Shown here: one piece after another, positions 1 to 48,626 of the stretch
How the letters are laid out: each line of letters starts with the position of its first letter
How positions within the stretch are numbered: the first letter of the stretch is position 1
NCBI GenBank assembly: GCA_027886825.1
Contig: JAPCJS010000003.1
Location: 1 to 48,626, forward strand
DNA: 48,626 nucleotides
Source of the DNA: Nitrososphaerota archaeon
GTDB lineage: Archaea; Thermoproteota; Nitrososphaeria; Nitrososphaerales; Gagatemarchaeaceae
Direction of reading: 5' to 3'
Program-made: the position numbers and the translations under genes
The notes under the pieces: generated by a model
Seen by the model: the letters and a program-made list of their open reading frames with translations, nothing else
Told to the model about the DNA's origin: nothing
The model's database searches: none

Positions 1-175
1 ATGGCCAGACCGATGGGGCCTGCGCTCCATTGTGGAACCATGGCAAGAAGTGGTCTCCGATCCACACCGACTCGTACTCGAACTCTTCAGCAACCTTGAC
101 GGACTCTATGTGCTGCGCCGGCGTGAGCCAACCCCCGTCCAGGTCGAAGCCGAAATTCAGTTTGTTTATGGTCAA
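1..175 (-). CDS. Luciferase-like flavin/F420-dependent oxidoreductase, N-terminal part
   Basis: Partial gene, cut by the left edge of the window; 58 codons are visible. The reading frame starts at a TTG (175-173) that overlaps the TGA of the SelA-like gene upstream, so the two are probably translated together. The visible protein begins with an LNFGFDLDGGWLTP-like strand, followed by a helix and then ESVWIGDHFLPW. That is the first beta-alpha unit of the bacterial-luciferase/F420-dependent TIM-barrel family, where the strand after the first helix carries a 'WxGDH' signature. Members use FMN or F420 to oxidise alcohols, sugars or other small organics. The substrate cannot be told from this fragment. 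No ATG lies in a better position, and the start choice rests on the overlap and on the fit to the family N-terminus. Confidence 0.72.
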   Translation of the reverse strand, partial: MTINKLNFGFDLDGGWLTPAQHIESVKVAEEFEYESVWIGDHFLPWFHNGAQAPSVWP

Positions 176-1314
176 CGCCCTTTTGATTTTGAAGGCGCAG
201 ACAGCAGCACCTTCCGGAGCTGAAGCCTGAGAGACTCGCCCAACAGCCTGACGTCCGTGCTCCCCAACGTCCGGACATCGATCACGATGACGTTCTTGTC
301 CTTGGATACGTCCCCCAGAGGCCTTGTCCAGATTGGCGGCTCCTCCTTCTCGAGGGCGAGCCTCACTTTCTCGGCTTTGGCCTCACCGTCTGGCGCGTCG
401 ATGTAGATGACGAGCCGGGGTATGGGTTGCGGGAAGTTCAGGTTCCAGGGGAAGAACACCTGGGTTCTTACCGACTCAATCCCGGCGACGGAGTCCTGGA
501 GCTGCTTGACCCGCTTCTGCCATTCATCGATTACGGCGTCTCCCTCGTGCGCGGCCATCTCGACCGCGATCAGGAGGCCCACGATCTCCTCCTTGCTGAC
601 TTTCATTCCGCGACCAGGGCCGTAGTTTGGAAAGGAGAGCGATCTTGCAAGGGCGATGGGCCCCCTCCTACCGATCAGCAGGCCGGAACTGTTCGGACCG
701 TTGAAGCCCTTGCCCCCGCTCACGGCCACGAGGTCCGGGTCGTAGTTCAAGACCTCTTTGATACCCCTGACGGCAGGATCAACGACCGATGCATCAACGA
801 GCACCGGAATCCCGCGGTTTCTGCACGCTTCCACGCACTCGGCGAGACTGAACTCAAAATCGGACTCGTTCACCACGTAGGCTACCGCGATGGTTGATTC
901 GTCGAAGTGATCGGAGAGCGACTCAGACTGCGAACTGCGAGCTATCTGCTTGAGCTCTACCTCGCAGGTCCGGAACGCATCTGCGTACTTGGTGACATGT
1001 GACCTCTGGATCAGAATCCTGGGCGTCGCAAGCGAGGCGTGTCGGTCTTTGGCCATCTGCACAGCCGTGCTGGCAGCAATCACGTTCGAGGCGTAGGCTC
1101 CAGATGTTACGATACCATCTTCGCAACCGACCAGGTTCGAGAGTATCTTGCCCGCGTTCACCTCCAGTGCCGCCATGTCCACCCAATGAGAGGAGACATC
1201 GGCCATCGCCTTCACGACGCGTGGATGCGGACAGGAGCCTCCATACTTCGTGAAATGGCCGGCACCGTTGATGACCTTCTTGAACCCGAGCTTCTGAAGC
1301 ATAGTATCTACCAT
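172..1314 (-). CDS. SelA-like PLP-dependent fold-type I enzyme
   Basis: A 380-residue protein related to the SelA (seryl-tRNA-Sec selenium transferase)/D-glucosaminate-6-phosphate ammonia-lyase group. It has the fold-type I layout: VLVDAS around D174 for the pyridinium nitrogen, and SGGKGFNGPNSSG, where K202 should form the Schiff base with PLP. The N-terminal GAGHFTKYGGSCPHPRV stretch also matches SelA relatives. Nothing around it (no SelB, no tRNA-Sec) suggests selenocysteine synthesis, so a catabolic role on an amino-sugar or amino-acid derivative is more likely. Relatives of this family sit beside EF_0837-type metallohydrolases in bacteria, and one of those is encoded at 12274-13437. The ATG start follows a TATA-like CTAAATAAAA (about 1346-1355, minus strand). 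The LLM-type gene overlaps its stop codon. Confidence 0.8.
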   Translation of the reverse strand: MVDTMLQKLGFKKVINGAGHFTKYGGSCPHPRVVKAMADVSSHWVDMAALEVNAGKILSNLVGCEDGIVTSGAYASNVIAASTAVQMAKDRHASLATPRILIQRSHVTKYADAFRTCEVELKQIARSSQSESLSDHFDESTIAVAYVVNESDFEFSLAECVEACRNRGIPVLVDASVVDPAVRGIKEVLNYDPDLVAVSGGKGFNGPNSSGLLIGRRGPIALARSLSFPNYGPGRGMKVSKEEIVGLLIAVEMAAHEGDAVIDEWQKRVKQLQDSVAGIESVRTQVFFPWNLNFPQPIPRLVIYIDAPDGEAKAEKVRLALEKEEPPIWTRPLGDVSKDKNVIVIDVRTLGSTDVRLLGESLRLQLRKVLLSAPSKSKGR

Positions 1315-1454
1315 CTCAAACAGCCTGCCGCGTCAGGTTTCATTTTTTTATTTAGGTCTTTGTCGGGAAAGGGATTTCCAAGTCTTGAGCGCTGGAGACG
1401 GCTGACCTGAACCTGACAACCTGTTTAAAACCGGAGCGGAAGGCCTAGCTCACG
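1315..1454. promoter_or_regulatory. Divergent promoter region
   Basis: The 140-nt gap separates two divergent genes. On the minus strand an A/T-rich TATA-like element (CTAAATAAAA, 1346-1355) lies about 37 nt before the SelA-like start. On the plus strand TTTAAAA (1424-1430) lies 25-31 nt before the ceramidase-like ATG, the spacing of a leaderless archaeal promoter. Confidence 0.55.
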
Positions 1455-2756
1455 ATGTCGGCCAGACTTCGCTCGGGATCATATGAGGCGGACCTCAATC
1501 CCTCTCTCGGGCTTCCCATCTCAGGTTACTATCAGCCGAAGATAGCGACCCAATTTCACGACAGACTCTATGCCAAGGCAATCTCGCTAAGCTCAGGCGA
1601 CGAGCGGGTACTCATGGCATCCCTTGACCTGGTGGGCCTCGCCAAGCGAACGTGTGACGAGATTAGGAAGGAAGCAGAAGACAGGCTCAAAGTGCCGAAG
1701 GAGAACGTCGTCCTCCTTTCCACCCACACCCACTCGGGCCCTGAGACCTTCTCCTCGAACGCTTCGCTCTCTGAAACCCCGCCCGAAGTCCCAATGCGCA
1801 CCGAACTCGAGGAGAACATAGGTTGGATGAAACGGATGATAACATTCGCGCTCGAGCAGGCGATGAAGGACGAACGTCCAGTCGACCGTACATCGGTCAC
1901 GTCGACCCCCGTCAAGGGGATGTTCTCGAATCGCAACGACCCAGCCCGCACGATAGATAGGACGCTCACCACTCTCAGACTCGGGAGGGAAAAAAGACCG
2001 CTTTTTCTTGTCAACCACAACTGCCACCCCACCGTCTTAGGGGCGAACAACGTCTTCTACTCCGCGGATTTTCCCGCCTACCTATCCCGATCGCTGGCTG
2101 AGAAACTGAACGCCGAGCAGGTAAACTGCGTCACGGGTTCCTGCGGCGACGTCAGCACTCGTCTGACTCTGGGGAACGAGTTCTCTAAGAGGAGGAACCT
2201 TGCGAATACTGTGAGGTACGGGGAGACTCTTGCAGACCTTGTCGTCGCTTCTCAACGAAATGCGAAGACTCTGGAAGACAGCAGCCTCTACGTTGCCTCG
2301 AGGCAGCTCGAACTCAAGGTCAAGAAGCACCCTGATGCCTCAGAGTCGGAGCGGTTGCGGCTCGACCTTGAGAAAGAGATCAAGCGGACCCGTGAAGCCA
2401 CACGGAGGAGCAAGCTGGAGCTCGCTCTTGAAGGGATCAAGATATGGGAGGAGACTCTCGCGGCCAACCCACGCGGCCTGCCAAGCACGATGGGCTTCGA
2501 CCTCGGTGTCGTCGCTCTCGGAGAAGAGTTCGCGCTCGTCTGGGCCTCTGGCGAGCTGCTCTCAGAGACGGGGCTCATGCTGAAGCAGAAGTCAAGGTTC
2601 GGGACGACGATGGTCTCGGGTTACGGCAACGGGGACATCGGGTACATACCGCTTCCTCAGTCGTATGAGAACCTCGAGTATGAGGCTGTCGTGAGTCCCC
2701 TCGAGGAAGGGGAGACGAAGCGGGTCGAGGGAGAGCTTCTGCGCCTTCTCGTGTAG
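1455..2756 (+). CDS. Neutral/alkaline ceramidase-like hydrolase
   Basis: A 433-residue protein that resembles the N-terminal catalytic domain of neutral/alkaline non-lysosomal ceramidases. Visible family features are the early SLGLPISGYY motif, LLSTHTHSGP with H91 and H93 as likely zinc ligands, NHNCHPTVLG (H188, H191) and GSCGDVS, which corresponds to the family's GDVSP-like active-site segment. There is no signal peptide and the length lacks the C-terminal immunoglobulin-like domain of true ceramidases, so the enzyme should be cytoplasmic and its substrate need not be a sphingolipid. Archaeal and soil-bacterial homologues of unknown substrate are common. The ATG sits 25 nt after a TATA-like box, consistent with a leaderless transcript. 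Confidence 0.78.
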   Translation: MSARLRSGSYEADLNPSLGLPISGYYQPKIATQFHDRLYAKAISLSSGDERVLMASLDLVGLAKRTCDEIRKEAEDRLKVPKENVVLLSTHTHSGPETFSSNASLSETPPEVPMRTELEENIGWMKRMITFALEQAMKDERPVDRTSVTSTPVKGMFSNRNDPARTIDRTLTTLRLGREKRPLFLVNHNCHPTVLGANNVFYSADFPAYLSRSLAEKLNAEQVNCVTGSCGDVSTRLTLGNEFSKRRNLANTVRYGETLADLVVASQRNAKTLEDSSLYVASRQLELKVKKHPDASESERLRLDLEKEIKRTREATRRSKLELALEGIKIWEETLAANPRGLPSTMGFDLGVVALGEEFALVWASGELLSETGLMLKQKSRFGTTMVSGYGNGDIGYIPLPQSYENLEYEAVVSPLEEGETKRVEGELLRLLV

Positions 2757-3090
2757 CTGCCTGGAGCCTCAATCCGCCCGGCTACCTGAATCTCAGACTT
2801 CAGAGAGCTTCTGTGCGCATCGAGGTATCGCGGGGTGTTCCTCCAGGATAGCGGATTGCGAGCTATCCCCTCGAAGACAGTCACCTTCGACCCGAGGATG
2901 CGTCCCGAATAACTTCCGAGTTCTTCGGACCCGTCGAGACGCAGGACAGTATCGACATCACTCGATCGCGTCCCTATTTCGTGTGCTAAGCAGTATCGGC
3001 AACTAAGCAGGGCAGCTTGGCCGGGATGCCGACGTGAGGTGAACGGCAGCGAAGCGGCGGCCCCTCCGATCGCCGTCCAAACGCTGAAAT
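2757..3090. other. Intergenic stretch, no convincing gene
   Basis: I see no recognisable gene here. A minus-strand frame stays open from about 2990 into the end of the preceding gene and reads plausibly (SGRILGSKVTVFEGIARNP), but it has no clear start or promoter and matches no family I know. It may be a gene remnant or chance. Confidence 0.3.
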
Positions 3091-5154
3091 GTGGGCAATC
3101 GACTCAGTAGGCGCGCTTTGGTCTCCAGAGTATCGCGTCCTAACTACAAAGTGAAACTCGTGAAGAACGTCATGATCCCGATGAGGGATGGCGTCCGCTT
3201 GGCCGCAGACCTCATTATGCCAGACTCCGACGAGAAGTTTCCAGGGATAATCCAGTATCACCCCTACAGGAAGGACGACATTTCCATAGGAAACAATGGT
3301 GCCCACTACTTCTTCGCGGAGCGCGGGTACGTTGGGATCCGCCTCGATGTGCGCGGGACCGGATCCTCCGAAGGCAACATCAGCGACGAGTATTCGGTCC
3401 AGGAGATGAGGGACGGCCAGGATGCTATCAACTGGCTCGCAAAGCAGAGCTGGTGCACCGGCAAGCTCGGGATGTTCGGCTATTCCTACTCCGGTACCTC
3501 GACCATGAACGCGGCGATGCAGGCCCCCGAACCACTGAAGGCGGTCGCTGCGGCGTACTTCGCCGATGACCGTTATCGCGTGGACACACACTACGCAGGC
3601 GGCTCCCTGATGCCGATGATTGACTGCGGCCTCTATGGGCCGTTCATGACCTGCTTCAATGCAATGCCGCCGTATCCGGAGTACTCGAGGGAGAAGTGGA
3701 TGGACATCTGGAAGAATCGGCTCGAGAACTCCACTCCCTGGCCTCTGGTCTGGCTGGACCATCAGGTGGACGGGCCCTACTGGCGGGGCGCCTCCGTGAA
3801 GTATCACTATGACAAGATCATCGCGCCCACCTTTCTCATTGACGGCTGGAGGGACGGATATCCCGGGGCGGCGACCAGGGTTTATCAGAACCTGAAGTGC
3901 CCCAAGCGGCTGCTGATAGGACCCTGGCTGCACGTCGGTCCAGATGCGGGTCCACCAGGTCCCAACATTCACATCAACCATGAGATTCTGCGATGGTGGG
4001 ACTACTGGCTGAAGGGCATCGACACCGGGGTGACCAGCGAACCGCCTATCTCGATCTACGTGCAGAAGTACGACGAGCCAACCGCGAACAGAAAGTCCAC
4101 GTCTGGCTACTGGAGATTTGAGAATGAGTGGCCAATAAGGCGGAGCGTCGACTTGCCCATGTTCCTAAGGGAAGGGGGGTTACTCTCGGAGGAGCCCGAC
4201 AAGAAATCTTCCTCGGGAACATCGTCAGACTCCTTCGAGTATCAACCTCAGGTCGGTCTCGCAGGCGGTTTCTTCAGCAGCGTCTCGCCGAACGTCCTCC
4301 CGACGGACCAGCGACCCGATGAAGCGCTCTCGCTCGTTTATACGACCGAGGCGCTCGAATCGAATCTGGAGGTCACGGGTTCTCCGAAAGCATTCCTGCA
4401 TGTCTCGTCCTCTGCAAAGGTGGCGTCGTTCGTCGTCAGACTGTCGGATGTGGCCCTGGACGGGACCTCAGCGCTTGTGACCAAGGGGGTCCTGAACGCG
4501 ACCCGTAGGAACTCCTTCGAGAGGCCTGAACCTCTCGTGCCTGGAAAGCTCTACGAGCTCGTTATACCCCTGGAATCGACATCTTGGACTTTCGAGAAAG
4601 GGCACAGGATCAGAGTGGCTGTATCGAGTAGCGACTGGCCGAACATGTGGCCGACGCCGGAACATGCGACCAATACTCTCCGCAGAAGCAAGGACACACC
4701 TTCCCGAGTCCTGCTCCCCGTGGTCAAGAAGCGGAAGGACGCGCTGCCCGAACCAAGCTACCTGGCACCAGTCCCGCTCTTCCAGCCGGCGGTGGTCACG
4801 CCAGGCGCAGACCAGTTCAGCATCCTGCACGAGCCCTATTCCAAGCGGATCCTCATCCGTGCGATACCCGGACGGCCGCTGAAGATCGGGCTGATAGACA
4901 TCGGGGTCGAGGTGAGCATCAGGGGGGAGGGGGAGGCGGGTCTGTCCACGGAGAACCCCGCGTCGGCCCATGTGAAGGGTCAGCATCATGTGAAGATACA
5001 AAGATACGATTCGCTGGTGGAGGTCCTTGGTCGGAACCTCGTTTTCAGCACGGAGGAAGACTTCCACCTCCTGGCGGACATAGAGGTGAAAATCGACGGG
5101 GTGCCGTTCTTCTTGAAATCCTGGTCAAAGGTCTACAAACGGGAACTCATGTGA
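3091..5154 (+). CDS. CocE/NonD family serine hydrolase (X-Pro dipeptidyl-peptidase S15 family)
   Basis: A 687-residue alpha/beta hydrolase with the full S15/CocE layout. The nucleophile elbow is GYSYSG (S132, residues 130-135), the acid is probably in FLIDGWRDG, and the catalytic His lies in GPWLHV. A C-terminal jelly-roll-like region carries the conserved VVRLSDV and GHRIRVAVSSSDWPN motifs. RGTGSSEG near residue 88 contributes the oxyanion-hole Tyr/Gly region of the family. Relatives hydrolyse acyl esters and amides (cocaine esterase, glutaryl-7-ACA acylase) or X-Pro peptides. A broad acyl/amide hydrolase role is the safest call. No signal peptide is seen. The start is a GTG; the homologous region begins near residue 17, so a slightly later start is possible. 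Confidence 0.85.
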   Translation: MGNRLSRRALVSRVSRPNYKVKLVKNVMIPMRDGVRLAADLIMPDSDEKFPGIIQYHPYRKDDISIGNNGAHYFFAERGYVGIRLDVRGTGSSEGNISDEYSVQEMRDGQDAINWLAKQSWCTGKLGMFGYSYSGTSTMNAAMQAPEPLKAVAAAYFADDRYRVDTHYAGGSLMPMIDCGLYGPFMTCFNAMPPYPEYSREKWMDIWKNRLENSTPWPLVWLDHQVDGPYWRGASVKYHYDKIIAPTFLIDGWRDGYPGAATRVYQNLKCPKRLLIGPWLHVGPDAGPPGPNIHINHEILRWWDYWLKGIDTGVTSEPPISIYVQKYDEPTANRKSTSGYWRFENEWPIRRSVDLPMFLREGGLLSEEPDKKSSSGTSSDSFEYQPQVGLAGGFFSSVSPNVLPTDQRPDEALSLVYTTEALESNLEVTGSPKAFLHVSSSAKVASFVVRLSDVALDGTSALVTKGVLNATRRNSFERPEPLVPGKLYELVIPLESTSWTFEKGHRIRVAVSSSDWPNMWPTPEHATNTLRRSKDTPSRVLLPVVKKRKDALPEPSYLAPVPLFQPAVVTPGADQFSILHEPYSKRILIRAIPGRPLKIGLIDIGVEVSIRGEGEAGLSTENPASAHVKGQHHVKIQRYDSLVEVLGRNLVFSTEEDFHLLADIEVKIDGVPFFLKSWSKVYKRELM

Positions 5155-5164
5155 GAGTGGGTGG

Positions 5165-5962
5165 TCATCTGCCTCTGTACGTAGGTCCTCTCTTACCGGA
5201 GAAGGCCGCCGCACCCTCTTTCCTGTCCTCGCTGGAATAGATCGCAGTTATACTCTCGGTCTCGAGCGACATCGCCGTCTCGAAGTCCGTGTCCAGCCCC
5301 CGGTCAATGAGCGACTTGGTCAGCATTACCGAGAGCGGCGCGTTGGCCATTATCCTTCGCGCAGTCTCGATCACGGCCCCGTGAAGTTCTCGCTGGGGGA
5401 AGACCCTGTTGATGAGACCGATCCTCTCCGCCTCGGCGGCTGACATTGTCTCTCCGGTCAGAGCGATCTCCTTCGCCTTTTTCTCTCCGACGAGCCTCGG
5501 TAGCCTGTGGAAACCCGCGTTGGTGATCAGCTGAGCGACCTTCACCTCGGGGAAGCCGAACTTCGCGCCTTCAGAGGCGTAGACGATGTCACAGGAGATT
5601 GCGATTTCTGCCCCTCCGCCAAGGGCGTATCCGTTGACCTCGGCCAGGACCACCTTCTTCATGTTGTGGATGGTCCTCGTGAGCGCCTGATAGGCCAGAA
5701 TCTTCTCCCTGAACTCTAGCGGGGTATATTCGATGAGGTCTTCCCTGAGATCTTCCCCCGCACAGAAGGAAGAACCAGCTCCCGTGAGTATGACAGCTCG
5801 GACGGTCTTCTCTTCCTCAGCTCTCTCGAGGAGATTGGTTGTTTCGATGACCATCTCCTTGGTCAGGGCGTTCAGCCGCCCGGGGCGGTTGAACATGATC
5901 GTCGCTATCCCACCCTGTTTGCGATAGAGGGCCGTGGTACCCTGTCCCTCCTTGGGAGGCAT
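5165..5962 (-). CDS. Enoyl-CoA hydratase/isomerase family protein
   Basis: A 265-residue crotonase-fold protein. The oxyanion-hole segments are present: GAGSSFCAGEDL and NGYALGGGAEIAISCD, followed by the FGFPEVKVAQ loop. The first catalytic Glu position of hydratases is not obviously conserved, so isomerase, hydrolase or another crotonase activity is possible. It probably acts on a CoA thioester in the cytosol, perhaps downstream of acids released by the neighbouring hydrolases. It converges on the CocE-type gene with only 10 nt between the two stop codons. TTTAAA at 5991-5996 lies about 29 nt upstream of the ATG, suggesting its own leaderless promoter. Confidence 0.85.
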   Translation of the reverse strand: MPPKEGQGTTALYRKQGGIATIMFNRPGRLNALTKEMVIETTNLLERAEEEKTVRAVILTGAGSSFCAGEDLREDLIEYTPLEFREKILAYQALTRTIHNMKKVVLAEVNGYALGGGAEIAISCDIVYASEGAKFGFPEVKVAQLITNAGFHRLPRLVGEKKAKEIALTGETMSAAEAERIGLINRVFPQRELHGAVIETARRIMANAPLSVMLTKSLIDRGLDTDFETAMSLETESITAIYSSEDRKEGAAAFSGKRGPTYRGR

Positions 5963-6103
5963 TCTGTCTCAGGTTCCAGAAAACCGGGCGTTTAAACCTG
6001 TTTCAGGAAGTCCTGGAGTGACGCTCGGCGCAGGCCTACGATTCGAGAAGGGAGAATGACAGCATCCACGATGCGGTCAGCCTAACCCGAACTTCCCTGC
6101 ATA

Positions 6104-7933
6104 TTACGCTGCGGACATTGACGCGTATGTCCTTCCTGGTCGGCGCAGGACACTGCTGGCATAGACCACCGCGATGAAGACAGCCACTCCAACCATCGCC
6201 ACCGCAGTGCTCGTGTTGATGGCGGTCGAGGACGCAGAACTGCTCGTAGTCGAGGACGAGGAAGTGCTCGTAGTCGAGGACGAAGAGCCAACGCTGGCGG
6301 GTGCCAACGACGTCAGCACCTGCTGACTGAGGACCGGGTAATAGAACACGTCGAAGCTACCCGCGTTGTTCAATGCCGGTTGCCATCCGTTGAACCCCTG
6401 GGAGTTGTACGCTGCCTCGAATGGCTCATACAGGACACTGTTCGTCACAGCGGAGTTCGCGAGAACGTTCAGCGCAGACTTGAGCTGTGTAAGCGCCTGA
6501 GCAGGGTCCGGGTTAGAGAGCGCTGCAGCGAAGTCAGCCTTGAACGTGGAGTTTACCCACGCGGTTGGAAGATTGACTGGGTTCCTCATCCACTTGAATG
6601 GCGAGGGGAAGTAGGAGTCTGGGAAGAGCACTATGTTGTAGGTGTTCGGGATGTTGTACTTGTCGTTGGTGACCGTGTTGTAGTCCGTTATCTGCAGGTT
6701 CACCTTCAGACCGACATTCTGCATGGAACTCGCAATCTGCTGCGCGGCTCTCACGACGTCAGGGTCGCTGTTGGGTGCGACGAACTGTACGGTCAGAACC
6801 GTACCGTTTGCCATAGCCCAGTTCCCGGCGCTGTTCTTGGTGAGGCCGGCAGCCTGGAGACGGCTTATCGCAGTAGTCGGGTTATAGTTGTACATGGGGG
6901 TGCTGCTGCTCGGCCAGTAGGTGTTGTACGCCAGCGGGCTCAGCAGAAGCGGGTTGCCGAGCGTACTCTGGTTGTTGTAGAGCAACTGGTTGATCTGGGC
7001 CTTCGGGACTAGATACATCATGGCCTGCCTGAATGCCGTATTGTTGTACGGGTAGACTGCCGGGTTGATGAAGAACTCCATCTGCGTGTTGCTCGGAAGT
7101 CCGGTCTCGGTCAGCGATGGCACGGAGGATAGAGTCTGAGCGTCGCTCGACGTGATCATCCCGCTGTCGACTTGGCCGGATGCCAGCGCATTCACAAGCG
7201 CGCTGTCCGTCGTGAATATCTGGTAGATGACCGTATGAATCTTTGGCGTCGTGCCGTTCCAGTCTGGCGAGTACGGATTGGCCACGGCTGTCAATGTCGG
7301 GCTGTTGGCCGTGTAATCCTGAGGCACATACGCACTGTCGCCCGGTCCACCGAGTATGGGGGTCGTCTGGAGCGTGTTGTTCCCGGTGAACTGCTTGAAG
7401 TAGTGATAGGGATAGACAGGGTAGAGCCAGGTCAGCATCGCGAAGAGAGGATCTGGCTTTGCCGTGTTGATCTGGATCGCGGTCGAGTTCATTACCGAGA
7501 TACTGGTGACCGTGCCCCTCAGGTTGCCCCAGATGTCGAAGGCGGACAGGTTCGCATACGGCCCATGAGGCAGGTAAATCCCAAATGAATACGCCAGGTC
7601 GGTTGAATTCATCGGCACACCGTCAGACCACTTCATGTTGGGCGACTTTAGGTTCACAACCCATTGCTGGTCGTTGCTGCCAGTAATAGCGGACGGTGTA
7701 TCACACACGTCCTGTTTGACGACGCCTGCGAAACCGAACTGATAGCAATAGAGGTAGGGGAACTGGGTCCAGGTGCCGAAGCCGGTTGTACCCGACTGCA
7801 TGAAGGTCGTTTCAGGGAGGCCCACGATACCAATGCGAAGCGTCGAGTTCGTTTGCGCTCCAGCGGGCAGAAGACCGGGCAGGACGAGAAGAGCTGACAT
7901 GCATCCAATCAGGACGAAGTTCCGAATATTCAA
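6104..7933 (-). CDS. ABC transporter substrate-binding protein, family 5, membrane-anchored
   Basis: A 609-residue extracellular solute-binding protein of the DppA/OppA (SBP_bac_5) type. I chose the TTG at 7933. It lies about 28-32 nt after TATAAAA (minus strand, 7961-7968) and gives a clean signal peptide (MNIRNFVLIGCMSALLVLPG...LPAGAQ). The open frame upstream of it is not protein-like. The mature part shows family features such as WVVNLKSPNMKWSDGVPMNS and FRQAMMYLVPK. The C-terminus has a Ser/Thr-rich linker (about residues 545-570), one transmembrane helix (AMVGVAVFIAVVYAS) and a short basic tail. It is therefore tethered to the outer face of the membrane, as is usual in archaea. It diverges from the transporter genes at 8108-11942 and should feed them peptides or oligosaccharides. 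Confidence 0.88.
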   Translation of the reverse strand: MNIRNFVLIGCMSALLVLPGLLPAGAQTNSTLRIGIVGLPETTFMQSGTTGFGTWTQFPYLYCYQFGFAGVVKQDVCDTPSAITGSNDQQWVVNLKSPNMKWSDGVPMNSTDLAYSFGIYLPHGPYANLSAFDIWGNLRGTVTSISVMNSTAIQINTAKPDPLFAMLTWLYPVYPYHYFKQFTGNNTLQTTPILGGPGDSAYVPQDYTANSPTLTAVANPYSPDWNGTTPKIHTVIYQIFTTDSALVNALASGQVDSGMITSSDAQTLSSVPSLTETGLPSNTQMEFFINPAVYPYNNTAFRQAMMYLVPKAQINQLLYNNQSTLGNPLLLSPLAYNTYWPSSSTPMYNYNPTTAISRLQAAGLTKNSAGNWAMANGTVLTVQFVAPNSDPDVVRAAQQIASSMQNVGLKVNLQITDYNTVTNDKYNIPNTYNIVLFPDSYFPSPFKWMRNPVNLPTAWVNSTFKADFAAALSNPDPAQALTQLKSALNVLANSAVTNSVLYEPFEAAYNSQGFNGWQPALNNAGSFDVFYYPVLSQQVLTSLAPASVGSSSSTTSTSSSSTTSSSASSTAINTSTAVAMVGVAVFIAVVYASSVLRRPGRTYASMSAA

Positions 7934-8107
7934 AAGGTAGGGTTTAATGGCGTGCGAGTCATATAAAAGCGTTGATTCTAGCGAGGTTCGGACCGGCCCT
8001 GACCAAAGCCGGAGAGTCTCCACGCCAGTGCAGAGAGCCGCGTCTTCATCCCATTCTCGTCCATACAGGAATCCGTAATGATAGAAAACCTTAAGCAATG
8101 AACGCGG
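7934..8107. promoter_or_regulatory. Divergent promoter between binding protein and permease operon
   Basis: The 174-nt gap holds a clear minus-strand TATA-like element (TTTTATAT, 7961-7968) for the binding protein. A weaker plus-strand candidate, TAATGATA (about 8075-8083), lies 25-30 nt before the permease ATG. I see no obvious operator repeat. Confidence 0.5.
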
Positions 8108-9133
8108 ATGTTGAGGACCAAGGATGCCAGGGTGCGTCGCTTACACTTCCCGACCAGGCTGAAGACGGCGTACGTCCGCAGAAGAATCATCACGACCGTC
8201 ATCATCTTCTTGGTGGTATACCTTCTCAACTTCATCATCCCCAGGCTCGAGCCGGGCAGCATCCTCTCGGCCATCCATGGTGCCGACCTGCTGCCTGCAC
8301 AGCGTGAGCAGCTACTGCAGATGCTCGGAGTCAACACCCCATATCCTCAGCAGTTCGAGAACTACCTCAAGGACACCTTCCTGACCTTCCCTCCAAACTT
8401 CGGAATCTCCTTCGCCCGCTACCCGCTCCCTGTGTGGGCTCTGGTCACTCAGGCGCTTCCCTGGACTCTCTTGCTGGTGGGGATATCCCAGGCCATCGCC
8501 TGGACTTCCGGCGTCCTTCTGGGAGCGTGGCTGGCGTGGCACAGGGGCTCGAAGGCGGACTCGGCGATGTTCAGCGTCTCGAACTTCATGTGGGGGGTGC
8601 CGAGCTACTGGCTGGCCACCATCTTCATCTATGTCTTCGCAATCCGGCTCAAACTCTTTCCGGCGGCATTATCGAGCAGCGGCGCCATAGGATTCAATCT
8701 CGGTTCTGCGGAATCGATCCTGCTGCACTCTTTCCTTCCCATACTGACTCTTGTCGTACTCAACTTCCCTCAGCACGCACTGGTGATGCGAAACACGATG
8801 GTCGGAGTCCTCCAGGAGGACTTCATCAAGGCCGCGGAGGCGAGGGGGTTGAGGACTAGGACGCTGGTCTTGGGGCACGCCGCGAGAAACGCCCTGTTGC
8901 CGAGCATAACCAACCTGGCACTGGGTTTCGGGGCGATTCTCTCCGGTGCTTATCTGGTGGAGATAATCTTCTCCTACCCCGGGCTGGGTTACCTCATCGA
9001 GCAGTCCGCGATAGGAAGGGACTATCCCGTCCTCGAAGCCATCTTCTTCTTCTCCGCGATGCTGGTGCTGATAGCCAATCTGGCCGCCGATATTGCATAC
9101 ACTTTCCTTGATCCGAGGGTCGAGAATGAGTAG
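8108..9133 (+). CDS. Peptide/oligosaccharide ABC transporter permease, DppB type
   Basis: A 341-residue inner-membrane permease. The N-terminus has a basic segment then a transmembrane helix (TTVIIFLVVYLLNFIIP). An extracytoplasmic segment follows, then five further helices typical of the DppB/OppB family. The cytoplasmic EAA loop that docks on the ATPases is visible as KAAEARGLRTRTLVLGHAAR (residues about 238-257), followed by the GAYLVEIIFSYPGLGYL signature. The ATG is the first start after the promoter. Its stop overlaps the next permease start by 8 nt, showing translational coupling within a four-gene operon. Confidence 0.9.
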   Translation: MLRTKDARVRRLHFPTRLKTAYVRRRIITTVIIFLVVYLLNFIIPRLEPGSILSAIHGADLLPAQREQLLQMLGVNTPYPQQFENYLKDTFLTFPPNFGISFARYPLPVWALVTQALPWTLLLVGISQAIAWTSGVLLGAWLAWHRGSKADSAMFSVSNFMWGVPSYWLATIFIYVFAIRLKLFPAALSSSGAIGFNLGSAESILLHSFLPILTLVVLNFPQHALVMRNTMVGVLQEDFIKAAEARGLRTRTLVLGHAARNALLPSITNLALGFGAILSGAYLVEIIFSYPGLGYLIEQSAIGRDYPVLEAIFFFSAMLVLIANLAADIAYTFLDPRVENE

Positions 9134-9986
9134 CTCGAGACCTCGCCGCTGGATCTCCTCGCTGTGGTATTATCTTCGCGCCCTCCTCGGGACGACCCCC
9201 GGGAGGATCGGGATCGGCCTCTCACTGGGGTTCATACTGGTGGCGGTACTCGCACCGTGGATCGCGCCCTACTCGCCCACCTCTTTGTCGGGGCAGCCAT
9301 ACCTCCCCCCGAGCATGAAGCACATCCTCGGCACCGATGATGCGGGCGAGGACCTCTTGAGCCAGCTGATCTGGGGGGCTCGGGGTTCGCTCTTGGTGGG
9401 GCTTTCTGCGGCCGCCATCTCGGTCTTCCTGGGCGTCTCAGTCGGACTGCTCGCCGGATTCTATGGCGGAAGACGGGGAGAGACCCTGATGAGAGTGACG
9501 GACGTGATCCTGGTTCTGCCCCTGCTTCCGCTCCTGATCGTCGTCGCCGCGCTCGTCCCCGGAAGCGTGCTGGTCGAGATCGTGGTGATAGGGATACTTT
9601 CTTGGCCACCGACCGCAAGGGTCATCCGTTCGCAGACGCTCACCCTCAAGGCGCGTCCGTTCGTCGATGCCAGCAGGCTCAGCGGGATGAGCGACAGCGA
9701 GATCATGACGCAGGTTCTCCTCCCCAACATGATTCCTCTGGCCGTGCTCTATGGCGTCTTCTCGGCGGTCTCCGCTGTCGTGATCGAGTCCGGCTTGGAC
9801 TTCATCGGTCTCGGCTCCATCAACAACCTAAGCTGGGGGATAATGCTCTACTTCGCCTTGGCACGCAACGCCCTGCTCCGGGGTTCCTGGTGGTGGTTCC
9901 TGCCCCCAGGCCTGATGATCGCTCTGCTCGGAACAGGGTTAATACTGGTCGGATACTCGCTCGAGAAGGTAGCAAAGATAAGGTGA
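9126..9986 (+). CDS. Peptide/oligosaccharide ABC transporter permease, DppC type
   Basis: A 286-residue permease that partners the DppB-type protein. I start it at ATG 9126, inside the end of the previous gene, giving MSSSRPRRW followed by a first helix and the typical GTDDAGEDLLSQLIWGAR segment that precedes the core membrane domain. The EAA loop is DASRLSGMSDSEIMTQVLLP, and the C-terminus carries the family's GLDFIGLG and WGIML motifs. Its TGA shares one base with the next ATG (TGATG). Confidence 0.9.
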   Translation: MSSSRPRRWISSLWYYLRALLGTTPGRIGIGLSLGFILVAVLAPWIAPYSPTSLSGQPYLPPSMKHILGTDDAGEDLLSQLIWGARGSLLVGLSAAAISVFLGVSVGLLAGFYGGRRGETLMRVTDVILVLPLLPLLIVVAALVPGSVLVEIVVIGILSWPPTARVIRSQTLTLKARPFVDASRLSGMSDSEIMTQVLLPNMIPLAVLYGVFSAVSAVVIESGLDFIGLGSINNLSWGIMLYFALARNALLRGSWWWFLPPGLMIALLGTGLILVGYSLEKVAKIR

Positions 9987-10969
9987 TGGCGGCGAAAGCT
10001 CAGGACTCGCAAGACAATCTGGTCGAGATCATGGATCTCGTCGTCGAGTACCCGAACCAGGGCACACCCTTGAGGGCGGTCGACCACGTCAGCCTTGAGG
10101 TGAAGAGAGGAGAGGTCCTGGGCCTCGTAGGAGAGTCCGGATGCGGCAAGACTACCCTCGGCCTGACCCTTCTTAGGATGAACGCCCCGGGGAGGGTCAC
10201 GGGGGGCAGCGTCCAGGTCGACTCTGTGGACATACTTTCTCTCGGGAAAGAAGAACTGAGGAGGTACAGATGGGAGAAGACCTCGATGGTCTTCCAGTCG
10301 GCGATGAACGCGCTCGACCCTGTGAAGACGATCGAGTCGCAGATAGTCGAGACTATGGTTCAGCACAGCAACACGAACAAGGAAGCTGCGAGGAGGAAGG
10401 TTCGGGACCTGCTCAGCATTGTCCACATCGACCCTACAAGGGCGACTTCTTACCCGCATGAACTGAGCGGAGGGATGAAGCAGCGAGTCGTCATCGCCAT
10501 GGCGCTCTGCCTGTCTCCGAAGCTGCTGATTGCCGACGAGCCCACGACCGCTCTCGATGTCGTCGTCCAGGCGGGCATACTGAGGACAATCAAGAGGCTG
10601 CAGGAGGAGATGGGGCTCTCGGTCATCATCATCACGCACGACATCTCGATAATGTCCGAGATGAGCAACAGGATTGCGGTTATGTACGGAGGCAAGATCG
10701 TAGAGATAGGGCCCACCAAAGACATCCTAGAGAGCCCGATGCACCCCTACACGCAGGCTCTCCTCCGAGCCATACCCGACCTCGGCGACAAGGCGACTAT
10801 CAAGGGGATACCGGGTGCACCCCCGAACCTGGCCGACCCTCCCAAGGGCTGCAGGTTCCATCCTAGGTGTCCACACGCCTTTGAGAGATGCAGGAACGAG
10901 TCGCCCGAGCTCATCGATGCAGGTCCTACCATGGCCGCCTGCTGGTTGGTGGAGAAAGACGGTGTCTGA
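9986..10969 (+). CDS. Peptide/oligosaccharide ABC transporter ATPase, DppD type
   Basis: A 327-residue ATPase of the OppD/DppD family. It has Walker A (GESGCGKTT, about residues 50-58), the Q-loop (VFQSAMNALDP), the ABC signature ELSGGMKQR, Walker B LLIADEPTT and the H-loop THD. The C-terminal oligopeptide-transporter extension has a conserved cysteine cluster (GCRFHPRCPHAFERC), which in relatives may bind an iron-sulfur cluster. The start is the ATG overlapping the permease stop; longer upstream frames only cover the permease gene. It forms a heterodimer with the following ATPase. Its TGA overlaps the next GTG start by 8 nt. Confidence 0.92.
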   Translation: MAAKAQDSQDNLVEIMDLVVEYPNQGTPLRAVDHVSLEVKRGEVLGLVGESGCGKTTLGLTLLRMNAPGRVTGGSVQVDSVDILSLGKEELRRYRWEKTSMVFQSAMNALDPVKTIESQIVETMVQHSNTNKEAARRKVRDLLSIVHIDPTRATSYPHELSGGMKQRVVIAMALCLSPKLLIADEPTTALDVVVQAGILRTIKRLQEEMGLSVIIITHDISIMSEMSNRIAVMYGGKIVEIGPTKDILESPMHPYTQALLRAIPDLGDKATIKGIPGAPPNLADPPKGCRFHPRCPHAFERCRNESPELIDAGPTMAACWLVEKDGV

Positions 10970-11942
10970 AAACGACAGCGTCCTCAGGGTGGAGGACCTC
11001 CGCGTCCACTTCCAGGGAAAGAAGCTCGTAAAAGCGGTGGACGGCGTCAGCCTAGAGATCAAACGGGGCGAGGTCATCTCAGTCGTCGGAGAGAGCGGGA
11101 GCGGAAAGACCACGCTGGGAAGAACCCTCGTCGGACTGACCCGGCCTACCTCAGGAAGAATCCTTCTCGACGGCAAGGAGATCAGGATCAGGGACAGGAA
11201 GTCCCTGAAGGGGCTGTGGCGGAGGGCTCAGATGATATTCCAGGACCCGTACAGCACTTTCAATCCGCTTTGCTCCGTCTATGACGCAATTGCCATCCCA
11301 GTTCGCAAGTTCGACATCGCCGATAGTGACGCGGAGGTGCGCCGCATCGTCGAAGAGTCCTTGGAGAAGGTTGGGCTCAACCCTGCGGAGATGCGAGGCA
11401 AGTATCCGAACCAACTGAGCGGAGGTCAGAGGCAGCGTGCTTCCATAGCGAGAGCCCTCGTGATCTCTCCCGAGATAATAATAGCTGACGAGCCGGTGTC
11501 GATGCTCGACGTCAGCATCCGGGCCGGAATACTGGACGTTCTGAAGAACCTCAACGAGAAATTTGGGGTGACGATCATATTCATCACCCACGACCTTGCC
11601 GTGGCAGACTACATCAGCGACAGCATCGCCGTGATGTATCGCGGAAAAGTGGTCGAGCTGGCGCCCTCCGACGCGCTAATCGAAGCGCCGATGCATCCAT
11701 ACACCGAACTGCTCCTTCGCTCGGCACCGCGGCTGAAGGGAGTCCGAAGATGGTCCGAGACCCAGGATCTCATGCTCAAGGAAGTTCCCTCCGAGTTCCC
11801 GGGGTGCGCGTTCTATCCGAGGTGCCCGATCTCGCGCGAAGGGTGTACTTTCACGGAGCCCGACCTTGCAGATGTGGGGAGAAGCCATCTTGCGGCCTGC
11901 TTCGTTCGACAGGACGAGGCAAAGAAAACTGGAAACAGGTAG
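10962..11942 (+). CDS. Peptide/oligosaccharide ABC transporter ATPase, DppF type
   Basis: A 326-residue ATPase of the OppF/DppF family. It has Walker A GESGSGKTT, the Q-loop IFQDPYSTFNP, the signature QLSGGQRQR, Walker B IIIADEPVSMLD and the C-terminal cysteine-containing extension (GCAFYPRCPISREGC). The GTG start at 10962 lies within the end of the DppD-type gene and gives the usual short lead-in before the ABC domain. It closes the permease operon: together with the DppB, DppC and DppD proteins and the anchored binding protein it makes a complete importer. Confidence 0.92.
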   Translation: MSENDSVLRVEDLRVHFQGKKLVKAVDGVSLEIKRGEVISVVGESGSGKTTLGRTLVGLTRPTSGRILLDGKEIRIRDRKSLKGLWRRAQMIFQDPYSTFNPLCSVYDAIAIPVRKFDIADSDAEVRRIVEESLEKVGLNPAEMRGKYPNQLSGGQRQRASIARALVISPEIIIADEPVSMLDVSIRAGILDVLKNLNEKFGVTIIFITHDLAVADYISDSIAVMYRGKVVELAPSDALIEAPMHPYTELLLRSAPRLKGVRRWSETQDLMLKEVPSEFPGCAFYPRCPISREGCTFTEPDLADVGRSHLAACFVRQDEAKKTGNR

Positions 11943-12273
11943 AGTTCGGAAATCGCTCGATCCGGAGGCCGCCAATTATGCGCGGGAAATCTGGAGCAGG
12001 CGCGGCTGCCCTCTTCCAAGGAGATAGACGTATTCTTCATTAATTTTGGGTGAGACCGTAGTCTGCCAAGTCGATCATCAGTGCCTGCAGCTCATCGTCG
12101 GAGCTCGAAACCGGCAGATCCCGAGGGAACCACGTTCAGCATCGATACCTTGATGTGCTGAGCTCCAAGCTATCGAGATCAGAACCAGCTCCCCCTGAAA
12201 AGCCGTGTGTCGAGACCGAGCAGAAGGCTCGGGGAGCCGCGTCACCGTTTAATGATGGTCTCTTGTCTAGTCC
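11943..12273. other. Intergenic region with downstream promoter
   Basis: No gene is recognisable in these 331 nt. A CTTCATTAATTTTGG patch (about 12035-12049) could end the transporter transcript. TTTAAT (12248-12253) sits 21-26 nt before the next gene's GTG and is its likely TATA box. Confidence 0.4.
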
Positions 12274-13437
12274 GTGTTGTACGTCAAGCTCAGGAACTGC
12301 ACTATCGTCGAAGCCTCGTCGGGACAGCAGTCGCTGGTCGACATCGGGATTTCCGACGGCGTGGTTGATTCGATAGGCGAGGTCAGCGACTCGAGGGCAG
12401 ACAAGACCATAGAGGTGGGGAAGCGGTTCGTGTCGCCGGCATGGGTCGACCTCCACACACATGTTTACGAGCTGGGCACGAGCTTGGGAGTGGACGCCGA
12501 CGCCATTGGGATGCGGTCCGGAGTAGGGGTCTTCGTGGACGCAGGGAGCGCGGGAGCTGGGAACTTCGCAGGATTCAGGGAACACGTAATCAAGCGGGCG
12601 GGCGTGAAGATATTCTCGTTCCTGAACATCGGCTATGGCGGCATCCCGTTCTTTGGGATCAAAGGCGGCTCGCAGGCGAGCGAGCTGTCCAAGATCGAGG
12701 TGGCTGATCCCGATGCATGCATGGAGTGCGCCAGGCTCAACAAGAAGTACGTTGTGGGCATCAAGGTGAGGTTGAGCGCCAAGGCGAACGGTGAGTTCGG
12801 GAGCGCTCCTCTGAAGATAGCCAAAAAGTGCGCAAAGGCCTTGGGGTTGCCCGTTATGCTGCACATAGGTAATCCTCCTCCCCCGGTCGATGAGCTTGTC
12901 GGGCTCTTGGAGCGAGGGGACATTCTGACGCACTCGTTCAGGCCGTTCCCCAACTCGATACTCGACACGGATGGGGTGGGCAGAGTCTCAAAGGTGCTCA
13001 AGGCGGCCAGGAGGAGAGGGGTGCTGATCGACATCGGGCACGGAAACGGGAGCTTCTCCTACAATACAGCGGAGGCAGCACTGGCGGATGGGTTCCTGCC
13101 AGACACGATAAGCACCGACATCCATGCGCTGTCGCTTGAGTCTCCCGTCCACGATCTGCCCTGCACGATGACCAAGCTCTTGAACTTAGGAATGAGCGCT
13201 GAACAGGTGCTGCTGGCGGTCACGCACAACCCCGCCGCTGCAATTGGGAGACCGGATCTGGGCAGGATTCAGAAGGGCAAAAGGGCCGACCTGGTGGTCT
13301 CCGAGGTCGCGACCACGAGGACGCGCTTGAGTGATTCGACCGGGGAAGAGAGGACGTTCTCCAAAGTGTTCAGGCCGCTGATCCGCGTCAGAAGCTCTGA
13401 GGTCAGCAGAATACCCTGGAGAGCACCGCCACCTTGA
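12274..13437 (+). CDS. Amidohydrolase/deacetylase-type metallohydrolase (EF_0837-like)
   Basis: A 387-residue amidohydrolase-superfamily enzyme close in layout to the EF_0837/AHA_3915 deacetylase-like family. It has a small beta-sandwich N-terminus (DIGISDGVVDSIG), the metal pair in WVDLHTHVYELG, and a VVGIKVRLSAK segment whose Lys is the probable carboxylated bridge. Further metal ligands are in VMLHIGNPPPPVDE and DIGHGNGSFSY, and the catalytic Asp is in DTISTDIHALS. NPAAAIGRPDLGRIQKGKRAD is the usual C-terminal return to the sandwich. In bacteria this family accompanies SelA-like PLP enzymes, and such an enzyme lies at 172-1314. Deacetylation or ring opening of a sugar/amino-acid derivative is plausible. 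The start may be GTG 12274 or TTG 12277. Confidence 0.85.
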   Translation: MLYVKLRNCTIVEASSGQQSLVDIGISDGVVDSIGEVSDSRADKTIEVGKRFVSPAWVDLHTHVYELGTSLGVDADAIGMRSGVGVFVDAGSAGAGNFAGFREHVIKRAGVKIFSFLNIGYGGIPFFGIKGGSQASELSKIEVADPDACMECARLNKKYVVGIKVRLSAKANGEFGSAPLKIAKKCAKALGLPVMLHIGNPPPPVDELVGLLERGDILTHSFRPFPNSILDTDGVGRVSKVLKAARRRGVLIDIGHGNGSFSYNTAEAALADGFLPDTISTDIHALSLESPVHDLPCTMTKLLNLGMSAEQVLLAVTHNPAAAIGRPDLGRIQKGKRADLVVSEVATTRTRLSDSTGEERTFSKVFRPLIRVRSSEVSRIPWRAPPP

Positions 13438-13467
13438 TGGCAGAGCCCTGTCTGCCCTGCAAGAGCC

Positions 13468-14610
13468 CTAGGGGAGGTCTCCGTGGTACTTGTAGTCGTC
13501 GCTGTAGTAGTCCACGTGGAGCTTCTTGTAAGGATACTTGGAGAGAGCTTTCTCGTTCACCTCTATTCCCAGACCAGGTAACCCGCTCGGACGGAGATAC
13601 CCCTTCTCGATCTCGAAGTAGTCGGTTATTAGGTCGTGCCGAACCGTCTCCACGTCCAGCCAGAACTCAAGAATCATGGAGTTCGGCATGGCCATCATTG
13701 CGTTCAGGCTGGCAGCGGTCGCTATGGGACCGTTTGGGTTGTGGGGTGCAACCGGGATATAGTTGTTCTCAGCCATGGAACCAATCGTGCAGAGCGCCCG
13801 TATCCCTCCCACGTGGCAGACATCCGCCTGGATGATGTCGGCAGCTCGCTTGCTCAGGAGTTCAGCGTACCTCTGCTTTGTGACGACGCGTTCGCCGGTC
13901 GCGACAGGGACCGGAGACCTCGATCTGACGTACGCCATGGCGTCGAGGTCCTCCTCAGGAATGGGTTCCTCGATCCAGAGCGGGTCGAACCTCTCGATTG
14001 CGCGGGCGGCCTTGATCGCCGTGGAGGGATCGAACCTTCCCTCGGCCTCAACGAGGATGCCGACCTCTGGTCCGACGGCATCCCGGATCGCCTTCACCCT
14101 GGCGACCGCTTTGTCCAGTTCACCGGGGGTTATCGCAGGCCCGGCGCCTCCAAATGGGTCGATCTTCACGGCGTTGAACCCGTTCTCCACCTGCTTCGCT
14201 GAAGCAGCCCCGTACTCGTTTGGGGGGGCGGAGCCCGAGATGAAACCGTTGGCGTACACCTTTATCCTCTCGACAGCCTTGCCTCCCAGCAAGGCGTAGA
14301 CCGGCTTGTTCATCGACTTGCCAAGAATGTCCCAAAGTGACTGTTCGATTGCGCTTATCGCGGTCATGAGGATCGGACCCCCCCTCCAGAAGAACCCTCT
14401 GGAGAGGAAGTTCATTATCGACGGTATCTCGATCTCTCTGCCGATCAGATGGGGCCGGTAGTCGAGAATCGCTGCCTCGATCGTCTTCTCAAAGTCCCCC
14501 ATCGTCCCTTCGCCGTAGCCGATGATTCCGTCGTCGGTCTCCGTCCGGACTATCACAAAATTGCGCCACAGGGCGTGGACAAAATGCACCTGGATGTCTT
14601 TGATCTTCAA
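13468..14610 (-). CDS. Mandelate racemase/muconate lactonizing family dehydratase (galactonate/gluconate dehydratase-like)
   Basis: A 380-residue enolase-superfamily enzyme. The lid domain is at the N-terminus (KIKDIQVHFV), followed by the barrel with VKIDPFGG, VEAEGRFD, WIEEP, ATGERVVTK and the general acid/base His in VAPHNPNGP. The arrangement of these residues and the ATAASLNAMMAMPN tail fit acid-sugar dehydratases of the galactonate/gluconate dehydratase group. Those produce 2-keto-3-deoxy sugar acids for an Entner-Doudoroff-like route. I start at TTG 14610, which yields the family-typical MKIKDI beginning. A CATAAATAAC box (14645-14654, minus strand) lies 35-44 nt upstream, and the in-frame ATG farther upstream falls before it. 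The exact sugar acid is not predictable from sequence. Confidence 0.82.
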   Translation of the reverse strand: MKIKDIQVHFVHALWRNFVIVRTETDDGIIGYGEGTMGDFEKTIEAAILDYRPHLIGREIEIPSIMNFLSRGFFWRGGPILMTAISAIEQSLWDILGKSMNKPVYALLGGKAVERIKVYANGFISGSAPPNEYGAASAKQVENGFNAVKIDPFGGAGPAITPGELDKAVARVKAIRDAVGPEVGILVEAEGRFDPSTAIKAARAIERFDPLWIEEPIPEEDLDAMAYVRSRSPVPVATGERVVTKQRYAELLSKRAADIIQADVCHVGGIRALCTIGSMAENNYIPVAPHNPNGPIATAASLNAMMAMPNSMILEFWLDVETVRHDLITDYFEIEKGYLRPSGLPGLGIEVNEKALSKYPYKKLHVDYYSDDYKYHGDLP

Positions 14611-14703
14611 AATCGGTCTGCTCCGAAGACTTCTGACCGGGGCGTTATTTATGCGTGAACCGGAGCCCGCAGACACTGACGTCGAGCGGCCCCGCCGCAG
14701 GGA

Positions 14704-15690
14704 CTAGTCTAGTTTTGAGACCGAGGCGACCATCGTCGTGGTCAGTGACTTGCCTGCTCCCAGGAAGAGGAGGTCGTTGGAACTCGACTGGACCGCCAGA
14801 CCAGCCGTCTTGGAGGTGGATGGCTCGAGTGCGATGAACCTCGACCTACCGTAGAAGGGATAGCCTGTTGCGTTCAGGGAACGGTAGTACCAGAGATAAG
14901 GAAAGACCGTCTTGTCCCAGGACATTGAGAACCTCAGGGCGAGACGCCGGTTGATTATAGAGTAACGCCCTTCCTCGATGCCACTCAAAAGGAGGGTGCT
15001 GTTGACGACCGTGTCCATCGGCGGGACCAGACTGACGTCGCGTTCGACGCCGTCAGAATCGAGGTAGCGTGGGAACCGCCATGGCTTTCCGCCGCTATCT
15101 TCCATCACCGATATCGACGAGGCCGAAAGGTCGAGGGAAGCGCCGCCGACGAACTCAGAGGAGAACGTTGGGTGGACCAGCCAAGAAAATGGGAGTTCCT
15201 CTTTGGAGGCATTTTCTACGGTCTCTGTTATCGTGAGCCGGTTTTCAGAGTCCAATGTGACGAGTTTGTCCACGGCGAACGGATACCTGTTCAGCCTTAC
15301 CCGGAAACGTGCAGATACCCTCTCGTCGGACACCTCCTCCACGTCGGAGGACCAGGCAAGGAGGGGGGTCTCGTCGTGAAGCCCGAAGCTCGCTCCCCTG
15401 AACTCGCAGGGGTCGCCTGCGTTCGGAAGGATGTCGCTCCAGCCGCCCCCTGTGAAATCTCTAAAGGTGGAGGAGTGCGGCGATACGTTTGGTACGAGTG
15501 ACGGGCTGCGCGGCCCCCACGGGTTCCGGAAAAGGAGGTTCAGACCTAGGGGCTTGTAGACCAGCTCTGTGATGTCGGTTCCCTTCCCGTGGAGAATCGC
15601 CACCCTGAGCTCTCTGTTCTCCATCACGGTAGTGTCAATCCCGCGGAATCGCCACTCGTTCGAGATCGTGGGGCGGTATGCGGGGCTCAT
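14704..15690 (-). CDS. Aldose 1-epimerase (mutarotase)-like protein
   Basis: A 328-residue protein of the galactose-mutarotase-like beta-sandwich superfamily. Supporting features are the early ELRVAILHGKGTDITELVY strand pair, GGWSDILPNAG, FGLHDETPLLAW, the repeated beta-strands VTLDSENRLTITETVEN, SWLVHPTFSSEF with the expected active-site His, and the final FIALEPSTSKTAG, whose Glu is the usual catalytic base position. The family interconverts sugar anomers, or binds modified sugars. Lying between a sugar-acid dehydratase and a lactonase-like hydrolase, it probably handles the same substrate. The first start (ATG 15690) may be early; an internal ATG at Met23 precedes the conserved part directly. 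Confidence 0.72.
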   Translation of the reverse strand: MSPAYRPTISNEWRFRGIDTTVMENRELRVAILHGKGTDITELVYKPLGLNLLFRNPWGPRSPSLVPNVSPHSSTFRDFTGGGWSDILPNAGDPCEFRGASFGLHDETPLLAWSSDVEEVSDERVSARFRVRLNRYPFAVDKLVTLDSENRLTITETVENASKEELPFSWLVHPTFSSEFVGGASLDLSASSISVMEDSGGKPWRFPRYLDSDGVERDVSLVPPMDTVVNSTLLLSGIEEGRYSIINRRLALRFSMSWDKTVFPYLWYYRSLNATGYPFYGRSRFIALEPSTSKTAGLAVQSSSNDLLFLGAGKSLTTTMVASVSKLD

Positions 15691-15708
15691 CCCAGAGGGC
15701 CGCCGCGC

Positions 15709-16470
15709 TCAGGTGAAGTCGACCGGCTTATCCGCCGGAACGGTCTTCAGGGTTATGATCGAGTTCTCCTCTGTCTCTCTCCTGAGAATCAGGTTGAATT
15801 CGTCGTGCAGAAGGTATCCCTTGTCGTTGAAGGGGCTGTCGTGTCCGGGTATGATCATGGAGGGCTTCATCTTCTTTATCTTCGTGACGCTGGCTCGTGC
15901 GTCACTCTTGTTGTAGAATATCAGATCGGGCATGTTCCGAAGGTACGCGCGGTAGTTTGGTATGGCGTCGCCTGCTATCACCGTGGTGGATCCGTCATCT
16001 TCTTTGATTGAGACGGCGACGTGCCCCGGGGAATGGCCGGGGGTCAGAACCGCTCTCGAGTTGTCGGAGACCTTCTCCCCGTCCTTGACGCTCCTCACGC
16101 CTATCTTTTTGAGAAGTTCCTTGAAGTAGCGGGTGTGCCCGTCCTTGATCCCCATCATGTATCCCAGGCGCAGCTCGTCCCTGCCGGCCAGGATGGTGGC
16201 CCTGTCGAAGAGGTCGACGTTTATGCAGTGGTCCCAGTGGATATGCGTCAGGACCACCGTGTCGATGTCCCTGGGTTGGAGGTTGGCCGCCCTCATGGCC
16301 TGAAGCAGCTCATCCCTCCCGCCGAAGTGCCCAACGTCGACAAGGATGTTCTGGTCGCCGTCCCGAATCAAGGTGACAGCCGCGACGCCCATCGTGCCCG
16401 CGTTGCTTCTGATTCCTCTCCCCGGCTGGAGCCGCTCTATTTTCATGCGATTGGACCTGACCTGTGGCAT
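15709..16470 (-). CDS. Metallo-beta-lactamase-fold hydrolase (lactonase-like)
   Basis: A protein of up to 253 residues with the dinuclear-metal motif THIHWDH, then TPGHSPGHVA, AGDAIPN and IIPGHD. This is the HxHxDH...H...D...H set of metallo-beta-lactamases, resembling N-acyl-homoserine lactonases and related small-lactone hydrolases. In this neighbourhood it could open a sugar lactone formed by the dehydrogenase upstream, but that is inference. Two starts compete. ATG 16470 is only about 15 nt from a TATA-like GGTTAAATC (16482-16490, minus strand). ATG 16446 (MKIERLQPG) has a spacing more usual for archaeal transcription starts, so I slightly favour the shorter form. The gene sits 14 nt after the SDR gene, so it may also be read from that promoter. 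Confidence 0.82.
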   Translation of the reverse strand: MPQVRSNRMKIERLQPGRGIRSNAGTMGVAAVTLIRDGDQNILVDVGHFGGRDELLQAMRAANLQPRDIDTVVLTHIHWDHCINVDLFDRATILAGRDELRLGYMMGIKDGHTRYFKELLKKIGVRSVKDGEKVSDNSRAVLTPGHSPGHVAVSIKEDDGSTTVIAGDAIPNYRAYLRNMPDLIFYNKSDARASVTKIKKMKPSMIIPGHDSPFNDKGYLLHDEFNLILRRETEENSIITLKTVPADKPVDFT

Positions 16471-16484
16471 GAGCCCATGAAGAT

Positions 16485-17300
16485 TTAACCTGAATGGTGA
16501 TCAGACTTTGGGTCCTTGAGAAAGCCGTTCGCGACCTCGTCCGGATCGGGCTTCCTGCTGATGCTTCTCCCGCCGTCGATGAGAATCGTGTTACCTGTCA
16601 TAAAGGAGTTGAGATCGGACGCAAGGAACGCCAAGAGATTTGCGACTTCGGCCCTCCTGCCCATCCGTCCTAGCAGTGTGGCGGCCTTCCTGTCGAGGGA
16701 GGGCGGAGCATCCTCGACGCCGCTTCCGAGGGATGTGTAGATGGGCCCCGGCATGACCGCGGTGACGCTGATCCCGTGAGCGCCCAGGTCCACGGCCAGA
16801 CTCTTTGCCATCGATATCATCCCTCCTTTGACTACCGAATACGAGAAGGAAGAATGCAACGGAATCCAAGCTTGGACCGCGCTGATCAGGATGATCTTCC
16901 CGCGCACCTTCTTCGCTATCATCTTCTTCGCGGCGAGACGCGAAAGGAGGAAGGAAGCGGTCAGTGAGAGTGCAATCTCGTCGTCCCACTCCTCAAGCGA
17001 GGCGTCGAGGACGGAGTTCCGTCGTGGCACGATGGCGTTGTTGATCAGCGCGTCGACTCTCTCGAGATTCTTCTCAGCCCACCTGTCGAATTCCCTGAGT
17101 TGTGCCCGGTTCGTGAGGTCTATCCTCTTGAAAGTGATCCGGCCGCTTCTGGAGTTCTTCTGGAGCCGCCTTCCCCGTTCCCCGTCGATATCGAGCGCCA
17201 GCACTTTGGCGCCCAGCGAATCGAAGATGATGGCCGTTTGCTCGCCTATTCCAGACGCGGCGCCTGTGATGATGCAGGTCTTGCCTTCGAGGGTCAGCAT
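16485..17300 (-). CDS. Short-chain dehydrogenase/reductase
   Basis: A 271-residue classical SDR. It has the NAD(P)-binding glycine motif TGAASGIG (about residues 12-19), an acidic residue after the second strand (LALDIDGERG) that favours NAD, and NNAI. The catalytic Ser is in ILISAVQAW and the YSVVK motif gives Tyr and Lys. The C-terminal NTILIDGGRS is typical of sugar and steroid dehydrogenases in this family. A sugar or polyol dehydrogenase role alongside the dehydratase, mutarotase and lactonase-like genes is likely but not proven. A TTATCTA-like box (about 17322-17332, minus strand) precedes the ATG by about 25 nt. Confidence 0.85.
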   Translation of the reverse strand: MLTLEGKTCIITGAASGIGEQTAIIFDSLGAKVLALDIDGERGRRLQKNSRSGRITFKRIDLTNRAQLREFDRWAEKNLERVDALINNAIVPRRNSVLDASLEEWDDEIALSLTASFLLSRLAAKKMIAKKVRGKIILISAVQAWIPLHSSFSYSVVKGGMISMAKSLAVDLGAHGISVTAVMPGPIYTSLGSGVEDAPPSLDRKAATLLGRMGRRAEVANLLAFLASDLNSFMTGNTILIDGGRSISRKPDPDEVANGFLKDPKSDHHSG

Positions 17301-17557
17301 CGGGTCAAGGTAGTGTCCTTCAGTAGATAAGGAGAATCTATGCCTGGTGGATGCTCAGGCTCTTGGACCGTGGTATCGAGTACAGTGGGGATATACAAGG
17401 CGGGGTCATCCGACATTGATCCCGCTCTTTTCGACCGCGCCCGTGAACGAGAACATCCCCTCCGGAATCTATTCGGCGGGGTCCCAATCAGGGATTCTTA
17501 TTGACGGATTTCGCTACCGAAAAAGGGATAAATCCGAGGTGGCCGCACGAGGATGAG

Positions 17558-18019
17558 TTGTCCAAGCTCAAGCTCTCCATACCCTCAGAGAACTTTGAAA
17601 CGACCATAACGCTCCTTGACGATGAGGCTCCGGTCACCTGTGGTTCGATTATGAGGATAATGCCAGTGGACGGGCGGCTGATGCACTGTGCGAGTTCTGG
17701 TCAAGAGTCGGTGATCGAACTCCAGGGAGAACAGAGGGTGAGGATCGAACCGGAGAACTGGGTCACGAACTACATTCCGGGAGACGTCGTCTACTGGTTC
17801 AGTCAGTGGGGGGACATGCAGTACTTCAAGGGGAAGCGGATAAACGCCGAGATCAGTTTCATCTACGGCAGACACGTCAAGCTTAGGGACCTGAACCTTC
17901 GGGAGACATCGGCCAACCTCTTCGGAAGGATGGACTCGAAGCTAGAGGAATTCGCGGCCATCAGCAAGAAGACCCGCATCGAAGGGGTGAAACAGACACT
18001 CATCCAGGTCCTGCCATAG
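17558..18019 (+). CDS. DUF3830 family protein (cyclophilin-like fold)
   Basis: A 153-residue protein with the layout of the DUF3830 family: a beta-strand start, LLDDEAPVTCGSIMRIMPVDG, a central GDVVYW turn, FIYGRHVKLRDLN and a C-terminal NLFGRM segment. The family is predicted to have a cyclophilin-like barrel. Its biochemical role is unknown, and it often lies near ring-opening amidohydrolases and other catabolic genes. I chose TTG 17558 because GGATAAAT (17526-17533) lies about 28 nt before it and the family similarity begins immediately after. An upstream in-frame start would place the TATA box inside the gene. The neighbouring flavoprotein gene has its own promoter. Confidence 0.72.
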   Translation: MSKLKLSIPSENFETTITLLDDEAPVTCGSIMRIMPVDGRLMHCASSGQESVIELQGEQRVRIEPENWVTNYIPGDVVYWFSQWGDMQYFKGKRINAEISFIYGRHVKLRDLNLRETSANLFGRMDSKLEEFAAISKKTRIEGVKQTLIQVLP

Positions 18020-18090
18020 CCGGTCCCGACCGAACGCCCCGAATAAGCCGTCAAAAGAATTAATATTCGCACGGGCCCGTCTTTCGAGAA

Positions 18091-20082
18091 TTGTTCGAGA
18101 GGCTATTCTCTCCTCTGCAGATCGGAAACGTGACAATTCCGAACAGGATACAGGTCACGCCCCACGAGCTGCAATATCTCGAAGACGGGCTGGTATCGGA
18201 TGCCCTGGTGAACTACTACCAAGAACGGGCGATGGGCGGTGCGGGACTCCTGGAGGTATCGCAGCTGGTCGTGTCACCGGACGGCGACTGGTGGCAGGAC
18301 AGCGCAAGAAGGCACCCGATGCAGAGCAGGCCCGAGATCGTCCCCGGGCTCAGGAGGCTAGCCGATGCCGTGCATGTTTATGGATCCAAGATCTTCATGG
18401 AGGTTGCCGCGTGGACCCGCGTTCTCGGACCCGTCTCGAGCGTCCCCTTGGAGACCGGAGTGCAAAGGGACGAGCTGAGTGAAGATGCCATCGAGGAGAT
18501 CCAGCGGTCGTACAGGGTCGCGAGCGGGTACGTGAAGGACGCAGGACTGGACGGCGTCGACCTGCACGGGACGCACGGCGCGCTGATTGAGCACTTCTGC
18601 TCGCCGCTGATGAATCGTCGAACTGACAGGTACGGCGGAACGGTCGAGAGGAGGCTCACCTTCCTCCTCGAGCTTGTCGAGATGCTGAGGTCAGACCTCG
18701 GGGACGGGATGGCCCTCGGCATGAGAATGTGCGCAGACGAGAAAATCGACGGGGGAGTCACGCCGGACTACGCCGCCAAGATGGTCGAGCTCCTCGACGG
18801 CAAACTCGATTTCGTCAACGTGGACAGCGGTTCCTCGGGGCGGTTCGAGGCGATGAACCAGTTCGCCTTGCAGACTCAGCCGCTGTATGTCGAGCAAGCC
18901 TACGGACTGTACATGTCGGCCCCCGTGATGAAGGCGGCCGAGAAGACAAAGATCGGGATAGCAGGGCGTATCATGGACCCGGTGATCGCCGAGAGCATCC
19001 TGGAGAACGGCCAAGCCGACTTCGTCGGGATGACGCGGGCCCTGATAGCCGACCCGGAGCTGCCGAAGAAGGCGAGAGAGGGAAGGCTCGATGACATCCG
19101 CCCGTGCATCGGCACGCTGCAGGACTGCTGGGGAAGGTCGGTCGCGCACGAGTGGCCGATGCACTGCACGGTCAATCCGACCGTCGGGTTCGAGGTGACG
19201 AGAGGGCGGCTGCGCCGGGTCGCCCTGGGCGCCGCGCAGAAGCGAAGGAAGGTGCTGATAGTCGGCGCAGGAATGGCCGGGCTCGAAGCGGCCCGCGCCT
19301 GCGCGGAATCCGGTCACGAGGTGGTCGTGTTCGAGAGGTCGGCCGAGATAGGCGGGCAGGCGAACATGGCGAGGATGCTGCCAGGGCGAACGGACATCGG
19401 CGCAATAGTCTCGTGGTACAAGGTACAGCTGAGGAAGAGCGGGGTGAGGGTCGAGACGAGAATCGAGATAGGATCCTCCGAGGAGGCCCGGTATCTTGTC
19501 GACGCGGAGAAACCGGACACGGTGATCATCGCCTCAGGGTCCGTCCCGATCAGGAGCGGAACTCAGATGATCACCTTCCGCGAAGTACCCGGGTGGGAGA
19601 AGAAGCACGTCAAGACGGTCGACGACGTCCTGGGGGACCACGGAGTATCTGGCGAGGTGCTGGTAGCGGACTCCACAAAGTACATCGTTGGTCCGGGTAT
19701 CGCCGAGTATCTCTCGAAGCGTGGGGCTCACGTGACGCTCGTAACCCCTCACCCGCATCTCTCACCAGACCTATCGTATTACAACCAGTTGGTACACGTC
19801 TACAAGAGGCTGAGGGCGAGCGGTGTGGACGTTGTCCCGTTCAGCTGGGTGAGGAGGATCGAAGACCACGAGACGGTCGTGTATGACATTCCGACCAGCA
19901 GGGAATGGTCCATCAAGACAGACACAGTGGTTTTGAACACAGGAAGGGGACAGGACGGCAGGGTCATTTCGTTCTTCAGGGGGCTGGTGGCGGACACCAG
20001 GCAGGTGGGAGACTGTAGGGTGGCTGGGCGCACAATCAGGGATGCGATCGAGGAGGGCTACGTAGCCGGGAGTTCTGTCTAG
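18091..20082 (+). CDS. Old yellow enzyme/TMADH-like NAD(P)H:flavin oxidoreductase with an atypical Fe-S site
   Basis: A 663-residue flavoprotein with the three-part layout of trimethylamine dehydrogenase and 2,4-dienoyl-CoA reductase. An FMN barrel spans about residues 1-330 (DGVDLHGTHG, NRRTDRYGG). A [4Fe-4S] region covers 339-359. An FAD/NAD(P) half begins at KVLIVGAGMAGLEAARACAE (about 387-406). Substrates in the family are enones, dienoyl-CoAs and methylamines. The Fe-S region reads CIGTLQDC...C: C339, C346 and C359 are in place, but the second ligand of the usual CxxC is Thr342 (codon 19114-19116). The cluster may be absent or use another ligand. TTG 18091 is the start, with TTAATATT (18060-18067) about 28 nt upstream. 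Confidence 0.85.
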   Translation: MFERLFSPLQIGNVTIPNRIQVTPHELQYLEDGLVSDALVNYYQERAMGGAGLLEVSQLVVSPDGDWWQDSARRHPMQSRPEIVPGLRRLADAVHVYGSKIFMEVAAWTRVLGPVSSVPLETGVQRDELSEDAIEEIQRSYRVASGYVKDAGLDGVDLHGTHGALIEHFCSPLMNRRTDRYGGTVERRLTFLLELVEMLRSDLGDGMALGMRMCADEKIDGGVTPDYAAKMVELLDGKLDFVNVDSGSSGRFEAMNQFALQTQPLYVEQAYGLYMSAPVMKAAEKTKIGIAGRIMDPVIAESILENGQADFVGMTRALIADPELPKKAREGRLDDIRPCIGTLQDCWGRSVAHEWPMHCTVNPTVGFEVTRGRLRRVALGAAQKRRKVLIVGAGMAGLEAARACAESGHEVVVFERSAEIGGQANMARMLPGRTDIGAIVSWYKVQLRKSGVRVETRIEIGSSEEARYLVDAEKPDTVIIASGSVPIRSGTQMITFREVPGWEKKHVKTVDDVLGDHGVSGEVLVADSTKYIVGPGIAEYLSKRGAHVTLVTPHPHLSPDLSYYNQLVHVYKRLRASGVDVVPFSWVRRIEDHETVVYDIPTSREWSIKTDTVVLNTGRGQDGRVISFFRGLVADTRQVGDCRVAGRTIRDAIEEGYVAGSSV

Positions 20083-20288
20083 TCAGGTCCGGGCTTTCGC
20101 CGTTACTTCCTATATCGACGAGCGTCTCTTCCCGAGGCAGAACCGCCTAGAGCATAGTAGTGTTTGAGGGATCTCTCAATGGAAGCGTATTTACTGCCCC
20201 AGCCAATCACCTTCAACCTTATTTCGTAGTCTTTAGCCAAGGTCGGATTGTGGGTGAAAAGCCCAACTAAATAGAGGTTGGCGACAAT

Positions 20289-20432
20289 GGGGGCGTAGCC
20301 TAGCCAGGTATGGCGACAGGCTCCAGTGGTCAAACTACAATACGTTTGATGACACGTTCGCGTGGATGATTTCCCAATTGGAGCGGCGAAGAAACCTGTA
20401 GGCCGCCGGTTCAAGTCCGGCCGCCCCCACCA
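20289..20432 (+). tRNA. tRNA-Trp (CCA) with intron in the anticodon loop
   Basis: The acceptor GGGGGCG pairs with CGCCCCC (20422-20428), followed by A73 and an encoded CCA. The D-arm is GCC...GGC (20298-20314), the anticodon stem ACAGG/CCTGT (20316-20320, 20395-20399), and the T-arm GCCGG-TTCAAGT-CCGGC. The 5' part of the anticodon loop reads CTCCA, giving anticodon CCA. About 67 nt (roughly 20326-20392) interrupt the loop, so an intron must be removed to give CTCCAAA or CTCCAGA. The 3-nt bulges of a standard bulge-helix-bulge are imperfect here: the central helix CTCC/GAAG has a mismatch, while CTCCA can pair perfectly with TGGAG at 20379-20383. ACTAAATAG (20266-20274) is a likely TATA box. 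The intron contains two GATGA motifs but no CTGA. Confidence 0.85.
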
Positions 20433-20708
20433 TTTCAGCTTCCTTTTGCCAGAATAAGCTTGATTTCAGCGTTAATTAACGGTAAAAGGGATTTGCTGGT
20501 CATTTTAGACAATCGATTGTTTGCGCGGGGCAGTTGTTTCGAAAATATTGAAACGAGGAAACATCACTTCCTTGCATCCGTCCTCAATAACTCCATACCC
20601 CGGGCAGGTTGCATCAAAATGTATTCAGCTGAAGTACCGGGTTCTCGCGAGCCCGGCTGCCCCCACCACAACTTCAGGAATTAATATCGGCCAGAGCGAG
20701 TCCACACC
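20433..20708. repeat. AT-rich stretch with a partial copy of the tRNA-Trp 3' end
   Basis: The last 16 nt of tRNA-Trp (20417-20432) recur at 20653-20668 with one mismatch (CCGGCTGCCCCCACCA). The segment between is AT-richer than its surroundings, includes the palindrome GTTAATTAAC (20471-20480) and encodes nothing I recognise. GGGGCAG (20527-20533) can pair with CTGCCCC (20657-20663), and a strong hairpin (CCGGGTTC-TCGC-GAGCCCGG, 20637-20656) abuts the copy. It could be an attachment-site remnant, a decayed tRNA, or a structured RNA. TTAATAT (20681-20687) is the promoter of the next gene. Confidence 0.5.
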
Positions 20709-21182
20709 GTGCTAGACTTTATCCCGATGACCTCGGCGCAGTACGATTCATGGAGCCAGGCCTCGGTCGCGGGCTACGCCGAGGAGAACGTCGCCTCGGG
20801 CTGGTGGACCAGAGAGGAGGCCCTCCCGAATTCGAGGCAGGAGTTCGCCAAGCTGCTCCCGAACGGCCTGGCGACGCCGGAGAACTACCTCTTCTCGATC
20901 GTCGATGACGAAGAACCCGGACCGGTCGGGGTGATCTGGTTCGCCGTGCTGTGGGAGGGGATGAGGAGGCACGCCTTCGTCTATGACTTTCAGATCTTCG
21001 AGGCGTACCGCCGAAAGGGATACGGCATCCGGGCGCTGGAACGTCTCGATGAGTGTGTGAGGGAGATGGGGCTGAACGTGATCTCACTGCACGTCTTCGC
21101 CCACAACCGGGCCGCCAGGGACCTTTACGGGAAGGCGGGTTACAGGGAGACGAACGTCATAATGTCCAGGGAACTGCCCTGA
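20709..21182 (+). CDS. GNAT family N-acetyltransferase
   Basis: A 157-residue acetyltransferase. The acetyl-CoA pyrophosphate-binding motif is RRKGYGIRAL (about residues 101-110), preceded by the beta-strand FVYDFQIFEAY. After it come LHVFAHNRAARDLYGKAGY, the classic C-terminal Asn/Tyr region, and the final ETNVIMSREL strand. The acceptor (small molecule, antibiotic or protein N-terminus) cannot be inferred. The GTG start lies 22-28 nt after TTAATAT, a leaderless arrangement. It converges on the phosphoribosyltransferase gene with 6 nt between stop codons. Confidence 0.88.
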   Translation: MLDFIPMTSAQYDSWSQASVAGYAEENVASGWWTREEALPNSRQEFAKLLPNGLATPENYLFSIVDDEEPGPVGVIWFAVLWEGMRRHAFVYDFQIFEAYRRKGYGIRALERLDECVREMGLNVISLHVFAHNRAARDLYGKAGYRETNVIMSRELP

Positions 21183-21188
21183 GTCCTC

Positions 21189-21833
21189 TCACGACCGTCC
21201 TTCCTTCGCTCCCTGCTGCCCGCGCGCCAGCCTCCACAGCTCGTTGGTATCGCTGACGTAGACGGGTAGCAGACCCAGACAGATCAGGTCCGTCTGATCG
21301 TACCACGGCCCTTCCCTCCAGACGGCCGCCCTGCAGACCACGTCCCCGCCGGCCTTTCCCGCTGTGGCCTCGAGCGCCCTGAGCGTGGACCCCGTCGAGA
21401 CGACGTCGTCCAGGAGGCAGACCCGCCTGCCCGAGATGTACCCCGCCTCCTCCCTGGTGAGGAGCAGCTGCTGGACCGACCTCGTCGTGATCGACTTCAC
21501 CTCCTGTGAGATATGATCACCCATGTACGCCTTCAGCGTCTTTCGCGCCACCACGAACCGGTCATGGCCGAGCAGGCGCGAAAGCTCGTAGGCGAGGGCT
21601 ATCGACTTGGCCTCCGCGGTGAGCACGACCTCCGGATCGAAGCGCTTCACCCTCTCCGAGAGCAGCAGGGCGGACCTCGACAGGAACTCCACGTCGCCGA
21701 GGATGAGGCCGGCGTCGGAGGCAATCCACATCCCGGGCCCGATCTCGACGATGGGGAGATCGCGCTCGAGGCCCGCGAGCTCTGCCCTGTGGAACCGCTC
21801 GCCCGCGTATAGCCTCACCGCCTCGCTTTCCAA
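21189..21833 (-). CDS. Purine/pyrimidine phosphoribosyltransferase family protein
   Basis: A type I phosphoribosyltransferase of about 214 residues. The PRPP-binding loop is VCLLDDVVSTGSTLRALE, with the usual two acidic residues and TGST. An upstream VLTAEAKSIALAYELSRLLG segment matches the adenine/hypoxanthine-type enzymes, where it carries the substrate-side loop. Archaeal purine salvage enzymes and the GfcR-type regulators share this layout, so salvage or regulation are both possible. I see no DNA-binding domain, which favours an enzyme. The start is uncertain: TTG 21833 and GTG 21818 both precede the conserved part, while longer versions run into the permease gene just upstream. It probably shares a transcript with that permease. 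Confidence 0.72.
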   Translation of the reverse strand: MESEAVRLYAGERFHRAELAGLERDLPIVEIGPGMWIASDAGLILGDVEFLSRSALLLSERVKRFDPEVVLTAEAKSIALAYELSRLLGHDRFVVARKTLKAYMGDHISQEVKSITTRSVQQLLLTREEAGYISGRRVCLLDDVVSTGSTLRALEATAGKAGGDVVCRAAVWREGPWYDQTDLICLGLLPVYVSDTNELWRLARGQQGAKEGRS

Positions 21834-21885
21834 GGGTGTACAGTGCGTCCGAGGGCCGGATATGTCTTCGCGGCCCGGGCCTCGC

Positions 21886-23474
21886 TCACTCTGGAGGTAT
21901 CTCTTTGTAGGCCAGGGTGACGTCGACGCCCCTCTTCGCATAGTACCACTTGCATCCGAAGTACAGGAGCAGACCCGCTAGGAACGAGGCGACGACGTAC
22001 GCGTACGCATAGTCGTATCCTGGCAGCCCGTTGACCACCGCTGCAGTTCCCCAGATCTGGGGTGAGGCGAGGAACTGGTAGGTGATGTAGGCGAAGACCA
22101 CAGACATGAGCGCCCCGCATCCCACCAGGGCAGCCCTGATCCTGCCACGTTCGTTCCTGGACCCATGGATAATGGCGGTGATCCCGATGAAGACAAAGTA
22201 GATCATAGCCGCGACGACGCCCGCGAAGAGAGCCTGGAGGGTTCCGTAGAGGAAGGAGACGGCCGCCACGAGCGACACCGTCAGGATCAGCACTATGGCC
22301 TGCGTTATTATCGGCGCGCCGGTCCTGGGATTGACGTAGGCTATCCTGGCCGGAAGGAAGCGGTCGAACGCCTGGGCGAGAAGATAACGGGAGATGACTA
22401 TGACTCCATAGGCGAGTATGCCGACGTTCCACAGGATCCAGGAGAGACCGATGAAGAGCTGCAGCGCTGCGTTGCCGCTCACTCCCATCGCCAGGGTCCA
22501 GAAGTTGAATGAGTTGTCGAAGACGAGCGTCGGGTTCGAGAGCGCCGCGTTCGTGAACGGAAGGCCTCCCACGTAGTACATGGTCGCGAACGCGCCCGTC
22601 AGGAGCAGGAGGACCAGGATCGATGCGAGCGGCACGTTCCACTTGGCGGTGCCCGTCCCCTTGAGCTCAGAGCCGACCGCTGGCCCGGCGTTTATCCACG
22701 GATAGACAAAGATCGCGAAGAACGGAAGGATCGAGATCGTGGCGCCGAGATCGAACGACGAACCGGTATAGGAGCTGGCGAGAGAGCTGTAGGTGATGGG
22801 ATTGTTCGAGAAGTCCAACAGGTTGAGCCCGTTGATGTAGCTCACGACGCCACCGTGACCCGCCGAGAGGAGCGTGACGATCGCGGTCAGGATGCCCACT
22901 ATTCCGATGACTATGGCGAAAGTGACTATCTTGTATCCCACCTTGGGCCTGATCATGTTCGCGAGGATGAGCACTATGAATATCCCAGCCCCAACGGCGA
23001 ACTGCTCGGTCGGGGCTGATCCGGAGACGTTGCCAGGGAGCGCCAGTCCTAGGAAGCTGGAGTTGCCCATCGCAAGTCCCACGGACCCGATGGCGAAGAC
23101 CATCGAGAGCACGATGAGCGCAAAGTACACCTGAGTCTCCAGTACATATCCCATTAACGACAGCGGGCCGCCGAACGCCCCGCCGAGGGAGCGGGTGATC
23201 CAGACGTAGTCCCCTCCCGTCCGCTTGATGCGGCTACCCATAAGGGAGTAGACCACTATCTGTGGGACGGAGAGGGCGAAGGCTATGATCGAGGCATAGA
23301 CGAGGTTCACCCCGAGACAGAGGTCAGCGAGGCCATGGTGAATCCGATGGTCGCGAGAGCCGCGCCGGCCGACATGTTCCCCATGTTCAGGGTCAGGGCA
23401 TCCAGAAGGGAGACGTTCTTGACGAGCCCGGTGCTCTGTCTCACGAAGACCGCTGGCTTCACCTTATCCGCCAT
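21886..23474 (-). pseudogene. APC superfamily amino acid/amine permease, interrupted by a frameshift
   Basis: The main frame (23310 to 21886, 474 residues) lacks the first helix of an APC permease. That helix is encoded just upstream in another frame. ATG 23474 begins [17 protein letters not shown] and continues through [20 protein letters not shown] for 55 codons, then meets a TGA (23309-23307). A single extra base in the CCCC run at 23310-23313 would join the two parts into a protein of about 529 residues, normal for the family. The body shows RIKRTGGDYVW and about a dozen membrane helices. Either the gene is truly broken, or the base was lost in sequencing; the run is a homopolymer. ATTAAATA (about 23499-23506, minus strand) is a well-placed promoter. 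The substrate is probably an amino acid, or a nucleobase given the neighbouring phosphoribosyltransferase. Confidence 0.78.
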
Positions 23475-23666
23475 CAAGATCGTAGTGAAGGAATAGCGTA
23501 TTTAATCGTGATTTCATACCAATATGTCAAAAGTATCGTATTGTGCTAAGATACTGCTAGGTTTGGAGGGCTGTGACACCCGTTTTTGGCACATCCATGC
23601 CACCCACCCAGGGTGGGATTGACGACGGCGACCTGAATAAATAAACAGCCGCGGTCCGATCGAGCC
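23475..23666. promoter_or_regulatory. Divergent promoter region with inverted repeats
   Basis: This gap between the permease and the glycosylase gene holds the permease TATA box (about 23499-23506) and AATAAATA (23636-23643) for the glycosylase. Between them are three inverted repeats: AGTATC/GATACT (23532-23537, 23550-23555), TGGCA/TGCCA (23587-23591, 23598-23602), and CCCACCC-A-GGGTGGG (23603-23617). The last is a perfect 15-nt palindrome-like element. Operator or transcription-end hairpin roles are both possible. Confidence 0.5.
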
Positions 23667-24278
23667 TTGACCCGGGTCGACCGTCCCTTCTTCTCAAGAT
23701 ATACCCCTGACGTCGCAAGAGATGTCCTGGGGTGCGTGCTCGTCAGAGAGATGGACGGTCTGGTCCTTCGCGCCCGGATCGTCGAGGTCGAGGCATACCG
23801 GGGTGCCGACGATCCGGCGAGCCACTCCTACCGAGGCATGACGAAGAGGACATCGGTGATGTTCGGTGAGCCGGGCCACGCCTATGTGTACTTCACGTAC
23901 GGCAACCACCACTGTCTCAACCTGACCACGGAGGCCGAGGGCGAGCCCGGAGCGGTACTGATCAGAGCAGTCGAGCCGCTCGAGGGGATCGGGGAGATGC
24001 GGAAGAGGCGGGGAGTCGAAGAACTCACGAGCCTTACCAGCGGTCCGGGCAAGCTCACAAAGGCCATGGGCATAGATCTTCACCTGAACGGAGAGGACGT
24101 GGTGAAGTCAAAGGAGCTCTTCGTCCTGTACGGACGACGGATCGAGGAGGTGGCTGTCTCGACCCGGATAGGGATCAGCTCAGGCCAGGAGAAGCTCTGG
24201 AGGTACTACCTTGAGGGCAACGCGTTCGTCTCAGGTGCCAGAACGCATAACTACCGCACTCGCGAGTCTGTCAGGTAG
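23667..24278 (+). CDS. 3-methyladenine DNA glycosylase (AAG/MPG family)
   Basis: A 203-residue monofunctional DNA glycosylase of the mammalian AAG (Mpg) fold, which removes alkylated and deaminated purines from DNA to start base excision repair. Conserved blocks are all present: RIVEVEAYRGADDPASHS (with the water-activating Glu), the SVMFGEPGHAYVYFTYG block bearing the nucleotide-flipping Tyr, CLNLTTEAEGEPGAVLIRA, SGPGKLTKAMGI and the final WRYYLEGNAFVSG. Length is normal. TTG is the start, 24-31 nt after AATAAATA. Only 4 nt separate its stop from the tRNA gene downstream, so the two may be co-transcribed. Confidence 0.92.
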   Translation: MTRVDRPFFSRYTPDVARDVLGCVLVREMDGLVLRARIVEVEAYRGADDPASHSYRGMTKRTSVMFGEPGHAYVYFTYGNHHCLNLTTEAEGEPGAVLIRAVEPLEGIGEMRKRRGVEELTSLTSGPGKLTKAMGIDLHLNGEDVVKSKELFVLYGRRIEEVAVSTRIGISSGQEKLWRYYLEGNAFVSGARTHNYRTRESVR

Positions 24279-24282
24279 AAGA

Positions 24283-24372
24283 GGGGTCGTCGGCTAGTCT
24301 GGTCCAGGCTTCAATCACATGGGAAGAAGCCTTGGGCGCTTGAGAGCGCCGGTTCAAATCCGGCCGACCCCA
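24283..24372 (+). tRNA. tRNA with long variable region, probably Leu, possibly intron-containing
   Basis: The acceptor GGGGTCG (24283-24289) pairs with CGACCCC (24365-24371), followed by A73; CCA is not encoded. The T-arm GCCGG-TTCAAAT-CCGGC (24348-24364) is perfect. A GGCTAGTCTGGTCCA stretch gives the D-arm, and a variable region of about 15 nt with a small hairpin (GCT-TGAG-AGC) resembles class II tRNAs. A73 favours Leu over Ser. The anticodon arm is hard to fold. GGCTTC/GAAGCC makes a stem with an oversized 13-nt loop; reading TTCAA gives anticodon CAA with about 12 nt to remove, but then the D-stem is short. Isotype and intron are tentative. Confidence 0.6.
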
Positions 24373-24401
24373 TCACGACCGCGCGTCTCAGAGCCTTTCC
24401 G

Positions 24402-25886
24402 CTATTTTGCCTCGGGGGCCATGGTGGTCCCCGACTCCTCGTCCTCCGGATAGGCGACCTCCCCGTGTATGGCAAAGTCTCCAATCTTGAGGACCGACTC
24501 CGTCTCCTGGAGCTTGGTGATCGCTCCGACCGTCTTGAAGATGACGAACGTCACCACGAAGCTGTACACGATGGTCACCCCGGCAGCGAAGGCCTGGATC
24601 TCCAGCTGGTGTATGTTCCCGAAGATCGCGCCCGTAAGCCCAGGATAGACGTACTGGCTTACGTTCGGATCGGCCAGGACCCCGGTCAATAGTCCGCCGG
24701 TCAGCCCTGCGACTCCGTGACCCGGGAAGACGCCCAGCGGGTCGTCCACCTTGAGACGGGGCATCAGCTTGTACATCGCCAGCCACGGGATGATCCCCGA
24801 GCAGATCCCAATCACGATGGCGCCCCAGCCGCTGACGTAGCCTGCGGCCGGCGTGATCGCCACGAGACCAGTTATCGCTCCTGTCATGGCTCCGGTCAGG
24901 GTCGGCTTGCCCAAGCCCTTCATGTCCATGCACATCCAGACGATCGCGCTCACCGCGGTCGCCAGGTCGGTGTTCAGGACGGCTATGGAGGCGTCGATGG
25001 AGCTTCCGTAGGGGTCCCCGCCGTTGAACCCGTTCCAGCCGAGCCAGACCAGTCCGCAGCCCACGAGAACGAACATCAGATTGTTGGGCCGCATCCCCCT
25101 CTTGCCGATCGCACGCGGGCCGATGGCGAGCGCTGCAGCCAGGCCGGCTATGCCCGCATCAAGGTGTATTACAAAGCCGCCCGAAAAGTCGACCGCACCC
25201 ATCTGGTTCAGCCATCCCCCTGCGAACATCCAGTACGCCAGCGGGCTGTAGACCAGGAGCGACCAGACCGGGACTATTATGAGCCAGGCCTTGAAGCTCA
25301 TCCTCTCGATGATCGCGCCGATGAAGAGGATCGGCGTAATCGCCGCGAAGACAAACTGGAACCAGACCACCGTCGAGGTCGGGAGGTTGAGCGCAAGCTG
25401 CATCGGGCCCACCAGCGCCTGCGAACCTTCGGTGAGCCCTGGAGCCACAGAACCAAGAGTACCCAGGATACCGTAGCCGTCAATCGTTATCGAGGCGGCC
25501 CCGAAGCCCAGGTTGTAACCTGCAAGAATCCACACGACCATCACCGCCGCGAAGGCGTAGAAGGTCATCAGCATGGTGTTCAGCGCGAACTTCTTCCTGG
25601 TGAGCCCACCGTAGTAGAGAGCCAATCCGGGCACGCTCATGAGACCGACGAGCGTCGCCGCGGTGAGCATCCATGCGTTGCTCCCCGTGTCCAGCCAGGA
25701 CGGGACGGAGGCGGGTGGGAAACTGCTGAGGTTCGGCGGAGGCGTGGCCTGAGCCGCGACCGTGTGCGCTCCCAAGACGATCACGGCTAACATGAGCAGG
25801 CCGAGGAGGGCGACCGTCCGCCAATTACCGAGAGTTTGAGATATCTTACTGGTCGTGCTCTCAAAGAGAGAGTGCGATCTGTTCAA
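24402..25886 (-). CDS. amt: Ammonium transporter (Amt family)
   Basis: A 494-residue membrane channel that takes up ammonium/ammonia. The N-terminal helix ([16 protein letters not shown]...AQA) looks like a signal peptide. It is followed by the 11-helix Amt core: [43 protein letters not shown] with the first pore His, and [12 protein letters not shown] with the second. The C-terminal tail ([20 protein letters not shown]) is the cytosolic segment that moves during regulation by PII proteins. No glnK gene lies beside it. The start is TTG, about 28 nt after ATATATTTAAC-type TATA sequence (25908-25917, minus strand). It converges on the tRNA/glycosylase unit. Confidence 0.93.
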
Positions 25887-26157
25887 TTGCGTCGGCCTAA
25901 ACTATCAATATATTTAACTATTACAGGTCCATCTTAACATCTGTTAACAAAACTACCCCATTCTTTACACACATGTGTAAGCGTGTTAAATATGATTTGT
26001 GCAACGCAAAACAAGGAAATCGACCGCCAGGAGACATGCCAGTAGCATCAGGTAGGCATCGTCTCAGAGAGAGAGAGAGAGAAAGAGCGGAGGCCGACAG
26101 CCGCCCGACACGGACTGCCGGATCCGTCTTCCCTCTGCTATCGCCCAGGTCGTGTTG
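25887..26157. promoter_or_regulatory. amt upstream region with two dyad elements
   Basis: Beyond the amt TATA box (about 25908-25917) lie an inverted repeat TTAACA-TC-TGTTAA (25934-25947) and a second dyad, TTACACACATGTGTAA (25965-25980) with the 10-bp palindrome ACACATGTGT at its core. The first sits 17-30 bp upstream of the TATA box, where an archaeal activator or repressor could bind. TTAAATATG (25986-25994) is a TATA-like element pointing the other way with no gene downstream. A short (AG)n run occupies 26066-26082. No gene is seen up to nrdJ. Confidence 0.5.
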
Positions 26158-28434
26158 CTACTCGCACTTGCTGTATCCGCAGCTGGAGCACTTGTAACAG
26201 CCCCCTTCGAAGATTATGGCGTTCTCCCCGCAGTCCGGGCAGGTCCCTCCCTGCACCAGGGGAGAGGTGGTCTCCTTGGTCACCCTCCCGGCGACCAGCA
26301 CCTCCAGGGCCTTGGCGACAGCGTCGGGGATCGACAGCAGCTGCACGCCCTCGTCCCAGGAGACGTACTTGCCCCTGATCCCCTTCAGCATCTTCACGAC
26401 GTTCTGGATGTCTCCGCCGTGCTGCAGGTAGAGGCTGATGAGCCGGCCTATGGCCTCGGCGTCCGCCTTCTCGTCTCCGCCCAGCTTGCCGAGGGTGACG
26501 AAGACCTCCTTCAGCGCGCCCGCGTCGTCAGTGTTCGCAGTCACGTACAGGCCCCCCTGAGGGAGCTTGAGCTTCAGGGTCCTGCCGTTCAGCACCTTGG
26601 GCCTCTCGAACTCCGTGGCGGCCTTCTGTTCTGTCTTCTTCTCGACGTTGTCCGTCTCGAGGATGCCCTCTCTGCTTCCCTCCCGGTAGATGGTTATCCC
26701 CTTGCAGCCGAGCTTCCACGCGAGGAAGTAGATCTTCTCGACCTCTTCGGTGGAGATGTCCTGTGGCAGGTTGACCGTGCTCGAGATGGCCGTGTCTATG
26801 TGCTTCTGGATGGCCGCCTGCATCCGGACCCTCATCTCTGGCTTTATCTGGTGGGACGTGACAAAGTAGGAGGGCAGCTGCCTCTCGTCGGTGATCCTGT
26901 TCACCTGCATGTACTCCTTGACGAGGGGATGGAAGACCTTGAACTTCCCCTCGCTCAGCGATTTGCTCCTCCTGGTGTAGGAGAGGGCGAAGACAGGCTC
27001 CACCCCGCTGGAGCAGGCTGCAAGTATCGAGCCGGAGCCCACAGGGGGGACGGTCGTCACGGCCGAGTTCCTTATGCCCTGGGTCCGGATCTTCTCCTTT
27101 ACCTTGGAGTCGAGCCTCTGGATGAACGGCTGCGCGAGGTGCTTCTCCGCCTCGAAGGCCGGGGCCGGTCCCTTCTCCGTCGCCAGGTCGGTCGAGTAGT
27201 CGTAGATTATGTTCTTGATCCGCTCGAAGAGACCGTCGACGAACTCCACGGTCCCCTCCTCGTCATACTTCAGGCCGAGCTTGATCAGCATGTCGCCCAG
27301 ACCTGTTATCCCCACACCGATCCTTCTGCTCCAGAGGGAGGCCTGCCGCTGCTGCGGAAGGGGGTGCCTGTCGGCGTTGTAGTCCAGCACGTTGTCCAGG
27401 AACCTGGTCGCGTACTGGGACGCTCGCACCAGTCCGTCCCAGTCGATGCTCGCGCGCTCCGTGAACGGGTCCTTGACAAAGTAGCTCAGGTTCACGGAAC
27501 CGAGGCAGCAGCACCCGTAGTTCTCGAGCGTCTGCTCGCTGCACGGGTTCACTCCCTGGACCTCCATGTTGTTGTACTCCGTCGTCGAGTCCCTCTTGAT
27601 GGTGTCCCAGAAGAGCAGGCCCGGCTCGTCGCTCTGCCACGCCGCCTTTATCAGCTGGCTCCAGACCGCCCGCGCCTTTACCGTCTTCCGGAAGTCCACA
27701 CGCTCGTTCTTGAAGTGAAGCTCAAAGTCTGTGTCGCCCTCCACCGCCCTCATGAACTCGTCCGTCATCTCGACGGAGATGTTCGCGTAGTTTACCTTCT
27801 TGAGGTCCTTCTTGACGTTGATGAAATCGAGCACGTCCGGATGGTCGACTCTTATCGTGATCATCAGCGCGCCCCTCCTCCCGGCCTGCCCGATCGTCCC
27901 GGTGGTCGTGGAGAGCAGCTCCATGAAGGAGACCGAGCCTGTGCTGTAGATGGCCGAGTTGTTCACGGGCGAGCCGCGCGGCCTGAGGACCGAGATGTCG
28001 GTCCCCACGCCTCCTCCGAAGCTGTACGTCCGCGCCGCTTCCTTGCACCACTCGAAGATCGCTTCTATCGAGTCCTCCTTGATCTTGAAGAAATAACAGT
28101 TGAGAAGAGTCGCCCTCCTCGACTGTCCCGCCCCAAACATGATCCTCCCTCCGGGAACGAACTTGAAGTCTTCCAGAAGCCAGTAGAACTTGTCGGCCCA
28201 CTCCTGTTTCTTCTGCCCCTCCTCGACCGAGGCCAGCTCCCGTGCCACCCTCAGCCAGAGCTGGTCAGGAGTCTTCTCGACCTGTTTCCCGCTCGCATCC
28301 CTGAGCGCGTACTTCTCGTAGAACACCCTCGACCTCAGCTCGTCTCCTCCGAATGCGGCGAGTGTCTCCTGAGGCAGAGGGACATCCACCTTCTGTGCCT
28401 TCTCCGAATCTTCCGGTTTCTCTATTGCAGTCAT
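26158..28434 (-). CDS. nrdJ: Adenosylcobalamin-dependent ribonucleotide reductase (class II)
   Basis: A 758-residue class II reductase that makes deoxyribonucleotides with a B12-derived radical. The catalytic barrel shows LLNCYFF (C113), SFGGGVGTDIS, NPCSEQTL (C298), an unusual CCC triplet at 308-310, AVTTVPPVGSGSI and the LAWKLGCKGITIYREGSR segment of the family. The C-terminal part ends in a zinc ribbon (CPDCGE...CYKCSSCGYSKC) like those that relay electrons in class II enzymes. There is no N-terminal ATP-cone, so allosteric activity control may lie elsewhere, possibly in the ATP-cone protein encoded just upstream. ATG start; TATATAT at 28476-28482 lies 42-48 nt upstream, leaving a leader of about 20 nt. 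Confidence 0.95.
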   Translation of the reverse strand: MTAIEKPEDSEKAQKVDVPLPQETLAAFGGDELRSRVFYEKYALRDASGKQVEKTPDQLWLRVARELASVEEGQKKQEWADKFYWLLEDFKFVPGGRIMFGAGQSRRATLLNCYFFKIKEDSIEAIFEWCKEAARTYSFGGGVGTDISVLRPRGSPVNNSAIYSTGSVSFMELLSTTTGTIGQAGRRGALMITIRVDHPDVLDFINVKKDLKKVNYANISVEMTDEFMRAVEGDTDFELHFKNERVDFRKTVKARAVWSQLIKAAWQSDEPGLLFWDTIKRDSTTEYNNMEVQGVNPCSEQTLENYGCCCLGSVNLSYFVKDPFTERASIDWDGLVRASQYATRFLDNVLDYNADRHPLPQQRQASLWSRRIGVGITGLGDMLIKLGLKYDEEGTVEFVDGLFERIKNIIYDYSTDLATEKGPAPAFEAEKHLAQPFIQRLDSKVKEKIRTQGIRNSAVTTVPPVGSGSILAACSSGVEPVFALSYTRRSKSLSEGKFKVFHPLVKEYMQVNRITDERQLPSYFVTSHQIKPEMRVRMQAAIQKHIDTAISSTVNLPQDISTEEVEKIYFLAWKLGCKGITIYREGSREGILETDNVEKKTEQKAATEFERPKVLNGRTLKLKLPQGGLYVTANTDDAGALKEVFVTLGKLGGDEKADAEAIGRLISLYLQHGGDIQNVVKMLKGIRGKYVSWDEGVQLLSIPDAVAKALEVLVAGRVTKETTSPLVQGGTCPDCGENAIIFEGGCYKCSSCGYSKCE

Positions 28435-28619
28435 TCTATAACACTACGCTAGTTGCATCTTTCGCCGGACGCAGGTATATATCTCTAAGACGGGGAATCG
28501 AAGTTGACCAATGACATTCTCTGCCGTCCGAATCGGGAGTCAGTGAGACGCTCATGGGTGAATTAATATTGACCGGTAGTCAATTAGGTTTATCATAATT
28601 CATTCGGATTTATTGTAAT
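28435..28619. promoter_or_regulatory. nrdJ upstream region with repeats
   Basis: Besides the nrdJ TATA-like box (28476-28482), this AT-rich gap has an inverted repeat ATTGAC-CGGTA-GTCAAT (28568-28584). It also has a 12-bp direct repeat, TAATTCATTCGG, at 28596-28607 and 28616-28627, two helical turns apart; the second copy covers the end of the upstream gene. These are plausible regulator-binding sites for nrdJ. Confidence 0.5.
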
Positions 28620-30704
28620 TCATTCGGCCGTCGAGTACTGGGTCGTCGCGGTGGACCTGCACCTCTTGCATCTCCCCGAGTCGGGAGGCAGCTTCGCCCC
28701 ACAGTTCCTGCAGAAGGAGACCAGCCTGTGGACGCGGAAGAACGGGATGCTCGCGGAGGCGGCCGACATCGCCTGGTAGGTCCCGCGCAGGTCCGCCGCC
28801 GAGGCGTCCAGTATCGCCGAGAAGCCACCGCTGAGGCCCTCGGAGAGCTTCTGGACGTAGCTGATCTTCTCCGGGCTCTGCAGGTCCTCCGGTGACAGCC
28901 TCGGCGAGAGGGAATACCCCTGCCGGCCCCCCGCCTGGAGGCTCGACCTGCCGTACTTCTCCGCGTCCAGGGCGGCCAACCTCTGCGAGCCTTCCTCTTC
29001 GATTATGGCCACGCCCAGCCTGTCGTTCTTGCCCGACTTCTCCGAGGTCACCTGGGAGGCGGTCTGGATTATCTTGTCAGCTAGGGAGGTCCTGACGGTC
29101 AGCGATGGGTCCTTCGTCAGGTTCGAGAGTGCCTCCTCCAGGCCCACGAGGTTCATTATCAGAGGCATCGCGTCGGAGCTCATCCCCTCCGAGCCGAAGC
29201 TCAGCGTCGGGAGCAGACCCTTCTTCATGACCCGTTCCAGGACCGTCCTCCTCGTCGTCAGCGCGTCCGATGCGACCCCGATGAGCATGGCCAGCTTCGC
29301 CCTGAAGTAGGTCTCGTCCTGGTTCGAGTCGTACGAGAGGCGCGGAAGGTTCAGGCTGAGGTTGTGGAGGACGCTGATGTGGTCCCCCTGGAACTCCGGG
29401 GGCAGCACGTCGGGGTTGACGCCAAGGAAACTCCTCTTCTGGCCCGACGGGAAGAAGGCGATTCTGCCTCCCGCGAAGATCGTGGAGGCGGCGTCCTTCA
29501 GGAACCTGCTGTCGTCCTCCCTGAGCTTCGCGAGGATCAGCCTGATCTCGGGCCTCGGGACCTGCTCCACGAGGGCTCTGTACGCGTCGAGCGTCGCGTC
29601 GAGCACCTTCTCGACCAGCTCCCGTCCCGACTCGTCCTTGACGTAGGGGTCTAGCTCGAGGCAGATCATCGGCCTCTGGGACGCGGGGAGCTGCGAGGAG
29701 GCCTGGTCCATGAACCTGAGCACCGCGTCCACGATCTCGTGCTTCGTCTTGGAGCGCGTGAACGGTGCGAGGTACTGGAGGAAGTTCCTGTACACTATCT
29801 CGACGGAGGCCTCCCTGCTGATCAGAGAGGTTATGTTGGCGATTATCGTCATGGCGCTCTCGAGCCCCTCGGGGCTCGCGATTATCGGGGCGTAGGGGAG
29901 GCGGCCCTTCGGGTTGAAACCGGATGCCCTCACGGAAAGCAGGTCCACGAAGATCGTGTCGGGCGTGAGCCCCCAGCTCCCCGCGTCCGCTATGTGTATG
30001 TCGCCGGCGAGGTGCGCGTCGGCGACGTCGCGCGGGATCTGCTCCAGGAGGAGGTACTCTGAGAAGACCGACTTGCCCGTCTGGTGGAGCAGGGACTCCA
30101 CGTCGCTCCCGTCGTCGCCGGCCTCCTCCAGGAGCTGGGTGACGTCGAAGACAGGGAGGCCGAGCCGCGTCAGCTTGTGCCTGTACTCCTCGAGGTTGTG
30201 CTCGACCAGGAGAGAGTTCACCATCTCCCGGATTAGGGGCGCGGTCAGGTACTGCGTCTGGAATTTGTAGAGCCGCGACTCTGTCTCGCTGGTGATCTTC
30301 TGGGCCAGCTCGACGGGCATCCCCGCCTCCTTGACGAGCGATTGCAGGATCTTGTCGGCGTTGAACTCCTCCATCGCCTGTCGGGAGGTCCTCACATAGA
30401 GCTTCCCGCTCTCCACAAGCGACTGCTCCTCTATCTGCCGGGTTAGGTTCAGCACGAGCCGTCCGAGGTTGGTCACGGTGTACTTCCTCTCCTGCCTGTT
30501 CAGCTGGATCAGCAGCTGCCTCACGAGCTTCCTCAGGTGGTACGCGAACTTCCCTGACTCCTTCTTGGACTTGAACCCGGCGAGTGTCTTCAGGGCGCTG
30601 TAGGTCAGCGGCCCCTTGACGTTGAGGATCTTCAGTATCTCCAGCCTCTGCGGTGACGCGATTACGCTGTAGATCGTCTTGACTCTGCGCGGCGCGGCTT
30701 GCAA
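28620..30704 (-). CDS. Winged-helix/ATP-cone/NrdD-like fusion protein lacking the glycyl-radical site
   Basis: A 694-residue three-part protein. Residues about 8-90 form an ArsR-like winged helix (SPQRLEILKILNVKGPLTYS, FAYHLRKLVRQLL). About 102-190 resemble an ATP-cone (FNADKILQSLVKEAGMP). About 205-650 resemble the anaerobic reductase NrdD (IPRDVADAHLAGDIHIAD). The C-terminus has a zinc ribbon with C665, C668, C679 and C682. Key catalytic features of NrdD are missing: no RVxGY-type glycyl-radical motif follows the zinc site, and the barrel has almost no cysteines. No NrdG activase is nearby. I infer a DNA-binding nucleotide sensor controlling nrdJ, in the manner of bacterial NrdR, rather than an enzyme. 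TTG start, with TTAAATAC (729-736 of the 30000s) 28 nt upstream. Confidence 0.8.
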   Translation of the reverse strand: MQAAPRRVKTIYSVIASPQRLEILKILNVKGPLTYSALKTLAGFKSKKESGKFAYHLRKLVRQLLIQLNRQERKYTVTNLGRLVLNLTRQIEEQSLVESGKLYVRTSRQAMEEFNADKILQSLVKEAGMPVELAQKITSETESRLYKFQTQYLTAPLIREMVNSLLVEHNLEEYRHKLTRLGLPVFDVTQLLEEAGDDGSDVESLLHQTGKSVFSEYLLLEQIPRDVADAHLAGDIHIADAGSWGLTPDTIFVDLLSVRASGFNPKGRLPYAPIIASPEGLESAMTIIANITSLISREASVEIVYRNFLQYLAPFTRSKTKHEIVDAVLRFMDQASSQLPASQRPMICLELDPYVKDESGRELVEKVLDATLDAYRALVEQVPRPEIRLILAKLREDDSRFLKDAASTIFAGGRIAFFPSGQKRSFLGVNPDVLPPEFQGDHISVLHNLSLNLPRLSYDSNQDETYFRAKLAMLIGVASDALTTRRTVLERVMKKGLLPTLSFGSEGMSSDAMPLIMNLVGLEEALSNLTKDPSLTVRTSLADKIIQTASQVTSEKSGKNDRLGVAIIEEEGSQRLAALDAEKYGRSSLQAGGRQGYSLSPRLSPEDLQSPEKISYVQKLSEGLSGGFSAILDASAADLRGTYQAMSAASASIPFFRVHRLVSFCRNCGAKLPPDSGRCKRCRSTATTQYSTAE

Positions 30705-30765
30705 CTCATCGGTGGCTGATGGTCAAAAGTATTTAACTAATAATCCCCGTCTCAGATTTGGAGAC

Positions 30766-32790
30766 CTAGGTCCTGGGCTCCATCAGCTCTGTCTCGGTCA
30801 GGGTGTGGGTCCTGCTGCCCTTGAAGGGCAGAAACGGTCTGCCTCCCCCGTGCAGGAACTTTGAGAATGTCTCGACGTAGAGCAGCCTCGCGCCCTGGAT
30901 CCCCGGTTCGAGTATCCCGAGCACGAGGTTGAAGACATGGCCCACGACCAGCAGGACTACCCCCGCAACTGCGAAGCCGATTCCTCCATAGACCAGGCCC
31001 GGGACCTGCGTCGTCCCGACCGCCTGGTTGTCGATGACCAGGGCTAGCACGACGGAGGCCAGGAGTATTCCCAGGAGCCTAGTGAAGGATATGATGTGGC
31101 TGACGATCGAGGGCAGCTCTATGATCGCCAGCACCCCCTCGCCGTAGATTATGAGGCCAACGCCGATGACCACCAGGCCGATGTACCCTCCGGCGATCGG
31201 ATTCGCCGAAGGATTCACGTTGCCATGTCTGAGAAGCGTGAGCCCGACGAGAGAGATCCCCCAGGCGACGGCGAGCCATCCAATCTTTCCGACTATGTGC
31301 TTCCTTTCCTTCATCCAGTATGCGTTGAGCATGCCCAGGACGAGCCCGAACGAGACCATGAAGAGCCCCGCGTACCCCGAGTAGAGCAGGAGCGTCTTCA
31401 GCCCTTTCGTCGAGAGCGGATCGAGGAACGTCCCGTCGGCGGGCAGCCCGGCGTGGAGGTTCGTGTTGAGATACGCGAAGAGCTGTTGGTTCTCGTGGAA
31501 CCCGAAGTATTCGTTGAGCAGGAAGCCTACGATGATTCCGATGACCGAGCCCAGGATCATCGCCCTGGCGAGTTTTCTGAACTGGATGGGCTTCAGTATC
31601 CTCCCTGCGAAAGACCTCAGAGCTCTGGGGATAACCGTCCTCCCTCCGGGGTGGTCCACCCTTCTGATGATCCAGATCGATATGAATATGATCAGCACCG
31701 CGTATCCGACGTCCCCCAGCATCAGCCCGAAGAAGATCGGGAACACCACGGCGAATATCATGCTCGGGTCGAGCTCGTTCGATCGGGTCACCGAGTAGAA
31801 ACGGATGAAGGACTCGAAGAACTTCAGCCTCTTGGGGTTCTCGAGGAGGGTCGGAGGCGAGTCCTCTCCCTCGATCCTGAAGACGGTCGCGGTCTTCGAG
31901 AGGCGCGTGAGTGCTCCTTCCAGGGAGCCTAGCTTATTGACGGGGACCCAGCCCTCTACCACGAACGAGCTGTCCGTGAAACCAAAGTTGTTCACGACCT
32001 CGAGCTTCCTCGCCTCTATCGAGAGCTGCTCCTCCACGGACGAGAGCACTCCATAGTACCGCTCCGAGATCTCACCCAGCTCCCTGTAGACGGCCTCGAG
32101 ACGTCCCTCCGCCTCGCGCTTCTCGGCCTGGAGCGCCGAGAGAACCTCTGCGGGTCTGCCCTTCATGGGGGGGATGCGCTGCAGCCGCAGGTCTCCCCTC
32201 TGTATTATCGACCCGAACCTCTCCAGCGCCTCGTTGGGGACGACCACGACAACGCTCACGGGGTCGGTCCCCGAGGAGTAGGCCATGGCCTCTGGTATAG
32301 AGGCGAGGCTCTTCGTGAGCTCCTGGTGCGCCTCCACGGGGAGGACGCCGAAGAAGGACGATGCCGAGGCGAGGTCGAAGATGCTGAGATCCTCGCCTAT
32401 GAACCCCAGCTTGGTGACGAGGTCGATCCTGTTGTTCAGGTCGTCGAGCTGAAGTCTGAGCTTCTCCTCGTCCTGTTTGAGCCTCGAGACCTGGCCGTCG
32501 ATCTCTACCGACCTCGCTGCGATGAGCACCTCCTGGAACGAGGCGAAACCCTTCCTCGCTCCCGCGGGGCGGTAGGGGAGCGCAGCCCTGAGAGACCGGA
32601 CCCGGAGCAGCTCCTCCGAGACCTCCTTCGAGTTGAGGGAGTCGGCCCCGGTCTTGAGCAAGGGCGCGGCAGACTTTGAGAGCGGCTCGATCTGGAGCAC
32701 ACCGATGTCGTACAGGATGGAGACGACCCTCTGCCTCTCGTCCTTCGACCCGACCACTGCTATGCGCTGCATCGCGGCAGGCTTCAGCAA
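30766..32790 (-). CDS. atpI: A/V-type ATP synthase subunit I (a-like)
   Basis: A 674-residue subunit that joins the stalk to the membrane ring and provides the ion half-channels. The first ~330 residues are cytosolic with coiled-coil stretches (EVSRLKQDEEKLRLQLDDLN-like). From about residue 345 a block of seven or so membrane helices begins (SMIFAVVFPIFFGLMLGDVG). The essential Arg of the family lies in SFTRLLG (R571). It is the last gene of the ATP synthase operon, starting 3 nt after subunit H. The start is TTG 32790; ATG at residue 7 is an alternative. Confidence 0.93.
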   Translation of the reverse strand: MLKPAAMQRIAVVGSKDERQRVVSILYDIGVLQIEPLSKSAAPLLKTGADSLNSKEVSEELLRVRSLRAALPYRPAGARKGFASFQEVLIAARSVEIDGQVSRLKQDEEKLRLQLDDLNNRIDLVTKLGFIGEDLSIFDLASASSFFGVLPVEAHQELTKSLASIPEAMAYSSGTDPVSVVVVVPNEALERFGSIIQRGDLRLQRIPPMKGRPAEVLSALQAEKREAEGRLEAVYRELGEISERYYGVLSSVEEQLSIEARKLEVVNNFGFTDSSFVVEGWVPVNKLGSLEGALTRLSKTATVFRIEGEDSPPTLLENPKRLKFFESFIRFYSVTRSNELDPSMIFAVVFPIFFGLMLGDVGYAVLIIFISIWIIRRVDHPGGRTVIPRALRSFAGRILKPIQFRKLARAMILGSVIGIIVGFLLNEYFGFHENQQLFAYLNTNLHAGLPADGTFLDPLSTKGLKTLLLYSGYAGLFMVSFGLVLGMLNAYWMKERKHIVGKIGWLAVAWGISLVGLTLLRHGNVNPSANPIAGGYIGLVVIGVGLIIYGEGVLAIIELPSIVSHIISFTRLLGILLASVVLALVIDNQAVGTTQVPGLVYGGIGFAVAGVVLLVVGHVFNLVLGILEPGIQGARLLYVETFSKFLHGGGRPFLPFKGSRTHTLTETELMEPRT

Positions 32791-32793
32791 GAG

Positions 32794-33129
32794 CTAGTCC
32801 TCTTTGAACTCCGCCAGTATCCCGTCGACTGTCTTGGCCAGGGCCTTCTTGTCGAGCTTCTTCGCCGCGGTCGCCTCGGCCTCCTTGGCAGCAGAGCTCA
32901 GGATCCGGTCGGCATCTGCCTGGGCGGAGACCCTCGCGCCGTTGACCTCCTTCGTGACCTGCTCCTCGGCCTCGGCCTTGGCGGCGGCTATGGACCTCGC
33001 CGATTCCTCCTCGAGCTGGCGCAGCTCCTCCTCGAGCGCCTTCTTCCTGGCCGACAGCTCCCTGGCGCCCTGCTCCTCCGTCTCCTTGATCTTCTTCAGC
33101 GTGTCCGTGTAGTCGGTCGATGCGGCCAT
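32794..33129 (-). CDS. atpH: A/V-type ATP synthase subunit H (peripheral stalk)
   Basis: A 111-residue, almost entirely alpha-helical, Ala/Glu/Lys-rich protein with heptad character (SARKKALEEELRQLEEES). It matches subunit H (AhaH/G) of archaeal ATPases, which pairs with subunit E to form the right-handed coiled-coil stator between the A3B3 head and subunit I. Size is normal. The ATG follows the small membrane gene's stop by 4 nt, and the stop precedes subunit I by 3 nt, so all three belong to one transcript. Confidence 0.82.
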   Translation of the reverse strand: MAASTDYTDTLKKIKETEEQGARELSARKKALEEELRQLEEESARSIAAAKAEAEEQVTKEVNGARVSAQADADRILSSAAKEAEATAAKKLDKKALAKTVDGILAEFKED

Positions 33130-33133
33130 AATC

Positions 33134-33301
33134 TCAAATCCTGCCGAAGATCAGAAGGAAGAACGCGATTATCGCGACGACCTTCGCTATCGTGAAGGCG
33201 CCGATGACGAACCGGAACGTCCTCTGCTCGCCGTTCAGGGCCTTGGTCTGATAGGGCGCGGGCTTTGGAGGCTTCTTCCCCCAGTAGTAGTACTTGGGCA
33301 C
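33134..33301 (-). CDS. Small single-pass membrane protein within the ATP synthase operon
   Basis: A 55-residue protein starting at GTG 33301 and ending at TGA 33136-33134. The first half is basic and aromatic (PKYYYWGKKPPKPAPYQ), and the second half ends in one hydrophobic helix (AFTIAKVVAIIAFFLLIF) then GRI at the C-terminus. The frame fills the gap between subunits D and H, and extends back to a CTG overlapping the end of D, but no ATG, GTG or TTG lies there. AGAGGCG upstream of the GTG may aid initiation. Position and codon use suggest a real gene, perhaps an accessory or assembly factor of the rotary ATPase. I recognise no family. Confidence 0.6.
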   Translation of the reverse strand: MPKYYYWGKKPPKPAPYQTKALNGEQRTFRFVIGAFTIAKVVAIIAFFLLIFGRI

Positions 33302-33329
33302 GCCGGGGCGCCTCTTCTCGGGCTTATCC

Positions 33330-33941
33330 TCACTCAGCGTCCTTCTCCTCCCTCTCGGCCATCTTCCTCTTGACCATCTTCAGCTTGGTGAAGCTCTCCC
33401 TCTCCATCTCGTCGAACCTGAACTTTATGTATCTCGCATTCGCCTGGAGCCTGGGTATCAGGACGTTCTCTATGGCGTTCGAGCGCCTCTTGGTCTTCTC
33501 GATCTCGAGCAGGAGCTTCCTCAGGGCCGTCTCGCTCTCGGCGATGTCCAGGACTATCTGGTGCACGTCCTGGAAGGCCCTGATCGTCTGGTTTATCGAC
33601 GGCGGGACCTCCAGCAGGTACTCCTGGCCGGCACGTCCGGAGACCTCCGACATGAGCTCTGGTATGCGGACGCCCATGATGTTCTTGCTCTTCAGGCTCA
33701 GCTCGTGGATCCTCGGGATGCGCATCGATTCGTACTCGAGCCGCAGCTCGCCGACGAACATCTCGGTGCTGTGTATCCCGTCGTATCCCTTGATGAGCTT
33801 GGCCTGAAGCCCGCTCCTCAGGTTCGCCACCTTCTTGCTTAGGCTGAAGAACTCCAGGATGAGTGCCGACCGCTTCAGCTTCAGCAGCTTCAGACCCTTG
33901 CGGGAGGTCGCGATCCTGCGGACCGTCTTCAGGTACTCCAT
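33330..33941 (-). CDS. atpD: A/V-type ATP synthase subunit D (central stalk)
   Basis: A 203-residue subunit that forms the long coiled-coil rotor shaft inside the A3B3 head. The N-terminal helix starts LKTVRRIATSRKGLKLLKLKRSAL and the C-terminal one contains LEIEKTKRRSNAIENVLIPRL, the best conserved signature of the family. Length is normal. It lies 55 nt after subunit B, the largest gap inside the operon. Confidence 0.93.
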   Translation of the reverse strand: MEYLKTVRRIATSRKGLKLLKLKRSALILEFFSLSKKVANLRSGLQAKLIKGYDGIHSTEMFVGELRLEYESMRIPRIHELSLKSKNIMGVRIPELMSEVSGRAGQEYLLEVPPSINQTIRAFQDVHQIVLDIAESETALRKLLLEIEKTKRRSNAIENVLIPRLQANARYIKFRFDEMERESFTKLKMVKRKMAEREEKDAE

Positions 33942-33996
33942 CCTCGTCGGCCGGACGTTGCTCGCGACTGGCAGTGCTCTTGCCCCTCCTCTCTCC

Positions 33997-35385
33997 CTAC
34001 TTGGTTGCGGTTCGTCCTCTGTACTTCTCGACGAGCTCCGGCTTTATCCTCTTGATCTCCGTGTCCGAGAGAGGTTCTATCACCTGCCACCCGATGTCGA
34101 GCGTCTGCTCGATGCTCCTGTCCTCGTTCACTCCCTGCTTCACGAACATCTTCTCGAACCTCTCGGCGACCTGGAGGAACTTCCTGTCGGTCTCGCTGAG
34201 CGCCTCCTCGCCCACGATGGCCGAGAGGGCGCGAATGTCCTTCCCCTGGGCGTATGAGGCGTACAGCTGGTCCGCCATCCCCCTGTGGTCCTCCCTGGTC
34301 CTCTTCGGACCGATGCCCTGGTTCATGAGCCGGGAGAGGCTCTCGAGCACGTCGATCGGCGGGTAGATCCCCGCCCGGTCGAGGTCCCTGCTGACGTAGA
34401 TCTGTCCCTCGGTGATGTACCCGGTGAGGTCTGGGATCGGGTGGGTCTTGTCGTCCGCTGGCATGGTGAGGATGGGTATCTGTGTGATCGAGCCCTTGCG
34501 CCCCCTGATCTTCCCTGCCCTCTCATAGAGGGTCGCCAGGTCGGTGTACGTGTAACCCGGGTAGCCTCTGCGGCCTGGCACCTCGTCACGCGCCGCCGAG
34601 ATCTCCCGGAGCGACTCGCAGTAGTTCGTCATGTCGGTCAGGATCACGAGCACGTGCGACTCCCGCTCGTAGGCCAGATACTCCGCCGTCGTGAGGGCGA
34701 GCCTGGGCGTGAGGATCCTCTCCATCGACGGGTCCGACGAGAGGTTCAGGAAGAGGACAGTGCGTTCGAGGGCACCGGTGTCCTCGAACTGGCGGATGAA
34801 GAAGTTGGCCTCCTCGCTGGTTATGCCCATCGCCGCGAAGACGACCGAGAAGTTCTCCGACCCGCCCAGCACCTTCGCCTGCCTCGCGATCTGTGCCGCG
34901 AGGAGGTTGTGCGGAAGGCCGGCGCCCGAGAAGAGCGGAAGCTTCTGACCCCTCACGAGGGTGTTCATGCCATCGATGCTGGAAATCCCGGTCTGGATGA
35001 ACTCCGAAGGCTCCTCCCGGCTGTACGGGTTCATCGCCGAGCCGACGATCTCTACCTTGGTCTTCGAGACTATGGCCGGTCCGCTGTCCCGCGGGTTGCC
35101 CAGGCCGTCGAAGGTCCTTCCGAGCATCTCGTCCGAGACCGATATCCTCGCTGTCTCTCCGAGGAAGCGCACCGAGGTCCCGGTCGTGCTCAGCCCCAGG
35201 GTCGAGCCGAAGACCTGCACGATTGCCAGACCGGCGCCCGAGTCCAGGACCTGCCCGCGCACCCGTTCGCCGAGCGCGTTCGTGACCTCGACCATCTCCC
35301 CGTAGGCCGCATGCTGTACCTTCTCGACGAAGATGAGCGGTCCCGAGACCTGGGTGACCGTCTTGTACGAGAGCGGTTCTGACAT
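33997..35385 (-). CDS. atpB: A/V-type ATP synthase subunit B (regulatory, non-catalytic)
   Basis: A 462-residue subunit that alternates with subunit A in the head. It starts at ATG 35385, directly overlapping the subunit A stop (TGATG); the longer open frame only covers subunit A. It shows [41 protein letters not shown]-like sequence in place of a Walker A (SGAGLPHN has no GKT, as expected for the non-catalytic subunit), [14 protein letters not shown], and [22 protein letters not shown]. Nucleotide may bind at the interface, but it should not be hydrolysed here. Confidence 0.95.
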
Positions 35386-37151
35386 CAGGCCATTACCTCC
35401 TTGGCGAGCGAGCCGAACTGCTGGGTCATGTCGCCCTCTATCTCCTTGATTATCGCTTCCGTCTGGTCTTCGGGGGTCCACTTTATCCTCGATATCTTCG
35501 TCTTTACCGGGAGAGAGGAGATCTGCAGAGCCTGGGCCCCGGACTTGATCGCGTCCGCCTCCATCCTTCCGAACGTGAGGATCGTCTTCATCATGAGGTA
35601 CTGTTTCCGGATCGAGGTGTAGGTGTCCACCGGGTCGTATGCGCTCTGCTGGAGGTAGTCCTCCCTGATTATCTTGGCCAGGTCCATCACACCCTTCTCC
35701 GACTCGGGGAGCGCGTCGTAACCCACCAGCTGGACGATGTCCTGCAGCTCCGCCTCCTTCTGCAGTATCCCAAGAGCCTCAGTCCTCATCTCGGGGAAGT
35801 CCTTGGCGACGTTCTCCTGATACCAGGCCCGCAGGTCGCCGGTGTACAGCGAATAGCTCGTCAGCCAGTTGATCGACGGGAAGTGCCTGCGCGCAGCGAG
35901 GCTCGCGTCCAGCGCCCAGAAGACCCTGGTGACGCGGAGCGTGTTCTGTGAGACCGGCTCCGAAAAGTCTCCGCCCGGGGGGGAGACGGCCCCTACGACG
36001 GTCACCGAGCCTATCCGCTCTTCTGGCGAGAGTGCGATGACCTTACCCGCCCTCTCGTAGAACTCGGCGAGCCTGCTGCCCAGATAGGCCGGATATCCCT
36101 CCTCGCCGGGCATCTCCTCCAGCCTGCCCGAGATCTCTCTGAGGGCCTCGGCCCACCTCGAGGTGCTGTCGGCCATAAGGGCGACGTCGTAGCCCATGTC
36201 CCTGTAGTACTCTGCGATCGTGATCCCTGTGTAGATGCTGGCCTCCCTCGCTGCGACGGGCATGTTCGAGGTGTTCGCGACGAGTATTGTCCTCTCCATG
36301 AGGGGCCTCTTGGAGATTGGGTCCTCGAGCTCCGGAAAGGTGGTGAGGACCTCCGTCATCTCGTTGCCCCTCTCCCCGCATCCGACGTATACGATGATCC
36401 TGCTGTCGCTCCACTTTGCGAGCTGCTGCTGCGCCACGGTCTTGCCCGAACCGAACGGTCCGGGGATCGCGGCCGTCCCGCCCTTTGCGAGCGGGAAGAA
36501 GGTGTCCATGACCCTCTGCCCCGTGATCAGAGGAGAGTCTGGGGCGAGCTTGCGCGATATGGGCCGCGCCGTCCTGACCCTCCACCTGCTCGCGAGGAAG
36601 ACCTCGACGTCCCCCTCGGAGGACTTGACCGTCGCGACGGGTTCCCTGATCGTGAACTTCCCCTCCCTGATCTCCTTCAGCTCGCCGCTGACTCCGGGGG
36701 GCACCATTATCTTGTGCGAGACGAGCGGGGTCTCCTGCACGGTGCCGATGATCTGGCCCTGCACGACCTTGTCGCCCTTCTTCCCCACGGCCACAAAGTC
36801 CCATTTCTTCTTCTCGTCGAGAGCGGGTATCACCAGTCCCCTGGTGATGAAATCGCCGCTCTGCTCCCTGAGGATGTTGAGCGGCCTCTGGATCCCGTCG
36901 TAGATCGATGTAAGCAGCCCGGGACCGAGCTCCACCGAGAGGGCCCGACCCGTGTTCACGACCTTGTCCCCCGGTCTGACGCCCGTCGTGTCCTCGTAGA
37001 TCTGCAGTGTAGCAGTGTCACCGCGGAGCCGGATGACCTCGCCGATCAGACCCAGGTCGCCGACCCTGACAACGTCGAACATCTTGGCGCCCTCGAGTCC
37101 CTGCGACGTGACCACGGGGCCGCTCACGTTGATTATTTTTCCGTCTTTCAT
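35385..37151 (-). CDS. atpA: A/V-type ATP synthase subunit A (catalytic)
   Basis: A 588-residue catalytic subunit. Walker A is GPFGSGKT (residues 231-238), followed by [19 protein letters not shown] with the catalytic Glu, [19 protein letters not shown], and [20 protein letters not shown]. The characteristic extra 'non-homologous' domain lies at about 110-190. No intein is present, although this gene hosts inteins in several archaea and yeasts. The ATG shares one base with the subunit F stop (TAATG), and its stop overlaps the subunit B start. Confidence 0.96.
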
Positions 37152-37492
37152 TATGCGCTCACCTTGAGGTCCACTCCGAGGACGCGCCTGGCCAGTATCG
37201 AGAGCGATTCCTCGTGGGCCTGCGAGTCCAGGGAGGGCATGAAGACCACGAGAGGTGTGATCGATGACTCGAGCTTCTCCTTCACCGAGGCCGACAGGCC
37301 GGCCCTCGCCTGATTGCCCACGATTATGAGGGCGTATTCGTTCGAGTTAAAGAGGTCCATCACTATCTTCTGGACGTCGTCCTTTCCAGCCTGGAACGCG
37401 TCCTGGACACCGAGCAGGCGGTAGCCGAGCACAAGCTCTCGTTCTCCCACCACGGCGATCTTGCCGCTTTGCGTCGCTGTTCTTCCGCTCAA
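37151..37492 (-). CDS. atpF: A/V-type ATP synthase subunit F (central stalk)
   Basis: A 113-residue CheY-like subunit that binds the shaft subunit D and helps regulate ATP hydrolysis. KIAVVGERELVLGYRLLGV and YALIIVGNQARAGLS show the alternating strand-helix fold. The C-terminal PLVVFMPSLDS strand leads into the flexible helix. The start is TTG 37492, only 6 nt after the subunit C stop; a dozen residues before the first strand is slightly long for the family. Confidence 0.88.
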   Translation of the reverse strand: MSGRTATQSGKIAVVGERELVLGYRLLGVQDAFQAGKDDVQKIVMDLFNSNEYALIIVGNQARAGLSASVKEKLESSITPLVVFMPSLDSQAHEESLSILARRVLGVDLKVSA

Positions 37493-37498
37493 GTCAAA

Positions 37499-38563
37499 TC
37501 ACCCAACCAGAAGTACTGACTTTATGTAGTCTTCGGTCATCCCGTACTGCTTGGCGTACGTTATCCTCCTGATGTTCTGCCTCTCGTACTCTGCCTGCAG
37601 CACGAAGGCGAAAGAGGAGGTGAGAGATATGGGAAGGCTGCGGAACCGGGTAAGGTACCTCGCCACGACCAGCTTGTCGAAGGCCACCTCGACCTCGGTC
37701 AGGTTGCCCGACTTGCGATAGCTCTCGAGTGCATCCGAGAGGTCAATCCATGGCTCAAACCTCTTTATCGTCTCGCCGAGCTCCGGCGAGCTGTAGGCCT
37801 CGAGGAGGCTGGAGGTGGCTATCAGGCCACCCTCGACGAGGTGTCTCGACAGGACCTCGCGGTCGAGGTTGGAATCCCTGGACTTGAGTAGGTTGAGCAG
37901 GTTCCTCTTTGTTATCTCGGCGCGCACGTACTCCCTGAGGACGCCTTCGTCTCCCTGAAGGAACCTGAGCTCCCAGAGGAGCCTCGTGTAGTACAGGTTC
38001 TGCAGCGCTGCCGTGAAGACCCCCAGGTCCCCGGACTTTCTGAACTCACCCAGCTGCTGCAGGAGGATGGCCCCGTAGCCGTACTTCACCAGGTAGTTAA
38101 TCGCCGACTCCATGTCGGGCTGCTGCAGGAGGAGGTTGAGCTCGGCGAAGGGTATCGCGTTGAACGACAGCGTCAGCGGGATGTTCCGGGACGAGACCAG
38201 GAACGCCTCGGTCTGCTCGAGCCCCCTGCCCAGGCTCTTGGCGGCCAGTATCACCTCGATGTTCTCGATGTCCCACTTGGAGAGGTACGCCATCAGCGCG
38301 CTCTTTCCGAATAGGGGGGCGGTCTGTACAGCGATGGCGTTGAGCTTGACCAGATGACGGTTTACGGCCACCTCGATCAGCTCCGGGGGCTTGTAGACGG
38401 TCGCCAGTGACTCGATCTCATCCTTGTACGCCGTCTGTGCTAGGCGCTGGACGACCTCGGCGACGTCCTTCGCCCTCGCGAGCTCGTAGAGCTGCTCCCG
38501 GGTCAGAAAGTCAAGCGAAAGGGCCTTCAGCCTCCCGAAACCCGACGCGTAGGAGGACTTCAT
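37499..38563 (-). CDS. atpC: A/V-type ATP synthase subunit C (central stalk/ring adaptor)
   Basis: A 354-residue all-helical funnel-shaped subunit that seats the central stalk on the membrane ring. It shows the family pattern of three related helical repeats, the start YASGFGRLKALSLDFLTREQLYELA, a middle DIENIEVILAAKSLGRG (close to the family's 'D..N...L...K' signature) and the final RNIRRITYAKQYGMTEDYIKS-like end. It begins 6 nt after subunit E. ATG start. Confidence 0.9.
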   Translation of the reverse strand: MKSSYASGFGRLKALSLDFLTREQLYELARAKDVAEVVQRLAQTAYKDEIESLATVYKPPELIEVAVNRHLVKLNAIAVQTAPLFGKSALMAYLSKWDIENIEVILAAKSLGRGLEQTEAFLVSSRNIPLTLSFNAIPFAELNLLLQQPDMESAINYLVKYGYGAILLQQLGEFRKSGDLGVFTAALQNLYYTRLLWELRFLQGDEGVLREYVRAEITKRNLLNLLKSRDSNLDREVLSRHLVEGGLIATSSLLEAYSSPELGETIKRFEPWIDLSDALESYRKSGNLTEVEVAFDKLVVARYLTRFRSLPISLTSSFAFVLQAEYERQNIRRITYAKQYGMTEDYIKSVLLVG

Positions 38564-38569
38564 AGTTCC

Positions 38570-39127
38570 TCAATCCTTGCCGAGGATGGATGCACGGACC
38601 TGCTCTTCGTGGTTGCGGAGGACCTCTTCGAACGTCAGGTCCAGTTCGAGCGTCCCGTCCTCGGACTCCGCCTTGAACCCTCCGATGCTGTTGAGGTCGG
38701 ACGAGGCCACGTTTACTCCCAGCTTCTTGAAGCTCGACTCGTCGGCAGGACGGGCGATTATGCGAGCGCCCTTGCCCAGGCGTCCGGAGGCGTACTTGAC
38801 CATCCTGGCAAGAAGCGCGGGGTACTCCTTCGATTGTGTAAGCTCGCCTAGAACCTTCCTCACGCTGACGATGTTCGCCTCGAGCATCTTCTCCATGGCG
38901 TCGAAGACCATCTTCTTCGCCTGGAGCTTCGTGGCACCGATGATCCTGATGCGCTCCTTCTCGGCCTGGGAGAGCCCCTCCTTCTTGGCCGACTCCTGGA
39001 TGTACGCCCGCTCCTGCTCGGTGCGCTTTAGTATCTCTGCCTTCTTCGCAGCGTATTCGGCCTCGAGCTGCTCGAGAGCATTCTTCCGCCTCTCCTCGAC
39101 CTCTCTAAGTAAGGTCTCTGCGGGCAC
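38570..39127 (-). CDS. atpE: A/V-type ATP synthase subunit E (peripheral stalk)
   Basis: A 185-residue subunit. The N-terminal half is a charged coiled coil (LREVEERRKNALEQLEAEYA) that pairs with subunit H; the C-terminal half is a globular domain that caps the head (GARIIARPADESSFKKLGV, IGGFKAESEDGTLELDLTFEEVL-type strands). The start is GTG 39127, 16 nt after subunit K. Length matches the family. Confidence 0.88.
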   Translation of the reverse strand: MPAETLLREVEERRKNALEQLEAEYAAKKAEILKRTEQERAYIQESAKKEGLSQAEKERIRIIGATKLQAKKMVFDAMEKMLEANIVSVRKVLGELTQSKEYPALLARMVKYASGRLGKGARIIARPADESSFKKLGVNVASSDLNSIGGFKAESEDGTLELDLTFEEVLRNHEEQVRASILGKD

Positions 39128-39143
39128 CGCGTGTCAGGCCTTC

Positions 39144-39368
39144 CTAGAGGATGTTAAGGAGTAGTATTACACCGAGGACGAAACCGATGATCCAGAGGGT
39201 CTCTGGGATCACAAAGAAGAACAGGACCTGACCGAACTTTTCGGGCTTTTCGGCGATGATTCCCATGCCCGCGGCACCAATCCCCTGTTGGGCGATTCCG
39301 GTACCGATCAGACCACCGGCCATAACTATCGCGGCTGCTAAAGCGAGATTTGTATCGACGACTGGCAT
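39144..39368 (-). CDS. atpK: A/V-type ATP synthase subunit K (membrane ring proteolipid)
   Basis: A 74-residue proteolipid with a single helical hairpin, the rotor-ring subunit. I start it at ATG 39368 (MPVVDTNLALAAA); an open frame reaches farther back but covers the promoter. Helix 1 has glycine-rich packing (GGLIGTGIAQQGIGAAGMG) and helix 2 carries the ion-binding Glu in VIPETLWIIGF. A Gln in helix 1 and Glu-Thr in helix 2 resemble the ligand set of sodium-binding rings, though the usual Tyr is not in place, so proton use remains equally possible. It is first in the operon. Confidence 0.9.
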   Translation of the reverse strand: MPVVDTNLALAAAIVMAGGLIGTGIAQQGIGAAGMGIIAEKPEKFGQVLFFFVIPETLWIIGFVLGVILLLNIL

Positions 39369-39397
39369 CTTGCGATTCGCGCGATTCCCTAGACAAC

Positions 39398-39409
39398 CGT
39401 ATTTATGCA
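39398..39409 (-). promoter_or_regulatory. TATA box of the ATP synthase operon
   Basis: GCATAAATACGG (minus strand) is 30-41 nt upstream of the subunit K ATG and is the best TATA-like element before the operon. Spacings between the following genes are short or overlapping, so it could drive all ten genes. Confidence 0.55.
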
Positions 39410-39668
39410 TATCTGTGGGTTCTGTCAATTCTCCGGCCCATCGCCGGGATCAACTTCCACCCATCCGCTCGGAGGATCGCCGCTTTCTCCTGCCTTCGGG
39501 GTTCCCCTTCACCGCCCCCCGGGTGGCTGAGCCGCACGAACCGGTGCAGCGGCCATCTTCATGATATTTCTTGATGCGTTCACCTCGCTATACTCTGTCA
39601 TGCCACAAGAAGGACGGACGGCGACCCGGACGAGGGCCAGCGTGAATAGGATCGACTCTGCTGATCTT

Positions 39669-40964
39669 TCATCCCGTGTCATGGGCCCTGTTGGCGAGCC
39701 TCGACGTTAGGAGGGCGGCGATCCAGAGGAGGGCGCCCGCAAGGATGAACGTGGTGTGGAAGCCCAGGAAGACCGACACGATGCCGGAGATCAGACACCC
39801 GATCGTGGTAGATACACCGACGATCGCGCTGTAGACTCCCAGCGCCGATCCCTGTTTGTGCCCCTTGATCGCGTCGAAGACCATGGTGTTCGATGCGGTG
39901 TAATAGATCCCGTAGGCGATCCCGCTCGCGAGTGGATAAAAGATCAAAGTGGGGACGATAAACCAGACCCCGAGGACGAAGACGGAGGCGACTCCGAGTA
40001 TCGCGTAGCTGGCGCCCCTGAGGACGAGGCTCCGGGAGGCCACCCTGGTGAGCGAGCTCTTGGCTATGATGCGCCCCGCGTACCTAAATGCGATGACCTG
40101 GGCCACGAGCGCCGCGACGGTCACCCCGTAGACCTCGCTCTCCGTGAGCGAGTGAGACCTGAGCACCGGGACCATGGCCGTGTTGAAGATCCCGGTGGCA
40201 AAGTAGAAGATGACTATCGAGATGTAGAGGAGAGGCACGTAGCTCGTCAGCTCGTGCTGAAGGCCCTTGAAGGTCCTGTTGAAGTCCGCCGGCCTCGGGA
40301 CTGTGAGAAAGATCATAGGGAACGTGGACATTCGATGGAAGAAGCCCTGCCTCTGCATGGTGATGACCTCCCTCTCGAACACGAACCCCGGCTCCTGGAT
40401 GAGGACGACCGACGCAGCCGCCGAAGTGAGCGAGAGCACACCGAGTGGGATTATGAGCCATACGACCGGCAGGAACTGGGCCCACACTGCGCTTAGGACA
40501 TACCCGAGGATCGAGCCGAGGCTCGCCACCAGAGACAGCTTTGCGAAGCCGATGGCCCAGCGATTCTTCGGCTCGGTCTCCATCACGAGCAGGTTCAGCG
40601 GGGTGGCCGAGGCGGCGGTGATGAAGGAGACCATGGCGTATACGAAGATTATCGCGGAGAACGAGCGCGCGAAGAAGAACGAGAACAGGACTACCGTCGT
40701 TAGCGCATAGCTCGTTACTATGATCAGCTTCCTCTGGTGCAACCGGTCGGACGCAAGGCCCCAGACTATCGCCGCTGGGATGCTGACGGCGTTGAACACG
40801 GTCGCGGCCAGCGAGACGTAGACGGTGCCCATCGAGACGCCTCCGGATTGCAGCAGAGAGAGCGAGACGAAGGTGCCTATCGGGCCGAGCGCGATGTTCA
40901 CCGGAAGGATCGAGTAGACCCATTCGACCCTTTTTTTGCGCTGAACGTTTTCTTTTGTGGACAA
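39669..40964 (-). CDS. Major facilitator superfamily transporter
   Basis: A 431-residue protein with about twelve predicted membrane helices in two halves. The loop between helices 2 and 3 (IVWGLASDRLHQRKLI) is the classic MFS motif A (GxxxDRxxxRK). The mid-protein cytosolic loop is long (VFEREVITMQRQGFFHRM to FNRTFKGLQHE). The second-half counterpart of motif A is weak. The transported compound cannot be predicted. The start is TTG 40964. A TCTTAAG just upstream is too close for a standard promoter, so its promoter is unclear. The preceding 240 nt up to the ATP synthase operon show no gene. Confidence 0.82.
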   Translation of the reverse strand: MSTKENVQRKKRVEWVYSILPVNIALGPIGTFVSLSLLQSGGVSMGTVYVSLAATVFNAVSIPAAIVWGLASDRLHQRKLIIVTSYALTTVVLFSFFFARSFSAIIFVYAMVSFITAASATPLNLLVMETEPKNRWAIGFAKLSLVASLGSILGYVLSAVWAQFLPVVWLIIPLGVLSLTSAAASVVLIQEPGFVFEREVITMQRQGFFHRMSTFPMIFLTVPRPADFNRTFKGLQHELTSYVPLLYISIVIFYFATGIFNTAMVPVLRSHSLTESEVYGVTVAALVAQVIAFRYAGRIIAKSSLTRVASRSLVLRGASYAILGVASVFVLGVWFIVPTLIFYPLASGIAYGIYYTASNTMVFDAIKGHKQGSALGVYSAIVGVSTTIGCLISGIVSVFLGFHTTFILAGALLWIAALLTSRLANRAHDTG

Positions 40965-41053
40965 GCGGCGCTTAAGACCCTCTCTCTGACCGGAGGTGGG
41001 TCCTGTGACATGGTCATAAAGACATATAGCGCGTTGCTCGGGCGGGAGAGAGC

Positions 41054-41443
41054 TTGGTCTCGTCGAGCAGCTTCATGATTGGCATAATCGGGGGGCTGCT
41101 GGATTTTGCCTCCGCCACCTCGATAGTAATCAACCAGGGAGGCAGCGGGATGATGACTAGCTACCTGTTCTCAGGGTACATCTGGGCAGCGATACTCCTG
41201 GCCCTCGGAGTCCTCGTGATCGTCGTAGCTGCCCTCTCTGTCATGTCCACTGGGATGCGGCACCTCAGGGGTTTCTCTCTGCTGATGGTGGCGCTCGGCA
41301 TCGTCATGGCGGCGATAGGCGGCATAATGTCCACGGGGTCCATCGTCGGGTCGTCTGCGATCTACAGCTACGGTATGGTGATAGTGGGGATCCTGATGGC
41401 GATAAACGGCGCCACGATGCTGAGAAACCCCATGCCGATCTAG
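41054..41443 (+). CDS. Small four-helix membrane protein, function unknown
   Basis: A 129-residue protein with four hydrophobic segments (about residues 8-25, 40-65, 72-92 and 100-122), rich in Gly, Ala, Ile and Met and with few charged residues. I recognise no family. The TTG start lies 26-33 nt after CATATAG (41022-41028), a leaderless-type spacing. It converges on the following two-helix gene. Confidence 0.6.
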   Translation: MVSSSSFMIGIIGGLLDFASATSIVINQGGSGMMTSYLFSGYIWAAILLALGVLVIVVAALSVMSTGMRHLRGFSLLMVALGIVMAAIGGIMSTGSIVGSSAIYSYGMVIVGILMAINGATMLRNPMPI

Positions 41444-41517
41444 GCGGCCCACCAGTTACGGGCGACAGGCAGCCGTGCGGGCTCCGAGGCGAGACCCGTC
41501 GCAGCCGGCGTGAAGCA

Positions 41518-41820
41518 TCAGCCACTAGTGTGGCTGGGAATAGGGTCGGGCGTGGGGTCCTTGTCCATGAGCGACTTGAAGAGGTACATGGAGGCAAAGA
41601 CCAGGACTATGACGATCAATACGTAGATCGGGATGTAGATCAGCGTGGTCTGCACCGGTAGCGGCGCAGTGTTGGGCGGAAGCGAGAGCACGAACGCGAA
41701 CGCGATCAGGACCAGTATAGAGCCTATCGGCACGGCGATGCGCACGCTGCGAGACAGCACTGAACTGTAGGCGTGTCGGTGCTCCTGGGCGGGTTTCTCC
41801 TTGTTCTCTGGCATCTCCAT
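41518..41820 (-). CDS. Small two-helix membrane protein, function unknown
   Basis: A 100-residue protein. A charged, His-containing N-terminus (KEKPAQEHRHAYSS) is followed by two long hydrophobic helices (VPIGSILVLIAFAFVLSL and YIPIYVLIVIVLVFASMYLF) joined by a Pro-rich loop, ending in DKDPTPDPIPSHTSG. No family is recognised. ATG start; GGATAAACG (41845-41853, minus strand) sits about 28 nt upstream. It is separate from the NAC gene by about 50 nt. Confidence 0.6.
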   Translation of the reverse strand: MEMPENKEKPAQEHRHAYSSVLSRSVRIAVPIGSILVLIAFAFVLSLPPNTAPLPVQTTLIYIPIYVLIVIVLVFASMYLFKSLMDKDPTPDPIPSHTSG

Positions 41821-41868
41821 TCCTGTCCTCGCCGAGGTATTTCACGTTTATCCTAGGAGATGCAGACC

Positions 41869-42201
41869 CTAGGTCATCAGCCGCAGGATCGCCTTGGCGA
41901 CCTCACCGTCCGATTCTTCCAGCGCCACCACGGCCTTCTCCTTGGTGACGTTCGCCTGCTGCTGGACCAGGAGGATGTCCTCCTCAGAGAACTTCTTCCG
42001 CTCCTTCTCGACCTCTTCGACCTCACCCATGACCTGGAATATCCTGGACCCCTGGGCGTTCACCTCGGAGACCTGGGCTCCGTGGATGTGGATGTCCTTC
42101 GAGGAGGTCTTGATTATCACCTCTTCGACGCCGTCGATCTCCTTCATGTTGATGCCCATTCGGTCCATCATCCGGCGGGTCTTCCTGTCATCTAGTTTCA
42201 T
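41869..42201 (-). CDS. Nascent polypeptide-associated complex protein (archaeal alpha-NAC)
   Basis: A 110-residue archaeal NAC. Residues 1-16 are basic and bind the ribosome; about 17-62 form the NAC beta-barrel dimerisation domain (EEVIIKTSSKDIHIHGAQVS, IFQVMGEVEEVE). The C-terminal 70-110 form a UBA domain (SEEDILLVQQQANVTKEKAV, SDGEVAKAILRL). Archaeal NAC is a homodimer that contacts nascent chains at the ribosome exit. Its ATG overlaps the stop of the PUA gene (ATGA), so both are translated from the same transcript. Confidence 0.93.
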   Translation of the reverse strand: MKLDDRKTRRMMDRMGINMKEIDGVEEVIIKTSSKDIHIHGAQVSEVNAQGSRIFQVMGEVEEVEKERKKFSEEDILLVQQQANVTKEKAVVALEESDGEVAKAILRLMT

Positions 42202-42662
42202 TCGTGAGCACTCCTGACCTTGACCGCCACCCCTGCCTTAAACTCTCTCATATAGGCGCCAGGGAGCTTTGCCCTGCCCACTCCTATGGGCCGGCCGCCC
42301 TCGTCCAGGACGACCACCTCTCCTCCGGAGAGGACGTGCCTGCCCGTCTTGACGATGAACTTGCAGAAGACTGACTTGCCCTGGCGCACGAACTGGGCCG
42401 CGTCGTCGCTCACGGTCACCGAGTTCTGCATGAACGCCCTGGAGGAAGCCAGCAGCCGCGCGCCATAGAGCGAGAGCGCTATCGCCCCGTTGGGCCTGAC
42501 CACGGCGAAGATCTTTCCTTCATGCATGACCTGCCTGAGACGGTCGGACTTGCGGGAGTAGAGATACTCGAGCCCCGTGCGCGGAAGGGCGCCGCTCGTC
42601 CCCTTGCCGAACTCATAGTCGAGCATCAGTGTGAACCGCGTCCTCTCGTCCAGCAGCTTCAA
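42198..42662 (-). CDS. PUA-domain RNA-binding protein
   Basis: A 154-residue protein with a C-terminal PUA domain (about 72-150: VSDDAAQFVRQGKSVFCKFI, GGEVVVLDEGGRPIGVGRAK). The N-terminal part (FGKGTSGALPRTGLEYLYSR, AVVRPNGAIALSLYGARLL) resembles the region found before PUA in archaeosine tRNA-guanine transglycosylase-related proteins. It is likely to bind tRNA or rRNA; no catalytic site is visible. TTG is the start, 22-31 nt after TTTTAACATC (42684-42693, minus strand). It is co-transcribed with NAC. Confidence 0.82.
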   Translation of the reverse strand: MKLLDERTRFTLMLDYEFGKGTSGALPRTGLEYLYSRKSDRLRQVMHEGKIFAVVRPNGAIALSLYGARLLASSRAFMQNSVTVSDDAAQFVRQGKSVFCKFIVKTGRHVLSGGEVVVLDEGGRPIGVGRAKLPGAYMREFKAGVAVKVRSAHE

Positions 42663-42749
42663 GATGCACCGGGCGGCGGTCGCGATGTTAAAAGCCTGCC
42701 CCGGCTAGAGAGCTTTTTAAGGCGATGGGATTTCGAATGGCCGATTCTA
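42663..42749. promoter_or_regulatory. Divergent promoter between PUA/NAC and MBF1 runs
   Basis: TTTTAACATC (42684-42693, minus strand) serves the PUA gene. CTTTTTAAG (42713-42721, plus strand) lies about 30 nt before the MBF1 GTG. Two translation-related transcripts thus share an 87-nt control region. Confidence 0.55.
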
Positions 42750-43184
42750 GTGAAAGCAGCCTGTGAAGTCTGCGGCGGTCCCATTAGGACGGCACCCAAC
42801 AGGGTCGAGATAGACGGAGCGGTCATGGTTGTGTGCAACGGGTGTTCCAAGCTCGGGAGGTCGGTGAGCGGGCCTATCTTGAGGGAGACGCACGCCGTCC
42901 GTCCCATACAGCAGGCCAACTACAGGCCGGCCCCGAAGGTCGCCGAGCCCGAGTATGAAATCGATCCGGACTACAACGTGATGATAAGGCAGGCGAGAGA
43001 GAAGATGGGTCTTTCGCAGGAGGACCTGGGCAGGATCCTGAACGAGAAACCGTCAGTCATCAGGATGGTGGAGTCGAAGAAGCTCAAGCCCGACCCCGTT
43101 CTCACGCGTAAGCTCACCCACCATCTGAAGGTCACGCTGCTGATCCCCCTATCCGAGCTGGAAGGGGGGAAGACGGGCATCTGA
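42750..43184 (+). CDS. Archaeal multiprotein bridging factor 1
   Basis: A 144-residue MBF1. An N-terminal zinc ribbon (CEVCGGP, C5/C8; VVCNGCSKLG, C29/C32) is specific to archaeal members, followed by a linker and a Cro-like helix-turn-helix (about 72-127: MIRQAREKMGLSQEDLGRIL, EKPSVIRMVESKKLKPD). MBF1 associates with ribosomes and with transcription factors; the archaeal protein binds the small subunit. The GTG at 42750 gives the exact MKAACEVCG start; longer frames run through the divergent promoter. It leads the MBF1-Trm56-TFE-HD group. Confidence 0.93.
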   Translation: MKAACEVCGGPIRTAPNRVEIDGAVMVVCNGCSKLGRSVSGPILRETHAVRPIQQANYRPAPKVAEPEYEIDPDYNVMIRQAREKMGLSQEDLGRILNEKPSVIRMVESKKLKPDPVLTRKLTHHLKVTLLIPLSELEGGKTGI

Positions 43185-43227
43185 GAACCCGGCAAGGGCT
43201 GCGTTCGGGACGGCGACGGAGAGTTTC

Positions 43228-43764
43228 TTGAGCGTCGGGAAGAGCATCAGGATCCTGAGGATAGGGCACCGGTACGTCAGGGACTACAGGACACTCACCC
43301 ATCTCTGCCTTGTCTCCCGGGCGCTGGGGGCCGAGGCTGTCTACCTGGAGGAGATCGATGACGGGCTCCTGGAGGGGATACGGGAGGTCAACGAGTCCTG
43401 GGGGGACGGTTTCCAGGTCCTGAAGGTGCCGTCATGGAAGTCTGCGGTCTCAGAGGCGAAGAAGGAGGGGAGGACAGTGATCCATCTCACGATGTACGGC
43501 CTGCCGGTCCAGGACAAGGTCGAGGAGCTGAGGCGGAGTTCGAGGCTTCTGGTCGCCGTGGGAGGTCCGAAGGTCCCCGCAGAGGCATACCAGCTCGCTG
43601 ACTACAACATAGCCGTGACCTCGCAGCCGCACTCGGAGATCGCGGCCCTCGCCATAGTCCTACACGAGCTCCAGTCGGGGGAAGAGCTTAAGAAGGAGTT
43701 TGGCCCCGCTAAATTGAAGATAGTTCCTTCTGAAAAAGGAAAAAAGGTAGAGAAATTAGCGTGA
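43228..43764 (+). CDS. trm56: tRNA (cytidine(56)-2'-O)-methyltransferase
   Basis: A 178-residue SPOUT-class methyltransferase specific to archaea. It methylates C56 in the tRNA T-loop using S-adenosylmethionine. Conserved features are RILRIGHRYVRDYRTLTHL at the start, VIHLTMYGLP, the SAM-binding LLVAVGGPKVPAEAY, and the knot segment NIAVTSQPHSEIAALAI. TTG start with GGAGAG about 8 nt upstream. The gene overlaps TFE by 4 nt (GTGA). C56 is three residues from the 59/60 intron in the initiator tRNA nearby, so intron removal should matter for this modification there. Confidence 0.93.
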   Translation: MSVGKSIRILRIGHRYVRDYRTLTHLCLVSRALGAEAVYLEEIDDGLLEGIREVNESWGDGFQVLKVPSWKSAVSEAKKEGRTVIHLTMYGLPVQDKVEELRRSSRLLVAVGGPKVPAEAYQLADYNIAVTSQPHSEIAALAIVLHELQSGEELKKEFGPAKLKIVPSEKGKKVEKLA

Positions 43765-44270
43765 AAATTGAGTATGAGGATACGTTTGTAAAGGTAGCCG
43801 GGCTCATCGGAGGTCCGGACTACGTCAGGGTAGCGAGGGCGCTGCTGAACAACGAGAACGCCACCGACGAGGAGATCGCCTCCGCTACGGGCCTGAAGAT
43901 CAAGACGGTCAGGAAGGCGCTCTACGACCTGTTCGGGAGGAGCCTGATCACGGGGGTCCGGGTGAGAGACCCCAAGAGGGGCTGGTTCGTGTACAGGTGG
44001 AAGGCGCAGCGGGACCAGACCGACGGTTTCATCCAGACTCAGAAGAAGAAGGTCCTGAAGAGGCTGCAGCAGCGGCTTGAATATGAGGACGCGCACGAGT
44101 TCTACTTCTGCGGGACCCAGACCTGCGTCACCCGGACCTTCGAGGAGTCGATGGAGTCGTTCTTCAGATGTCCGACCTGCCAGAAACCTCTGAACAGGAT
44201 CGAAAACGTCGAGCTGAAGGCCGCGCTCCGCTGGAAGATCAAGCAACTCGAAGAGGACATCGGCAAGTGA
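43761..44270 (+). CDS. tfe: Transcription factor E alpha subunit
   Basis: A 169-residue TFE, homologue of eukaryotic TFIIE-alpha, which stabilises the open promoter complex with archaeal RNA polymerase. The N-terminal extended winged helix spans about 5-85 (NENATDEEIASATGLKIKTV, YDLFGRSLI). A zinc ribbon follows with C117, C122, C137 and C140 (FYFCGTQTC...FFRCPTCQKPL). A C-terminal acidic-basic helix ends the protein. The GTG overlaps the trm56 stop, and its own stop overlaps the HD gene start, so three genes are translationally coupled. Confidence 0.94.
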   Translation: MKIEYEDTFVKVAGLIGGPDYVRVARALLNNENATDEEIASATGLKIKTVRKALYDLFGRSLITGVRVRDPKRGWFVYRWKAQRDQTDGFIQTQKKKVLKRLQQRLEYEDAHEFYFCGTQTCVTRTFEESMESFFRCPTCQKPLNRIENVELKAALRWKIKQLEEDIGK

Positions 44271-44806
44271 TCCCTGACGAGAGACAGGCCCTATCCCTAC
44301 ACGAAAGATACGGAAGCAGCGAGCGAATAGTAAAGCACTGCCGGACCGTCGCGCGTGTCTCTCTCATCATCAGCGACGCCCTCGCCGCCCGCGGGAAGGC
44401 CATCGATGGAAGGGCGACCATGGCAGGGGCGCTGCTGCACGACATCGGGAGGACGAGGACACAGACGATCGAGCACGGATATGTCGGCGCGTCGCTGCTG
44501 GAGCAGGAGGGCGTCGACGGCATCGTCGTGGAGATAGTCAGGCGGCACGTGGGCGCGGGGATCTCGAGAGAGGAGGCCGAGGCGCTCGGTTTTCCGGAGG
44601 GAGACTACATCCCCAGGACCCTCGAGCAGAAGGTGATGTGCTTCTCGGACAAGATGGTCAGCTCTGATGTCGTCAGGCCCTTCGAGGAGGAGGTAAAGCG
44701 GTTTCAGAGGAAGGGCCATGATGTCGACAGGCTGAGGGGGCTGAAGGAGGAGATCCAGCAGGCGCTCGGGGAGGATCCGGAGCCTCTGATATTCTCGACG
44801 ACGTAA
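44267..44806 (+). CDS. HD-domain phosphohydrolase (HDIG type)
   Basis: A 179-residue protein with an HD fold. H in VKHCRTVARVS, the HD pair in AGALLHDIGRTRTQTIEHG, and the distal EIVRRHVGAG and FSDKMVSSDVV together supply the metal ligands H...HD...D. Small archaeal HDIG proteins of this kind are usually uncharacterised; a nucleotide or phosphate-ester substrate is likely. The GTG start overlaps the tfe stop (GTGA). It ends the four-gene group; the region after it has a T-rich ATCATTTTTATACGG patch (about 44808-44822) that may serve both as transcript end and as TATA box for the initiator tRNA. Confidence 0.85.
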   Translation: MIPDERQALSLHERYGSSERIVKHCRTVARVSLIISDALAARGKAIDGRATMAGALLHDIGRTRTQTIEHGYVGASLLEQEGVDGIVVEIVRRHVGAGISREEAEALGFPEGDYIPRTLEQKVMCFSDKMVSSDVVRPFEEEVKRFQRKGHDVDRLRGLKEEIQQALGEDPEPLIFSTT

Positions 44807-44840
44807 ATCATTTTTATACGGCCGTTGGGTCGGTCGGCAC

Positions 44841-44961
44841 AGCGAGGTGGGGAAGCCAGGTCATCCCGGCGGGCTCATAAGTTTCTACTGAGAGACCCGC
44901 AGACCGGTGGTTCGAATGGACCTTGGACTCGGTCCCGGTCCTGAAAGTCCACCCCTCGCTA
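44841..44961 (+). tRNA. Initiator tRNA-Met (CAT) with two introns, one in the T-loop
   Basis: Acceptor AGCGAGG/CCTCGCT, D-arm GGG...CCC, and anticodon stem GCGGG/CCCGC with its three G-C pairs identify an initiator tRNA. The first intron (44880-44894, 15 nt) lies after position 37 with a perfect bulge-helix-bulge: central helix CTCA/TGAG, bulges TA|A and AG|A, giving loop CTCATAA. The second (44917-44947, 31 nt) lies in the T-loop between 59 and 60: outer helix GGTGG/CCACC, central helix TTCG/TGAA, bulges AA|T and AG|T, inner helix GGACC/GGTCC. Removing it restores TTCGAAT and the T-stem GGTGG/CCACC. CCA is not fully encoded (A73 then CCT). Confidence 0.93.
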
Positions 44962-44964
44962 CCT
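44950..44964 (+). repeat. Left direct repeat of the endonuclease element (tRNA 3' end)
   Basis: CACCCCTCGCTACCT, made of the end of the T-stem, the acceptor strand and A73 of the initiator tRNA plus CCT. The identical 15-mer is at 45460-45474. The stop codon of the endonuclease frame (TAG, minus strand 44961-44959) falls inside this repeat. Confidence 0.85.
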
Positions 44965-45431
44965 AACCATAATTCCGTAAAAGGACAGAATCGATCCTGC
45001 ATTCCATTTATGTCTCCTGTTCTTTCCTCTATTGAAGACACGGACATAGTCAACAATCCCGCAAACGGTCTTCAGGTATGAGGCATTGACCTCTGTGAAT
45101 CTGTTGCGACGCGGCGCAGCAGGAAGGGTCAGCAGTTTCTCTGGGAGCGGTTTCTTCACGATAAGATAAGGGAGCACGAGTGCAATCATTTTCTTGACTG
45201 ATTTTGGCTGTTTATCGTGATTTCAAGTTGGTTCTTCCGACGCCGGGAATGGAAGGGAATATCATTAGACGACAAGATCGTGGACACAGGTCCAACCCAT
45301 TCACCCTCTTTCATTGATATCATGAACTTGAGACTAAATTTCAAAGTATGTTTGTGCTGGGTTTCTACCGTAACCGTGAGGCAGCCTTCACCATCAATCA
45401 GTCCAGCAAACCAAGCTTCAGAGACACCCAT
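44959..45431 (-). pseudogene. LAGLIDADG homing endonuclease, split by a -1 frameshift
   Basis: Two overlapping frames make one single-motif LAGLIDADG endonuclease of about 157 residues, the size of I-CreI-type homodimers. The first frame (45431-45186) begins MGVSEAWFAGLIDGEGCLTV, with the catalytic LAGLIDADG helix, and ends at TGA. The second (45189-44959) continues ALVLPYLIVKKPLPEKLL and NRFTEVNAS. They overlap as AAAATGA: loss of one A, a -1 slip on the A-run, or stop-restart are all possible. The DNA is visibly AT-richer than its neighbours. A CTAAATACAG box (about 45449-45458, minus strand) precedes it. The gene is the sole content between the two copies of the tRNA 3' end. Confidence 0.78.
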
Positions 45432-45459
45432 GTTAAAGAATGCTTGAACTGTATTTAGG

Positions 45460-45474
45460 CACCCCTCGCTACCT
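45460..45474 (+). repeat. Right direct repeat of the endonuclease element
   Basis: An exact copy of 44950-44964. It is followed by GTTCAT and then AACCAT, which also follows the left copy directly. TTAGG just before this repeat can pair with CCTAA at the end of the left copy, giving the element short inverted ends. Confidence 0.85.
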
Positions 45475-45536
45475 GTTCATAACCATCTACCGAATCTTAA
45501 TCAACATTAACAAGGTGGGCATACGACGCTTACGAG

Positions 45537-46709
45537 TTGGCCAAGGATTCTACGAGGTCGGTCCACGGGACCGAGGAGAACGACCGCGAGACGGGCTCCG
45601 TCACCACCCCCATCTATCAGACGGTGACGTTCGGGTTCAGGACGGCCGAAGCGGTGGAGAAGGCTGTCAAGGGAGAGTCCGGCGGCTTCGTCTACAGCAG
45701 GTGGGACAATCCGACGATACGGATCCTTGAACGAAAGCTCGCCGACCTCGAGGGCGGGCAGTCGTCTCTCTTCTTCTCATCGGGGATGGCCGCGATCACC
45801 ACCTCCGTGATGTCGCTCGTCCGCAAGGGCGACCACGTGCTGGCGACCAGCGACCTATACGGAGAGACGTACAGGCTGATGCGCGATTTTCTTCCCGGGT
45901 TCGGGGTCAGGACCACGCTCGTGGACACGACCGACCTCCAATCGATGAGGAAGGGGATGAGGGAGAACACGAAGGTCGTCTACATCGAGACACCGACGAA
46001 CCCGACGCTGAAGCTCGTCGATATCAGGGAGGCCGCCAAGATAGCGCACTCGGTCGGAGCGCTCCTTCTCGTCGACAGCACCTTCGCGTCCCCGTTCGGT
46101 CAGAAGCCGCTCGCCCTCGGTGCCGACCTGGTGTTGCACAGCGCGACCAAGTACCTCAACGGTCACTCAGACGTCACCGCAGGGGCCGTGGTCGGAGGCA
46201 GGGAACGGGTCCTCACGATAAAGAAGATGCGGACCATGCTGGGCGGGACCCTCGACCCGCACGCCGCATTCTTGATCCTGCGGGGCATCAAGACGCTCTC
46301 CATCAGGATGCAGAGGCACAACGAGAGCGCCATGGCGCTCGCGAGGTTCCTGAGGTCCCACGACCGGGTGGCGAAGGTCAACTATCCGGGGCTCGAGGAC
46401 CATCCCCAGCACGAGCTGGCGGCAAGGCAGATGAAGGGCTATGGCGGGATGCTGAGCTTCGAGCTGAAGGGTAGCATGAAGGAGGCGATCAGGTTCACCG
46501 AGTCCCTGAAGATCTCGACGCTGGGAGGCAGCCTCGGCGCCGTCGAGACCCTCGTGGTACAGCCTGCGAGCATGACCCACACGCAGCTCTCGGTGCAGGA
46601 CAGGAAGAGGACGGGCATCTCCGACACGCTGATCAGGGTGTCCGTGGGGATAGAGGACTCCGATGACCTGATCGAGGACTTTTCGCAGGCGCTGAAGAAG
46701 CTTCGCTAG
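45537..46709 (+). CDS. Cystathionine gamma-synthase/gamma-lyase family PLP enzyme
   Basis: A 390-residue fold-type I PLP enzyme of the Cys/Met metabolism family. YSRWDNPT (substrate/PLP phosphate contact from the partner subunit), SSGMAAITTSVMSL (phosphate-binding), LLVDSTFASP (Asp180 to the ring nitrogen) and HSATKYLNGHSDVTAG with K205 as the Schiff-base lysine are all in place, as is the C-terminal SLGAVETLVVQPASMTH. It could be cystathionine gamma-synthase, gamma/beta-lyase, methionine gamma-lyase or O-acetylhomoserine sulfhydrylase; sequence inspection does not separate these. TTG start, with CATTAACAA (45505-45513) about 25-30 nt upstream. Its last 77 nt overlap the convergent tiaS gene. 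Confidence 0.9.
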   Translation: MAKDSTRSVHGTEENDRETGSVTTPIYQTVTFGFRTAEAVEKAVKGESGGFVYSRWDNPTIRILERKLADLEGGQSSLFFSSGMAAITTSVMSLVRKGDHVLATSDLYGETYRLMRDFLPGFGVRTTLVDTTDLQSMRKGMRENTKVVYIETPTNPTLKLVDIREAAKIAHSVGALLLVDSTFASPFGQKPLALGADLVLHSATKYLNGHSDVTAGAVVGGRERVLTIKKMRTMLGGTLDPHAAFLILRGIKTLSIRMQRHNESAMALARFLRSHDRVAKVNYPGLEDHPQHELAARQMKGYGGMLSFELKGSMKEAIRFTESLKISTLGGSLGAVETLVVQPASMTHTQLSVQDRKRTGISDTLIRVSVGIEDSDDLIEDFSQALKKLR

Positions 46710-48021
46710 TGGCCGGGTGGAACCAACCCTCGATGAGCGGAAGCGCCTCGTAGAGCTCGCGTCCGTACCGGATGAGAGGCTTGGTCAGGTGCCTCTGTGA
46801 GCCCGATGAGGGGAGATAGATCCCAGGCACCAGGCTCCTGGTGCGGTCCTCTGTCCGCCTCGCGCCCTCGGAGAACTTCGCTCCGCATCGCCTGCACTGG
46901 AACCCTTTGCCAGTACCCTCAGATTTCGCGATCCTGCCGCACGCCGCGCAGGTCGGGTTCACCGACCGCTGCCCGGGGTCGAGAGACAGGACCTCGACCT
47001 TTTCGACGTTGAGTATGGACGGGTGCCTGCTCGTGGCCCTCCGCACGCCTCCGAAGACGCGGACCGCGTCGCCGCGTCCCAGCATCCCAGCTGCCCTCTG
47101 AAGATCCGCCGCCGGCCTGTAGATCGCGCAGCGGACGACCGAACCGGCCGCATTCAGGTCGATGTACAGATGTCCGCCCTCCCCTCGTTCGAGAGCCTCC
47201 ACGGAACCGTCCAGCCAGCCCGACGCATAGGCCTTCATCGGCAACGTGAGCCTTGACGTCAGGTGCGCGTCGGTGCACTGGTTCGAGAGGTAGATCATGT
47301 GACCGGCGAGCTCCTCCTCTGGTCCCAGCATCCTGAGCGCAGACAGGGCGACCCCGGGGGAATCTGCCCGTATCCCAAGGAAGACAGGGTCGGGGCCGTG
47401 CGGGGTGACGAGCACCCTCCTGCTCCTGTGGTCGTAGCTGTTGAAGGTGTGAGGGAAGGTCCTCCGCTCCATCTCCACCACCGGCTCGTCCTTGATCTCC
47501 CTCTTCGTGCCGCACGCCGCCTGCCGCCTGTAGCCGATGATCTCGTAGGTGTGGTCGTCTGTTTCGCTGAAGCCCAGGCTGGCCACCGCCCCGACGACGC
47601 CCATCCCGTTCCCCACGGTGACATGACGGACCTTCCGCTCTGCGAGCAGACTGAGTACCCTCCTGTAGCTCACGAGACCCGAGACGGCGGAGAGATAGAG
47701 CCCCCGGAAGAAGTCGGGCTCGAACGACCCGGCCATGAAGACCAGCCCCGAGTTCGCACCGTTCTCGACATCGGAGAGGCGGTGCAGGATCGTCTCGACG
47801 ACCCCGAAGGCGCCTTCTGGGTCGTCCGTCTCGAACTCCAGGCAGACCGCGGCGTTCCCCCTCGTCTTGAACGGTATGTTGGGGTTGAGCCTTATGAGCC
47901 GTGGATATTTCCCGAAGGTGCACCCCCGGTCGAGCAGCTCGCCGACGGCTCGAAACCCCAGGTGGGTCGTGCAGTGCCCCAGCAGAGAATCAGTGTCGTC
48001 CAGACCGACAGTGCACTGCAT
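46633..48021 (-). CDS. tiaS: tRNA(Ile2) 2-agmatinylcytidine synthetase TiaS
   Basis: A 462-residue archaeal enzyme that attaches agmatine to C34 of the CAU-anticodon isoleucine tRNA so that it reads AUA only. The start MQCTVGLDDTDSLLGHCTTH carries the DDTDS motif. Further family blocks are RLNPNIPFKTRGNAAV, the ferredoxin-like central part, an OB-fold (AVRVFGGVRRATSRHPSILN) and a zinc ribbon (CAACGRI...FQCRRCGAKF). The C-terminus is about 25 residues longer than the conserved part and reads S/P/R-rich (SEASSAPAKSPRSGHRS). That tail is antisense to the end of the convergent PLP gene. ATG start, with CTTAAATCG (48056-48064, minus strand) about 38 nt upstream. Confidence 0.93.
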   Translation of the reverse strand: MQCTVGLDDTDSLLGHCTTHLGFRAVGELLDRGCTFGKYPRLIRLNPNIPFKTRGNAAVCLEFETDDPEGAFGVVETILHRLSDVENGANSGLVFMAGSFEPDFFRGLYLSAVSGLVSYRRVLSLLAERKVRHVTVGNGMGVVGAVASLGFSETDDHTYEIIGYRRQAACGTKREIKDEPVVEMERRTFPHTFNSYDHRSRRVLVTPHGPDPVFLGIRADSPGVALSALRMLGPEEELAGHMIYLSNQCTDAHLTSRLTLPMKAYASGWLDGSVEALERGEGGHLYIDLNAAGSVVRCAIYRPAADLQRAAGMLGRGDAVRVFGGVRRATSRHPSILNVEKVEVLSLDPGQRSVNPTCAACGRIAKSEGTGKGFQCRRCGAKFSEGARRTEDRTRSLVPGIYLPSSGSQRHLTKPLIRYGRELYEALPLIEGWFHPATSEASSAPAKSPRSGHRSPLSPRTP

Positions 48022-48338
48022 CGATGAGATGACCAGCGAGCCGGGCCGCCCTGTAGCGATTTAAGTGATACCGAGTGTCGCTGGTCGGCTCGATTGGGGG
48101 CGCAGCCTGGCTTCTTCGACTCCGACCATCCGTATCCGCCCGTTGCGTTGCTGGATCGGATGAAAACAGTCCAGCCCTTTGCTTGTCTCGATGACCTCCA
48201 TACCGACGATTTTCGGTCCCTCGCGCGGTCCCTGCCCCCAAGCACTTGCCTAGTGACGACCTCGCTCGAGATGATTACCTTCACTTGATGTTAGTCACGC
48301 TTAACTACAAGAGAGGTTTGTGGCATCTTGAGTAGGCC
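48022..48338. other. Intergenic region, at most a small uncertain frame
   Basis: It holds the tiaS promoter. A minus-strand frame of 46 codons (48201-48061) reads protein-like (ETSKGLDCFHPIQQ, RIRMVGVEEARLRPQ), but it has no visible promoter and overlaps the tiaS TATA box. I do not call it a gene. CTTAACTAC (48299-48307) could be the TATA box for the zinc-protein gene. Confidence 0.3.
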
Positions 48339-48506
48339 TTGAAGTGTTACTTCTGTGAAGTTGATGCACGCGGTACATGTTCCGAATGTTCGAGAGGCGT
48401 ATGCAAGGAGCACGGGTCCATCTTCCAAACTCACAGAGCCGAGTCAGGGATTGCAATAAAGCTGGTCTGCAACGAGTGTGACAGGGCCCGCAGGGAACGA
48501 GCATAG
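48339..48506 (+). CDS. Small zinc-binding (treble-clef/B-box-like) protein
   Basis: A 55-residue frame from TTG 48339 to TAG 48506. It has a dense set of possible zinc ligands: CYFC, then CSEC seven residues later, then CKEH, and a final CNEC before a basic tail (DRARRERA). The spacing C-x2-C-x7-C-x2-C-x4-C-x2-H...C-x2-C is that of a cross-braced or B-box-like finger able to hold two zinc ions. An in-frame stop just before the TTG fixes the start. No family is assigned. Such mini-proteins in archaea often mediate protein or nucleic-acid contacts. Confidence 0.6.
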   Translation: MKCYFCEVDARGTCSECSRGVCKEHGSIFQTHRAESGIAIKLVCNECDRARRERA

Positions 48507-48626
48507 GGCTCACAGGATGCCTGTAGATCTCAACGCACATGTTCTCATAAGGGAAGAGTGCGCCTTTTTGTCTACAACGACCATGTCGACCCTGCTCATC
48601 TCTTCATGATTGAACTAGTTTCGGGG

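Follow-up and report, generated by a model that had tools for sequence, protein, structure and literature searches.

The DNA analyzed here (the window, 48,626 nucleotides in length) is contig 15 in the 2.4 Mb assembly of a Candidatus Gagatemarchaeum-like thaumarchaeon, which is denoted G000 below, with its relatives numbered from G001. Between the genes for an HD-domain-like protein and a cystathionine gamma-synthase-like protein (metB), the window contains a gene for the initiator tRNA-Met (iMet) and, convergent with it, a short gene for a LAGLIDADG endonuclease (Table 1). Typical tRNA annotation fails at this locus: the unspliced iMet gene is called neither by ARAGORN nor by Rfam, and only when the 15-nt and 31-nt introns are removed does a complete 75-nt tRNA-Met(CAT) emerge that ARAGORN accepts. 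Because the T-loop intron makes both programs blind to the iMet tRNAs of this family, we located the family iMet genes by pattern. The T-loop intron of the window has the archaeal bulge-helix-bulge splicing motif (BHB), with a 4-bp central helix and two 3-nt bulges, and yields the correct mature tRNA; the BHB is perfect (4 of 4 pairs) in all 20 family iMet genes that carry a T-loop intron. Generally, the family iMet genes (L011-L047) are mosaics of up to four small introns, in the D-loop, anticodon loop, T-stem, and T-loop, and many of the multi-intron genes escape standard tRNA finders. Elsewhere in the window (20289-20429), a further tRNA gene, interrupted by a long intron near the anticodon, was matched by Rfam and not called by ARAGORN.

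Table 1 Features of the iMet locus in the window
Feature	Position	Strand	Basis or remark
HD-domain-like protein gene, native upstream neighbor	44168..44806	+	adjoins iMet also in G001, G003, and G010
initiator tRNA-Met(CAT), functional	44841..44961	+	two introns included; the iMet 5' pattern is matched nowhere else in the G000 assembly
anticodon-loop intron, 15 nt	44881..44895 (equally 44880-44894)	+	splicing model; ARAGORN on the spliced form
T-loop intron, 31 nt, position 59/60	44917..44947	+	BHB with TTCG/TGAA central helix and 3-nt bulges AAT and AGT
putative insertion, comprising the T-loop intron, the replacement 3' exon, and the endonuclease gene	44917..45458	.	parsimony; between tRNA nt 59 and 60/61
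tRNA 3' end in current use, T60-A73, putative element-borne replacement	44948..44961	+	anatomy; direction from the analogy with tRNA-Gln and eMet
single-motif LAGLIDADG endonuclease	44959..45431	-	convergent with iMet; frameshift near 45187
TATA-like box CCTAAATACAG	45449..45459	-	precedes the endonuclease ATG by about 20-27 nt; abuts the displaced tRNA end
displaced original tRNA 3' end	45459..45471	+	12 of 13 bases; includes the start of the exact 15-mer 45460-45474; 65 bp before metB
cystathionine gamma-synthase-like gene (metB), native downstream neighbor	45537..46709	+	marker for the empty site

The N-terminal half of the predicted endonuclease matches the LAGLIDADG_1 profile (PF00961) with E = 4e-5 and 24.9 bits, above the gathering cut-off of 23.1 (relatives score up to 27.4), contains the motif FAGLIDGEG with its acidic residue, and is matched by the PDB profiles of I-HjeMI, I-AniI, I-CvuI, and I-MsoI; an AlphaFold model from a two-sequence input reached a pLDDT of 48 and was left unused. 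The frameshift splits the window gene into halves of 81 and 76 amino acids, leaving no intact ORF, so that this copy is probably immobile now; the ORF is intact in three relatives (G001, G003, and G010). As the preliminary description of this DNA had noticed, the gene terminates inside the tRNA, its TAG stop codon being the complement of 44959-44961, the final three bases of the tRNA. The same description held that the LAGLIDADG frame is the only content of the segment and that the segment is AT-richer than its surroundings; the profile match and the GC content (45%, versus 62% in the flanks) bear it out on both counts. Its proposal that CCTAA/TTAGG inverted sequences form the ends of the element was rejected for lack of conservation among the relatives; TTAGG is part of the TATA-like box of the endonuclease, and CCTAA belongs to the tRNA trailer. 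The TATA-like box, which is resembled by TAAATAC boxes in G001 and G003, would be the promoter of the endonuclease gene.

The 15-mer CACCCCTCGCTACCT occurs in two exact copies, at 44950-44964 and 45460-45474, as previously stated. The left copy lies at the terminus of the functional tRNA, likewise in agreement with the preliminary description, and the T-loop intron, which that description had seen beside the repeat, ends 2 nt short of it. The position of the right copy can be understood by comparison with the empty site. In element-free relatives, the end of the tRNA is separated from metB by 47-66 bp, and at element-bearing loci, the corresponding distance, measured from the second copy, is 65 bp in the window, 48 bp in G001, and 53 bp in G012. 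The second copy is the original 3' end of the tRNA that was pushed downstream while its native distance from metB was kept, and when the upstream part of the tRNA is joined to it, a tRNA-like gene is restored. The first copy is probably a replacement end borne by the element; in the window, the used and displaced ends are almost identical in sequence, and the direction of the replacement is taken from the other tRNAs discussed below. A single insertion between nt 59 and 60/61 would account for the intron, the duplicated end, and the endonuclease gene all at once and, thus, is the most parsimonious reading.

Because LAGLIDADG genes can reside in archaeal rRNA introns, and because the displaced copy begins exactly at the position of the T-loop intron, one could suppose that the T-loop intron is in fact long, encloses the endonuclease, and is spliced at the downstream copy, which then would be the real end of the tRNA. 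This is very unlikely. In all four LAGLIDADG_1 elements identified in this work, the BHB is perfect at the upstream copy, but the displaced end does not have the TGAA that this motif requires; the endonuclease gene thus lies outside any large intron. Furthermore, the displaced end in the window contains a T-stem mismatch and, without a BHB partner, is not spliceable, and the gene is antisense and has a TATA-like box of its own.

The same arrangement recurs at the iMet loci of the family Gagatemarchaeaceae. Homologs of the endonuclease, with 52-69% amino acid identity, lie directly downstream of iMet in antisense orientation in G001, G003, and G010; in each of these genomes, a second tRNA 3' end follows 507-510 bp on, beyond the endonuclease, and in G001, the used and displaced ends have the variant T-stem CCTCC in common. 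We searched 35 family iMet loci for a second copy of the terminal 13-mer, with up to 1 mismatch and within 1.5 kb, and found it on the same strand in 7 loci, compared with 0.05 loci expected by chance from shuffled 13-mers, and on the opposite strand in none (0/35). All seven loci contain a nuclease-type ORF between the two ends, and the 28 others have neither feature. Neither of the outcomes that the preliminary description named as refuting it was seen at iMet: there is no endonuclease without the duplication and no second copy in the element-free relatives. Long gaps between iMet and metB in other genomes mostly contain ordinary genes (arginase, DinB-like, transporter), and a 12/13 match 2 kb downstream of iMet in G029 was dropped as a displaced end because it is within the chance expectation.

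The nuclease-type ORFs at iMet are not all of one family. Besides the LAGLIDADG_1 endonucleases, there is a two-motif LAGLIDADG_3 protein in G012 (E = 7.7e-13), a 138-aa protein of the LYWxEG type in G033, and a protein of an uncharacterized family, N, in G007. In G012, the used end has the T-stem CCTCC and lacks a T-loop intron, whereas the displaced end has CCACC and contains such an intron, which suggests that the used end is foreign and the displaced one native. In G007 and G033, introns are present in the displaced ends and absent from the functional gene. Altogether, the arrangement at iMet is real and recurrent, and not a matter of chance.

The endonuclease genes are maintained by purifying selection, judging by pN of 0.19-0.31 versus pS of 0.71-0.84. 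Their similarities depart from those of the host genes: between G001 and G010, the endonucleases are 69% identical and the metB proteins 64%, whereas between G000 and G001, the values are 54% and 74%, a weak signal of horizontal transfer in a set of four sequences. An alignment-based scan placed homologs in hosts that include Ca. Gagatemarchaeum stordalenia and a second thaumarchaeal MAG; a scan of genome contigs with the single window endonuclease as the query gave no match, and no relatives were found in the viral contigs searched. Remoter matches located away from tRNAs are in group I introns (L089, L104, L105), in rRNA (L094), and near a transposase-like ORF (L091). Some LAGLIDADG proteins are maturases, and together with the purifying selection, this might be taken to mean that the endonuclease is a splicing helper for tRNA introns that is kept by the host. 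We consider this extremely unlikely, the least probable of the readings weighed here, given that BHB introns are excised by the tRNA splicing endonuclease, most of the intron-bearing genomes lack the gene, the window gene is frameshifted, and unrelated nuclease families occupy the same position.

Other tRNA genes of the family show the same design. Genes of the N family adjoin, and are convergent with, tRNA-eMet (G033 and G003), tRNA-Gln (G001), and tRNA-Lys (G010), and in each case the displaced end lies beyond the N gene; in G007, a LYWxEG gene follows tRNA-Phe on the 3' side, with a displaced end immediately beyond it. Comparison of T-stems reveals the direction of the exchange: the used end of tRNA-Gln in G001 has the T-stem CTCAG/CTGAG, which is found in 0 of 20 other genomes, whereas the displaced end has CCAGG/CCTGG, the same as in the congeners, and the displaced end of eMet in G003, GAGCG/CGCTC, is that of G002 and G005. 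In these two cases, therefore, the used end is foreign and the displaced end native. The breakpoints differ among the families and are not fixed for each nuclease type: all four LAGLIDADG_1 elements break at 59/60; the N elements break four times in the V-region and once in the D-arm, the latter in the tRNA-Lys of G010, of which nearly the whole was displaced; and LYWxEG elements break in the anticodon of one tRNA and in the T-loop of another. An N gene in G038 (L141, G038:C2), located 17 nt from tRNA-His and convergent with it, has no recognizable displaced end. Outside Gagatemarchaeaceae, in another family of the same taxonomic order, a tRNA-Lys(TTT) with a T-loop intron in G060 (L093/L157, G060:C90) is followed by a distant LAGLIDADG_1 homolog; the sole candidate for a displaced end at this locus is degenerate (CCGGACGAGCCAAA).

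The N proteins match nothing in Pfam, NCBIfam, PHROGs, or PDB, and for the LYWxEG proteins, no database match indicates a nuclease; from a motif read by eye, we would guess that N is a putative nuclease. The N family is essentially confined to Gagatemarchaeaceae, with 1 weak match in 398 genomes of the phylum. Apart from its short forms next to tRNAs, the N domain, in the A2 family (for example, L129, L138, L148-L152, and L154), terminates large proteins of 730-770 amino acids with hydrophobic N-terminal parts, which are present in several copies in G007. Several other loci contain repeated or isolated tRNA-like ends. In L110 (G010:C12), a sequence resembling a tRNA 3' end (1867-1888) follows a LYWxEG gene, and the neighboring tRNA-Gly is oppositely oriented; the sequence may be the remnant of an element that was rearranged. 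In L142 (G005:C68), about 30 nt of the 3' end and trailer of a tRNA, apparently Leu (3220-3320), are repeated 1.6 kb later (at about 4895-4930), and the interval contains a surface-protein-like ORF and no nuclease. Exact copies of GGGCCCGTAGCTCAG are located 1.2-1.4 kb upstream of an Arg-like tRNA in L213 (G000:C79:6300-8700, in the window genome) and L215 (G005:C82:1500-3500), where the intervening ORFs are cupin-like and methyltransferase-like, respectively, and not nucleases.

Mirror-image elements, in which the 5' end is displaced, are found as well. In G007, G022, and G005, tRNA-Gln is preceded by a LAGLIDADG gene and is interrupted in the D-stem, near 10/11, by an intron of 17-18 nt; the gene is present in 3 of the 5 genomes with the D-stem intron and in 0 of the 16 without it (Fisher P ~0.008, computed by hand). 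About 0.8 kb upstream, G005 and G007 have a displaced 5' end of tRNA-Gln that lacks the intron. Since the functional tRNA is intron-bearing, arrival of the intron together with the element is the simplest reading. LAGLIDADG genes beside tRNAs with duplicated ends, a search for which the preliminary description had recommended, are found at iMet in G001, G003, G010, and G012 and, in mirror form, at tRNA-Gln in G005 and G007. A further locus in G007 (L214, G007:C35:32000-33900) has the order displaced eMet 5' end, antisense 281-aa ORF, and complete eMet with a D-loop intron; the ORF has a PD-(D/E)XK-like look (PDFIVGDLVIECT) and no Pfam match.

Direct repeats of a tRNA 3' end are classic att sites, and, as one of two options, the preliminary description had the element target the tRNA 3' end in the manner of an integrase-type element. 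In such a model, a small island would have been inserted in trans by a tyrosine recombinase, and the endonuclease would be its cargo. The att-site model also was chosen by Sugahara et al. (2012) for a similar locus, the tRNA-Thr(GGU) of Caldiarchaeum subterraneum, where an element of about 1.9 kb is accompanied by a displaced 5' fragment covering nt 1-27, and the tRNA gained an intron at 24/25; the element encodes a protein predicted to be involved in DNA binding or recombination, and the authors proposed integrase action at the locus (PMC3293823). Its geometry is nearly the same as that of the tRNA-Gln elements of Gagatemarchaeaceae, making it the nearest archaeal precedent; however, Caldiarchaeum provides one locus, whereas in Gagatemarchaeaceae the arrangement is found at multiple loci, in different tRNAs, and with more than one type of nuclease, clear LAGLIDADG enzymes among them. 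For these elements, integration of this kind appears unlikely. None of them encodes an integrase, each being about the size of one nuclease gene, and in the window, the LAGLIDADG gene is all that lies between the repeats, with no site-specific recombinase. The breakpoints are spread over the T-loop, V-region, anticodon, and D-arm and occur at 5' ends also; the repeated ends are often unlike in T-stem or intron content; and the supposed cargo is a nuclease-type ORF in all seven iMet cases. Elements of the SSV/pNOB8 type resemble the present ones in that they use tRNA ends and restore the tRNA, but differ in that they require an integrase and have near-identical att repeats.

The other option raised in the preliminary description, collateral homing of the T-loop intron, is closer to the data. 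In its favor, the intron does not enclose the endonuclease, the element was inserted just where the intron sits, and tRNA-Gln did gain an intron; the carriage of the T-loop intron by the element at iMet, however, is not proven and is the weakest step of the mechanism. The intron is present in 4 of the 4 iMet loci with the LAGLIDADG_1 endonuclease, compared with 16 of the 30 without it, a difference that is not significant (P = 0.10) because the intron is so common in the endonuclease-free loci. An alternative thus has some weight, namely, that the endonuclease targets the T-stem and acceptor of an iMet that already bears the intron, intron and element merely sharing a crowded target; this is compatible with the fact that the T-loop introns of element-bearing genomes are no more alike than others. 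We regard it as a possible, though less favored, account, considering that the intron is present with all four LAGLIDADG_1 elements and marks exactly where they break, that the distant homolog in G060 adjoins a tRNA-Lys also bearing a T-loop intron, and that the tRNA-Gln intron demonstrably came with the element.

The locus probably contains a minimal homing element that resides in a tRNA gene, outside any spliced intron or intein, and replaced one end of the tRNA. In the scheme that we propose, the endonuclease would cut an element-free iMet gene in the T-arm, near the site of the T-loop intron, and repair would copy in the element, consisting of a working replacement 3' end, a small BHB intron, and the antisense endonuclease gene; in the case of LAGLIDADG_1, one insertion between nt 59 and 60/61 would bring the intron, the new end, and the gene. 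The recipient's own 3' end would stay downstream as a dead fragment. Re-cutting would be resisted in the LAGLIDADG elements by the BHB intron in the replacement end, which breaks up the target site, and in the N elements by the changed yet still paired T-stem. DNA cleavage, the position of the cut, protection by the intron, and cell-to-cell transfer are predicted from the arrangement of the loci. Compared with the preliminary description, the second copy is now recognized as the displaced original end and the first copy, probably, as the replacement brought by the element. In addition, the arrangement now extends to several nucleases that are unrelated to each other, to several tRNAs, and to either end of the gene.

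The closest parallels in the manner of working are the mobile ORF elements (mORFs) of fungal mitochondria, which have been described in atp6 of Allomyces macrogynus, atp9 of Rhizopus, and atp6, atp9, cox2, and nad3 of Glomus (PMC3630166). In these, an endonuclease gene follows a foreign 3' part that is fused to the host gene, the native 3' part is displaced downstream, and the native part matches the relatives, whereas the inserted part does not (PMC3630166). The defining arrangement, an endonuclease between the used and displaced 3' ends, is found in the window and at six other iMet loci. The mORFs, however, invade protein-coding organellar genes and encode LAGLIDADG or GIY-YIG enzymes, whereas the archaeal elements target tRNAs, involve introns, usually carry the gene in antisense, and can swap 5' ends too. 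The element works by end replacement as mORFs do, yet at archaeal tRNA genes, with introns, several nucleases, and both gene ends; given its target, an archaeal tRNA gene, we do not file it as an mORF. In collaborative homing, as represented by F-CphI of a cyanophage, the endonuclease likewise lies outside the intron and targets the intron insertion site (PMC6083498, PMC3984707), but that system has neither a displaced end of the host gene nor an archaeal tRNA intron. The window protein resembles I-CreI, I-MsoI, and I-CvuI in being a single-motif LAGLIDADG protein of the same size class with a profile match; those enzymes are encoded within group I introns, whereas the window gene lies outside any intron. 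A search of the literature, subscription papers aside, yielded no description of archaeal endonuclease elements that swap tRNA ends.

We tentatively suggest that these loci represent a class of archaeal mobile elements, with several unrelated nucleases, that would spread by cutting tRNA genes and swapping their ends, with introns or changed T-stems blocking re-cutting and tRNA fragments left behind; in this case, N would be a new family of homing nucleases, and such elements may be a main route by which non-canonical introns are gained and might also have given rise to split tRNAs. A role in defense against integration has been discussed for split tRNAs and for introns (PMC3218864, PMC4090602), and a 2014 review called the mechanism of archaeal intron transposition unknown (PMC4090602). 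The loci described here offer a concrete candidate mechanism for the gain of tRNA introns in odd positions, in which the endonuclease is outside the intron, the target is the intron site, and the displaced end serves as a record. At tRNA-Gln, this record reads intron-less before the insertion and intron-bearing after it. The fungal end-swapping elements and the puzzle of the Caldiarchaeum tRNA-Thr are thereby linked, and it becomes apparent that repeated invasion of a single-copy, essential tRNA gene is compatible with its continued function.
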